From an uncultured Anaeromyxobacter sp. (GTDB lineage: Bacteria; Myxococcota; Myxococcia; Myxococcales; Anaeromyxobacteraceae): 40,707 bases of DNA. How positions within the stretch are numbered: position 1 is the first letter of the stretch; every line of letters begins with the position of its first letter. Positions 1 to 40,707 of this stretch are shown one piece after another. Location of the stretch: contig CAIVAR010000183.1 of NCBI GenBank assembly GCA_903904005.1, positions 1 to 40,707 on the forward strand. The letters run 5' to 3'. The translations under genes were made by a program, and so were the position numbers. The notes beneath the pieces are model-generated. The model searched no databases, had not been told where the DNA came from, and was given only the letters and a program-made list of their open reading frames with translations.

Positions 1-170
1 AGCACCGCCTCCATTTCGGCCACGCGGGCCTCTGCCCTCTCGGCTCGCTTTACGGCGGCGACGACGCAGTCACCCACGCCCTTCGCCCACTCTCGCTCGG
101 CGTCCCTCTCCCGCTCCAGTTCATGCAGGCGGGCGCGGAGAGCGGCGTTCTCGGAACTCGCGAACGTCAC
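1..170 (-). CDS. Coiled-coil early protein, 3' end missing
   Basis: The reading frame opens with GTG at 170-168, which overlaps the TGA of the upstream gene (GTGA), and stays open to the window edge, leaving 56 codons and two bases. The visible peptide is charged and heptad-like (ALRARLHELERERDAE, then AVKRAERAEARVAEME), so a coiled coil is likely. It is the last visible gene of the leftward early operon. The piece at the other end of the window (40630-40707) encodes a Cys-rich C-terminus and could be the end of this gene if the genome is circular and one base (or 1+3k bases) is absent at the junction. Related operon genes also place a coiled coil before a zinc-type motif. Function unknown. 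Confidence 0.6.
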   Translation of the reverse strand, partial: MTFASSENAALRARLHELERERDAEREWAKGVGDCVVAAVKRAERAEARVAEMEAV

Positions 171-556
171 TTGCCGCCCTCCCTCTCGCCGTCGTCCGGG
201 CGGGGCGAGAGCGCCAGCGCCAGACGGCACCCGTCCGTATGCCCATCCGTCTTCACCGACTCGCACACCGGGCACTCCAGCCATACCTCCACCGGACCAC
301 CCGGCATCGTGTGCCCGACCCACTCGACCTCGCCCAGGAGCGCGCGCAGCTGCTCCATCTCCTGGGTCGCGACGTGCGCTCGAATCAGCGCCGCATCCCG
401 CTCCCTCTTCAACGCCAGAAGCTCGCAGATCGGATTCCCCACCGCTGGCTCCATGTGGTACACGCCGTCTGTCATCGGCGGGATGTCCTCCGGGTACGCT
501 GCGAACCGGCCGCACGCGCACGGCCCCTCCATTTTCGTGATGACCGGCTCGCTCAT
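167..556 (-). CDS. Coiled-coil / zinc-motif early protein (paralogue 1)
   Basis: This is a 129-aa protein. I chose the ATG at 556-554 because it overlaps the upstream TGA (ATGA) and has GGAAGGGA a few bases upstream; the frame is open further upstream, but that part looks like a shadow. It has an N-terminal Cys pair (CACG), a helical middle (LLALKRERDAALIRAH), then LLGEVEW, CPVC and GHTDGCRLALAL. The same C-terminal pattern (E-W/F, CPxC, H-x-x-x-C-K/R-L-A-x-x-L) recurs in the genes at 39097-39546 and 39668-40039. A zinc-binding role is inferred from the Cys/His spacing. Biological role unknown. Confidence 0.75.
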   Translation of the reverse strand: MSEPVITKMEGPCACGRFAAYPEDIPPMTDGVYHMEPAVGNPICELLALKRERDAALIRAHVATQEMEQLRALLGEVEWVGHTMPGGPVEVWLECPVCESVKTDGHTDGCRLALALSPRPDDGEREGGK

Positions 557-1020
557 GTCGTTCCCTTCCACCACGTTCGGGCGAGTCGCTGAACCTGTCC
601 CCACGCCCGGTTGAACTCCTGATCCGTATCGGCCTCGACGTATCTCCAGACCGCGCGCGGCAGGGGCCGCACCGACCCGCTCGGCGTCTCGCCCCGGAGC
701 TTGCCCATCGCATCGGACTTCACCCACGCCTGCGCCGCCCCCAGGAGCTTGACCAGGGCGGCCCGGTCCCCGGCGTCGGCCCACGCCAGCATCGCCTCCG
801 CGAACTCCTCCGTGCGCCGAACCGCCATCCCCTCCGGGTGGCCCGTCCGGTAGAAGTTGCGCGAGTGCCGCACGCAGTACCCAGCGCCCTCGTCACCGAC
901 CAGTTCGCAGCCGCGCGCTCGACAGTCGGGGATGACGTACTCCCGACGCTTCCCTCTGCCGCCGGTCCAGTTCTGCTCCCCGGAGACCAAGAGGTCCGAC
1001 CACGGCACCTGTCGCATCAT
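553..1020 (-). CDS. Small zinc-finger protein with helical tail
   Basis: This is a 155-aa protein when started at ATG 1020-1018, which overlaps the preceding stop and has GGTGGACG upstream; an ATG at 1032 is possible but lacks a ribosome site. The N-terminal third carries a C-x4-C, then C-x2-H arrangement (DCRARGC, YCVRH) followed by a basic R-x-G-H-P segment. This resembles zinc knuckles at the front of phage HNH-type proteins, but no HNH core is visible. The rest is helical and ends WWKGTT. Three other genes in the window (1017-1220, 8464-8739, 38805-39065) carry the same finger. DNA binding is a guess. Confidence 0.7.
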   Translation of the reverse strand: MMRQVPWSDLLVSGEQNWTGGRGKRREYVIPDCRARGCELVGDEGAGYCVRHSRNFYRTGHPEGMAVRRTEEFAEAMLAWADAGDRAALVKLLGAAQAWVKSDAMGKLRGETPSGSVRPLPRAVWRYVEADTDQEFNRAWGQVQRLARTWWKGTT

Positions 1021-1220
1021 GTCGTCCACCATTCTGGGATGCCCAGAGCGGCGCGCTGCCGCGCCCTGCGAGACCGGTCGCGGTCCCGCTCCTCCGGGGT
1101 TAGGGGTCTGTGCGCCCGCTGGAGCTTCGGCCTGTGGTGGGAGCAGTAACGGTACGGCCCGCCCGCGACGACCCTGGCGTTACAGCACTCGATCTCGCAC
1201 TTCCGCCATGCGTAGCTCAC
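1017..1220 (-). CDS. 67-aa zinc-finger protein
   Basis: It starts at GTG 1220-1218, coupled to the upstream stop by GTGA and preceded by GGTGGAGAG. The peptide has KCEIECC, then YCSHH, a compact Cys/His cluster, followed by a very basic helix (ERDRDRSRRARQR). It looks like a tiny nucleic-acid-binding protein. It lies in the leftward early operon between two other small genes and belongs by pattern to the four-member finger set of this phage. Function unknown. Confidence 0.65.
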   Translation of the reverse strand: MSYAWRKCEIECCNARVVAGGPYRYCSHHRPKLQRAHRPLTPEERDRDRSRRARQRAALGIPEWWTT

Positions 1221-1468
1221 GCTGCTCTCTCCACCGCCCGGGTCCGCTCCAGAACTGCGGTGCGCCACAAGAGGACCGCGTGGACAGCTTCCGCACGCGC
1301 GTCGTCTGTCGCCTTCGCCATCGCCTGCCCGTCCGGTGCCATCGACTGAACCGCTGTCGCGAGCGCCTCGACCTGGGCGAGGAACAGCAGCGCCCTGGTC
1401 GCCTCTTCACGTCGAGCCCAGACCGAACCGTCGAGGCCGTGGACCGTCACCGCAGTGCCAGGGTTCAT
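1217..1468 (-). CDS. Hypothetical early protein, 83 aa
   Basis: The start ATG at 1468-1466 overlaps the upstream TGA (ATGA). The product begins MNPGTAVTVHGLDGSVW and is mostly Ala-rich amphipathic helix (ALLFLAQVEALATAVQ; KATDDARAEAVHAVLLWRTA). No family is recognised and no membrane segment or signal peptide is seen. The long upstream extension of this frame to 1639 is rejected because it would run across the neighbouring gene. Confidence 0.65.
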   Translation of the reverse strand: MNPGTAVTVHGLDGSVWARREEATRALLFLAQVEALATAVQSMAPDGQAMAKATDDARAEAVHAVLLWRTAVLERTRAVERAA

Positions 1469-1686
1469 TCGTCCTCCAGCGCGCGCCGTGCCGAAGCAGA
1501 CTCGATCCTGTGGACGGCTTCCTCGATGGACCGGCCCGCCCACCACGTTAGACGCCCCGCCCGGGTGACGCCGAGCATCAGCGGAGACCCAGGAACGAGA
1601 CGGCACTCCTCCACCCCGAGTCGGCGCAGACGATTCCACACCGACTCGGGGAGAGGAGAGGAAGCCGGGATGCCCGTTGTTTTCAT
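1465..1686 (-). CDS. Hypothetical early protein, 73 aa
   Basis: The ATG at 1686-1684 has a good ribosome site (AAGGGAG). The peptide begins MKTTGIPASSPLPESVW and contains LGVTRAGRLTWWAGRS near the middle, then a helical acidic tail. There is a short gap to the SSB-like gene upstream, and the stop overlaps the next start. I do not recognise a domain. Confidence 0.65.
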   Translation of the reverse strand: MKTTGIPASSPLPESVWNRLRRLGVEECRLVPGSPLMLGVTRAGRLTWWAGRSIEEAVHRIESASARRALEDE

Positions 1687-1704
1687 CTCGGCTCCCTTGG
1701 GGAC

Positions 1705-2247
1705 CTAGAACGGGATGTCGTCGGTGGAGTGCTCGCCCTCCTGGGCGTCGAGCACCTCCTGGGGGACCTCCACCGCCTTGACCGGCCGCTTCGCGGGCGC
1801 GGTCTTCGCCGGCTGCGCGGGCGCTCCCGTCGCACGGTCGAACGCGACGACCTTGCCCTTCATGCGCGCCGCAAACGCCTTCGCCTTGTCCGGGGGGAGG
1901 GTGGCCTTGAGCCCCACTCCGTTCGTCCCGTTGACCCAGCGGATGCGCGCCCTGACAGCCCCCTGCTGGTCGGCCTCATGCTCGACGACGACGACGACCT
2001 CCGGGGCGTCTTCCTTCGACAGGTCGGACAGGTCCGACAGGTCGCTGCCCTTCCAGCCCGCCGTCCGCAGCGATCGGAACGTGCCCTCGGTCGTCTTCTC
2101 CGTGAAGAAGCCGTACCAGTTCATGTTCTGGCCCGGGAAGTCGAGCAGCGTGAAGGCGACGACGACCTGCTCCTTGCCGCCCTTGGTCTCCCCTAGGACG
2201 CCGTTGGTCGCCCGAGCGCGGTACTGCCCTGCCTCGATGAGTGCCAT
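1705..2247 (-). CDS. Phage single-stranded DNA-binding protein (SSB-like)
   Basis: This is a 180-aa protein starting at ATG 2247-2245 behind GGGGAGG. The N-terminal part is beta-rich (QYRARATNGVLGE, KEQVVVAFTLLDFPGQ), with conserved aromatics (NWYGFFTEKT), as expected for an OB-like fold. A Pro/Ala/Lys-rich linker follows, and the protein ends in an acidic tip, DDIPF. That tip is the classic SSB C-terminal docking motif for partner proteins. It sits directly after a Sak4-like ATPase and a PD-(D/E)XK nuclease, so it most likely coats ssDNA during phage recombination and replication. A tandem SDL triplet (residues about 84-92) is unusual. The role rests on the tip and context rather than a firm family match. 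Confidence 0.75.
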   Translation of the reverse strand: MALIEAGQYRARATNGVLGETKGGKEQVVVAFTLLDFPGQNMNWYGFFTEKTTEGTFRSLRTAGWKGSDLSDLSDLSKEDAPEVVVVVEHEADQQGAVRARIRWVNGTNGVGLKATLPPDKAKAFAARMKGKVVAFDRATGAPAQPAKTAPAKRPVKAVEVPQEVLDAQEGEHSTDDIPF

Positions 2248-2249
2248 GT

Positions 2250-3194
2250 CTACGCCTCCCCGCCCGCTTGGGCGTTCATCCAGTTGTTGAGTTGCGCGAG
2301 CTTCTCGGCGTTCCCGCCAGCCCGCGTGATCGCTGCCTCGACCTTCTTCTTCACGTCCTCGGTCAGCGGCGCGGCCTTCGCGCGAATCGCCGTGACGAAC
2401 GCCTCCGGGGATGCGACCTGCTGGGTCCGCATCGCCGCCGCGAACGCCTCGTAGTCGAGCGGCAACTGGTCGGGGAGCGAGTGACGGTTCTTGGCGTCCC
2501 AGGCCGCGCTGTGCGTCGTGTGGACGATGCGCGCGCCCGTCGAGATGCCCTTCACCCGCTTGGTCTTCGTGTCCTGCTCCGCGAACGTCTCGTAGGTGGC
2601 GAACAGCACCGAGTCCACCCACTCCTTGAGCAGCCCGCCCGCCTTGGGGTGGAGTTTGAGCTCGAATCGGTCGTAGTCGTTCCCGGCCGGATTCTTGAAG
2701 CTCTTGATCCACGCGTGCGCCAGGAGGATGACGTGCATCCCTCGGGCGCGGGCTCGCTCCAGTTGGGCGAGGAAGACGCGCCACTCGTCGAGCGCGGCCT
2801 GATAGCCCTTCCCGTAGCCGTATGCCTCGATGTTCGGCTGGCTGTCTCGCTTGCAGAGGTGAGCCCAGAGCAGCGGCTCGGCCCAGTCGAGCGTGTCGAT
2901 GACGAGCGTCTTGTAGGGGTGCTCCTCCTGGGTCAGCACCCGGACGGCCTCCTTCACGTCGTCCCAGGTCTCCGGGGCGGGGAACCGCTCCACGTCGAGG
3001 TGCGCCGTCCCGTCCTCGACCCCGATGAAGATGGGGCGAGGCGCCGCAGCGGCCCAGGAGGACTTCCCGATCCCCTCCGTGCCGAACAGGAGGGTTCGGA
3101 TCGGCATGTCCTGCTTGCCCCGGATGACCGCGCCGAGTGTCATCTTCGACACCTTGGGCGTTGTCACTACTGGTTGTGGCTTCACGATGTTCAT
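2250..3194 (-). CDS. Sak4-like RecA-fold ATPase (AAA_24 type)
   Basis: This is a 314-aa protein with a P-loop GTEGIGKSS at residues 38-46 and a Walker B strand KTLVIDTLDW near 95-104, followed by VILLAHAW, a sensor-like strand. The layout matches the phage Sak4/AAA_24 group, single-domain RecA relatives that promote annealing together with a phage SSB. The C-terminal 60 residues are helical and Lys/Ala-rich. ATG 3194 has GAGAGGA upstream. The frame stays open upstream to 4070, but that extension overlaps the nuclease gene and has shadow composition. The neighbours (nuclease, SSB) support a recombination module. Confidence 0.85.
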   Translation of the reverse strand: MNIVKPQPVVTTPKVSKMTLGAVIRGKQDMPIRTLLFGTEGIGKSSWAAAAPRPIFIGVEDGTAHLDVERFPAPETWDDVKEAVRVLTQEEHPYKTLVIDTLDWAEPLLWAHLCKRDSQPNIEAYGYGKGYQAALDEWRVFLAQLERARARGMHVILLAHAWIKSFKNPAGNDYDRFELKLHPKAGGLLKEWVDSVLFATYETFAEQDTKTKRVKGISTGARIVHTTHSAAWDAKNRHSLPDQLPLDYEAFAAAMRTQQVASPEAFVTAIRAKAAPLTEDVKKKVEAAITRAGGNAEKLAQLNNWMNAQAGGEA

Positions 3195-3223
3195 GCGGTC
3201 CTCTCGTTCGACCGTTCTGCGGG

Positions 3224-4222
3224 TTATCCCGCCGCCAGGATGGCGGGGGAGGGGTTCAAGGTTGCGAGCGCGGCGTCCAGGCGCTGACTCTGCGGCGCGA
3301 GCCACCACGCCTCCAGCGCGAGATGAATCAGGCTCCCGAAGCGCAGCGCGTCGGCGTCCTCGGCGGGCCGGTACCCCTCGATGTACGTCAGCCGGTGGAG
3401 CCGCTGGCACGCGCGAGCGGACGACAGCCGGGACGAGGACAGGAGCCGATCGTCGGCGTTCGTGTTCAACTCCGGGTGGAGTACCTCGCTGCGCCGGTAC
3501 AGGGTCGCGTCTTCCAGGGACGCCTCGCCTGTGCAGACCGGGAAAAAGGGGCAGGTCGAGCCGTAGCGGACACAGGCGTCGGGGTTCCTGGGGTGTCTCC
3601 CCGTGGACTCGGCCTCGCGCAGCGTCTGGCCCCAGGCCCATACGTCGGCCAGCCCGTCCTTGACCTCGGTCTCCAAGCGCACTACCTCGGCGCGGACGAA
3701 GTGTTCGTTGGGCGCTTCGCTGACGGCTTCGATGAGCCGGTCCCGGTATTCCTCCGGGGACTCGTCCACCTCCCGCTGGTTCGCGTACAGCCGGCCGTCC
3801 TTGGTGAACTTCCGGGCCTCGGGCGGGGTGGCGCGCAGGGGACGGCGCGACGGCTTGATGAGTACGTCGTAGATCACGCCGTCTAGCTGGTGCCCCAGCG
3901 CAGCGGCCCCGGCGTAGTAGATCGAGACTTGCCCGTCGAGCCGCAGGCGCTTGAGGTAGTCGGACCCGGGGCCAACGTCGGCGCTGGAGGTCTTGTGTTC
4001 GATGAGGAGGGTACGCTTCTCGCCGCCCCGCTCGCGCAGGATGCCGTCGAGCTTGCCGGCAAGCGTCCACGTCCGAGAGGAAGCGCCCGTGTCGGGGTTG
4101 GTCAGCTTCGACCGGAACTCGGCCTCGATGGCGACAACGTCGTACTGCTCGGCGTCGTCGGCCCAGCGAGCGTCGTATCCCCGAATCATAACTTCGGCGC
4201 GCACCAAGTCGTAAGCGTTCAC
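3224..4222 (-). CDS. RecB/Cas4-like PD-(D/E)XK nuclease, apparently circularly permuted
   Basis: This is a 332-aa protein starting at GTG 4222-4220, joined by GTGA to the tiny gene upstream. Core motifs are D59 in AGKLDGI, E75-x-K77 in LLIEHKTSS, and Q98-x3-Y102. Cys217, Cys224 and Cys230 form the C-terminal part of an Fe-S-type cluster. In the usual PDDEXK_1 phage family the protein begins with an S-x-S-R...C-R segment and a G-x2-x-H motif. Here those elements lie at the C-terminus (SSSRLSSARACQR at 262-274, FGSLIHLALEAWW at 295-307), after the normal end motif HPEL (249-252). All catalytic and Cys elements are present but in rotated order. Inferred role: end-processing in recombination with the Sak4-like and SSB-like proteins. 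Confidence 0.85.
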   Translation of the reverse strand: MNAYDLVRAEVMIRGYDARWADDAEQYDVVAIEAEFRSKLTNPDTGASSRTWTLAGKLDGILRERGGEKRTLLIEHKTSSADVGPGSDYLKRLRLDGQVSIYYAGAAALGHQLDGVIYDVLIKPSRRPLRATPPEARKFTKDGRLYANQREVDESPEEYRDRLIEAVSEAPNEHFVRAEVVRLETEVKDGLADVWAWGQTLREAESTGRHPRNPDACVRYGSTCPFFPVCTGEASLEDATLYRRSEVLHPELNTNADDRLLSSSRLSSARACQRLHRLTYIEGYRPAEDADALRFGSLIHLALEAWWLAPQSQRLDAALATLNPSPAILAAG

Positions 4223-4314
4223 AGGTTCACCCGGAGGAACGAGAGGATGGTGAAGACGGCCAGGAGGAAGACAGCGGCTTCGATGGTCGCAACGACGACT
4301 TCGCGGGGCGTCAC
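4219..4314 (-). CDS. 31-aa single-pass membrane peptide
   Basis: GTG 4314-4312 overlaps the upstream TGA, and its own TGA (4221-4219) overlaps the nuclease GTG, so it is coupled at both ends. The peptide begins MTPREVVVATIEAA and continues with a hydrophobic stretch FLLAVFTILSFL, enough for one membrane helix. It is too short for length-filtered gene finders. The double GTGA overlap argues that it is translated. Function unknown; it might only serve to couple nuclease translation. Confidence 0.6.
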   Translation of the reverse strand: MTPREVVVATIEAAVFLLAVFTILSFLRVNL

Positions 4315-4526
4315 GGCTCGTCACCCGCGCGTTCGATCTCGACCAACTGGTCTGCGGTCAGGATGACGACAACGCCGTCAGCGTAGAGGTAGACGAGGCC
4401 CGACTCGGGCTCTCGGATGGACGCCTCGACGCGAAGTCCGTTGGCGAGAGGCTGCTGCTCGGTCCAGAGGAGCATGTCGTTCGGGCGAACGTGGGTGGCG
4501 CGTACCGTGTCGATGTTTTCAAGCAT
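4311..4526 (-). CDS. First gene of leftward operon, 71-aa acidic protein
   Basis: It starts at ATG 4526-4524 with a perfect AGGAGG, only about 14 bases downstream of the predicted transcription start. The peptide (MLENIDTVRATHVRPND...) ends in beta-like strands GLVYLYADGVVVILT and an acidic helix DQLVEIERAGDEP. No domain is recognised. As the first gene behind the strongest early promoter it should be made abundantly and early, which is a common place for host-takeover or regulatory peptides. Confidence 0.75.
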   Translation of the reverse strand: MLENIDTVRATHVRPNDMLLWTEQQPLANGLRVEASIREPESGLVYLYADGVVVILTADQLVEIERAGDEP

Positions 4527-4545
4527 CCGTTGGCCTCCTGATAGC

Positions 4546-4574
4546 AATATGCCAAACCGGTAGACGGTTGTCAA
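4546..4574 (-). promoter_or_regulatory. Leftward early promoter
   Basis: On the minus strand a consensus -35 box TTGACA (4574-4569) is followed after exactly 17 bases by CATATT (4551-4546). The start of transcription should fall near 4540, directly ahead of AGGAGG and the ATG at 4526. This is the best sigma70-type promoter in the window and would drive the whole leftward operon. Confidence 0.75.
4555..4569. promoter_or_regulatory. Putative operator inside the leftward promoter
   Basis: A perfect inverted repeat, AACCG-GTAGA-CGGTT, fills the spacer between the -35 and -10 boxes. A dimeric repressor bound there would block RNA polymerase. The obvious candidates are the XRE repressor (4982-5335) or the Cro-like protein (5463-5702). 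Two other palindromes with a similar CGT-n-TAC core lie at 37698-37715 and 39083-39094. Confidence 0.5.
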
Positions 4575-4635
4575 CCCCGCGCCGCGAGAATAATCTCCGG
4601 GTCCGACAACAGGGGCGTGCGGGATGCCTGGGGCG

Positions 4636-4941
4636 CTACTGCGCGACGGCGCGCTGGGGAGCCCCAGCAGCTGTTTCGACGGCGGCGTAGGCATCGCCCG
4701 CCGTGATGAAGCATTCGACCATACTGGCGGCGCTTGCCTCGGCGGCGTCAGGGCCGCTCAGCGCCTGCTCTATCAAGTCGAGATGGAAGCGGCGCTCCCG
4801 GACGAAAACGAGCACGGCTTCGCGGTATGCGTCGGGGCCGGGGACGGAGCGCCCCCCTGCTACCGCCTGCAGAGCAGGGAGTATCCGCAAGGCGTGGTCT
4901 TCGAAGCTCCGGGACGAAATCTGCTCGGCGGTTCCAGCCAT
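4636..4941 (-). CDS. Passenger gene downstream of the repressor (lambda rex-like position)
   Basis: This is a 101-aa protein if started at ATG 4941; an in-frame GTG at 4956 would add five residues, and neither has a strong ribosome site. It is helical and acidic (FEDHALRILPALQAVAGG; VFVRERRFHLDLIEQAL) with no recognised family. It lies 40 bases after the repressor stop on the same strand, so it is probably transcribed with the repressor in lysogens. Genes in this position often serve lysogen functions such as exclusion, but that is inference from position only. Confidence 0.55.
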   Translation of the reverse strand: MAGTAEQISSRSFEDHALRILPALQAVAGGRSVPGPDAYREAVLVFVRERRFHLDLIEQALSGPDAAEASAASMVECFITAGDAYAAVETAAGAPQRAVAQ

Positions 4942-4981
4942 ATGTGCAGATACCACCCCGCACCGACAGCTTCAACGGACC

Positions 4982-5335
4982 TCACGGGATGGACGAAAGA
5001 TGGCCTTTGACGGTCGGTAATGGCTTTTCTCTAAGGGTACGCTCCAGCAACCGGGCCTGCTCTTCCGAGATGAACGGCCATCCCGGGAGGACTTCCTTGG
5101 CGATGAGCGCAAGATGGTCTGCCATCAAACCGAGCTCGGTCGTGGAAAACTGGTTTCGGACTAGCCCGGTCTTGTGCGTGTACTGACTTGGGTCCGTGCC
5201 GGCGGAAGCGGCGAGCGCCATCCGGGTTACCCCGAGGTCGATCCGGCGTCGCTCCAGGCGGGCGACAAGCTCATAAGGGTCGTATCGGCCGCCTCCGCGA
5301 ATCGACGGGCCCCTGCCTCTACGCTTTTCTACCAT
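4982..5335 (-). CDS. XRE-family HTH regulator, CI-like repressor candidate
   Basis: This is a 117-aa protein starting at ATG 5335-5333 with GAGAAGG upstream. A basic N-terminus (VEKRRGRGPSIRGGGR) precedes a helix-turn-helix spanning about residues 25-75 (LVARLERRRIDLGVTRMAL, then SQYTHKTG and a third helix). A short C-terminal part contains LPGWPFISEEQARLLE. It lacks the S24 self-cleaving peptidase domain of lambda CI, so RecA-triggered cleavage is not expected. It diverges from a Cro-like gene across a 127-base regulatory region, the normal arrangement of a lysogeny switch. Confidence 0.75.
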   Translation of the reverse strand: MVEKRRGRGPSIRGGGRYDPYELVARLERRRIDLGVTRMALAASAGTDPSQYTHKTGLVRNQFSTTELGLMADHLALIAKEVLPGWPFISEEQARLLERTLREKPLPTVKGHLSSIP

Positions 5336-5424
5336 GGCCTTCTCCCGGGTCTTTCGTAGCACCGGGCTGAACCGCGAACAAGGCCGGGGTTAACGCAGCG
5401 AGTGCCGCCGTTTATGGACGCGGG

Positions 5425-5453
5425 TTGACGTGGCGTGGGTCGTTTGATAACTT
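5425..5453 (+). promoter_or_regulatory. Rightward early promoter for the Cro-like gene
   Basis: TTGACG at 5425-5430 is followed after 17 bases by TAACTT (5448-5453). Transcription would start about 5460, only a few bases before the ATG at 5463, and no Shine-Dalgarno sequence lies between. The message may therefore be leaderless. An imperfect inverted repeat (TGACGTGGC near 5426, GCCAACGTCA near 5455) brackets the promoter and could be an operator. Confidence 0.5.
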
Positions 5454-5462
5454 GCCAACGTC

Positions 5463-5702
5463 ATGCCCCGAGGACTTGCATACGTCGACCCTGTTGCCGA
5501 GGCGCGGGAGAACGCGGAGATGGGGCGCCGGCTCCGCGCGTTCCGTCTGGCGCGAGGGATGTCGCAGAAGGAGCTAGCCGACAAGGCCAGCATCGTCCAC
5601 TCCGAGATCTCCCGCGCCGAAAACGGCCTACGCCCGCTGGCCGTTCGCCAGATCCGCTCCCTCGCCAAGGCGCTCCGTATCCACCCAGGAGACTTCCTGT
5701 GA
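5463..5702 (+). CDS. Cro-like XRE-family HTH protein
   Basis: This is a 79-aa protein that is essentially one HTH_3 domain: MGRRLRAFRLARGMSQKELA, HSEISRAENG and IRSLAKALRIHPGDFL are textbook XRE features. It is the first gene of the rightward early operon and diverges from the 117-aa XRE gene, so it is the natural Cro counterpart. No ribosome site precedes the ATG, consistent with a leaderless or weakly translated message. Its stop overlaps the next start (GTGA). Confidence 0.85.
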   Translation: MPRGLAYVDPVAEARENAEMGRRLRAFRLARGMSQKELADKASIVHSEISRAENGLRPLAVRQIRSLAKALRIHPGDFL

Positions 5703-6004
5703 GGCGCGCTGCCCGGAAAGACGGCAACCACGCCCAGGTGGTCGCCATCTTCCGAGCGCATGGAGCGTCTGTCGAGGTTCTTGAACCCCGCGACCGGGGA
5801 CGCATCACGGGCGGGCTACCAGACCTTCTAGTCGGGTACGAGGGCGTCAACGAGCTGGTCGAAGTGAAGACCCCAGGGGAGTCGCTGAACGAGCGCCAGA
5901 AGCAGTGGCACCGCACCTGGGTCGGAGCGCGGCCCGTAGTCGTCTGCCATGCGGAGGAGTGCATCGAAGTCCTCCGCGCCATGAGGGAAGCGGGGAATCC
6001 ATGA
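5699..6004 (+). CDS. VRR-NUC domain nuclease
   Basis: This is a 101-aa protein started at GTG 5699, overlapping the upstream TGA. It is a stand-alone VRR-NUC (PD-(D/E)XK superfamily) domain: GGLPDLLVGYEG supplies the catalytic Asp, ELVEVKTPG supplies E-x-K, and a downstream Gln (LNERQKQWH) completes the core. Family members are small metal-dependent nucleases, often structure-specific, common in phage replication modules. It lies between the Cro-like gene and the helicase genes. The length is normal for single-domain phage versions. Confidence 0.85.
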   Translation: MRRAARKDGNHAQVVAIFRAHGASVEVLEPRDRGRITGGLPDLLVGYEGVNELVEVKTPGESLNERQKQWHRTWVGARPVVVCHAEECIEVLRAMREAGNP

Positions 6005-6399
6005 ACTGCGAAGCGTGCGGCTATCGCGTGGCCCACGACCCGACATGCCTCGTCGGTTGGGGCCAGCGTAACAAGGCCAAGGACATCGACCGGGCGCGAG
6101 AGGAACGGGACCAGGGCATCGACCGCGCCGAGAACAACGCCGACCTGACGTGGCTCGCCAGGGCCGAGGCGGCTGTCATCGGTCTCGCCCAGGTGCGGGA
6201 GTTCCTCACCGCCGACCTCGTCTGGCCCGTCTGTGGGCCGACCAAGGAGCCGCGCGCACTCGCAGGAGTCCTTCGACGCCTCCAGGGCAAGGTCATCGAG
6301 CCGACCGGGACCTACGCCCAGAGCACACGTCGTCACGCCTCCCCGGTGCAGGTCTGGCGGTCCCTCGTCTACCGCGCCGCCACCGGGACCGGGTCATGA
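6001..6399 (+). CDS. Hypothetical protein with N-terminal Cys/His motif, 132 aa
   Basis: ATG 6001 overlaps the upstream TGA. It starts MNCEACGYRVAHDPTC, a CxxC...H...C arrangement that may bind zinc, then GWGQRNKAKDIDRAREERDQ, a charged helix. A second CxxT-type stretch (VWPVCGPTKE) precedes a basic C-terminal region. It is not related at a glance to the other finger proteins here. Co-transcribed with the VRR-NUC and replication genes; function unknown. Confidence 0.7.
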   Translation: MNCEACGYRVAHDPTCLVGWGQRNKAKDIDRAREERDQGIDRAENNADLTWLARAEAAVIGLAQVREFLTADLVWPVCGPTKEPRALAGVLRRLQGKVIEPTGTYAQSTRRHASPVQVWRSLVYRAATGTGS

Positions 6400-6581
6400 C
6401 CGAGGAGGAGCTCAACGGCCATCTCCAGCGGTTCTGGGGGGATCTTGGACGGGGGGGGGCGCCCACCGTCCACGACTTGTGGATGGAACAAGAGCGGGTA
6501 GCCGAAGCCGATGGTGGAGTGCTGCCGACCAAGCGGGACGTCGTCGACCACTTCGCGTGGTTCTTCGCGGGGGGCGAATGA
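6396..6581 (+). CDS. Hypothetical protein, 61 aa
   Basis: ATG 6396 overlaps the previous TGA, and its own TGA overlaps the next ATG. The product is acidic (MTEEELNGHLQRFWGDLGRG...TKRDVVDHFAWFFAGGE) and helical. The gene contains a run of nine G residues at 6451-6459, a likely site for replication slippage or sequencing error, but the frame is intact as given. No family recognised. Confidence 0.65.
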   Translation: MTEEELNGHLQRFWGDLGRGGAPTVHDLWMEQERVAEADGGVLPTKRDVVDHFAWFFAGGE

Positions 6582-7651
6582 GTAAGGCTCCCGAGGGGAC
6601 GATGCCTTGGCGGAAGTCGTGGCGGAAGAAGTGGCGCGAGGGGTCCAGTTACCGGTCTCTGACGAGTCTCCAAAAGGTCGTCTTGGCATGGGTCGAGGAG
6701 AACGCCGACGATGAAGGTCGGACTGGCCCCACCACCGAGCGGTGGCTTGCTGGGCTGCTGTCCAGCCCACGGGAGAAAATCTCCCGGGACGCCGTCCATC
6801 GGGCCATGTCGGCGCTCATCAGGGCAGGGTTAGTGTCGAAACACCCGCACCAAGAGCCGCACCAAGGGCCGCACCTAGCGCCGACGGTCTATGTGCGCGG
6901 TAACTGGAGGGAATACCAGGGCGCCGCCGGCGACCCGCACCAAGAGCCGCACCGGCTGGTCGATGGGACCCGCACCTATCTAGCAGAATTAAGCAGAAAG
7001 CAGTCTCTTCCTACGGAAGAGACGGGCTGCGCCCGCACCTCTGCGCCGGCCCCCAAGGCCTCCCCCTTCCCCCCGGCCTTCTGGCGCCTCCTCAAGCACT
7101 ACTCCGTCCCCCCCCTCGACAAGGCCGACAAGGGCCAACTCCTCCAGCGCCTCAAGGCCGGGGAGTCCCTCGAAGACCTCGCCGTCAAGCTCGTCACTGG
7201 ATTCTCCTACGGCGCCAAGACCGGTCGCGGCGCCCTCGGCTTCATCCGCCAGTTCAACGACCCGATCACCCGATTGGAGATGGACGATGTCCACGCTGCC
7301 TACCGACGCCTCGCCGCCGAGGAACACCGACTTGGAGACGGCCCTGGACGACGAACTGGTCATCCAGCAACGAAGCCACCCGCTCAACTTGGGCTTCCCG
7401 AAGTGGGAGAAGCTGACGCGTCCAAGCTCGGGGCTCTTCATGGTCCTGGGGGGCAGACCGGGCCAGTTCAAGACGACCTGGGCGTGGACGATGGCGGTGA
7501 ACCTCGCGCTAGCTGGGAAGCGAATCTGCTGGATCGGGTTGGAGATGCGGCCCGGGCAGATGGCCGCGATGCTGGTCTCGCGGTTGGCCCATATCCCACG
7601 CAAGAGGCTGGAGGACGCCTGGAGACCGGGAGGGGCTTTGACCTCCGCTGA
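6578..7651 (+). CDS. Winged-helix replication initiator-like protein
   Basis: The N-terminal 90 residues look like a winged helix of phage replisome organisers: LTSLQKVVLAWVEENAD, TTERWLAGLL, SRDAVHRAMSALIRAGLV, then a wing. A His/Gln/Pro-rich stretch with HQEPH repeats follows, and a second domain ends about residue 245 (LGFIRQFNDPITRLEMDDVHAAYRRLA). The next gene (7287-8222) starts inside this frame, so the last 122 codons would be read in two frames. Their Gly/Arg/Ala-rich composition looks like a helicase shadow, so the functional protein may be only the first 240 residues plus an unconstrained tail. Position just before a DnaB-type helicase supports an initiator or loader role. Confidence 0.6.
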   Translation: MSKAPEGTMPWRKSWRKKWREGSSYRSLTSLQKVVLAWVEENADDEGRTGPTTERWLAGLLSSPREKISRDAVHRAMSALIRAGLVSKHPHQEPHQGPHLAPTVYVRGNWREYQGAAGDPHQEPHRLVDGTRTYLAELSRKQSLPTEETGCARTSAPAPKASPFPPAFWRLLKHYSVPPLDKADKGQLLQRLKAGESLEDLAVKLVTGFSYGAKTGRGALGFIRQFNDPITRLEMDDVHAAYRRLAAEEHRLGDGPGRRTGHPATKPPAQLGLPEVGEADASKLGALHGPGGQTGPVQDDLGVDDGGEPRASWEANLLDRVGDAARADGRDAGLAVGPYPTQEAGGRLETGRGFDLR

Positions 7652-8222
7652 GACCAACGCCATCGACGACGTTCGGGTCCAGATGTCGGCCATGAGAATC
7701 GTCTTCCACGACCCCTCACGAAACTCGACCATCGACGTCATCGAGTCCGCTCGCAAGGTCCGATACGACGCCGTCTTTGTCGACCACTTGGGGCTCGTTG
7801 GTGCCGGCCGGGGCGACGAATTCGAGAAACTCAACGACACCATCACCGCCCTGCGCCGCCTCGCCCACGGCGAACTCGCCCCAGGCTACTACCCGCTCGT
7901 CATCGCGCTCTCCCAGCTAAACCGGGAGATCGAGAAGACCGACCCCAAGAAGCCCGCGTCCCGATATCCGCGCATGTCCGACCTGCGCGGGTCCGGGCGC
8001 CTGGAGGCTGACGCCGACGCCATCACGATCCTCCACCGCCCAGGCTCCCTCGACCCCGAGAATCAGTCGCTCGACCTGCGCGCCGTCATCGTGAAGAACC
8101 GACAAGGCCCGTTCCCCGTAGCCCTGCAACTCGACCCGAAGCCCGACTTCTGTCTGGTCGAGGAGGCGTCCGACGCGCTCGCCCCCCCGGCTCGCCACTA
8201 CTCCGACCCGGAGGCCGCATGA
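7287..8222 (+). CDS. DnaB-type replicative helicase (RecA-like domain only)
   Basis: This is a 311-aa protein from ATG 7287, with GGAG nine bases upstream. Residues 55-64 (GGRPGQFKTT) form the Walker A loop, and YDAVFVDHLG (160-169) matches the DnaB Walker B strand. ALSQLNRE (208-214) and SDLRGSGRLEADADAI (231-246) are signature DnaB motifs H3/H4. The N-terminal primase-interacting domain of full DnaB is missing, as in many phage helicases. It unwinds DNA at the phage fork, probably loaded by the product of the gene it overlaps. The next gene overlaps its stop (ATGA). Confidence 0.88.
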   Translation: MSTLPTDASPPRNTDLETALDDELVIQQRSHPLNLGFPKWEKLTRPSSGLFMVLGGRPGQFKTTWAWTMAVNLALAGKRICWIGLEMRPGQMAAMLVSRLAHIPRKRLEDAWRPGGALTSAETNAIDDVRVQMSAMRIVFHDPSRNSTIDVIESARKVRYDAVFVDHLGLVGAGRGDEFEKLNDTITALRRLAHGELAPGYYPLVIALSQLNREIEKTDPKKPASRYPRMSDLRGSGRLEADADAITILHRPGSLDPENQSLDLRAVIVKNRQGPFPVALQLDPKPDFCLVEEASDALAPPARHYSDPEAA

Positions 8223-8425
8223 CCGCACCCCTTGTTGCGCTCGCCTTCTTCGCCTCGGCGCTCCCCGCCTACCTCTTCGGCGTCCTCGTCGGCCAGCGCC
8301 TGGAGCGACGTAGCCGCACCGCCCAGGTCGACGAACTCGCCATCCACGTCCTCGATCTCACCAGCCTCAAGCACACCGGCCCGCGCTTCGACAAGCGTCG
8401 GCCCCCCACGCAGATGCGGAACTGA
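8219..8425 (+). CDS. Small membrane protein, 68 aa
   Basis: ATG 8219 overlaps the helicase stop. An N-terminal hydrophobic helix (LVALAFFASALPAYLFGVLVG) is followed by a basic patch QRLERRSR and a polar cytoplasmic tail. The positive-inside pattern suggests the C-terminus stays in the cytoplasm. No family recognised. An early-expressed membrane peptide beside replication genes could tether or inhibit something at the membrane, but nothing in the sequence shows which. Confidence 0.65.
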   Translation: MTAPLVALAFFASALPAYLFGVLVGQRLERRSRTAQVDELAIHVLDLTSLKHTGPRFDKRRPPTQMRN

Positions 8426-8463
8426 CGGAGGCTGTCCATCGGGCGGGGAAGGGAGGCGGCGGG

Positions 8464-8739
8464 ATGACGGTCTTCTGTCAGGTCAACGAGTGCAACCGGA
8501 TTGCCCAGCGCAACGGTCTCTGCTGGGCGCACGTCCGGCGTCGTTCGCGTGGCTCGTCCCTCTCGGCGCCGATACGCAGGGTCACCTCGCCCTGGTCAAC
8601 CGTCGTCGATGCAGCGATCGACCTTGCCGACTCGGACTCCCAGGACGACACGAACTATCGGCGTCGCCAGTGGCGGCTGCGGAAGGCAACGCTCCGATAT
8701 GCGCGCTCTCTCGGCTACCAGCGAAAGGTCGCGCGATGA
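8464..8739 (+). CDS. Zinc-finger protein, 91 aa
   Basis: ATG 8464 follows a very strong GGGAGG site. The N-terminus carries C-x4-C (CQVNEC), then NGLCWAHVRRRSRG, i.e. C-x2-H followed by basic residues. The same C-x4-C...G-L-C-x2-H-x-R pattern occurs at 38805-39065 and, less exactly, at 553-1020 and 1017-1220. The C-terminal half is a basic helix (YRRRQWRLRKATLRYARS). A nucleic-acid-binding regulator is a reasonable inference. Confidence 0.7.
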   Translation: MTVFCQVNECNRIAQRNGLCWAHVRRRSRGSSLSAPIRRVTSPWSTVVDAAIDLADSDSQDDTNYRRRQWRLRKATLRYARSLGYQRKVAR

Positions 8740-8768
8740 GTCACCATCGAATAGCGAGACCACCATGA
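8736..8768 (+). CDS. Possible 10-codon coupling minicistron
   Basis: ATG 8736 overlaps the TGA of the zinc-finger gene, and after MSHHRIARPP its TGA overlaps the ATG at 8765. The following gene has no convincing ribosome site, so ribosomes could reach it by terminating and restarting through this short frame. It may have no function as a peptide. Confidence 0.3.
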   Translation: MSHHRIARPP

Positions 8769-9040
8769 CCGATGACGAGATCAAGGCGTTCATAGCTCGG
8801 GAGCGCTGGACCTTCGCCAAGTCGATGCCGACGAACCCTCATGAGTACGTCGTCCGCAAGCAGGTCGCCGTCGAGGCCGACTTCGTCCGCTTCGCCCTGC
8901 ACATCCGCGAGCACGGCTACCGGATGAAGTTCAAGGGCTGGCTCTACACCTGCTTCGATGTCGACGGCTTCCGCTACTGGACGATGGGGAACCCAATCGA
9001 GATCACGACGATCATCAACCGAGCGAGGAACGAAACGTGA
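8765..9040 (+). CDS. Conserved phage hypothetical protein, 91 aa
   Basis: The product reads IKAFIARERWTFAKSMPTNP, HEYVVRK, then DFVRFALHIREHGY, YWTMGNPIEIT and IINRAR. This combination (RWTFAKSMP, PHEY, YWTMG, INRA) is one I recall from many phage and prophage hypothetical proteins, but no biochemical role is known to me. It has no membrane segment. Its start overlaps a minicistron stop and its stop overlaps the methyltransferase GTG, so it may belong functionally with the downstream modification cassette. Confidence 0.75.
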   Translation: MTDDEIKAFIARERWTFAKSMPTNPHEYVVRKQVAVEADFVRFALHIREHGYRMKFKGWLYTCFDVDGFRYWTMGNPIEITTIINRARNET

Positions 9041-9654
9041 CGACTATCGGGCAACACCGGGTGACTCACGGGAACGTCGACGACGCCCAAGTCGACCAGA
9101 TGCTCGCAGGGGAGCGCGTCTGGACTCTCTATTCAGACCCGCCCTGGGGCGACGGGAACATGGAGTACTGGCGCACCATGAACCGCAAGATGACCGGCGA
9201 GGACGTCCCCCAGATCTCGCACGACCGGATGTTGTGGCGCTTCCGAGACCTCATCACGAAGTACGTCGACGGATACGCCTTCATCGAGACGGGCCTGCGA
9301 TGGCAGCAGCCTTGGGTCGAAAATCTCAAGGCCTCGGGATTGGTGAACCTCCAGACCGTCCGGGTGTTCTACGGCTCCAGTTCCAAGCTCTACGAGAACG
9401 TCTTGATCTGCGGGAGTCGCCCCGGCGTTCCGGCCCCGCTACTGGACGGCGCGGAGAAGCTTCGCGGGCTCCCGCTACCCACCAAGTGCCTCGGAGCCGT
9501 TGCGCGTCCGAGAGCCATCGTCCTCGACCCTTGCTGTGGCATGGGCTACACCGCCCGCGCCGCCGTTGCCAACGGGATGATCTTCCGGGGGAACGAACTC
9601 AACGCCTCGCGTCTCGCCAAGACGGTCGCGCATCTCCAGGGGACGGTCGCATGA
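9037..9654 (+). CDS. DNA methyltransferase with DPPW motif
   Basis: This is a 205-aa protein started at GTG 9037 (GTGA overlap). The catalytic motif IV is DPPW at residues 34-37, typical of amino-methyltransferases acting on adenine N6 or cytosine N4. The AdoMet-binding motif I comes later (LDPCCGMG, 163-170), followed by GNELNASRL. The order IV then I is that of beta-class enzymes with little room for a target-recognition domain (about 125 residues between). It leads a tightly coupled cassette with GNAT, PAPS-reductase-like and ParB-like genes. Protection of phage DNA from restriction is the simplest role. Confidence 0.85.
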   Translation: MTTIGQHRVTHGNVDDAQVDQMLAGERVWTLYSDPPWGDGNMEYWRTMNRKMTGEDVPQISHDRMLWRFRDLITKYVDGYAFIETGLRWQQPWVENLKASGLVNLQTVRVFYGSSSKLYENVLICGSRPGVPAPLLDGAEKLRGLPLPTKCLGAVARPRAIVLDPCCGMGYTARAAVANGMIFRGNELNASRLAKTVAHLQGTVA

Positions 9655-10037
9655 CGGTTGAGATCCGCGCAGCCCGCCCCGGCGAGGTCGACGGCCTTCG
9701 GAAGATCGCGTCCGCTACCAAGGCCTATCTGCTCTTCGCCGGCACTCCCGAGTTCATCGTCGCCGTTCTCGACGGGAGACTGGTCGGCATGAGCGGGCTC
9801 GTCCGGCACGGCGAATCGGCGCGCATCAAGAACCTGTTCGTTGTCCCCGAGGTGCGTGGGAAAGGTGTGGGCTCCATGCTTCTGCAAGCCCAGCTGGCGC
9901 ACCTCAAACGGGTCGGCGTCAAGCGCGTCGAGGCTGCTGCTACCGACATGAGCCTTCGCATCTTCCTCGCCGCCGGCTTCACCAAGACCCGGTCCTACTC
10001 CACCTCGACCGGCGTCCGGCTTGAGATGACCCCGTGA
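9651..10037 (+). CDS. GNAT-family N-acetyltransferase-like protein
   Basis: This is a 128-aa protein, ATG 9651 overlapping the methyltransferase stop. It is a complete GNAT fold: IRAARPGEVDGLRKIA (beta1-alpha1), MSGLVRHGES, motif A NLFVVPEVRGKGVGSMLL with the R-G-x-G acetyl-CoA loop, and a final IFLAAGFTKTRSY. The substrate cannot be read from sequence. The Mu Mom protein, which hypermodifies adenine in DNA, also has a GNAT fold, and this gene lies between a DNA methyltransferase and IbrA/IbrB-like genes. A DNA-modifying role is therefore worth testing, although a protein substrate is equally possible. Confidence 0.8.
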   Translation: MTVEIRAARPGEVDGLRKIASATKAYLLFAGTPEFIVAVLDGRLVGMSGLVRHGESARIKNLFVVPEVRGKGVGSMLLQAQLAHLKRVGVKRVEAAATDMSLRIFLAAGFTKTRSYSTSTGVRLEMTP

Positions 10038-11140
10038 AGTTCTACGGCAAGGAGAATGTCTTCGATGCGGCCCTCAACCGCATCCGCTACCTGTTCGACG
10101 AGTTCCCAAACGTCATCGTCTCCGTCAGCGGCGGCAAAGACTCCACCGTCATCTTCCACCTCGCCCTCCAAGTCGCCCGGGAGAAAAACCGCCTCCCCCT
10201 GCGCGTCATGTTCCTCGACCAAGAAGCCGAGTGGCAGGCCACCATCGACCAGATCCGCTCCATCATGCAGCACCCCGACGTTGAGCCGTTCTGGTACCAG
10301 ATCCCTCTCAGGCTCTTCAACGCCACTTCGACCGTCGAGCACTGGCTCATGTGCTGGGACCCCGCCGAGGAAGCGCGCTGGATGCGCCCCAAGGAGTCCT
10401 ACTCCATCAAGGCCAACACCTACGGCACCGACCGCTTCGGAGAGCTCTTCAACGCCGTCATCGCCAAGGACCAGCAGGGCCCTACCGCCAACATCGGCGG
10501 CGTCCGTACCGAAGAATCACCCGCCCGCTTCGTGGGCCTCACCACCCAAGCCACCCACAAGTGGATCACTTGGGGGAAAGTCCTGACGAAGCGCCTGGAT
10601 CACTACACGTTCTACCCGATCTACGACTGGTCCTACTCCGACATCTGGAAGGCCATCCACTCCAACGGCTGGCCCTACAACGCCGTCTACGACGCCATGT
10701 ACAGCTACGGAGTCCCCGTGCTCGACATGCGCGTCTCCAACGTCCACCACGAAACCGCCGTCCAACACCTCTTCCGCATGCAGGAGATCGAGCCCGACAC
10801 CTACGAGCGGCTGACCCAACGCATCGCCGGGATCGACATGGCCGGCAAAATGGGGGAGGCCGACTACTTCGTCAAGGATCTCCCCTTCATGTTCCAGTCC
10901 TGGCGCGAGTACCGGGACTTCCTCCTCGACAAGCTCATCACCAACCCCGACTGGCACGCCGGCTTCCGGCGCATCTTCAAGCGCCATGAAGACCTCTTCC
11001 TCGATGTCATCGGGGACCGCCTGTTCAAGGTCCACATCAGTTCCATTCTCACCAACGACTGGGAGCATGTGAAGCTCCGCAACTTCGAAGGCCGGCGCGA
11101 CATCAACGATATCCGACGCGCCAAGAAGGCACTCGCATGA
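10034..11140 (+). CDS. IbrA-like PAPS-reductase-family protein
   Basis: This is a 368-aa protein, its start overlapping the GNAT stop. SGGKDST at residues 32-38 is the PP-loop of the adenine-nucleotide alpha-hydrolase/PAPS-reductase superfamily; MFLDQEAEWQ follows as the second strand. A long C-terminal extension (YPIYDWSYSDIWKAIHSNGW, then TYERLTQRIAGIDMAG, RRDINDIRRAKKALA) matches the IbrA group rather than metabolic CysH. Family knowledge: IbrA is encoded beside the ParB-like IbrB in prophages and was found as an activator of immunoglobulin-binding genes; its chemistry is not established to my knowledge. PP-loop enzymes activate a substrate by adenylation or reduce sulfur compounds, so DNA or RNA thiolation is conceivable. 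Confidence 0.85.
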   Translation: MKFYGKENVFDAALNRIRYLFDEFPNVIVSVSGGKDSTVIFHLALQVAREKNRLPLRVMFLDQEAEWQATIDQIRSIMQHPDVEPFWYQIPLRLFNATSTVEHWLMCWDPAEEARWMRPKESYSIKANTYGTDRFGELFNAVIAKDQQGPTANIGGVRTEESPARFVGLTTQATHKWITWGKVLTKRLDHYTFYPIYDWSYSDIWKAIHSNGWPYNAVYDAMYSYGVPVLDMRVSNVHHETAVQHLFRMQEIEPDTYERLTQRIAGIDMAGKMGEADYFVKDLPFMFQSWREYRDFLLDKLITNPDWHAGFRRIFKRHEDLFLDVIGDRLFKVHISSILTNDWEHVKLRNFEGRRDINDIRRAKKALA

Positions 11141-11784
11141 ACCTCCTCGACCAGATTCGCAAGGCCCACACCGCTGCGCCCGACAAGGCCGCCTTCCTCA
11201 ACGATGTCCGCGCCCTGCTCCACGACCTATCACCCAACAAGCACAACCCCGTCGACCTCGTCCGCTGGGTGCCCATCGACCAAGTCCAGGCCAACGACTA
11301 CAACCCCAACGCCGTCGCCAAGAACGAGATGCGCCTGCTCTACGTTTCCATCGCCCACGACGGTCTTACCCAGCCGGTCGTCACGGTCTGGGACCCCGCA
11401 CTCCATAAGTACGTCATCGTAGACGGCTTCCACCGCTACTCGACCTTGCGTCTGAACGCCGACCTGCTTGCCAAGAACGCTGGCCTCATCCCCGTCGTCG
11501 TTCTCGACAAGCCCATCAACGACCGCATGGCGTCCACCGTCCGACACAACCGCGCTCGCGGGAAGCACTCCGTCGCCGGCATGGCCAGCATGGTCTTCCA
11601 GATGCTCGATAACGGGTGGACTGACGAAGCCATCTGCCAGGAGATCGGCGTCGAGGCTGACGAACTCATCCGGCTCAAGCATGTCACCGGCTTCTCAAAG
11701 CTCTTCGAGAACGTCGACTACCGGCGATCTTGGGAGACCAAGCAGCAGATCAAGCTACGCAGAGAGCACCAGCGCACCGCCTAA
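11137..11784 (+). CDS. IbrB-like ParB/Srx-fold protein
   Basis: This is a 215-aa protein coupled to the IbrA-like gene by ATGA. After a helical N-terminus it has VPIDQVQANDYNPN (residues 45-58), GLTQPVVTVW and YVIVDGFHRYS (92-102), the ParB/sulfiredoxin nucleotide-binding core. An HTH-like region follows (MLDNGWTDEAICQEIGVEADELIRLKHV). IbrB proteins form a recurrent pair with IbrA. ParB-fold proteins bind nucleotides (CTP in partition ParB), so it may recruit or gate its PP-loop partner on DNA. Genuine chromosome partition is unlikely because no ParA is present. Confidence 0.82.
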   Translation: MNLLDQIRKAHTAAPDKAAFLNDVRALLHDLSPNKHNPVDLVRWVPIDQVQANDYNPNAVAKNEMRLLYVSIAHDGLTQPVVTVWDPALHKYVIVDGFHRYSTLRLNADLLAKNAGLIPVVVLDKPINDRMASTVRHNRARGKHSVAGMASMVFQMLDNGWTDEAICQEIGVEADELIRLKHVTGFSKLFENVDYRRSWETKQQIKLRREHQRTA

Positions 11785-11797
11785 CCCGAGGGCTCAC

Positions 11798-12391
11798 ATG
11801 AACGTCATCGAACTCCCGCTCACCGATGTCCGACCCTACTGGCGTAACCCGCGCCTCAACGACAAGGCAGTCGACGCGGTGAAGGAATCCATCTCCCGCT
11901 TCGGCTTCAACTCCCCCCTCATCGTCGACGCCGAGAACGTCATCATCGCCGGCCACACGCGCTACAAGGCGCTCACGCAGATGGGGTTCAAGACCGCCCC
12001 TTGCGTCGTCGTCGACCTCCCGCCCGATAAGGCCAAGGCCTACCGGGTCGCTGACAACAAGACCTCCGAGCTTGCCGAATGGAACATGGCGAACCTCCTG
12101 CCAGAGCTCCGAGAGATCGCCGATGTCGCCTCCATGCAGGTCTTCTTTGGCGATGACGACCTCGCCGCTCTACTCAAGGCAAGCGTCGGCGCTGTCGACT
12201 TCATGCCCGTCACCCAAGAGGAGATCGACAACGTCGCCGCCGAACACTCCGCGCGCTACGAGGACCAGAACACCGCTCTCAAGTCCGACTTCGTCGACGT
12301 CACATGCCCTCATTGCGGCGAGTCCTACGCCATCCGCCGCTCCGAAGTTCAGAGCGCCAAGGATGCCATCGCAATCGACCAGCCGGTGTAG
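11798..12391 (+). CDS. Second ParB-like N-terminal domain protein
   Basis: This is a 197-aa protein starting at ATG 11798 behind GAGGG, 13 bases after the IbrB-like stop. The core is LPLTDVRPYWRNPRLND, FGFNSPLIVD, VIIAGHTRYKAL (GHTRYKA at 52-58) and VADNKTSELAEW. It ends with CPHCGESYAI, half of a zinc ribbon. This is the ParB/RepB/Spo0J nuclease-type domain that often accompanies DNA methyltransferases in phages. It is clearly distinct from the neighbouring IbrB-like protein, so two ParB-fold proteins lie side by side. A role as specificity or docking factor for DNA modification is inferred from context. Confidence 0.82.
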   Translation: MNVIELPLTDVRPYWRNPRLNDKAVDAVKESISRFGFNSPLIVDAENVIIAGHTRYKALTQMGFKTAPCVVVDLPPDKAKAYRVADNKTSELAEWNMANLLPELREIADVASMQVFFGDDDLAALLKASVGAVDFMPVTQEEIDNVAAEHSARYEDQNTALKSDFVDVTCPHCGESYAIRRSEVQSAKDAIAIDQPV

Positions 12392-12421
12392 CCGGTGCTC
12401 GCACTCGGGGAGGGTAGGGGC

Positions 12422-13018
12422 GTGGACGACGACCGCACACGCATAGACGGTATAAAGCCGCCCGCCTCCGGAGCGCGTCGGACGTACCCCGGGCGCGGCA
12501 GGAAGGCGAGCCCCAAGCGCATCGCTCAACGCGATCGGATGCGCCAAGTGCTCGACATGCGCCGTGCCGGCGCGACTCTGCAAGTCATCGCGGACAAGCT
12601 TGGGTATGCCAACCCGTCCGGCCCCAAGAAGGTCATCGAGATCGCGCTCAAGGAGGTGCTCAAGGAGCCTACCGAGGAGATCCGCAAGATCGAGTTCGAA
12701 CGGCTTGAAGCCATGACGCTCGTCTTGTGGCCCAGGGTGTTCCGGCGAGATGGCAACCCTCCCGACATGGCCTCCATCAACGCCATGCTTCGCGTCATGG
12801 AGCGCCGCGCTGGACTGCTCGGGCTCGATGCTCCCAAGAAGGTCTCGCTCCAGGGCGAAGACGGGGCGCCTCCCGTCCGCATCGCCCACGGCATGGACCT
12901 CGCCCGCCTTTCCACCGACCAGCTTCGCCAACTCGACGATCTGCTCGCCGCCGCAAGTCCTACCGCCAAGGCAGCGGCCCAGACCGTCGACCTTCCGCCG
13001 CTCCCGCCGACTGAGTAG
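12422..13018 (+). CDS. terS: Terminase small subunit
   Basis: This is a 198-aa protein; GTG 12422 is chosen because it follows GGGGAGGGTAGGGG, whereas the GTG at 12395 does not. A basic N-terminus precedes an HTH (RMRQVLDMRRAGATLQVIADKLGYAN), the DNA-recognition domain of phage small terminases, then an oligomerisation-like helical region and a Pro-rich tail. The large subunit starts four bases after its stop. It would recognise the packaging site and load DNA into the motor. Confidence 0.85.
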   Translation: MDDDRTRIDGIKPPASGARRTYPGRGRKASPKRIAQRDRMRQVLDMRRAGATLQVIADKLGYANPSGPKKVIEIALKEVLKEPTEEIRKIEFERLEAMTLVLWPRVFRRDGNPPDMASINAMLRVMERRAGLLGLDAPKKVSLQGEDGAPPVRIAHGMDLARLSTDQLRQLDDLLAAASPTAKAAAQTVDLPPLPPTE

Positions 13019-13021
13019 TCC

Positions 13022-14527
13022 ATGGACCTTCCGACCCGGATCGAGATTCAACGCGAACTGGCTCGGAGGTCGCTCCTGGACTTCACGCGCTACACCTATC
13101 CGGCCTACCACGCTGGGTGGTTCCACGCCGAAGTGGCGATGAAGCTGGACGCCTTCCTAGACGATGTCGACGCTGGCCGCTCGCCCCGGCTCATGCTCTT
13201 CGCGCCACCACGGCACGGCAAGTCGGAGCTCGTCTCCCGCCGCTTCCCAGCCTTCGCTCTCGGGCGCAACCCCGACCTTTCCATCATCGCCACTTCCTAC
13301 TCGGGAGACCTCTCCAGCAGGAACAACCGGGATGTCCAGCGCGTCATGGACGACTCGGTCTACCAAGAGATCTTCCCGACAACGAGGCTCTACTCCTCGC
13401 ACGTCCGGTCGAGTTCACAAGGGAGCTATCTCCGCAACTCGGACGTGTTCGAGGTCGTAGGCCGGCGAGGCGTCTACCGGTCGGCCGGCGTCTGTGGCGG
13501 CATCACCGGCATGGGCGGGCAGATCCTCATCATCGACGACCCGGTCAAGGACGCCCTGGAAGCCGAATCGTCGACGTACCGGGAGCGCGTCTGGGAGTGG
13601 TATCGCTCCACGTTCTACACGCGCCTCGCCCCCGGTGGCGGCCTGCTCCTGATCATGACTCGCTGGCACGAAGACGACTTGGCCGGCCGGCTTCTCAGCG
13701 CGGAGAAGAGCGGAGGCGACAAGTGGAACGTCGTGAAGTTCCCCGCCGTCGCGGAGGGCGACGAGCTGCACCGAAAAGCCGGCGAGCCCTTGCACGCGGA
13801 ACGCTACCCGCTCTCTGCTCTCAAGAGCATCAAGACGGCAGTAGGATCCCGGGTCTGGTCGAGTCTCTACCAGCAACGCCCCACCGCAGCTGATGGCGCC
13901 ATCTTCAAACGCGACCTCTGGCGCTACTACCGGGCGCCGTCCACCGACCCCGCCGAGATCGTGCGCCTACTCGGCATCACCAGGGTCATCCAATCCTGGG
14001 ACACGGCGTTCAAGGCGAAGGAGGGGAACGACTACAACGCGGGCCTCACGTTCGGGGAAGCCAAGTCGGGCTACTACCTACTCGACTGCGTGAAGCGGCA
14101 GATGGAGTACCCGGAGCTCAAGTCGGTCGCGCAATCTTACGCCGCCAAGTGGTGCCCCCATTCGGTGCTGGTCGAGGACACCGCCGCCGGCCAAAGCCTC
14201 ATCCAAGAGCTCAAGCGCGACACGCGCCTGCCCATCGTCCCGATATCTGTCGACCGAGACAAGGTCTCCCGCGCGCATGCCGTGACCCCCCTCTTGGAGG
14301 CGGGCCGGTTCATGCTCCCCGAGGGAGAGGCGTGGACGTCCGACTTCGTCGACTCGCTGGCGTCGTTCCCGAACGGGCTGCACGACGACGACGTGGACGC
14401 CTTCACCCAGGGCGCCAACTACCTCGTCCGAGGCGGTGGCGGTCTCGGCCTCTGGGAGTTCTACCGGGAGCAGGCCGAGGCTGCGAAGGCCAAGCGGGCA
14501 GGGGAACCTGTCCCCGCCCAGGCATAG
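13022..14527 (+). CDS. terL: Terminase large subunit
   Basis: This is a 501-aa protein. The ATPase domain has Walker A FAPPRHGKSE (60-69), Walker B QILIIDDP (167-174) and a coupling motif near TSYSGDL. The RNase H-like nuclease domain has acidic residues in SWDTAFK (Asp327), VEDTAAG (385-390) and HDDDVDAF (about 454-461). The length is standard. It cuts concatemeric DNA and pumps it through the portal encoded next door. There is no conventional ribosome site before ATG 13022, and it follows the small subunit by three bases, suggesting coupled translation. Confidence 0.95.
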   Translation: MDLPTRIEIQRELARRSLLDFTRYTYPAYHAGWFHAEVAMKLDAFLDDVDAGRSPRLMLFAPPRHGKSELVSRRFPAFALGRNPDLSIIATSYSGDLSSRNNRDVQRVMDDSVYQEIFPTTRLYSSHVRSSSQGSYLRNSDVFEVVGRRGVYRSAGVCGGITGMGGQILIIDDPVKDALEAESSTYRERVWEWYRSTFYTRLAPGGGLLLIMTRWHEDDLAGRLLSAEKSGGDKWNVVKFPAVAEGDELHRKAGEPLHAERYPLSALKSIKTAVGSRVWSSLYQQRPTAADGAIFKRDLWRYYRAPSTDPAEIVRLLGITRVIQSWDTAFKAKEGNDYNAGLTFGEAKSGYYLLDCVKRQMEYPELKSVAQSYAAKWCPHSVLVEDTAAGQSLIQELKRDTRLPIVPISVDRDKVSRAHAVTPLLEAGRFMLPEGEAWTSDFVDSLASFPNGLHDDDVDAFTQGANYLVRGGGGLGLWEFYREQAEAAKAKRAGEPVPAQA

Positions 14528-14538
14528 GCTACCGCCCG

Positions 14539-16320
14539 ATGGCGTCCCCGAACCCGAACGGCGCGAAGGCCACCTCCCTCGCAGAGCGCATCAAGAACGG
14601 TCTCCGCTACGCCTTAACGGGCGAGCAGCCGGATGGCTGGTTCGGCCCGGGACAGCAGCTGCCTCCCGTCGCCCCCGAGGAAGTCGCTGGCCGGCAGTAC
14701 GACTATCCCTTCGCCTACAACGTCTCGCCCCGTCCCAGGTCGGAGACCGGCGAGAACTCGATCACGTTCGACACCCTGCGCCGTCTGGCCGACCCGACGC
14801 TGGGCGGCTTCGACCTCCTGCGGCTCGTCATCGAGACCCGCAAGGACCAGATGGCGGCGCAGAAGTGGGACATTCAGCCGCGCGAGCACATCCTCAAGGC
14901 GGCGAAGAAGAAGGCTGCTGCGAAGATCCAGGCCGACGCCAAGGCGAAGGCGAAGGCCAAGCCCAACCCGTTCGGCAAGCCCCAGGAGCCGTCTGAGGAC
15001 GAGCCCGAGGCCGAGCCGGTAGCGGCGAAGCGGTTCAAGCCTGCGGCGCCTCCGGTGGAGTCAGAGGGCGAGGACGGCGGGGAGGCCCCGCAGGACCCCG
15101 AGGCGCTCGACCCCGAGGAGCAGGACCCCAACGCCGAGCCCCAGGAGCAGACCTCCGAACTCGATGCCTGGGACGCCAAGGCGCAGAAGATTCGCGACCG
15201 CTTGCGCCGTCCCGATGGGCACAACACCTTCCGCTCCTGGCAGCGGATGCTCATCGAAGACCTGCTCGTCATCGACGCGCCGACGCTCTACATCCGGCCC
15301 ACGGGCGGGGACGCCCTGGTCGAAGTCATCGACGGCGCGACGATCAAGCCGCTGCTCGCCGCCGATGGCCGCCCGCCACTCGAAGGCCCGACCTACAGCC
15401 AGAACCTCAAGGGCCTCCCAGCGGTCGAGTACACGGCGCAGGAGCTTCTCTACCTCCCGCGCAACCGCCGCTCGAATCGTGTCTACGGGATGAGCCCGGT
15501 CGAGCAGATCGTCTCGACGATCAACATCGCGCTTCGCCGGCAGCTGTCGCAGCTGGAATACTACACGGCCGGTTCTGTGCCCGACATGATTCTGGGCGTC
15601 CCCGAGACGTGGACCCCCGACCAGATCAAGTCGTTCCAGTCGTGGTGGGATGCGATGCTCTCGGGCGACACCGCCGAGCGCCGACGCGCCAAGTTCGTTC
15701 CCGGCGGGACCGTTCCGTACCCGACGAAGGAAGCGCAGATCAAGGACGAGTGGGACGAGTGGCTCGCCAAGCTCGTCTGCTTCGCCTTCTCCATCTCGCC
15801 CCAGGCGCTCGCCCAGCAGATGAACCGCGCGACCGCAGAGACGGCGAAGGAAGACGCGGCCGAGACCGGGCTGGAGCCCGTCAAGCTCTGGTGGAAAGAC
15901 GTGATGGACGATGTCCTCTCGACAGCGTTCAGCGAGCCGGACTTGGAGTTCGTCTACAGGGACGAAGAGATTGTCGATGCGAGAACGAAGGCCGAGGTCT
16001 GGGCAATCGCGACGGCTGGTCAGGCGTGGGCGCTCCCGTCCGAGGCGCGTGAGGACTACGGGATGCCGCCGCAGCCTCAACTCGACGAGGCAGCGTTGGC
16101 GCCGCCGCCTCCCCCGATGATGCCGTTCGGTGGAGGCAAGCCGTTCGGTGGCAAGCCGGGTGAGAAGCAGGACGAGAAGGCACCACCGCAAGCCGGGAAG
16201 GAGGGCGCGGAGGCAGACCAGGGCGCGGAGCAGTTCGCCGCCAAGGTCGCTTCTGCGCTGCTTCGACATCCGAAAGCGTCGGCGCCCGCGACGAAACGCG
16301 CGAAGGATCGATCTCGCTGA
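14539..16320 (+). CDS. Portal protein with large charged insertion
   Basis: This is a 593-aa HK97/SPP1-type portal. Conserved stretches include FDLLRLVIETRKDQMAAQKW (91-110), DLLVIDAPTLYIR, RSNRVYGMSPVEQI and the C-terminal LVCFAFSISPQALAQQMNRAT. Residues about 117-208 form a Lys/Ala then Asp/Glu/Pro-rich low-complexity insertion (AKAKAKAK, EPSEDEPEAEP, DPEEQDPNAEP) between two conserved parts. The C-terminus is another Pro/Gly/Lys-rich tail. The protein forms the dodecameric vertex for DNA entry. The next gene begins inside its 3' end. Confidence 0.92.
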   Translation: MASPNPNGAKATSLAERIKNGLRYALTGEQPDGWFGPGQQLPPVAPEEVAGRQYDYPFAYNVSPRPRSETGENSITFDTLRRLADPTLGGFDLLRLVIETRKDQMAAQKWDIQPREHILKAAKKKAAAKIQADAKAKAKAKPNPFGKPQEPSEDEPEAEPVAAKRFKPAAPPVESEGEDGGEAPQDPEALDPEEQDPNAEPQEQTSELDAWDAKAQKIRDRLRRPDGHNTFRSWQRMLIEDLLVIDAPTLYIRPTGGDALVEVIDGATIKPLLAADGRPPLEGPTYSQNLKGLPAVEYTAQELLYLPRNRRSNRVYGMSPVEQIVSTINIALRRQLSQLEYYTAGSVPDMILGVPETWTPDQIKSFQSWWDAMLSGDTAERRRAKFVPGGTVPYPTKEAQIKDEWDEWLAKLVCFAFSISPQALAQQMNRATAETAKEDAAETGLEPVKLWWKDVMDDVLSTAFSEPDLEFVYRDEEIVDARTKAEVWAIATAGQAWALPSEAREDYGMPPQPQLDEAALAPPPPPMMPFGGGKPFGGKPGEKQDEKAPPQAGKEGAEADQGAEQFAAKVASALLRHPKASAPATKRAKDRSR

Positions 16321-17020
16321 GAAGCGGCTACAGGCGATCGTCCTCCCCGAGCTTCGCAAGGCTGCGAAGAAGGTCGCCGCGAAGGCTCGCGGTCTCGCGC
16401 GCAAGGTTACCAAGGCGTCTCTATCCGAAGCTGAGATTGACGCCCTGGTCGCGTCGGTCCCGGCGCTGACGAAGGCTGCCGAGAAGGCGCTGCGTGACCA
16501 GCTGCGGGGCATCGCCTACCAGGGCGCGCAGGAGGCGATGGACATCCTCCCGCTCTCCGATGCCGACTATGACCGCATTCTAAACGTCGTTCACGAACGG
16601 GCAGCAGCGTGGGCCGAGGAGCACGGCGCAGGGCTAATCCGAGGCGTGAACGAGACGACCCGTGAGGGTGTGCGGGAAGCGACAGCGTCGGCCATTCGAG
16701 AAGGCATCACGATGGACGACCTAGCCGACCGGCTCGACGAAGCGTGGGTGTTCGGTGAGGACCGCGCGCTGATGATTGCCAGGACCGAGACGTGTTTCGC
16801 CCAGGTTGCAGGGACGATCCAGAGCTACGAGGAAGCGGGGATTCAGCAGAAGGAGTGGCTGATGGCCGACTCCTTGCCCTGTACGGATTGTGAGGAACTG
16901 AACGGCGAGATCGTGGGCATCGACGAGCAGTTCAGCAACGGCCTGGACGGCCCCCCCGACCACCCGAATTGCCGATGCGACGTTCTGCCCGTCATCCCCG
17001 AACCCGACGCGCAAGAGTAG
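16130..17020 (+). CDS. MuF-like minor head protein, start uncertain
   Basis: The clear homology begins at IDLAEKRLQAIVLPELRKAA (from 16307). It continues through a helical domain to the C-terminal MuF signature FGEDRALMIARTETCFAQ, LMADSLPCTDCEELNGE, DHPNCRCDVLPV. MuF proteins are minor capsid proteins attached near the portal. No ATG or GTG occurs between 16160 and 16307, so a normal start forces a 160-190-base overlap with the portal and an N-terminus made only of Arg/Ser-rich sequence, which looks like a portal shadow. A rare start codon or a +1 shift from the portal frame near 16303-16310 are alternatives. The listed start is the first ATG of the frame. Confidence 0.72.
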   Translation: MEASRSVASRVRSRTRRHHRKPGRRARRQTRARSSSPPRSLLRCFDIRKRRRPRRNARRIDLAEKRLQAIVLPELRKAAKKVAAKARGLARKVTKASLSEAEIDALVASVPALTKAAEKALRDQLRGIAYQGAQEAMDILPLSDADYDRILNVVHERAAAWAEEHGAGLIRGVNETTREGVREATASAIREGITMDDLADRLDEAWVFGEDRALMIARTETCFAQVAGTIQSYEEAGIQQKEWLMADSLPCTDCEELNGEIVGIDEQFSNGLDGPPDHPNCRCDVLPVIPEPDAQE

Positions 17021-17032
17021 CTCGCGGGGAAC

Positions 17033-18118
17033 ATGTCCACGGACGGGCCTACCGTCTGCCCCGTGACCAAGATTCGCCTCTACGGCCAGATCGAGAAGGT
17101 CGAGGAGCAGAGCGACGGGACGCTTGTCGTCCACGGAATCGCCTCCACCGAATCCCGCGATGCAGACGGGGAGATCGTGCGAGCCAGCGCGATGCGTGCC
17201 GCGCTCCCCGACTATCTCAAGTTCGGCGCCATCCGCGAGATGCACCAGCCGATGGCGGCAGGCACCGCGCTCGGCGCCGAAGTCGGCGTCGATGGCGTGA
17301 CCCGCCTCCAGGCCCACGTCGTCGATCCCGTGGCGTGCCTCAAGGTCAAGACGGGCACCTACAAGGGATTCAGCATCGGTGGGCGCGTGCTCCCGAGCGG
17401 CAGGAACAAGTCCGACCCGAAGGTCATCGAGATCATCTCGCTCACCGAGATCAGCTTGGTGGACCGCCCCGCAAACCCAGACGCCGTCTTCCAGCTGGTG
17501 AAGCTGGAGCAGGAGGAACCCGAGATGATGACCGTGACCGAAGCGCCCGTGCAGGGCGAGTACACCGCAACCGTCCCCGCCCAGGTGACCGAGGCTCCCG
17601 TCCAGGTGCAGGCCGAGCCGGTCGAGAAGGCTGGCCGTCGGTTCTCGGGAGCGACGAAGGCGATGCTCAAGGCCGCGCACGAAGCGGTTCGCGTCTGCGA
17701 GAAGGCGCTCTCCGACCTGGGTTACGACGCCGAGGAGGAGGAGCCCGAGGGAGACGAGGGCAAGGACCCGGCCGTCAAGCCCGATGGCGACGGCGACGAG
17801 CAGCAGGTGAAGATGGCCGATCAGCCCAAGGGCGAGGACGCCGTGCTCAAGGCTCACAACGCGCAGGTCGCCGCAGAGTCCCTTCTCTCCAAGGCGGAAG
17901 GACTCCTCAAGGCGCTGACCGTCGAGCGGGACGCCCTGGCGAAGAAGCTCAAGGACGCCGAGTCGCGTCTGGCCGTGAAGGGCGCGCTCCGGGCGATGCC
18001 GGTCGAGAAGGCCCAGGACGCGGGAGTCCCGGAGGTTGTCGAGCCCGAGCCCAAGACCGCACTGGACGAGATTCGCAAGTCACACCGCAACCCCATCCGA
18101 GTCCTCTCCCGAGGCTAG
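17033..18118 (+). CDS. Prohead protease fused to scaffold-like region
   Basis: This is a 361-aa protein. The N-terminal half is a U35/XkdF-type prohead protease: VVHGIASTESRDADGEIV (33-50), His71 in REMHQP, Ser114 in YKGFSIGGRVL and the C-terminal ITEISLVDRPANPDA-like strand (about 136-151). From residue 170 on it is a charged, coiled-coil region rich in Glu/Lys/Ala, as expected of a scaffolding domain removed during maturation. It precedes the major capsid gene as in HK97-type phages. GTG 17063 is a possible alternative start (MTKIRLYGQ). Confidence 0.85.
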   Translation: MSTDGPTVCPVTKIRLYGQIEKVEEQSDGTLVVHGIASTESRDADGEIVRASAMRAALPDYLKFGAIREMHQPMAAGTALGAEVGVDGVTRLQAHVVDPVACLKVKTGTYKGFSIGGRVLPSGRNKSDPKVIEIISLTEISLVDRPANPDAVFQLVKLEQEEPEMMTVTEAPVQGEYTATVPAQVTEAPVQVQAEPVEKAGRRFSGATKAMLKAAHEAVRVCEKALSDLGYDAEEEEPEGDEGKDPAVKPDGDGDEQQVKMADQPKGEDAVLKAHNAQVAAESLLSKAEGLLKALTVERDALAKKLKDAESRLAVKGALRAMPVEKAQDAGVPEVVEPEPKTALDEIRKSHRNPIRVLSRG

Positions 18119-18158
18119 CCGCCCGGGTTCACGCAGCGCACACGAAGGAGAAAGCACC

Positions 18159-19646
18159 ATGTCGAACGTCAACGAGACGCTGGACCTCGTCAGGGCGGCT
18201 CAGTCGCAGCCCATCACGCCCCCGGACTCCATCACCAAGTCGTTCTCGCAGTCCACCGGGCTGGTGGCCTACGACCTCGCGGCCCCGGCGATGAAGCTCG
18301 TCCCGGTCATCACCCCGCTCCGCAACATGACGCCCCGGGTCATCTCCACGGCTGGCGACACCGCCACCCGCTGGAAGATCATCACCGCGCTGAACAGCAC
18401 GAACATCCACGCGGGCGTCAGCGAAGGCAACCGAGGCGCCGCGATCACCGACGTGGTGGCGAGCAAGTCGGCCACCTACGCCGGAATCGGCCTGGAGAAC
18501 TTCGTCACGTTCGAGGCCGACTACGCCGCTTCGTCGTTCGACGACGCCAAGGCCCGCGCGGTCGAGTCCCTCCTGTTCGCCGGCATCCTCAAGGAGGAGG
18601 AGTACCTGTACGGCGGCAACAGCAGCCTCGCGCTCGGCACCACGCCGACCCCGACCGTTGCCAAGGTGGCCGGTGGCGCCATCAGCGCAGCGACCTACAA
18701 GGTCATCTGCGTGGCGCTCTCCTACGATGCCTACAAGCGCGCGTCCGTCAGCGCGACCGGTGTCGTCGCCTCGATCAGCCGGACCAACACCGACTCGTCC
18801 AGTGACACCATCCCGGGTGGCGCGGCCAAGCAGTCGGCTGCCTCGGCCGACGTGACGACCGAGACGACCAACCTCGCCATCAGCGGCTACGTCACCGCCG
18901 TTCGCGGCGCGGTCGCCTACGCGTGGTACCTCGGTGTGGCCGGCGGCGAGAAACTCGCAGCCATCACCACCACCAACTCGGTGCTCCTCCTCGCGCTTCC
19001 TGCCGCTGGCAATCAGGCGGCGTCGGCTCTCCCCGATGCGGACAACTCCGCGCAGGGTGCCTACGCCTTCGACGGCTTCCTGACCGGCGCCCTGACGGCG
19101 GCGAACGGCGGGTACTACGCCGCGATGGCGAACGGGACGCTCGGCACCGGCACCGGTCTCAGCGCCTCGACCAAGGGCGGCATCACCGAGATCGACACCG
19201 CGCTCGCGTGGTACTGGGACACCCTCAAGCTCCAGCCGACGCACATCGTGATGCACCGCCAGGAGCTCAACAACATCAGCAACAAGATCCTGGCGACCTC
19301 GCCCAACTCGTTCCGGTTCAACGCCCCTGCGGGCGCGGCCGGGCAGACGAGCGTGGTCGGCGGCGCGCGAGTGTCCTCCTACGCCTCGCACGTCGATGGC
19401 TCGGAGATCCCCTTCGTCCTCCACCCGAACGCGGTCCCCGGGGTCATCATGTTCCTGACCCAGCGCGCGCCCTACGCGCTGAACAACGTCGGGAACCTCT
19501 TCCAGCTGAAGTGCCGCCGTGACTGGTACCAGCTGGAGTGGCCGCTCCGTACCCGCAAGTACGAGTTCGGCGTCTACGCCGACGAGGTCTTCCAGCACTT
19601 CTTCCCGACCTCGCTGGGCGCCATCACCAACATCGGGAACGCCTAG
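18159..19646 (+). CDS. Major capsid protein with insertion domain
   Basis: This is a 495-aa HK97-fold capsid protein with an excellent ribosome site (GAAGGAG). It starts MSNVNETLDLVRAAQ and has typical capsid stretches LRNMTPRVISTAGDTATRW, FEADYAASSFDD and, near the end, LFQLKCRRDWYQLEWPLRTR. Residues about 162-282 look like an inserted beta-sandwich domain (AATYKVICVALSYDAYKRAS, VRGAVAYAWYLGVAGGEKL, TTTNSVLL), similar to the Ig-like/insertion domains that decorate some phage capsids. The N-terminus may be scaffold-free, with the delta domain supplied by the upstream fusion protein. Confidence 0.9.
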   Translation: MSNVNETLDLVRAAQSQPITPPDSITKSFSQSTGLVAYDLAAPAMKLVPVITPLRNMTPRVISTAGDTATRWKIITALNSTNIHAGVSEGNRGAAITDVVASKSATYAGIGLENFVTFEADYAASSFDDAKARAVESLLFAGILKEEEYLYGGNSSLALGTTPTPTVAKVAGGAISAATYKVICVALSYDAYKRASVSATGVVASISRTNTDSSSDTIPGGAAKQSAASADVTTETTNLAISGYVTAVRGAVAYAWYLGVAGGEKLAAITTTNSVLLLALPAAGNQAASALPDADNSAQGAYAFDGFLTGALTAANGGYYAAMANGTLGTGTGLSASTKGGITEIDTALAWYWDTLKLQPTHIVMHRQELNNISNKILATSPNSFRFNAPAGAAGQTSVVGGARVSSYASHVDGSEIPFVLHPNAVPGVIMFLTQRAPYALNNVGNLFQLKCRRDWYQLEWPLRTRKYEFGVYADEVFQHFFPTSLGAITNIGNA

Positions 19647-19655
19647 CACCCTGCT

Positions 19656-19712
19656 GGGCGGCTCGGGGTCAGCGGCTCCTTCTCCCCGCTGGCTCCGCTC
19701 CCCGAGCCGCCC
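19656..19712 (+). terminator. Very strong hairpin after the capsid gene
   Basis: Arms 19656-19668 and 19700-19712 are perfectly complementary for 13 base pairs, and an inner AGCGG (19671-19675) can pair with CCGCT (19695-19699 or 19686-19690). No U-run follows, so it is not a classic intrinsic terminator. It could attenuate transcription into the connector genes or protect the 3' end of an abundant capsid message. Confidence 0.65.
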
Positions 19713-19730
19713 CGGCAACTTGGAGCCCTC

Positions 19731-19901
19731 ATGGACACCGTCCCTCTCTACGGAGACATCGGAGACCTCAGCCTCGAAGGCGTGCTCGTCAAGCGCGCTC
19801 TCGACGGGGCCTTCCTCGTTCCCAAGGAGAGGGCCGAGGAGGTCGCTGCCTTCTTCGCTCTGTCCACCACCCCGCCGAAGAAGCCGGGGAAGCGGGGCTA
19901 G
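19731..19901 (+). CDS. Small head protein, 56 aa
   Basis: ATG 19731 follows TTGGAG, and the frame ends at TAG 19899-19901, four bases before the connector GTG. The peptide begins MDTVPLYGDIGDLSLEGVLV, then AFLVPKERAEEVAAFFAL and a basic tail PPKKPGKRG. It fills the usual spot of a tiny protein between capsid and connector genes. No family is named with confidence. Confidence 0.7.
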   Translation: MDTVPLYGDIGDLSLEGVLVKRALDGAFLVPKERAEEVAAFFALSTTPPKKPGKRG

Positions 19902-19904
19902 CCC

Positions 19905-20468
19905 GTGGCCGCTGGTGACCTCACCGACATCGAGACCGTGCGCCGGTTCCTGGGCCTCAAGACCCTGGACGATGACGGCCTGATTCAGTCCCTCGTCACA
20001 GCGGCAAGCGGGTACGTCAACACCTACGTCAGCCGCGCCATCTCGCCCACGTCGTTCGTGGACGTGTTCAACGGCGCTCCGAACGGCAAGGTGTTCCTCG
20101 CCAACCGTCCGGTCATCTCGGTGACGTCCGTGTCGTATCTGGGCGTGACCATCCCCGTCGCGCTCCCCGGCGCAACAGATGCGGGCTATCTGCTCGATAC
20201 GTCGATGGGGCTCATCCAGTTCCGGGGTCTCTCGCTCTACAAGTCCATCGGCGGGCTGGTCGTCACCTACACCGCAGGGTGGGCGTCTACCCCGACCGAG
20301 CTTGCCCAGGCCGTCGTCGAGATGGTCGCGTTTCGCATGAAGGAGCGCGGGCACTGGGGGCAGGACTCGGCATCGAACGCTGGGCAGTCGGTCTCGTTCA
20401 CGCAGGAAGACATCCCGCGAGCGGCGAGGACGATGCTCGACCAGTACAAGCGGGTCGTGCCGGTATGA
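19905..20468 (+). CDS. Head-tail connector protein (gp6-like)
   Basis: This is a 187-aa protein from GTG 19905. It begins with helices (DIETVRRFLGLKTLDDDGLI) and VTAASGYVNTYVSRAI, followed by a beta-rich body (RPVISVTSVSYLGVTI) and a C-terminal helix (ELAQAVVEMVAFRMKERG). This is the standard layout of the HK97 gp6/SPP1 gp15 adaptor family that binds below the portal. The stop overlaps the next ATG. Confidence 0.82.
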   Translation: MAAGDLTDIETVRRFLGLKTLDDDGLIQSLVTAASGYVNTYVSRAISPTSFVDVFNGAPNGKVFLANRPVISVTSVSYLGVTIPVALPGATDAGYLLDTSMGLIQFRGLSLYKSIGGLVVTYTAGWASTPTELAQAVVEMVAFRMKERGHWGQDSASNAGQSVSFTQEDIPRAARTMLDQYKRVVPV

Positions 20469-21007
20469 TTACCGGGACCGTCATCGGCTCCGAGATCGTC
20501 GTCGCCAACTTCCATGGCGCGAGTGCTCGGGTGCGCGAGGCGATGAAGACCTCGGTCGGGGTAGCCGCAGCGATCGTCCGACGCAGGGCCAGAGATCATT
20601 ATCTGAACGGGGCCGCGCTACATGTCCGCTCGGGCAACCTGGGTCGGTCTGTCGTCATCGACGGCCCCCAGGTATCGGGCAACGAGATCACGGCAACGGT
20701 CGGGACGAACTCGGTCTATGGGAAGTTCTGGGAGCGAGGCTTCAGCGGCGAGGTCAAGGTCCGGGGGCACATCCGCAAGGTCAAGACGAGGGACACGACC
20801 GGGATCGTCAAGATCAGGGCACTCAAGACCCGGACGAACATCAAGTGGGGCACGACCTCCGAGGGCGTTGGGTTCGTCAAGGCGCACAAGTACCAGCTGA
20901 ACGTGCAGCCCAGACCGTTCCTGGCGCCCGCCCTGGCCGATAGCCGCGAGGCCGTGCGGCTGACCATCCTCCAGGGCCTGACCCGGGCGTTCGCGGGAGG
21001 GCGCTAG
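20465..21007 (+). CDS. HK97 gp10-like neck/tail completion protein
   Basis: This is a 180-aa protein, ATG 20465 overlapping the connector stop. It shows the gp10 pattern: an N-terminal helix followed by HVRSGNLGRSVVID, a strand VGTNSVYGKFWERGFSG, a basic insert (VRGHIRKVKTRDTTGIVKIR) and the C-terminal PRPFLAPALADSREAV. The family forms part of the head-tail joint. The basic insert is longer than in the shortest members. Confidence 0.8.
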   Translation: MITGTVIGSEIVVANFHGASARVREAMKTSVGVAAAIVRRRARDHYLNGAALHVRSGNLGRSVVIDGPQVSGNEITATVGTNSVYGKFWERGFSGEVKVRGHIRKVKTRDTTGIVKIRALKTRTNIKWGTTSEGVGFVKAHKYQLNVQPRPFLAPALADSREAVRLTILQGLTRAFAGGR

Positions 21008-21475
21008 ATGGCACTCGACCGCGAGGCCATCATGTCCGCGCTCTACGAGCGCATCGTCGGGGCGTATTCCTGGGTCACCACGGGGCGTCGGCTCCTGCTC
21101 TGGCAGGACTTGGCGGCGAGCGACCAGCCGGCCGTCTTCGTCACCGCAGGCACGCAGTCGGCTGTCTACAGCGACCGAGGCAACCCGGTCATCTGGACGC
21201 TGCGCGCGACAGTGACGGTCTACGCGCGCCATGACGAGCCCCGGGAAGCCCCCGAGGCCGAGATGAACACCCTCATCACGGCGGTCGAGTCTGCGCTGGA
21301 GAAGCGGCCCAACGAGAATGCCGCGCCGCTGGGTGCGCCTGGGGCGGGCTGGAACACGACGCTCGGCGGGCTCGTCTTCTTCGCCCGTGTCGATGGAGAC
21401 GTGGAGACGGACGAAGGCTCACTCGGTGACCAAGCGGTTGCCATCATCCCCGTGGTCATGCTGGCGACGGGATAG
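21008..21475 (+). CDS. Tail terminator-like protein
   Basis: This is a 155-aa protein beginning directly after the upstream stop. It has MSALYERIVGAYSWVTTGRR, DQPAVFVTAGTQ, a strand-rich centre (VIWTLRATVTVYAR) and a C-terminal helix/strand (LVFFARVDGDVETDEG, VAIIPVVML). Length, order and position (between gp10-like and tail tube genes) match phage tail terminator/minor tail U-type proteins, which cap the tail tube and join it to the head. Confidence 0.75.
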   Translation: MALDREAIMSALYERIVGAYSWVTTGRRLLLWQDLAASDQPAVFVTAGTQSAVYSDRGNPVIWTLRATVTVYARHDEPREAPEAEMNTLITAVESALEKRPNENAAPLGAPGAGWNTTLGGLVFFARVDGDVETDEGSLGDQAVAIIPVVMLATG

Positions 21476-21490
21476 CGAAGGAGAAAGACC

Positions 21491-22243
21491 ATGGCTCAGT
21501 ACATTTTCGGCGCTGGCGTCCTCACCCTCTACAACCCGGCAGGCTCCCCGATCCAGCCGGTGCAGGTCGGCGTGCTGAAGGAGATCAGCCTCGACTTCAA
21601 GGCGACGACCAAGGAGCTTCGCGGCGCATACCGCTTCGCTCTCGACATCGCCGCTGGCCCGATGACGATCACCGGCAAGGCGAAGTTCGCGCAGTTCGAC
21701 CAGGACATCCTCTCGGCGGTCACCGGCTCGTCCTCGGCAACGGGCGTGACCCGGGTCGTCGAGTCGGCCTCGACCGTCATCCCGGCGACGCCGTTCACCG
21801 TCACGGTCTCGCCTCCGTCCTCGGGCACCTGGGCGCGTGACCTGGGCGTCATCGACCAGAGCACGATGCAGCCGATGACCCGGGTCGCGTCGGCGCCGAC
21901 CGCTGGTCAGTACTCGGTCACGGCGGGAGCGTACCTCTTCGCCTCGGCCGACAACGTCTCCGCGAAGTCGGTCGTCATCCGCTACGCCTACACCATCGCG
22001 GGCGCGGTGGCGGGCTACACCTCGACCCTGACGAACAGCCTCATGGGGTCGAACACCGTCTACTCGCTGGAGTGGGGCACCACGTTCCGGTCCAAGGACG
22101 TTTACATGCGCCTCCCGGCGGTCATCATCCCGTCGCTCTCGATGGGGTTCAAGTCGGAGGACTACTTCGACGCGGACGTGGAGTTCAGCGCGTTCGTGGA
22201 CCCGACCAGCGGGAAGATCATGGAGTGGGCGTCCAACGAGTAG
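21491..22243 (+). CDS. Major tail (tube) protein
   Basis: This is a 250-aa protein with a strong ribosome site (GAAGGAG), nearly the same leader as the capsid gene. It is beta-rich: IFGAGVLTLYNPAGSP, LKEISLDFKATTKELRG, GPMTITGKAKFAQFD, and later VYMRLPAVIIPSLSMGFKSEDYFDADVEFSAF. A central region (VTRVVESASTVIPATPFTV...SVVIRYAYTIA) looks like an inserted domain. Position before the chaperone and tape-measure genes fixes the assignment. Confidence 0.85.
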   Translation: MAQYIFGAGVLTLYNPAGSPIQPVQVGVLKEISLDFKATTKELRGAYRFALDIAAGPMTITGKAKFAQFDQDILSAVTGSSSATGVTRVVESASTVIPATPFTVTVSPPSSGTWARDLGVIDQSTMQPMTRVASAPTAGQYSVTAGAYLFASADNVSAKSVVIRYAYTIAGAVAGYTSTLTNSLMGSNTVYSLEWGTTFRSKDVYMRLPAVIIPSLSMGFKSEDYFDADVEFSAFVDPTSGKIMEWASNE

Positions 22244-22270
22244 CCACCCGCTCTGCGGGAGAAGGAGTCG

Positions 22271-22624
22271 ATGATGTCGAAGCCAGCGGGGAACCCGATT
22301 GAGATGGGCGGCAGGCAGTTCTTTCTGCCGCCTCTCTCTGTCGGGGTCATGCGGAGAAACGCAGCGGCCTACGAGATGCTGATGAAGGCGTTCCGGCTGT
22401 TCGCCAAGGGGGAGGAAGTGGAGCCGGCGTTTGAGCTCCTAGCCGCCGTGGCGCAGCTGTTCCACGCCTGCCTGGAGAATGCGTATCCCGACGTGACGCT
22501 GGAGTGGGTGGAGGAGCATCTCGCCTTGGCCGACCTCGGGAGTCGGATGCAGCAGATTCTCCTTCCCTCGGCCGGGGCGTTTCGTCCGAAGGAGGAGGCG
22601 TTGGGGGAAGCGACGAGCCCGTAG
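22271..22624 (+). CDS. Tail assembly chaperone, short form (lambda gpG-type)
   Basis: This is a 117-aa protein, GAAGGAG upstream. MGGRQFFLPPLSVGVMRR resembles the start of many G-type chaperones, followed by helices (FELLAAVAQLFHACLENAYP, VTLEWVEEHLALADLGSRM). Near its 3' end lies the slip site described separately, where a -1 shift makes a longer product. The short:long ratio is normally important for building the tail around the tape measure. Confidence 0.82.
   Translation: MMSKPAGNPIEMGGRQFFLPPLSVGVMRRNAAAYEMLMKAFRLFAKGEEVEPAFELLAAVAQLFHACLENAYPDVTLEWVEEHLALADLGSRMQQILLPSAGAFRPKEEALGEATSP
22601..22609 (+). promoter_or_regulatory. Probable -1 ribosomal frameshift site
   Basis: The zero-frame codons TTG GGG GAA contain a run of five G. 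After a -1 slip on GGG, reading resumes GGA AGC GAC and continues, without a stop, into the second frame to 22917. The zero-frame stop is at 22622-22624. The position, direction and frames match the conserved G/GT chaperone arrangement of long-tailed phages. The heptamer is not the canonical GGGAAAG of lambda. Confidence 0.7.
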
Positions 22625-22917
22625 AGTGGTCGGAGGTCTACGGGCTCATCATCACGGTGACGGGATGGACCGTTGAGGAGGTGGACGGGCTGGAAGCAAC
22701 GACAGCGGCGGCGCTCCTGACGTACTGGCGCGACCGAGTCCCGCTGATGGCATTGGGTCCGACGTTCGCGACCTTCCTTGGAGCGAAGCCCGGGAAGGGT
22801 AGTGGGGCCAAGGCGACAGGTGACGCTCTCTTCGGGGAGCTAGCAGGCAACGAGGGTGCAGGGGAGGCGACGTGGCAGGTAGCAGCCAAAATCCGCTCAC
22901 CGTACTTCTCGGCGTAG
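22606..22917 (+). CDS. Tail assembly chaperone, -1 frameshift extension (gpT-type)
   Basis: The extension reads GSDEPVEWSEVYGLIITVTG, then WTVEEVDGLEATTAAALLTYWRD and a Gly/Ala-rich tail. A T-type domain usually begins with a Trp-containing helix of this kind. There is no good independent start: GTG/ATG codons in this frame upstream of the homology lie inside the G frame without a suitable ribosome site. It is most likely made only as a GT fusion. The tape-measure GTG lies inside its last 46 bases. Confidence 0.7.
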   Translation, partial: GSDEPVEWSEVYGLIITVTGWTVEEVDGLEATTAAALLTYWRDRVPLMALGPTFATFLGAKPGKGSGAKATGDALFGELAGNEGAGEATWQVAAKIRSPYFSA

Positions 22918-25352
22918 ACCTCGGGAACCTTCCCGCCGGGATGCAGGCGGCAGCGTCTGCGGTCCAGGGCTCGACGGCCCGGATGCGGGCGGCGTTTGCC
23001 GGCGTCGGCTCCGCGATGAATGGGCTCATGGCGCCGCTCGCGGCCTTGGGCGCCATCCTCGCTGGCGGCGCCGTCTTCAAGAAGGCCATCGACTACTCGC
23101 AGGAGTGGAACCTCACCGCCGGGAAGCTCGCCAAGACGCTCGGGACGACGACCGAGCAGGCATCGGTCTACATGGTCGCGGTCGATGACCTGGGCGTCTC
23201 GCAAGAGATGTTCGGGCGCGCTGCGAACATGATGATGCGGCAGGTCGCAGGCGGTGGCGCTGGGTTCAAGAAGCTCGGCGTGGACATCAAGGACACGAAC
23301 GGTCATCTCAAGCCGGTCGCCGGCCTGATGGAAGAGGCCAACGCCAAGATCCGGACCATCACGAACAGCACCGCCCAGGGCGCGGCGGGGATCGCCATCT
23401 ACGGGCGCGCGTGGCCCGAGGTCCGCAAGGTCATCGAGTTGACCGGCGAGAAGATGGAGGAGGCCAAGGTCAAGGCGACGAAGCTCGGCCTAATCGTTGG
23501 CCCCGATGGCGTCGAGAATGCGAAGGCGTACAAGCTTGCGATGAAGGATGTCGGGGAAATCGGGGAGTCGATGGCGATTGCCATCGGCAACAAGCTGACT
23601 CCGGTGCTCAAGGGCATGGGCGAGTGGTTCGGGGAGAAGGGACCGACAGCCGTCGAGTATTTCGGGGAGTTCTTGAAGGGCCTCTCGGCGATCTTCTTGG
23701 TACTCAAGGCGGTCATCGAGAACGTCTGGGACCTGATGGCGTGGTTTTTCGAGGCAGGAGGGAAGGGCTTCGCGGCAGTCGCCGCTGCGGCCAACGCTGC
23801 CATCCACGGCCAGTTCGGGGAGGCGAAGCAGATCCTGTCGATGGGCTGGCAGGATGTCCTGTCCGAGAGCGGGAAGACGGCCAAGTCGATGGAGAAGACC
23901 TGGGTTGATTCCTGGGCGTCCATCGAGAAGCTCTGGGCGAAGCCGAAGAAGTCGAAGGACAAGGGTTCAGGCGATGAAGGCGGCCTGGACATGGAGAAGG
24001 ACGGCGAGAAGATGAAGCGGTGGGAGCAGGAGTTGTCGGCGCGGAAGGCCAGCGCAGACAAGGTGCTCTCATGGACGCTCGGGGCCGAGAAGGCGTTCTG
24101 GGCGAGCAAGCTCGCGACGACGCAGGAGGGCTCCGACCTCAACCTCGACCTCCAGAAGCGCATCAACGACATGTCGGTGGCGCTCTACAAGGAGGGCTTC
24201 GACAAGGAGCTTACCGGGTATCGCCAGTTCCTCGCGCTCTACAAGGACGACACCGAGGTCCAGCTTGCGATCACGAAGCTCATCGCGCAGCGGACGGTGG
24301 AGGAGTACGGGGCCGGGTCGACGCAAGCCATCGCTGCGCTGAACGAACTAGAGCAGGCCGAGAAGGCGATTCGGGAGAAGACAGATAAGACGCGCGCTGA
24401 CGCTCTCAAGAAGCAGGAGGAGTTCGTCCTCCGGTCCCTGGAGATCGCGGCTGAGGAGGTTCGTGGCCTCGCGGCGGCTGGGTTCATTTCCCCAGCGGAG
24501 GAGTTATCCCGGCTCGCCACCATCGAGGACGCCAAGCTCAAGGTGCGTCAGGATTCCGCCGCGCAGCAACTGCTCCTTGAGAACCTCACGAAGGACCAGC
24601 GCATAGCCATCGAGAATGAGCTCACCAAGGCTACGCAGGACGCCGAAGCGAAGTCGCTCAAGCTTACCCAGCAGGGGATGAAGGCCCGGGTCGAGGAGCT
24701 CAAGGGCTACGTCGAGCCGATGGTCAACGCCATCTCGGACGTATTCGAGGGCGTGCTCAATGGGTCCATCAAGGCGACGGACGCGGTCCAGAAGGTCTTC
24801 ACGGCGATGAAGAACACGCTCATCAAGACGTTCGTGGACATCGCGTCGAACTGGGTCAAGCAGCAGCTGGTGATGCTCCTGATGAAGAAGTCGGCTGCGG
24901 CAACCGAGATCGCGACCGACGCCACCGTGACGACCGCCAAGGTCGCCGGCAACGTCTCAGAGGTCACGTCGAATGCTGCGGTGGCCGGCTCGGGCGCCGC
25001 CTCTGCCGTCGCTGAGATCCCCATCGTCGGCCCCGCGCTCGCAATCGCTGCGATGGCAGCGGTCGCAGGGGCGGTCATCGCGTCGATGGGCTCGATGGCG
25101 TCTGCGTCAGGCGGCTTCGACATCGGGAACTTCTCTCCACTCACGCAGTTGCACCCGAACGAGATGGTGCTCCCCGCCAAGCACGCCGATGTGATTCGCT
25201 CCCTCGCTGACCAGGGCGGCGTGGGTCGGGGCGAGACGACGAACATCTCCATCAACGCGGTAGACGGGCAGTCGGTGCTCCGACTCTTCAAGCGGAATGA
25301 CCGGGCGCTCGACCGGGTCCAGCGCAACCTCGTCCGGGCTGGGAGGCCGTAG
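22872..25352 (+). CDS. Tape-measure protein
   Basis: This is an 826-aa protein from GTG 22872, with GGGGAGG upstream. The N-terminus (LGVDLGNLPAGMQAAASAVQ) and long helical, Ala-rich structure are typical of tape measures. A hydrophobic segment lies near residues 53-67 (MAPLAALGAILAGGA), another around 280-300 and a third near 710-745 (GPALAIAAMAAVAGAVIASMG). Charged coiled coils fill 340-640. The length predicts a tail of moderate length (about 0.15 nm per residue gives roughly 120 nm), an estimate only. No lysozyme or peptidase motif was seen inside it. Confidence 0.9.
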   Translation: MAGSSQNPLTVLLGVDLGNLPAGMQAAASAVQGSTARMRAAFAGVGSAMNGLMAPLAALGAILAGGAVFKKAIDYSQEWNLTAGKLAKTLGTTTEQASVYMVAVDDLGVSQEMFGRAANMMMRQVAGGGAGFKKLGVDIKDTNGHLKPVAGLMEEANAKIRTITNSTAQGAAGIAIYGRAWPEVRKVIELTGEKMEEAKVKATKLGLIVGPDGVENAKAYKLAMKDVGEIGESMAIAIGNKLTPVLKGMGEWFGEKGPTAVEYFGEFLKGLSAIFLVLKAVIENVWDLMAWFFEAGGKGFAAVAAAANAAIHGQFGEAKQILSMGWQDVLSESGKTAKSMEKTWVDSWASIEKLWAKPKKSKDKGSGDEGGLDMEKDGEKMKRWEQELSARKASADKVLSWTLGAEKAFWASKLATTQEGSDLNLDLQKRINDMSVALYKEGFDKELTGYRQFLALYKDDTEVQLAITKLIAQRTVEEYGAGSTQAIAALNELEQAEKAIREKTDKTRADALKKQEEFVLRSLEIAAEEVRGLAAAGFISPAEELSRLATIEDAKLKVRQDSAAQQLLLENLTKDQRIAIENELTKATQDAEAKSLKLTQQGMKARVEELKGYVEPMVNAISDVFEGVLNGSIKATDAVQKVFTAMKNTLIKTFVDIASNWVKQQLVMLLMKKSAAATEIATDATVTTAKVAGNVSEVTSNAAVAGSGAASAVAEIPIVGPALAIAAMAAVAGAVIASMGSMASASGGFDIGNFSPLTQLHPNEMVLPAKHADVIRSLADQGGVGRGETTNISINAVDGQSVLRLFKRNDRALDRVQRNLVRAGRP

Positions 25353-25774
25353 TGTCCGACAACGTCTTCCCGGCCCTTCCGCTGCTCGACCTCGACATAC
25401 AGGTCTCGCCTGCGTACAGCACGAAGATTCTGCAAGCGGTCTCGGGCAAGGAGGTCCGTGTCTCCTGGCGCACGGCCTCGCGCACGACGTACTCGCTCAA
25501 GTTCCAGGCGCTCCGCACCGGGACGTTCGGGCGCGCGGACTACACGGCTAGCACGGGGGCGTGGACCTACAACCCGGCAGGCGCGTGGACGGAGTACAGC
25601 GTCGTGCAGAGCTTCGTGGCAACCCATCGCGGGTCCTGGGACAGCTTCCTCTGGGTCGAGCCGCTCGCGGGCGCGCAGGTCCGGGTGCGCTTCTTGGAGG
25701 ACAGCATCGTCTACAAGCGGATCGCCAGCGGCTACTGGGCGGTGGATTCGCTCAAGCTCATCACGGTGCTCTAG
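25352..25774 (+). CDS. Distal tail protein (DUF2460-like)
   Basis: This is a 140-aa protein, its GTG overlapping the last base of the tape-measure TAG. VFPALPLLDLDIQVSPAYST, then AVSGKEVRVSWRT and a C-terminal GSWDSFLWVEP, VRVRFLEDSI are the recognisable signature of this Gram-negative phage tail-tip family. The stop abuts the next GTG. It most likely forms part of the ring joining tube and tip. Confidence 0.8.
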   Translation: MSDNVFPALPLLDLDIQVSPAYSTKILQAVSGKEVRVSWRTASRTTYSLKFQALRTGTFGRADYTASTGAWTYNPAGAWTEYSVVQSFVATHRGSWDSFLWVEPLAGAQVRVRFLEDSIVYKRIASGYWAVDSLKLITVL

Positions 25775-26862
25775 TGGCTCGGCAACTCTCTGCCCCGCTT
25801 GAGGCGCTCCTGGCGGCGAACAACGCCCTGGTGATGGCCGACCTCTACGTCTTCGACAGCCCGGTCCTGGGGATAGCGCGCTACACGTCCTGGGGCGCTG
25901 ACGTGACGTACTCCGGGGATGCCTACACGGCTGGCGGGGTAGTTCTCACGCGGGACCGGGTGAGGTCGAAACTCGGGTTGAACATCGACCAGCTGGACAT
26001 CGAGGTCGGGCACGGGGGCTCAGCACTCTACGGGGCGACGCCGATAACGTGGTCATCGGCTGCGCTCTCGGGCGCGTTGGATGGCGCAGGGGTGAAGTTG
26101 TACCGAGCGTTTTTCAAGCCTACCGTCGCACCGTGGGCGCCGTCCACGGCGTACTCCATCGGCGCCTCCGTGACGAATGACATGGGCCGGGTCTACATGT
26201 GCGGCGCGGCGGGGACGAGCGCGTCGAGCGGCGGGCCGACGGGCTCGACGGCGATCGTTGGCGACTCGGGGACGTGGCTCCATGACGGCTCGGTCGAGTG
26301 GTACTACTACGGCGCTGCGGGGACGCTGACGCTCGTTGATGCGGTCCTGCTGTTCGGTGGCTACGTCGGGGAGATCACGCCCAGGAGCACGGCGGTCGCT
26401 CTCACGGTCGAGAGTTTGGCGGCCAAGCTCAACCTCCAATGGCCGCACGGCCTCTTCACTCCCGGGTGCCGCTGGGACCTGTATTCAGATGGCTGCGGTC
26501 TAACGCGCCCGACGACCTGGGATGCGGAGGCGACAGCGGCGGGGTCTACGACGACGGTCATCGTCATCTCGGGGCACGGGTCAGAGGCCGGATTCGCGGG
26601 CGGCTCGCTGACGATTACGGCCCCTGACTCGTCCGTCCTAAAGGGGATGTCGAGGGCGATTGTCAAGACGAGGGCGAACAGCGGGAACCTCTTGGTGACC
26701 ATCGCGCCCGCGCTCCCCTCTGCGCCTGTGGATGGCCTGACGGTCAAGTTGGTGAAGGGGTGCCTGAGGACCGCCGCAGCTTGCGAGACGACGTTCAACA
26801 ATCTCGACCATTTCAGCGGCGAGCCGGTAGTCCCTCCCGACTCGGTGAGAGACCGCCGATGA
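25774..26862 (+). CDS. BR0599/DUF2163-like tail-tip protein with inserted adhesion module
   Basis: This is a 362-aa protein starting at GTG 25774. The frame begins with [19 protein letters not shown] and ends with the conserved Cys-rich C-terminus [14 protein letters not shown]...[21 protein letters not shown] of the family, related to GTA tail-tip proteins. Residues about 118-180 (26125-26313) are an insertion, [19 protein letters not shown], then [25 protein letters not shown]. It resembles the W-x-P-x-T-x-Y-x2-G modules seen in phage adhesins, which are thought to bind carbohydrate. The stop overlaps the next ATG. Confidence 0.82.
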
Positions 26863-29800
26863 CAATCGCGTCTATCCCGCCGTCGAGGCCCGCCCCCTAT
26901 CGGTACCCGACCCCGGCGTCTGCCTATGGCAACGTCATCCCGGTAGTCCACGGGACAGGTACCACCAAGGGAGTGCTTTGCTACGCAGGCCCGGTCACCA
27001 TGGGGTACGGGCCGAGCATCGAGTTACTCGATGACGGGACGCTACAGATTCTCCACCCGACGTTTTCAGATGGCAGCTACGGGTCGCTCGACCCGCAGTC
27101 CTACGTCTGCCCCTCCATCTTCGTATTCGCCCAGGGCGCGATCTCAGGGTGGCTATGGATACAACGCGGGGACCTGACGTTTGACGCATCTGGCCGGCTG
27201 GTATTTTCAGACCTGGGCGCATGGCTTGGCGACTGGCCGGTTAGGACCCCGGTTGAGCCCGACCTCATGCTGGGGAACCCGGCAACGGCGACGGAATGGC
27301 CCTACGCCTGCGGAACGGGACCGTTCCCGTCCCTGACGGTTCTCGGCCCTGAGCATAGAGCTCCGCTTGGTCATCTCGTAGCCCTTCGACACCCGGCCCT
27401 TGTCCTACCGGAGGGGCGGTTCCCCGAGTTCCGAGCGATGCTTGAAGGGCGACTCGCGACCCACGGGATGGGCGGCGGCACGTACATGATGGCCGAGCCT
27501 GGGGCGATGATTCGGGACATCGTCGAGGACTCAGTTATCGGCTTGGGGCTCGGGTCCGACCTCGTCATCACCGATGTGGGGGCCGATGGCCTCGCAGCGT
27601 CGAGCTTTGACAGATACCAGACGCAGAACAACTGGTGGCTGTGTCGGGTCTGGGACTCGCAGTCGGCCGCTTCGACCGCCGTGAATGAGATCGCGGAGGC
27701 GTGCGACGCCGATCTGTACTGGACCGGGGAAGCGTTGAAACTCCTGCCGCGCGGGGAGTCGGTCGTCGGTACCTACAGCCCGCCGACGACGGCAATCACC
27801 TTCACAGACGACGACTTCCTCTTGAGCGATTCGGACTCGGACCCCATCGAGGCGATCCGAGTACCAGAGGCCGACATCCCCACGGTCATCCCGGTCGAGT
27901 TCGTGCCGTGGATGTCGCTCGACGGAACGACTTCGATGGTGGAGTCGCTCGACGCGGCGCGGGCGTCCCTCTTCGGAGTGCGGCGCGGGGACACGGTCAC
28001 CCTCAAGTGCATCCAAGTAGATACCCACGCTCGGAGCATCAGTCAGCTGCTAGCCCAGCGCGGGATCTACAACCGGACGACGTTCAAGTGGAAGGCGTCC
28101 TGGCGTTTCATCGGGGTCGAGCCTGGGGATTGGGCCCTGCTCCAGAACACGGTCATGGGGCTGGACCAGATGGTGCGGGTTCAGTCGGTGGAAGAGACCG
28201 AGGACGGGTTGTATTTCGAGGGCGTGGAGTGGTGGGTCGGGGTCAGCGTCACAGCGGAAGGGCTTCCGCAGGGGGCTGATGGGATTGGGACGAACCCGCT
28301 GGTCCCGGTCGATACGACGGTGTTCCGTACCGGCCTCGCGGGGATCGCGAACGACTCGATCTTTTCGGTCTCGGAGCACTCCTTCGCCATCAATTGCTGG
28401 AACGATCTCCAGGGATCGAGTGACGGCCTGGTGGCCCGGGCGAGCACGGCCGGAGTGGACTCGACCGCCTGGACCACGGCTCTCGGGGATCTGGGGGACT
28501 ACCTCAACGGCGGCACGACGTGGATGGCCGGGACGCCTGCGTGGCTGACGGCCACGTCCGACATCGACCTATCAGGATTCGGCGGCGCGTCGGTGTGGCA
28601 GGCGAAATGGGTGGACGCCTACAACGCCCGCACCGATCTGCAGGGCGCCATCTCGGGCGCGGCAATCGAGATCGCAGGAAAGAAGAACCGCGTCTTCTAT
28701 CAGGTGAGCGAACCTGCGGACCCCACCGACGGGCTCGCCCTGCTGACGGGAGACATCTGGTTCGACACCGACGATGGGAATCAGCTTTACACCTGGACGG
28801 GAGCCGAGTGGGTTCCGGGACAGGTGGGGCCGCAAGGGATCTCGGGCCCCCAGGGCGTGCCGGGTCCGGCCGGCGCGAGCGGTCCCACCGGTCCGCAGGG
28901 CGTGCAGGGTTCGCAGGGAGTGAAGGGGGACGTTGGCCCCACGGGTCCGACGGGGCCAGTGGGGCCGAGCGGTCCGCAGGGCGTCGTGGGACCCGTGGGC
29001 GCATCGGGTCCGACGGGGCCCCAGGGCGTGGATGGCGCGCAGGGAGTCCAGGGTAGCGTTGGGCCGAGCGGTCCGACCGGTCCAGTGGGTCCGAGCGGCC
29101 CCCAGGGCGTGCAGGGGCCCGTTGGCGCGAGCGGTCCATCTGGCGCGCAGGGTGGCTCTGGCGCGCAGGGAGTCCAGGGCAGCGTGGGCCCGACGGGTCC
29201 GACGGGTCCGGTTGGTCCGTCCGGGCCGCAGGGCGTGCAGGGGAACGCGGGAGCGGTCGGAGCTACCGGCGTGCAGGGAGTCCAGGGCGCGCAGGGCTCG
29301 GCCGGTTCGAGCATGAACTGGATCGGAACATGGTCGTCGGGGCACGGGACATACAGCCCGAACGACGCCGTGATCTACAACGGCGCCAACTACGTATGCA
29401 TCGACACGACCACGGGCGGCGCGGGCGCGCCGGACACGCTCCCGACGAAGTGGCTGGAACTCGCCACCGGAGCGCAGGGTCCGCAGGGTCCGCAGGGTAC
29501 GCAGGGCTCGGCAGGGGCGCAGGGCTCGACGGGACCGCAGGGCGTCGCCGGGCCCCAAGGCTCACAGGGCGTAGCAGGCGCGCAGGGCCCCACCGGGCCG
29601 GGTGGCTCGACGGGTCCCCAGGGCCCGCAGGGAGGCGCAGGAGCCCAGGGCGGTACGGGTCCGACTGGCGTACAGGGCGGCCAGGGCCCCCAGGGAACGG
29701 CCGGCGCGCAGGGCGCAACCGGCCCCCAGGGATCGCCCGGGCCCCAAGGCTCCCAGGGCGTAGCGGGCCCGCAAGGCCCCACCGGTCCGGGTGGAGTGCA

Positions 29801-30395
29801 GGGCCCGCAGGGCGTCCAGGGAGTCGCTGGCGCGCAGGGATCCCAGGGCCCGCAGGGATCGACGGGACCCCAAGGCTCACAGGGCGTCGCCGGCTCGCAG
29901 GGGTCCACCGGGCCGAGCGGGATGCAGGGGCAGCAGGGCGTACAGGGCGTCCAGGGGCCGCAGGGGTCCCAGGGCCCCATGGGGCCGTTCGGCCTGCGTG
30001 GCGGGATGGTTCGGTGCAGCATGGGGAGTCTCTGGGTGCGCGACGGCGCCGGCAACAACATCACCGCCTATGCGCAGGTCACGCTCTCGCGCTACGCATC
30101 CGTCCTCAACGGCGTTAACGACACGCTGCGAATCACCCTCAACGGGTGGCCCGGATACCCCGCCGGAACGAACCGCAGGAACGTGGCCGGCGTGATGACC
30201 CAGGGTGTTGGTGCTGGCATGGGGTTTTACGGCACGCTCGCGCAATGGTCGCCGTACTCCGTCGGTGAAGACTACATCGACTATCAGTTGTTTTACCTGA
30301 ACGGGACTACGTGGACCGGGCCGATCGATCTGGAGCCGCGCTACTCGTATTACGTCGGCGTCTTCTTCCTCGGCTGGAACCTATGGAACCAATAA
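26859..30395 (+). CDS. Tail-tip / receptor-binding protein with two collagen-like blocks
   Basis: This is a 1178-aa protein. The N-terminal 470 residues match Phage-tail_3/GTA-type hub proteins ([55 protein letters not shown]). A linker region ends with [19 protein letters not shown]. Then come 54 Gly-X-Y triplets (28827-29312), a 52-residue module beginning [20 protein letters not shown], 59 more triplets (29469-29999) and a 130-residue unique C-terminal head rich in aromatics. Triplets rich in GPQ, GPT and GVQ should form a trimeric collagen-like shaft. The hub plus fibre in one chain means the tail tip carries its own receptor-binding spike. Confidence 0.88.
28827..29312 (+). repeat. Collagen-like repeat block 1 with 126-bp higher-order repeat
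   Basis: Fifty-four in-frame Gly-X-Y triplets. Triplets 13-26, 27-40 and 41-54 form a 14-triplet (126-bp) super-repeat starting [18 protein letters not shown], at about 28935, 29061 and 29187. The third copy is less exact. Recombination between copies could change the shaft length. Confidence 0.85.
29469..29999 (+). repeat. Collagen-like repeat block 2
   Basis: Fifty-nine Gly-X-Y triplets, dominated by GPQ, GAQ, GSQ and GVA, ending GPM-GPF-GLR before the C-terminal head. It is richer in Gln and Ala than block 1 and has a looser internal period (GPQ-GSQ-GVA recurs three times). Confidence 0.85.
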
Positions 30396-31546
30396 TGAGA
30401 TTCCACGTCGTCGCGCTCCCGCACACCGTTACGAGCAAGGAATTCTGCTCCTGCGCCTACACCGGCAAGGTTCAGCGGTTCTGCGCGATGATGAAGTCGC
30501 TCGGGCATGAGGTATTCCACTACGGCGGGGAGTGGAGCGACGTTGCCGCGACCGAGCATGTGACCATCGTCACCGCCGAGCAGCGGAAGACGTGGTGGGG
30601 CTCAAACGATACCTCGCGCGAGTTCTACAAGATCGACTGGGATCCACGGGTCGACTACTGGCGGGCGGCGAACGATGCGGCGATCCGCGCCATCCGCGAG
30701 CGCATCCAGCCGAGAGACTTCCTGTGCTTCATCGGAGGCGCGTGTCAGAAGCCGATCGCTGACGCCTTCCCGGCCCACCAGGCCGTCGAGTACGGGATCG
30801 GCTACGAGGGCACGTTCGCGCCCTACCGCGTCTTCGAGAGCTACGCCCACATGCACTACCTGTACGGGAAGCAGAATCAGCAGGACGGGCGCTATTACGA
30901 CGAGGTCATCGGGAACTACTACGACCCGAAGGACTTCCCGGGCCCGAGGGAGCCGGGAGACTACTTCCTCTACGTGGGCCGCCTCATCGAGCGGAAGGGG
31001 CTCCATCTAGCGGCGCAGGTCGCACGGGAGACGGGCGCTCGACTTCTCGTCGCTGGCCAGGGCGTGACGGATCACGGACCGGGCTGGGTGTCTGCGGAGT
31101 GCGGCTGGAAATTTGAGGCTCCCGGCCTGGAGTACGTCGGGACCGTGGGCGTGGAGGAGCGCGCTCGGCTGATGGGCTCGGCCCGCGCGGTCTTCGTGCC
31201 CACCCAGTACGTCGGCCCGTTCGAAGGCGTCCACGCCGAGGCACTCCTGTGCGGGACGCCGGTAATCACCACGGACTGGGGCTGCTTCGCGGAGACCGTC
31301 CTCGACGGCGTGGACGGGTTCCGCACCCGCTCGCTCGGGGAAATGATCTGGGCATCGCAGGAAGTCGCGAAGCTCGACCGGGCCATCATCCGTCAGCGCG
31401 CCATGGACCGATGGAGCGTGGACGTGGTGCGCCACCGGTATCAGGCGCTTTTCGACCGGGTCGGCTCGCTCTGGGATCCGGGCGGCGGCTGGGACTCGCT
31501 CACTTACGACCCGACGCAAAAGCGCGTCTTGGGCCGGTGGCAGTAG
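30395..31546 (+). CDS. GT4-like glycosyltransferase
   Basis: This is a 383-aa protein from ATG 30395, which shares a base with the fibre stop (TAATG); an in-frame ATG at 30383 is the alternative. The C-terminal half is a clear GT-B Rossmann domain: YFLYVGRLIERKGLHLAAQVA, ARLLVAGQG, LEYVGTVGVEERARLMGSA, and the GT4 acidic motif region PFEGVHAEALLCGTPVITTDWG. The N-terminus begins [17 protein letters not shown]. It is translationally coupled to the collagen-like fibre gene, so glycosylation of the fibre, or of host surface glycans in lysogens, are the leading ideas. The donor sugar cannot be predicted. Confidence 0.85.
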   Translation: MRFHVVALPHTVTSKEFCSCAYTGKVQRFCAMMKSLGHEVFHYGGEWSDVAATEHVTIVTAEQRKTWWGSNDTSREFYKIDWDPRVDYWRAANDAAIRAIRERIQPRDFLCFIGGACQKPIADAFPAHQAVEYGIGYEGTFAPYRVFESYAHMHYLYGKQNQQDGRYYDEVIGNYYDPKDFPGPREPGDYFLYVGRLIERKGLHLAAQVARETGARLLVAGQGVTDHGPGWVSAECGWKFEAPGLEYVGTVGVEERARLMGSARAVFVPTQYVGPFEGVHAEALLCGTPVITTDWGCFAETVLDGVDGFRTRSLGEMIWASQEVAKLDRAIIRQRAMDRWSVDVVRHRYQALFDRVGSLWDPGGGWDSLTYDPTQKRVLGRWQ

Positions 31547-31564
31547 AGGCAAGAAAGGCCCGTC

Positions 31565-31936
31565 ATGCCCGACTACGTCCTGCACACGCTCTGGCCCTGG
31601 TTCCCCGCCGCCGGGATCACGATCGGCCGTCACGTCTTCCTGAAGAAGGAGTTGCAGGGGAATCAGCTCCTCCTCGCGCACGAACTCGTTCACGTCGGGC
31701 AGATGGCCAAGACGGGGACGCTCTGGTTCCTGCTGCGCTACATATTCATCCTGCCGATCCTCTGGTCACCCTTCAGGGCGAGGGCCGAGGCCGAAGCGTG
31801 CGCGGTCGAGGCGCGAGCGGGCTACGCCATCGACGGCGACAAGGGCCTTGCAGCGTCGATCGCGTGCGCGGCCTACGGCTGGCCGTGCTCTCGCGCGAAG
31901 GCCGCCGCGCTCATCCGATCCTTCATGGCGGCCTGA
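31565..31936 (+). CDS. HEXXH putative zinc metallopeptidase, 123 aa
   Basis: HELVH at residues 39-43 (LLLAHELVHVGQM) is a zinc-protease motif, and an acidic cluster RARAEAEACAVEA about 30 residues later could supply the third ligand. A hydrophobic stretch LWFLLRYIFILPILW sits between them, suggesting membrane association. No signal peptide is evident. It lies between the glycosyltransferase and lysis genes. A role in lysis, virion maturation or host-protein cleavage is open; activity itself is inferred from the motif alone. Confidence 0.7.
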   Translation: MPDYVLHTLWPWFPAAGITIGRHVFLKKELQGNQLLLAHELVHVGQMAKTGTLWFLLRYIFILPILWSPFRARAEAEACAVEARAGYAIDGDKGLAASIACAAYGWPCSRAKAAALIRSFMAA

Positions 31937-31938
31937 AC

Positions 31939-32235
31939 ATGGGCGGGCTATCCAGCGACGCTGCGAGCCATCTCGTCCCCGTCGTGGAGGTTTTTATCCT
32001 CCTCGTCGGGGGCGTCATCGCGCTACTGGTCGCTGGGTGGAAAGGGTTCTCATGGCTCCGGGCCGGCTGGCGCGAGGACCTCCAGGCGACGCTCGACCGG
32101 TGGGCTGACTCGCATGAGGTCAGGCACCAAAAGCATGAGACCGACCTCTCTGAGATCCGCTCCCAGGTCGCAAGCGGGTTACGCCGATGTCATGAGCGAA
32201 TCGATCTCCTCTCCGACCGGGTGCCGCCGGAATGA
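31939..32235 (+). CDS. Membrane protein with coiled-coil tail, 98 aa
   Basis: ATG 31939 comes two bases after the upstream stop. One N-terminal membrane helix (LVPVVEVFILLVGGVIALLVAGW) is followed by a charged amphipathic region (EDLQATLDRWADSHEVRHQK...ISEIRSQV-like). The stop overlaps the next start. With the next gene it forms a tandem pair of single-pass coiled-coil proteins before the endolysin, so a holin or spanin-type lysis role is possible but unproven. Confidence 0.65.
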   Translation: MGGLSSDAASHLVPVVEVFILLVGGVIALLVAGWKGFSWLRAGWREDLQATLDRWADSHEVRHQKHETDLSEIRSQVASGLRRCHERIDLLSDRVPPE

Positions 32236-32573
32236 GCTCATACTGGGACATCATCGTGGTGCTCGCCATCGCGGCCGGGATCCTCGTCGCGCTGGACTGG
32301 AGGATCACTCGCGCATTCGTTCGCCATGAACAGGTCGAGCAGCAGGCGAATGCGCTCCTGGCGATGACCGCCGAGACAGCAGCTGGAGCCGCCCAGGTGT
32401 CGGCTACCCATATGCGCGAGTTACGCGCGGAGACGCAGGTCATCAGGGCGAAGGTATCTGACCTTTCAGAGGACGTGCGTATGCACGACAGGAGGCTCGG
32501 CGCCGTCGAGGAACGACTGATGCGAGCCGCTATGACGGTCCCCGCGAATAAGCACCCGGCTGGGGATAGCTAG
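32232..32573 (+). CDS. Membrane protein with coiled-coil tail, 113 aa
   Basis: ATG 32232 overlaps the upstream TGA. MSSYWDIIVVLAIAAGILVA is an N-terminal membrane helix, followed by a long heptad-rich coil (EQVEQQANALLAMTAETAA, LRAETQVIRAKVSDLSEDV). The topology is like its upstream neighbour and like inner-membrane spanins, but no outer-membrane lipoprotein partner with a lipobox is visible. It belongs to the lysis region by position. Confidence 0.65.
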   Translation: MSSYWDIIVVLAIAAGILVALDWRITRAFVRHEQVEQQANALLAMTAETAAGAAQVSATHMRELRAETQVIRAKVSDLSEDVRMHDRRLGAVEERLMRAAMTVPANKHPAGDS

Positions 32574-32588
32574 CCCTCGGGAACCTGT

Positions 32589-32619
32589 CCACGGGGAGGC
32601 CGATACTCAGCCCCCGTGG
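32589..32619 (+). promoter_or_regulatory. Hairpin that traps the endolysin start codon
   Basis: CCACGGGG (32589-32596) pairs perfectly with CCCCGTGG (32612-32619), leaving a 15-base loop. The GTG start codon of the endolysin (32616-32618) lies inside the right arm, and the only Shine-Dalgarno-like stretch (GGGGAGG) begins in the left arm. The structure should restrain translation of the lysis enzyme. Confidence 0.6.
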
Positions 32620-33080
32620 AGCGCCTTAGCCCGCACCTGACCGTCGCGGAGTTCCTGGCGACCTCCCACCGGGAGTTCGTCACGGAACAGGAGCGCGTCT
32701 GGTACGGCTCCAGGGTGCTCCAAGCCGAGGCCCGACGCTTCGCCGCTTCGGTATTCGAGCCCATCCGCGCCCTGGTCGGCCCCATCTATGTCTCCAGCGG
32801 GTTCCGCTGCGAGGCGCTGAACAAGGCGGTCGGCGGGGCGCAGAGGAGCCATCACCGGCTGTCCCTGGCGCTCGACGGGACGCCGATGGAGATGTCCGTC
32901 CGTGAGGCGCTATTCCTCATCTCGCACGCGATGCGACGCGGTGAGCTCCCCTTCGTCGACAAGGCCATAGACGAGTTCCGGGGACGGTGGCTGCACATCC
33001 AGGCGGCCGAGGTCGGGACGAAGCCCGAGTGCGTGGCGCTCTCGACGGCTGACGGCGTGGTCTTCGCGGAGGTCGCATGA
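32616..33080 (+). CDS. Peptidase M15-type endolysin
   Basis: This is a 154-aa protein. It begins MERLSPHLTVAEFLATSH, typical of the M15_3 family, then VSSGFRCEALNKAVGGA. Zinc ligands are His79 or His80 and Asp87 in SHHRLSLALD, and His127 in RWLHIQ. The enzymes cleave peptide cross-links in peptidoglycan. There is no signal peptide, so a holin should release it; the membrane proteins around it are candidates. Note that the second and third ligands are spaced as in family members, while the usual S-x-H-x-x-G-x-A-x-D has L-S-L-A here. Confidence 0.87.
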   Translation: MERLSPHLTVAEFLATSHREFVTEQERVWYGSRVLQAEARRFAASVFEPIRALVGPIYVSSGFRCEALNKAVGGAQRSHHRLSLALDGTPMEMSVREALFLISHAMRRGELPFVDKAIDEFRGRWLHIQAAEVGTKPECVALSTADGVVFAEVA

Positions 33081-33340
33081 CGCATCTGATGGGCTTGCGG
33101 ACGTTCGTCGCCGGGATCGTCGCCATCCTGGCGCTCGTCATCGGGCTCGCGCTGCTGGACCCGGCGCATCGACACGAAGCGTTCTTTGCCTTTGCTGGCG
33201 GCGTGGTCGGCGCGCTCGGGGTCCTTGGGGCCAAGAGCATCGGGACATCTGCCGTAGCCGGGGACGGCCTGGGCGGCGGGCTCAAGAATCTCTGGACGGA
33301 CAAGAAACCGGGCGAGCCTCCCGCGCCAGGAGGGGCCTGA
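33077..33340 (+). CDS. Holin-like membrane protein, 87 aa
   Basis: ATG 33077 overlaps the endolysin stop. Two membrane helices are evident (FVAGIVAILALVIGLALL and FFAFAGGVVGALGVLGAKS), separated by a short polar turn, with a hydrophilic C-terminus (DKKPGEPPAPGGA). Size, topology and coupling to the endolysin fit a class II holin. No specific family is recognised. Confidence 0.65.
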   Translation: MTHLMGLRTFVAGIVAILALVIGLALLDPAHRHEAFFAFAGGVVGALGVLGAKSIGTSAVAGDGLGGGLKNLWTDKKPGEPPAPGGA

Positions 33341-33342
33341 CC

Positions 33343-33423
33343 ATGGAGTACATCGTCATCTGCGCCGCGTTGCTCGTCGGCTTCATCATCTACGCGAGGT
33401 CGGTCTACTGGGGCGACAAGTGA
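33343..33423 (+). CDS. 26-aa membrane peptide
   Basis: ATG 33343 follows a perfect AGGAGG, two bases after the holin-like stop. The peptide is MEYIVICAALLVGFIIYARS followed by VYWGDK: a single short membrane helix with almost no tails. The excellent ribosome site makes real translation likely. In a lysis cluster it might tune the holin, but function is unknown. Confidence 0.6.
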   Translation: MEYIVICAALLVGFIIYARSVYWGDK

Positions 33424-33496
33424 ACTGCGCCCGCCCGTCCATCTGCATGCTGCCTTCTGTCCCCGAAGTCTTCAGCCGTAGCGAAAGGACCTGACC

Positions 33497-34243
33497 ATGG
33501 CCGGACTGACTCTGAATGACCGACTTGACTCCGTCGAAACGAAGGCAGCGCAGGAGGGGACCGTCACGGAGGTGACCGTCACCGCGCCGCTCGCCGTCGC
33601 GACCGGGACCACGACTCCGGCGCTGTCCATCGACGCCGCCTCGACCACGGTTCCGGGGTACATGAGCGCAGCGGACAAGACCAAGCTCGACGGGATCGCG
33701 ACCGGAGCCACCGCCCCCGCCGCCGTCACCACGTCCGTCAACGGCCTGATGATCGCGGCCGACAAGGTCAAGCTCGACGCGATCTCTGGAGTCCCGTCGT
33801 ATGGCGGCTGCTACGAGTTCAACGAGACGGGCAGCGCCATCACGCTCTCCGCGAACAACACATGGTACCGCTGGATCACCGGCGCGGCGGGCTCGGTCAA
33901 GGGAACGGGCTACATCACCTGGGACGACACGGCAGCGCCCACCGGGAAGCGTCTCGTCGTGGGAGGCCCCGGGGCGGGGCTCTACCTCGTCACATGCGCG
34001 TACTCGGCGGTGAGCAACATCGCGACCGACATCGACGCGGCGATCTACATCAACGCCACCCGTCAGGAAAACTGCCGAGTCGATCAGGCGTTCCCGGCGT
34101 CGGCGCTCTACCAGTCGGCCACCATCACGGGGCTCATCACGCTGGCGGCCGATAACACCGTCTCGCTCTGGTTCAACGCGAGCCAGAACACGGCGACGTT
34201 GACGGTGAGGCACGTCAACCTGACGCTGGTCAGGGTCGCCTAG
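33497..34243 (+). CDS. Fibre/decoration protein with C1q/TNF-like head
   Basis: This is a 248-aa protein with AAAGGA upstream. The N-terminus has a short coil, then two phage-fibre linker motifs GYMSAADKTKLDGIATGATA and GLMIAADKVKLDAIS, a pattern frequent in tail fibres. The C-terminal 140 residues are beta-rich (ITLSANNTWYRWI, GLYLVTCAYSAVSN, AAIYINATRQEN, ADNTVSLWFNASQN) and resemble a C1q/TNF-like trimeric head. It lies away from the tail genes, after the lysis genes. It is probably a receptor-binding or accessory fibre. Confidence 0.75.
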   Translation: MAGLTLNDRLDSVETKAAQEGTVTEVTVTAPLAVATGTTTPALSIDAASTTVPGYMSAADKTKLDGIATGATAPAAVTTSVNGLMIAADKVKLDAISGVPSYGGCYEFNETGSAITLSANNTWYRWITGAAGSVKGTGYITWDDTAAPTGKRLVVGGPGAGLYLVTCAYSAVSNIATDIDAAIYINATRQENCRVDQAFPASALYQSATITGLITLAADNTVSLWFNASQNTATLTVRHVNLTLVRVA

Positions 34244-34244
34244 C

Positions 34245-35015
34245 GTGGAGTGGGTCCGCAAGCTCTCGCCGTGGGTGGCGCTCCTGATGGGCGTAGCGGT
34301 AGCCGTGGTGGCGGTCTACTTCGCCATGGGCTACTTGAACGCGCTCCGGTCCAGGGCCGACGCGGCAGAGCGGAAGGCCGAGGCGGCGCAGCTGACGGTG
34401 CAGGGCTTCGCGGTCGCAGCCGATGCGAGTCAGAAGAAGCTCGACCAGACGGCTGCTGCGAATCAGGTGCTACAGGCCGAGATCGAGCGGATCAAGAAGG
34501 CATCCGGTGCCCACGTTGTCGGCACGGTCTCAGGGACTACCCACGTCATAGCGCTCCCGGTTGCCCCTGTAGCGCCCGGGTCAGGCGGGACGGCTCCGGC
34601 GCTGCCCGGGGACGGGGGGACGGTGCCCGTGCGGCTGTGTGCCATCTTCGCCGACGAGCCGATAGAGATACGGCTGGACGGCGCGGCCTTGAAAACGGAG
34701 GGCGGGAATCTGGTGCTCGCAGGGGTTGCGTCCTTGTGGCTGCTCCCTCGCGGGGAGACAGAGACCCGGAAGATTCTCGACGCGCCATTGACCTTGAAGG
34801 TGCAGGCGGCGGCACCGGAGAAGGCGCTCGGTTGGGGGGCTGGACTCATGCTCGTTGGGTTCAGCGCTGCCGGCACCGGGGGCTATTGGGTCGGACCAAT
34901 CGTGTCCCCGCCGAGCGTGTCGTTCCTGGGGCTCGACCTGTCGGTGCTCCTGGGCGGTGGCGCGGGCGGGAACGGGGCATGGGGCGGGATGGCTGGAGGG
35001 CTCGTCCGATGGTGA
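34245..35015 (+). CDS. Membrane-anchored coiled-coil protein, 256 aa
   Basis: It starts with GTG 34245 one base after the upstream TAG. An N-terminal membrane helix (WVALLMGVAVAVVAVYFAMGY) leads into a coiled coil (RADAAERKAEAAQ...LQAEIERIKKA), a Pro/Gly-rich linker and a C-terminal region with hydrophobic Gly-rich stretches (GWGAGLMLVGFSAAGTGGYW; LDLSVLLGGGAGGNG). The first third resembles inner-membrane spanins; the rest does not. It overlaps the next gene by seven bases. Confidence 0.65.
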   Translation: MEWVRKLSPWVALLMGVAVAVVAVYFAMGYLNALRSRADAAERKAEAAQLTVQGFAVAADASQKKLDQTAAANQVLQAEIERIKKASGAHVVGTVSGTTHVIALPVAPVAPGSGGTAPALPGDGGTVPVRLCAIFADEPIEIRLDGAALKTEGGNLVLAGVASLWLLPRGETETRKILDAPLTLKVQAAAPEKALGWGAGLMLVGFSAAGTGGYWVGPIVSPPSVSFLGLDLSVLLGGGAGGNGAWGGMAGGLVRW

Positions 35016-35356
35016 CTGCGTTCCTTCTGGCTCTCGCGCTCGCGGCAGAACCTGGGGCTTTCTCCCGTGTCGAGGTCGAGGCGGTGCTCGGGGCGCCGGT
35101 CGATACGTTCGACCCGGTCGCTACGCTGGGGCTTCCATATGCCCCCGGTACGGTGGCGGTGAGCTACGTGGTCGCGGAGCGGCCGACGTTTGCCCAGGTC
35201 GCCGGGAAGGCTCCACGGGGGCTACTGACGACGGTGCTCTATTCGGCGGATGGCCGGCTCGTTGCGGCTCGGCAGCAGCGGTTAGGTGAGCTCGACGCTC
35301 CGGTTGCCGAGGTGACGGAAAGCCTGCGGACGGTTCTGAGAAGGAGACGGACATGA
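35009..35356 (+). CDS. Predicted exported protein, 115 aa
   Basis: ATG 35009 lies inside the end of the previous gene. The N-terminus MVTAFLLALALAAEPGAF looks like a Sec signal peptide, with cleavage likely after AA-E or so. The remainder (VEAVLGAPVDTFDPVATLG, VAVSYVVAERPTFAQV, TTVLYSADGRLVAARQQ) is beta-rich and unknown. No lipobox Cys is present, so it is not an outer-membrane spanin. The stop overlaps the next start. Confidence 0.6.
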   Translation: MVTAFLLALALAAEPGAFSRVEVEAVLGAPVDTFDPVATLGLPYAPGTVAVSYVVAERPTFAQVAGKAPRGLLTTVLYSADGRLVAARQQRLGELDAPVAEVTESLRTVLRRRRT

Positions 35357-36216
35357 GCCCCGCAGCCGAGCCGCTGCTGGTAGCAACCGCAGCCGAGCCG
35401 CTGCTGGTAGCAACCGCAGCCGACGTGCGGGAGCTACCGTGGCTGCGGGATTGGATGTCCTCGCAAGAGCCGACAGACGAGAGCGTCTACTGGCGCCCCT
35501 TCGGAAGCATCGGCGCGCTCGACATCGGCCCCGCCCTGGTCGCCGGCTCGCAGCTTCTGACCGGGTGGCTATCGGCACAGTCCGACGGCGTCGAAACGAT
35601 TGAGATCGCCGAGACGCACCCGGCCGCGCAGTTCATCACCATCTCGCCCCCGGCCGGCTCAACCTTCGTTCAGTTCCTCAACCCGTTCAGTCAGTTCGTG
35701 CTCGACGGCGGGTATCTGTATGAGCCGAACTTCCAGATGATGAACATCCACGATCAGGATGGAGCGGACCTGCCCGGGGTGCCCCAGACGGTCACGCACC
35801 CGGGCTACTACGATTTCGATCCAGCAACGAAGACGTTCGAGTTCTTCCCGGGCATCACGGGGGATATCGTCCTCCGGTACCAAGTGACGATCCCGGATTC
35901 CTTCGTGCTCCACGTCGGGGTGGTCGAGGCCGTCGATGCGGGGAATGATCTCGTCGGTAACTACCGCCCGCAATACACGCCCTGGGACGGCTCGACATGG
36001 GAAGTCTCCGAGGCCGCATTCTGGACGCTCGCCGGGACTTATCTCCAGGCGGCTCCGGTGACGAGCTTCGGCGGCACGGCCTGGGTGCTGGTCATGCCGA
36101 GCCGCTCGACGCTCAACGCAGCGGCGAACGGGTGGACGGTCCTGCGCCTCATCGCGACGCCCCCGGGACGCCCCCCCATCCGCATGTATTTCCTGCTCGC
36201 CGCGCCGAGTAGCTAG
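35353..36216 (+). CDS. Unknown beta-rich protein, 287 aa
   Basis: ATG 35353 overlaps the upstream stop. The N-terminus contains two identical copies of a nine-residue unit (AAEPLLVAT). The body is beta-rich with many Pro and aromatic residues (WLRDWMSSQEPTDESVYWRP, YYDFDPATKTFEFFPGITG, WVLVMPSRSTLNAAANGW). It looks like a virion structural or adhesin-type protein by composition, but no family is recognised. The small partner at 36225 follows with a strong ribosome site. Confidence 0.6.
   Translation: MSPAAEPLLVATAAEPLLVATAADVRELPWLRDWMSSQEPTDESVYWRPFGSIGALDIGPALVAGSQLLTGWLSAQSDGVETIEIAETHPAAQFITISPPAGSTFVQFLNPFSQFVLDGGYLYEPNFQMMNIHDQDGADLPGVPQTVTHPGYYDFDPATKTFEFFPGITGDIVLRYQVTIPDSFVLHVGVVEAVDAGNDLVGNYRPQYTPWDGSTWEVSEAAFWTLAGTYLQAAPVTSFGGTAWVLVMPSRSTLNAAANGWTVLRLIATPPGRPPIRMYFLLAAPSS
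35362..35415 (+). repeat. Perfect 27-bp tandem duplication
   Basis: Unit 1 is 35362-35388 and unit 2 is 35389-35415, identical at all 27 positions, with the first eight bases repeated again at 35416-35423. The unit length is a multiple of three, so copy-number changes would only add or remove nine residues at the protein N-terminus. Confidence 0.9.
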
Positions 36217-36224
36217 GAGGCCCC

Positions 36225-36515
36225 GTGCTGACCGTCATTCCTCGCACCCACATCCTCAGAAGTCTGCAAGTGCTCGACCCAGTGACGAACCTGCCGAGGC
36301 CGATCGCCGGCTGGTCATTCGAGGCGGCGACCTCTGCCGGGTTCGGCGTCACGCCGGCCGAGCCGACCGTGACCAACCTCGACGACACGACGTGGCTGCT
36401 CCGGGTGGACACGGTCGGGCTGAACGGCTGCACCTGCGTGACCAGGGTCTACGGGACCGACCCGCTCGCGACGGACGTCATCGCGCTCGACATCCAGTTC
36501 AACGTGAAGCTCTAG
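36225..36515 (+). CDS. Hypothetical protein, 96 aa
   Basis: It starts at GTG 36225 after AGGAGG. The product is strand-rich (LTVIPRTHILRSLQVLDPVT, WSFEAATSAGFGVTPAEPTV, CTCVTRVYGTDP, DVIALDIQFNVKL) and looks like a compact beta-sandwich, possibly an Ig-like decoration or fibre accessory. It is co-transcribed with the 287-aa protein. No family is named. Confidence 0.6.
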   Translation: MLTVIPRTHILRSLQVLDPVTNLPRPIAGWSFEAATSAGFGVTPAEPTVTNLDDTTWLLRVDTVGLNGCTCVTRVYGTDPLATDVIALDIQFNVKL

Positions 36516-36525
36516 GAGGCGGGGC

Positions 36526-36744
36526 ATGAGGCGAGGTGACCGCCTGTACCGGAGGGCGCCCTTGCCGCGAGGCGGCTGGCGGGATGCGTGTCGTCAGTGC
36601 GGGGAGCCCCCCGTGCCTGGGCGGGCGTGGTGCGCCAACTGCCTCCTGCGAATCGAGCGGAGCGGGTGCGCCGATTCTGAGGACTACCCGACGACGGAGG
36701 ATGCCCGTCGCTGCGGCTCGGTAGCCCCTTCGGGGTTGTATTAG
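36526..36744 (+). CDS. Zinc-ribbon-like small protein, 72 aa
   Basis: ATG 36526 has AGGAGG upstream. A basic N-terminus (RRGDRLYRRAPLPRGGW) precedes CRQCGEPPVPGRAWCANC, two CxxC pairs that make a short zinc ribbon. It is the last rightward gene before the attachment site. The coding quality is weaker in the last 20 residues. Function unknown. Confidence 0.6.
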   Translation: MRRGDRLYRRAPLPRGGWRDACRQCGEPPVPGRAWCANCLLRIERSGCADSEDYPTTEDARRCGSVAPSGLY

Positions 36745-36754
36745 GCTCCCGGCG

Positions 36755-36772
36755 CTGTGCGAGGGGCGTGCG
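36755..36772 (+). repeat. Left arm-type direct repeat of attP
   Basis: CTGTGCG at 36755-36761 and GCGTGCG at 36766-36772 are spaced 11 bases apart. The same 18-bp arrangement (16 of 18 bases identical) recurs at 37040-37057 on the other side of the tRNA-derived core. Such paired repeats are expected for integrase arm-binding sites. Confidence 0.5.
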
Positions 36773-36888
36773 CGGGGACGGTCGGTAGCCCGGGACCGGG
36801 GTAGATCCGAGCGGGACAGGCCCGTCTGGCTGTTTGCCACGCCCGGGGTACCCCTGCATAGGGTCCAGGCCCGCGCGTGGCCTATAAG

Positions 36889-36915
36889 CCAAATGCGGCG
36901 TTGCGACCCATTTGG
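36889..36915. repeat. Inverted repeat beside the attP core
   Basis: CCAAATG (36889-36895) and CATTTGG (36909-36915) form a seven-base inverted repeat just before the tRNA-like core. It may bind an accessory factor such as the excisionase or a host protein. Nothing else is seen in the noncoding stretch 36773-36888. Confidence 0.4.
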
Positions 36916-36923
36916 GCCTAGTC

Positions 36924-36973
36924 CCTGAATGGCATTCAGGAGGTCACCGGTTCGATCCCGGTCGGGTCCACCA
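36924..36973 (+). other. attP core: 3' half of a tRNA-Ala(GGC) gene
   Basis: From 36924 the sequence folds as a tRNA 3' half: anticodon stem CCTGA/TCAGG around loop ATGGCAT (anticodon GGC), variable loop AGGTC, T-arm ACCGG-TTCGATC-CCGGT, acceptor strand CGGGTCC, discriminator A and encoded CCA ending at 36973. The expected 5' acceptor strand GGACCCG and D-arm are absent upstream, so this is not a complete tRNA. It is what a phage carries when its integrase recombines with the 3' end of a host tRNA gene and restores it. The integrase gene lies 800 bases away. Confidence 0.85.
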
Positions 36974-36985
36974 AAACGAGACGTA

Positions 36986-37023
36986 GAAACGCCGCCTTGG
37001 GAAGGTCCCCGAGGCGGCGTTTC
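36986..37023. terminator. Bidirectional terminator within attP
   Basis: GAAACGCCGCCT (36986-36997) and AGGCGGCGTTTC (37012-37023) form a perfect 12-bp stem with a 14-base loop. The A/T ends of the stem give short U-runs on both strands. It separates the rightward late genes from the leftward operon that ends at 37060. Confidence 0.75.
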
Positions 37024-37039
37024 GATTGAAGCGGCCGGA

Positions 37040-37057
37040 CTGTGCGAGGGCTGTGCG
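37040..37057 (+). repeat. Right arm-type direct repeat of attP
   Basis: CTGTGCG occurs at 37040-37046 and again at 37051-37057, 11 bases apart, matching the left-arm pair at 36755-36772. It lies directly against the stop codon of the leftward gene at 37060. Confidence 0.5.
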
Positions 37058-37059
37058 TT

Positions 37060-37230
37060 CTAGGCCGCTGCCTCGACCTCCACGGTCTGCTCGCTGGCGG
37101 GGTTGACGGCGAAGTCGCGGCGCATGCGGAACTCGTCGCGCATGGCCTCGATGCCGCCGATAGCGACGGCGCGGCCCTTCTCGATGATGTCGGACAACTT
37201 GGACGTGGCGACGGTCTGGGAGACGGCCAT
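37060..37230 (-). CDS. Small accessory protein, 56 aa
   Basis: ATG 37230-37228 follows GAAGGAG. The product begins MAVSQTVATSKLSDIIEKGR and continues AVAIGGIEAMRDEFRMRRDF, then an acidic Ala-rich tail. It is helical and soluble, with no recognised domain. It ends the leftward operon located between attP and the integrase. Confidence 0.65.
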   Translation of the reverse strand: MAVSQTVATSKLSDIIEKGRAVAIGGIEAMRDEFRMRRDFAVNPASEQTVEVEAAA

Positions 37231-37234
37231 GTGA

Positions 37235-37399
37235 TTACTCCTTCGGGGTAGGGGGCGAGAGGGCGAGACGGGCAGCGCGAGCGACGGGGAGGTACAGGTG
37301 GTCGGGAACGGTGTTGCCCTCGCCGTCGCGGGTACGAATCTCCGCGACCAGGGCGAGGACCATGACGGCGAGGCGGTTCAGTTCCTATTCGCGGGTCAT
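37235..37399 (-). pseudogene. Amber-interrupted small gene
   Basis: From ATG 37399-37397, behind a good GAGGAG, the frame reads MTRE, then TAG (37387-37385), then stays open as ELNRLAVMVLALVAEIRTRD through to TAA 37237-37235. Both flanks fit a normal 54-aa gene packed between two others. Either the fifth codon has mutated to amber, the TAG is read through, or translation restarts at the internal ATG (37363-37361), which lacks a ribosome site. A sequencing error is also possible. Function unknown. Confidence 0.6.
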
Positions 37400-37401
37400 G
37401 G

Positions 37402-37647
37402 CTAGGACTCCTCGGAGACGAGGCACACGCCGTTGCGGTTGACCGACACGGCCGCGCAGTCCTTGCCGCCGTGCGCGAGGACGTAGGCGTATGCGGCGGG
37501 GGTCATCGACGTGACGTGGAGGCGGTCGGGGTGCTCCACGTCGCCATCGGTCTGGGCGTCGAGACGCGCCGCGCTGGCGCTGGTCCCGACTCCGTAGATC
37601 GTCCCGTCGTCGTCGCGCTGCGAGATGGCTGCGAAGTAGGTCGTCAT
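37402..37647 (-). CDS. Accessory protein, 81 aa
   Basis: ATG 37647-37645 follows AAGGAG. The peptide reads TYFAAISQRDDDGTIYGVGT, then SAARLDAQTDGDVEHP, LHVTSMTPAAYAYVLAHGG and a C-terminal VSVNRNGVCLVSEES, giving a mixed alpha/beta look like small phage proteins with a YcfA- or DUF-type fold, but I cannot name it. It is the main gene of the leftward operon beside the integrase and could be expressed in lysogens. Confidence 0.7.
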   Translation of the reverse strand: MTTYFAAISQRDDDGTIYGVGTSASAARLDAQTDGDVEHPDRLHVTSMTPAAYAYVLAHGGKDCAAVSVNRNGVCLVSEES

Positions 37648-37649
37648 GA

Positions 37650-37682
37650 CTAGGACTCCTTGGTCGGGTTGGTGGTCTTCAT
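37650..37682 (-). CDS. Possible 10-codon leader peptide
   Basis: ATG 37682-37680, AAGGG just upstream, then MKTTNPTKES and TAG, ending three bases before the ATG of the 81-aa gene. The AAGGAG that serves the next gene lies inside it. It resembles the minicistron at 8736-8768 and may couple or regulate translation. Confidence 0.3.
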   Translation of the reverse strand: MKTTNPTKES

Positions 37683-37691
37683 GCCCTTAGC

Positions 37692-37718
37692 AATATAACA
37701 AGCGTACACGCATGTAAA
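37692..37718 (-). promoter_or_regulatory. Promoter/operator of the leftward accessory operon
   Basis: On the minus strand TTTACA (37718-37713) and TATATT (37697-37692) are separated by only 15 bases, so the promoter is suboptimal. An imperfect palindrome ACA-n-GCGT-AC-ACGC-n-TGT (37698-37715) covers the spacer and -35 edge. This palindrome is a plausible operator controlling this operon and perhaps the divergent integrase. Confidence 0.45.
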
Positions 37719-37777
37719 CCCCCCTCCAGGGATGGCCTAAAACTTGCCTGATTCCAGGGGCTTTCTACCCTCGCCCC

Positions 37778-38908
37778 ATGCGCGTCCGGTCCCGCATCTA
37801 CCGCCGTCCTGAGTCTCCCCGCCTCTGGGCCGAGTGGACCGACCCCACCGGCCGAATACGTCGCGAGTCCACCGGCTCCACCGACTACGAAGCCGCACGC
37901 GCATTCCTCGCAGCCCGGGAACTGGACCGTGCCCGCGCTGCCCTCGGCGTGCGCCCCATCGAGCCGCGCTCCATCTCAGCCGCGTCCCGCGAGTACCTCA
38001 ACGAACACGTCGCCCCCATCTGGTCGAAGAAGTGGCACCAGACCGTCGAGGGCTTCCTGCGCCTCCGCATCCTCCCCGCCCTCGGCGCCGATACTCCGAT
38101 GACCGGTGTCAGCGAGGGGCACGCTGCTCGGTTCCGAGCCGCCCAGGTCGGCAGGGTCGTCGCGCGAATCCTCGACGACGGCTCCGAGACCAAGCTCGAG
38201 CGCAAGCCGACTTCCCCGGCCACCGTCAACCGCATCGTCTGGGCGATGGCGTCATTCTGGACGTGGGCTATCCGGCGAGGCTACGCCGTCACGAACCCGT
38301 GGGCCGGATTCGACAACTTGGCTGAAGACCAAGACCGGGTGCCCGCCGCCTCCCCGGAGGAGGTCGCCCAGCTGCTGGCATCCGTCTCTGACCGCTGGAG
38401 GCCCGCCGCCGAGTTCGCCTACCTCACCGGACTGAGGAAGGGGGAGATTGGACGGCTCGCCTGGAGGGATGTGGACCTCGTCCGGGGCGAGGCGTGGATT
38501 GTCTCGACCCACTCGCGCGGGCTGACCAAGGGGCGCAAGCGGCGCGTCGTCGTCCTGGCGAAGCGGACCCTGCTCCTGCTCAAGACGGTCCCGGTTCGGC
38601 CTGACGGGCTGGTCTTTGGCCCGCTCGGGGACGCTCGACGCTCGTTCAAGACGGCGGCGAAGTCGGCCGGCTGGGAGCGGGCGTGGTGGCACTTGTTCCG
38701 GCACCTCTCGGCGTCGAGGCTGGCCGACCTGGGCGCGGGCGCGCACGACCTCCAGGCGTGGGGCGGCTGGTCGAACTTGAAGGTGACCGAGAAATACCTG
38801 CGGTCTAGGACAGCGCGGGTCCGCGCTTTGCTCGACGGGACTCCCACCGCTCCAGCACGTCGCGTGCGACGACGGAAGGGCTCTGACCAGCCGCAGCCAG
38901 CGCCGTGA
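37778..38908 (+). CDS. int: Tyrosine-recombinase integrase
   Basis: This is a 376-aa protein. An AP2-like arm-binding start (SRIYRRPESPRLWAEWTDPTG) is followed by a SAM-like core-binding domain (about 65-185) and the catalytic domain with Arg220 (LTGLRKGEIG), Lys near 251-254, H305-x2-R308 (HLFRHLSASRL), Trp331 (GGWSNLKV) and Tyr340 (EKYLRS). All catalytic residues are present; Trp replaces the usual second His, as in some family members. It should recombine the tRNA-Ala-derived attP with the host gene. No ribosome site precedes the ATG. Its last 104 bases overlap a gene on the other strand. Confidence 0.92.
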   Translation: MRVRSRIYRRPESPRLWAEWTDPTGRIRRESTGSTDYEAARAFLAARELDRARAALGVRPIEPRSISAASREYLNEHVAPIWSKKWHQTVEGFLRLRILPALGADTPMTGVSEGHAARFRAAQVGRVVARILDDGSETKLERKPTSPATVNRIVWAMASFWTWAIRRGYAVTNPWAGFDNLAEDQDRVPAASPEEVAQLLASVSDRWRPAAEFAYLTGLRKGEIGRLAWRDVDLVRGEAWIVSTHSRGLTKGRKRRVVVLAKRTLLLLKTVPVRPDGLVFGPLGDARRSFKTAAKSAGWERAWWHLFRHLSASRLADLGAGAHDLQAWGGWSNLKVTEKYLRSRTARVRALLDGTPTAPARRVRRRKGSDQPQPAP

Positions 38909-39065
38909 GGACGCTCTTGGGGACTCGGATGGTCAGGGGGACGAGCGGGTCACCGCGCTCGCGGATGGGTCGGATGGCGGTGCCCCGGACCCGCTGCATG
39001 TAGTGGGTGCCGCAGAGTCCGAAGGCGACGACGGGGCGGGAGCACTTGGGGCCGGTGCATGTCAT
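38805..39065 (-). CDS. Zinc finger plus ribbon-helix-helix regulator, 86 aa
   Basis: I start at ATG 39065-39063; a GTG at 39071 would add two residues. The N-terminus MTCTGPKCSRPVVAFGLCGTH carries the C-x4-C...G-L-C-x2-H finger shared with 8464-8739. The C-terminal half, VPLTIRVPKSVLTALAAAGQ then SVVARDVLERWESRRAKR, looks like a ribbon-helix-helix DNA-binding domain. A palindrome lies just upstream at 39083-39094, suggesting autoregulation. The 3' end overlaps the integrase gene tail to tail by 104 bases. Confidence 0.7.
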   Translation of the reverse strand: MTCTGPKCSRPVVAFGLCGTHYMQRVRGTAIRPIRERGDPLVPLTIRVPKSVLTALAAAGQSPSVVARDVLERWESRRAKRGPALS

Positions 39066-39082
39066 CGCCACGGGTCTATCAT

Positions 39083-39094
39083 CCCGTGTACGGG
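39083..39094. promoter_or_regulatory. 12-bp perfect palindrome, candidate operator
   Basis: CCCGT-GT-ACGGG is a perfect inverted repeat located 18 bases before the regulator's ATG and directly next to a TTGACC box on the minus strand (39100-39095). Its CGT-GT-ACG core matches the palindrome at 37702-37711. Confidence 0.45.
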
Positions 39095-39096
39095 GG

Positions 39097-39546
39097 TCAA
39101 GGGGCGGGGCAGAGGTGCAGGCCGTCGCAGCCGGGGAGGGGGAGCCCGCCGCAGACAGAGCACCTGGGCTCCCCGGCCAGGACGGCGGCGAGTTTGCACC
39201 CCGGCGAGTGGGGCTTGCCCGGATGTCTGTCCTGGGGCGCCATGCCGCCGCATCCCGAGACCGGGCAGTAATCCCCGAAGTCGGTCTCGTCTCCGAACTC
39301 CACCGCCCGGAGCACCTCCATGGCGGCGCGGAGGTTCCCCGAGATGCGCTGGGCTGTCGTGTTCATCGCGTCCCGATGCTCGCACGCGATGGCGGCACGG
39401 GTCGCCCATTCAACGGCTTCCTTCTCGACGGCTTCGAGTCGGATGCGCTCCTCGCGCAACTGGTCGCGCAGGCTTCGGATACAGGCCCGGGGTCCGTGCT
39501 CCTCCGGGGCGCCGCAGTCATCGCACCAGCGAGTGGTCTCGTTCAT
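39097..39546 (-). CDS. Coiled-coil / zinc-motif protein (paralogue 2)
   Basis: This is a 149-aa protein with ATG 39546 overlapping the upstream stop. It begins MNETTRWCDDCGAPEEHGPR, a CxxC zinc motif, then a long coil (LRDQLREERIRLEAVEKEAVE). The C-terminal part has LRAVEFG, CPVSGC, HSPGCKLAAVL and a final CSVCGG...C. It shares the E-W/F...CPxC...H-x3-C-K-L-A pattern with 167-556 and 39668-40039. Role unknown; several phages carry such proteins in early operons. Confidence 0.72.
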   Translation of the reverse strand: MNETTRWCDDCGAPEEHGPRACIRSLRDQLREERIRLEAVEKEAVEWATRAAIACEHRDAMNTTAQRISGNLRAAMEVLRAVEFGDETDFGDYCPVSGCGGMAPQDRHPGKPHSPGCKLAAVLAGEPRCSVCGGLPLPGCDGLHLCPAP

Positions 39547-39671
39547 CGAATCTTTCCGCAGCGCAGACAGGCCGAGAAGTTGAGGATGCGGTCGGGGACG
39601 GCGTGGACCGCCCACCGCCCGGGCGACTTCTCGTAGACCTCGCCGGTACCCCGCAGGCGCCGCCGGGTCAT
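39543..39671 (-). CDS. Small basic protein, 42 aa
   Basis: ATG 39671-39669 overlaps the upstream TGA, and its own TGA overlaps the next ATG. The peptide begins MTRRRLRGTGEVYEKSPGRW and continues AVHAVPDRILNFSACLRCGK. It has a basic N-terminus and a lone CxxC. The double ATGA coupling supports it as a real gene; the longer frame upstream is a shadow. Confidence 0.6.
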   Translation of the reverse strand: MTRRRLRGTGEVYEKSPGRWAVHAVPDRILNFSACLRCGKIR

Positions 39672-40039
39672 GGGTCGGGGTGCACCTCGACACCGAGGGC
39701 CGACGCGAGCTTGCAGTCTTCGAAGTGCCCATACCCGATGGAGCGCCCGCCCTCCGGCTGGCTCCCGCCGCAAGACGGGCACTCCCTGGGGTGGGAGACA
39801 TCCGAGCCCCACTCGATCTCCCGGAGCACCTCCAGGGCGGCGTCACGCTGGTCGTAGGCCTTCCGCGCCAACTCGACGAGCTGCGTTTCGTATCGGGCAA
39901 TGAGGTCGTTTCGCTCTCTGTCCGCGGCGTCGAGGTCGTCGAGCAGGGCCAGCAGGATCCGGTCCGACAGGGTGGACCCCGGCCCCACGCCGACGAGGCC
40001 GATGCGGAGCAGTTCCCGGTTGTCTCGGCTCATCGTCAT
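39668..40039 (-). CDS. Coiled-coil / zinc-motif protein (paralogue 3)
   Basis: This is a 123-aa protein from ATG 40039, with GGAAGGGA upstream. The helical N-terminal part (LLALLDDLDAADRERNDLIA) leads to LREIEWGSD, CPSCGG and GHFEDCKLASAL, the same C-terminal pattern as paralogues 1 and 2. The His/Cys set could hold one zinc ion. Function unknown. Confidence 0.75.
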   Translation of the reverse strand: MTMSRDNRELLRIGLVGVGPGSTLSDRILLALLDDLDAADRERNDLIARYETQLVELARKAYDQRDAALEVLREIEWGSDVSHPRECPSCGGSQPEGGRSIGYGHFEDCKLASALGVEVHPDP

Positions 40040-40070
40040 GGGGATCCCTTCCAGTGAGTCCCCCGGGAAG

Positions 40071-40358
40071 CTACCCCGGCAGGATGTGGAGTGTCACGTT
40101 GCCGTCGGTCGTGGCCTCCTCCCGCTCCCGCCGCAGCTCGGCCAGGTCGACGCGGACGGCCCGGCCTACCCGGACGACGGGGATCTCGCCGGCCTTGATC
40201 CTGCGGCGGAGGGTGCGCACGGAGACCCCGAGCGCGGTCGCAGCCTGCGAGACCGGGAGGGGCTTGCGCTCCGTGGGCGCCCGGGCGAGCGCCTTGGCCA
40301 CCGCGCGCTCGATGACCTGCTCCAACTGCTCCGGCGAGAGGACGGCGAAGGCGGTCAT
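40071..40358 (-). CDS. Excisionase-like / MerR-type HTH protein
   Basis: This is a 95-aa protein with ATG 40358 overlapping the upstream stop. After an N-terminal helix (SPEQLEQVIERAVAKALA), LPVSQAATALGVSVRTLRRR, IKAGEIPVVRVGRAVRVDL is a standard HTH_17/excisionase-type winged helix. It lies in the operon facing the integrase, so it is a good candidate for the recombination directionality factor, although many HTH_17 proteins are ordinary regulators. Confidence 0.75.
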   Translation of the reverse strand: MTAFAVLSPEQLEQVIERAVAKALARAPTERKPLPVSQAATALGVSVRTLRRRIKAGEIPVVRVGRAVRVDLAELRREREEATTDGNVTLHILPG

Positions 40359-40633
40359 GGCGAGCCTCCCATCTTCTTAGCGACCTTGCGCCAGACCTCG
40401 CGGTCGCAGTCGTCGCCGGCCCACCCCGCAGCCATGGCCTGATCGATGTCTCGGACGATGCTCTGCCGCTGAGGAGTAGACAGGACCGAGCCGTACCGGG
40501 CCAGGAGGTCGGCCACGGTGGACGGCGCGGTCGAGCGGCGGCCGAGCGCGTAGCGGAACGCGAACAGGAGAAGGGGAGCGAGGTCGACGTGTTCGACGCG
40601 GGTACTCCACGCGCTGGGCTGGGAGGCGGTCAC
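40355..40633 (-). CDS. Conserved phage hypothetical protein, 92 aa
   Basis: It starts at GTG 40633, overlapping the upstream TGA. The product contains LAPLLLFAFRYALGRRSTAP, then LLARYGSVLSTPQRQSIVRD and GDDCDREVWRKV. The FRYALGRRST...D-x3-W pattern is common in hypothetical proteins of phages with no assigned role that I know. It is helical and soluble. It lies just upstream of the excisionase-like gene and may be translated as its partner. Confidence 0.72.
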   Translation of the reverse strand: MTASQPSAWSTRVEHVDLAPLLLFAFRYALGRRSTAPSTVADLLARYGSVLSTPQRQSIVRDIDQAMAAGWAGDDCDREVWRKVAKKMGGSP

Positions 40634-40707
40634 GTCGCGTCCCTCTCGTCTCGTCCGGTCCCGTCGCAGCCCGCGCACACCCCGAGGCCGGCGCAGGCCG
40701 GGCAGAG
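40630..40707 (-). CDS. C-terminal fragment of a Cys-rich protein
   Basis: The frame enters from the right edge as LCPACAGLGVCAGCDGTG and ends RDERDAT at TGA 40632-40630, which overlaps the next GTG. The two CxxC pairs followed by G-x-G resemble a DnaJ-type or zinc-ribbon motif. It may be the missing end of the coiled-coil gene at 1-170 if the map is circular. Confidence 0.55.
   Translation of the reverse strand, partial: LCPACAGLGVCAGCDGTGRDERDAT

Follow-up and report, generated by a model that had tools for sequence, protein, structure and literature searches.

A conserved P6–IbrA–IbrB–ParB2 core with exchangeable group-transfer enzymes suggests a modular nucleic-acid hypermodification pathway in phages

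The genes P6, IbrA, IbrB and ParB2 form a constant unit accompanied by exchangeable decorating enzymes, for which a slot is provided between P6 and IbrA. The locus described here lies in a stretch of 40,707 nucleotides (the window) from an uncultured Anaeromyxobacter sp., where the slot holds a methyltransferase and a GNAT acetyltransferase, two of the many alternative group-transfer enzymes that it takes. The neighbours of IbrA are overwhelmingly enzymes of this type, which makes hypermodification the best-supported reading of the module. On balance, and judging from sequence, we favour a modular pathway of nucleic-acid, probably DNA, hypermodification, in which IbrA and IbrB would activate and fill a site and the slot enzymes would decorate it.

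The preliminary description had placed five genes at positions 9037–12391; all of them are open in the window sequence, and their families are supported by Pfam and PHROGs matches and by motifs (Table 1). A sixth gene, P6, absent from that list, precedes the methyltransferase gene. The three GTGA or ATGA junctions initially reported are 4-nt overlaps found at 9651 (ATGA), 10034 (GTGA) and 11137 (ATGA), and a fourth one (GTGA at 9037) joins P6 to the methyltransferase gene, while IbrB and ParB2 are separated by a 13-nt gap. The location between replication and terminase genes was likewise confirmed. The gene block is not due to chance, as IbrB stands beside IbrA in 65 of 65 non-redundant loci. 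As to an endonuclease that would pair with the methyltransferase in a restriction-modification system, no cassette protein matched a nuclease in Pfam, PHROGs or the other profile sets searched, and an HNH-like gene is present at 8464–8739. No terminal repeat of at least 12 nt was found on the contig of the window. The family matched by the probable small terminase, phrog_645, carries the name RNase E in PHROGs; an HTH protein holds the same position in the Microbacterium phage Rasputia and the Arthrobacter phage Laroye.

Table 1. Genes of the module and its flanks in the window
Feature	Position	Strand	Remarks
DnaB-like helicase	7287-8222		Flank; PHROGs search
HNH-like gene	8464-8739		PHROGs search
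P6	8765..9040	+	Core protein of 90 aa, new domain; GTGA overlap with methyltransferase
Methyltransferase	9037..9654	+	GTG start; short beta-class amino-methyltransferase; slot enzyme
GNAT acetyltransferase	9651..10037	+	Slot enzyme; Acetyltransf_10 9e-13
IbrA	10034..11140	+	PP-loop ATP pyrophosphatase with DUF3440-type helical tail; core
IbrB	11137..11784	+	ParB/Srx-fold protein; core
ParB2	11798..12391	+	ParB_N domain and C-terminal CxxC zinc-ribbon-like tail; core
Probable small terminase (HTH-like)	12395..13018	+	Precedes TerL; outside module; phrog_645 2.8e-28
Large terminase	13022..14527	+	Terminase_6N/6C (Pfam); outside module

Our survey comprised 80 non-redundant IbrA loci, each with at least 2 kb of upstream sequence. 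IbrB was present in 79 of them, ParB2 in 74 and P6 in 71, at least one group-transfer enzyme was found in 76, and 90% of the gaps between neighbouring genes measured 10 nt or less. The slot enzymes were represented by a glycosyltransferase (GT) in 45 loci, an amino-methyltransferase in 31, a SAM methyltransferase fused to P6 in 27, a GNAT in 19 and the cupin/Asp-hydroxylase-like family F11 in 10. GT and amino-methyltransferase occur together in 9 loci against 17.4 expected (p 1.7e-4), and GNAT and P6-methyltransferase in none against 6.4 expected (p 1.6e-4); such pairs being rarer than expected, the slot enzymes are alternatives that exclude each other. By the refuting condition set in the preliminary description itself, the five genes fail as a unit: all five families meet in 3 of the 80 loci, and methyltransferase and GNAT share 3 loci where 7.4 would be expected (p 0.03). 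The initial idea of a hypermodification cassette thus holds as regards nucleic-acid hypermodification, but not as regards its unit, which is the four-gene core with exchangeable decorators.

As controls we used 75 terminase-anchored (terminase-matched) loci without IbrA. They contained no P6 and none of the GT, GNAT or F11 families of the IbrA loci, and an amino-methyltransferase in three cases, a contrast inflated by the fact that the slot-family models were built from the IbrA loci. An unbiased Pfam scan of the control ORFs returned lysis and lambda-type genes instead, among the 25 most frequent families listed. The cultured Microbacterium phage Rasputia carries GTs, a GNAT, a P6-methyltransferase and IbrA at one end of its record, and IbrB, two ParBs, an HTH protein and the terminase at the opposite end. 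The ybdNM pair of Escherichia coli (PMC9068703), YbdN/YbdM, belongs to the same families (phrog_2302 and phrog_2159) and shows the same adjacent order of a PP-loop protein and a ParB-like partner. Unlike such generic IbrA/IbrB pairs, that of the window is tied firmly both to P6 and to a group-transfer slot beside the terminase, whereas the distant pairs of Flavobacterium, Streptococcus and Mycobacterium phages have neither P6 nor slot enzymes, a point against the pathway that we favour. IbrA does not belong to related chromosomes: when 99 genomes were searched with its profile, the matches outside the window were all short, weak and to other proteins of the PP-loop type. Our literature search found IbrA–IbrB as annotations only and no description of the P6–IbrA–IbrB–ParB2 module.

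P6 has invariant P-H, Y and N residues and is conserved in an alignment of 31 relatives. It has no match in Pfam, PHROG or NCBIfam and no convincing sequence match in the PDB. Its AlphaFold model (pLDDT 94.7) gave no confident PDB fold, the best one, bacterial Ku (Z 4.6), being under the reliable range, and resembles one unnamed 93-aa model of BFVD (TM 0.88). A tblastn search of cultured phages returned no match for P6 or for the methyltransferase of the window, yet the P6 profile detects the domain in Rasputia. IbrA lies within 6 kb of P6 in 64 of the 71 viral loci anchored on P6. That P6 hardly occurs without IbrA argues against a hotspot of separate anti-restriction devices, in which each enzyme would modify DNA alone and IbrA–IbrB would be unrelated to them. 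The fast turnover of the slot, with enzymes varying between loci, and the stand-alone methyltransferases that also lie near terminases of control phages are in line with such a hotspot. However, the slot genes are placed between P6 and IbrA and overlap by 4 nt, and neither toxins nor other usual hotspot cargo occur among the slot genes listed. Moreover, DNA glycosyltransferases that work alone, as in T4, require a hydroxymethylated base, and the ThyA-family dUMP or dCMP hydroxymethylase (PF00303) that they would need was found neither in the complete genome to which the window belongs nor in 50 viral records with IbrA, of which some are fragments. We consider this explanation unlikely.

In the methyltransferase of the window, motif IV (DPPW, residues 34–37) precedes motif I (DPCCGMG, 164–170), which is the beta-class order, and D34-P35-P36-W37, D164, G168, G170, E187 and N189 are invariant in its relatives; its Pfam match to N6_N4_Mtase (7e-4, 20.1 bits) is below the cut-off. 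A PDB match to Crov588 (E 3e-5) was discarded as a chance match to a repeat protein. The GNAT has an acetyl-CoA loop of the R/QxxGxG type, RGKGVG, at residues 69–74, with R69 invariant and G72 conserved in 88% of relatives. It shares with Mu Mom the GNAT fold and a place in a phage locus where DNA modification is suspected, but by its Pfam and PHROG matches, which are to general GNATs, it is an ordinary acetyl-CoA-type enzyme, so that the Mom-like role first envisaged receives no support, and GNATs are missing from most IbrA loci. Among the other slot enzymes, the one P6-fused SAM methyltransferase that was scanned with Pfam matches Methyltransf_25, and profile comparison unites families F6, F24 and F44 in one glucosyltransferase-like superfamily. 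As the cupin/Asp-hydroxylase matches of F11 are weak (Pfam/PHROG level, with no match in the PDB), its reading as a dioxygenase is based on an HxD...H motif. Rare slot genes code for an arginine decarboxylase (L191), a PS-decarboxylase-like protein (L233) and SpeD-like proteins (L216, L231), pyruvoyl decarboxylases being included among them; SpeD was absent from 43 control records. These decarboxylase-type genes are compatible with amine chemistry, and thymidine hypermodification clusters include amino-acid transfer and decarboxylation.

GT2 and DXD-type glycosyltransferases also occur in the slots, as do an NDP-sugar epimerase (L077) and TylF- and FkbM-type methyltransferases. Their presence would fit decoration of glycans or proteins, with GTs, sugar-type methyltransferases and GNAT building a glycan on the virion or cell surface and IbrA making an activated sugar or an adenylylated precursor. 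Yet the constant partners are ParB-fold proteins, DNA-type amino-methyltransferases often replace the GT (none was detected in 35 of the 80 loci) and the site adjoins the terminase, not tail or lysis genes. Such a function is therefore also improbable.

IbrA contains the motifs SGGKDST (residues 32–38), GVRTEESPAR and PIYDWSYSDIW and matches PAPS_reduct (PF01507, 7.6e-17) followed by DUF3440 (PF11922, 3.9e-7), both over the Pfam cut-off, as well as phrog_2302 (8e-86). The structures nearest to its AlphaFold model (pLDDT 92) are FAD synthase, CysD/ATP sulfurylase and APS/PAPS reductases (Z 13.5–15.7). A complete PP-loop, GxRxxExxxR and DWxxxD are kept across 54 IbrA sequences. A pure regulator would not need these motifs, and this, together with the group-transfer enzymes found in 76 of 80 loci, makes it very unlikely that IbrA–IbrB co-activate phage or prophage genes in a regulatory or partition module where ParB2 binds DNA and the enzymes are passengers. 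The precedent for such a role is the IbrAB of E. coli ECOR-9, reported as an activator of prophage eib genes (J Bacteriol 2002, 184:3640, as cited in PMC8065619).

Among PP-loop enzymes, IbrA belongs to the CysH/CysD/DndC branch (CysD 1.4e-8; DndC models 3e-7), which would suggest DNA phosphorothioation or thiolation of the DndC/SspD kind, or else a reduction of PAPS that serves the sulfur metabolism of the host. However, no cysteine is invariant among 65 IbrA sequences (the best columns reach 75% and 54%), the window protein has a single one (residue 107), and the catalytic C-terminal cysteine expected of PAPS/APS reductase (CysH) is absent as a conserved feature. Sulfur chemistry, including the link to that of the host proposed in the preliminary description, is for this reason highly improbable. 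Dnd and Ssp systems (DndC/SspD with DndB/SspE) likewise associate a PP-loop enzyme with a ParB-superfamily protein and act on DNA, but DndC carries both a cysteine dyad and the cysteines of an Fe-S cluster (PMC10853773), whereas IbrA lacks invariant cysteines for sulfur transfer or an Fe-S cluster. Across the complete genome that contains the window, the dndD model TIGR03185 reached no more than 30.9 bits, against a cut-off of 245.85.

IbrB has an invariant DGFHR and conserved MASTVRHNRARGKH motifs; it belongs to phrog_2159 (1e-67), matches ParB_N just under the Pfam cut-off (1.4e-5), and its profile matches the N-domains of ParB/Noc and also SbnI. In ParB2, which matches ParB_N (Pfam, 1.2e-6) and phrog_620 (5e-46), C170 and C173 are invariant. 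ParB2 resembles the ParB part of phage ParB–methyltransferase fusions (phrog_498, 3e-34; PADLOC PDLC03229), covering profile positions 12–143 of the PADLOC type II methyltransferase model (2.6e-20), and the methyltransferase of the window weakly matches the catalytic half; here, however, the two parts are encoded by separate genes, one at either end of the cassette, and IbrA–IbrB lie between them. ParB/Srx proteins bind NTPs, and PP-loop enzymes and GNATs can act on small molecules, so that an anti-defence function might consist in modifying or removing a host nucleotide signal or the NTP pool, and not DNA. The variety of decorators is ill-suited to destroying one signal, and both the ParB folds and the terminase genes nearby speak for DNA, which leaves this explanation with very little probability.

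The hypermodification pathway that we favour would operate after replication and just before packaging. The PP-loop of IbrA would adenylate a nucleic-acid site, or a small acceptor, with release of pyrophosphate; IbrB, with its NTP-binding ParB/Srx fold, would assist as a DNA-sliding or phosphoryl-transfer partner, and ParB2 and P6 would attach to DNA or scan it so as to present the site. The leaving group would then be displaced by an N- or O-nucleophile, which might be an amino acid or an amine, and the slot enzymes would complete the product: in the window these are the amino-methyltransferase and the acetyltransferase, and at other loci they would add sugars or different methyl groups, oxidize or decarboxylate. 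The product would be a hypermodified base or, with lower probability, some other group on the nucleic acid, and might protect the phage from host defence. RNA, a nucleotide or a glycan could be the substrate instead, and slot enzymes at different loci may act separately, without a single shared product.

Such a scheme, a handle followed by group-transfer enzymes, is common to the phage thymidine and cytosine hypermodification clusters, represented by the 5hmdU-derived bases of phages M6 and ViI (PMC6449724), T4 glucosylation (PMC13216743) and the carboxymethylcytosine system CmoX/CmoY (PMC12783734). ParB_N proteins neighbour CmoX as they do IbrA. In contrast to these clusters, the IbrA module has no ThyA-family hydroxymethylase in the genome and viral records searched, and activation would be achieved by IbrA PP-loop adenylation. 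More tentatively, IbrA/IbrB might represent a novel DNA activation, by which a cysteine-free PP-loop enzyme with a ParB/Srx NTPase partner adenylates an ordinary base or the backbone, an amine or amino acid is attached, and exchangeable steps follow in which methyl, acetyl or sugar groups are added or the product is oxidized or decarboxylated. This fuller scheme, possible rather than probable, would define a new modular family of hypermodified phage DNA bases made without a hydroxymethylated nucleotide, and P6 would be a DNA-site domain of a new kind. Hexamer palindromes are avoided more in IbrA loci than in controls (0.68 against 0.76, p 0.001; 0.61 in the window), a difference confounded by lineage and host; as IbrA phages show no easing of palindrome avoidance, the test lends no support to restriction immunity and speaks against a blanket one.

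IbrA–IbrB genes are widespread in phages and bacteria, where they are usually labelled PAPS reductase and ParB partition protein. Both labels mislead: the cysteine of the reductases is missing from this IbrA clade. Their place at the core of a swappable enzyme line gives the pair a concrete, testable chemistry. If its product is a hypermodified base, the module would represent an additional route with a starting point other than hydroxymethylated nucleotides, would provide a new set of DNA-modifying enzymes and would likely be an anti-restriction trait of many environmental phages.

The preliminary description read a run of five genes (methyltransferase, GNAT, IbrA, IbrB and a second ParB-like protein) as a possible new DNA-modification or anti-defence system. 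The run is real and lies where it was placed, with 4-nt overlaps at three of its junctions, a DnaB-like helicase upstream and the large terminase downstream. A fourth overlap, GTGA at 9037, joins it to P6, and the gene between cassette and large terminase is a probable small terminase. The exact five-gene unit is not conserved, however: of the 80 loci, just 3 (L003, L196 and the window itself) have it complete; L046 and L062, outside that set, also carry all five genes.

Genes of the module and its upstream neighbour in the window
Gene	Position	Remark
HNH-endonuclease-like, small	8464-8739	directly upstream of P6; phrog_19978, 3.5e-7
P6	8765-9040	90 residues; absent from the preliminary description
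Methyltransferase	9037-9654	
GNAT	9651-10037	
IbrA (PP-loop protein)	10034-11140	
IbrB (ParB-like)	11137-11784	
ParB2 (ParB-like)	11798-12391	

IMG/VR was scanned with IbrA (80 loci, identity 50-69%), the methyltransferase (2 loci), a P6 alignment (72 loci) and, for controls, the large terminase (80 loci); gene-family HMMs built from the IbrA-scan set were run on all sets. IbrA loci non-redundant at 90% number 102, and the 80 that extend 2 kb or more beyond IbrA on its upstream side are the denominator for counts; that for controls is the 75 loci with a related terminase and without IbrA. These counts define the module core as P6-IbrA-IbrB-ParB2. In the HMM survey IbrB is present in 79 of the 80 IbrA loci, ParB2 in 74 and P6 in 71, and IbrA was found in 64 of 71 P6-anchored loci. 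P6 and IbrB were each found in 0/75 control loci, ParB2-type genes in 11/75. A second module architecture occurs in L193 and L236, where P6 faces an IbrA-IbrB-ParB set of opposite orientation with its own divergent P6-like gene.

The window contig, part of a 4.56 Mb assembly in 186 contigs, is phage rather than a host locus, since IbrA was not found in 99 related genomes, where weak matches were other PP-loop enzymes. Among cultured phages, Microbacterium phage Rasputia carries at one record end two Pfam glycosyltransferases, an F44-family glycosyltransferase, GNAT, a P6-containing methyltransferase and IbrA, in this order, and at the other IbrB, two ParB2-type genes, an HTH protein and terminase. 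The order is ParB-IbrA-IbrB-methyltransferase-HTH-terminase in Arthrobacter phage Laroye, and IbrA-IbrB-terminase, with ParB upstream, in Mycobacterium phage Athena. P6 and the slot were not found beside the more distant IbrA-IbrB pairs of Flavobacterium and Streptococcus phages. In such distant phages the pair follows a gene encoding roughly 400 aa (L085:4145-5353, L091:3779-5014), which in FCL-2 is an SNF2-type helicase; this suggests that IbrAB has another association, distinct from the present one.

P6 may be a general DNA-related domain. By eye, translation shows it fused to an SMC-like AAA ATPase on a virus contig without nearby IbrA (L230:5971-7761). P6-domain proteins without IbrA also occur at L190:5914-6297, L194:2204-2788 and L204:5670-6104; translations, again read by eye, place an endonuclease/exonuclease/phosphatase-like gene beside that of L190 and a DGQHR (DndB-like) gene about 2 kb from that of L204, possibly defence contexts.

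The slot between P6 and IbrA is variable in content, and its genes nearly always overlap (neighbouring gaps are ≤10 nt in 90% of cases). Group-transfer enzymes are present in 76/80 IbrA loci: glycosyltransferases in 45, amino-methyltransferases in 31, a P6-fused SAM methyltransferase in 27 (fusion inferred from a length of at least 180 aa; Methyltransf_25 in the single one scanned), GNAT in 19 and F11 in 10. F11 is a small protein with an HxD...H motif that matches cupins and Asp-hydroxylases weakly. Of the glycosyltransferase families, F22 is GT2 by Pfam, F6 and F44 both match the phrog_854 glucosyltransferase, and profiles align for F6-F44 (E 5e-15) and F24-F44 (E 4e-14). Pairs of slot enzymes behave like alternatives or like teams. 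Glycosyltransferase and amino-methyltransferase co-occur 9 times versus 17.4 expected (p 1.7e-4), GNAT and P6-methyltransferase 0 times versus 6.4 (p 1.6e-4), p-values that ignore shared ancestry; F11 never occurs without a glycosyltransferase in the surveyed loci. The amino-methyltransferase-like genes MT and F17, which have diverged from each other, are often adjacent (L210, L227, L019 and others); the DPPW motif of F17 is degraded, and the arrangement resembles an active/inactive methyltransferase heterodimer.

The rare slot genes are informative. The pyruvoyl arginine decarboxylase of L191 is one of them, as are a gene for a phosphatidylserine-decarboxylase-like protein in L233 and genes for SpeD-like decarboxylases in L216 and L231; L077 has an NDP-sugar epimerase, and there are TylF-type (L052), FkbM-type (L032) and NNMT-type (L063) methyltransferases. 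Arginine and ornithine decarboxylases are known among phage SpeD homologues (PMC9992855); SpeD was not found in 43 control records. An unbiased Pfam scan of ORFs upstream of terminases was compared over the 25 most frequent families, so that single control matches may occur. Controls yielded lysozyme, antiterminator, NinG and RusA types, and the IbrA loci yielded ParB_N, methyltransferases and GNAT.

Across 54 sequences IbrA keeps SGGKDS, D-E at 62-64, G-R--E---R and P--DW---D. In its AlphaFold model (pLDDT 92), residues 1-255 align best, at Z 13.5-15.7, with the PAPS domain of FAD synthase, with CysD and with APS/PAPS reductases. AMP transfer to phosphate or sulfate by FAD synthase and CysD needs no catalytic cysteine, whereas APS/PAPS reductases rely on cysteines. 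DndC also relies on them (PMC10853773). Because no invariant cysteine was found among the compared IbrA sequences, AMP transfer or adenylate activation is the likelier chemistry. The IbrB profile matches the N-domains of ParB and Noc and the SbnI kinase, and IbrB retains DGFHR, which makes an NTP-using role plausible.

Hexamer palindromes are avoided more strongly in IbrA loci than in controls, a comparison confounded by lineage, and this runs opposite to the prediction of full restriction immunity. The module was compared with 5hmdU/5hmC-based hypermodification and with phosphorothioation, and falls outside both. Searches of the window's genome and of 50 IbrA viral records found no ThyA-family hydroxymethylase, so any DNA glycosyltransferases in them would be without the usual hydroxymethyl handle; IbrA-IbrB would be the natural candidate for installing one. 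The neighbourhood combines a constant core that uses ATP with decorators that can be swapped, and the module works like a phage hypermodification pathway, with DNA as its putative substrate.
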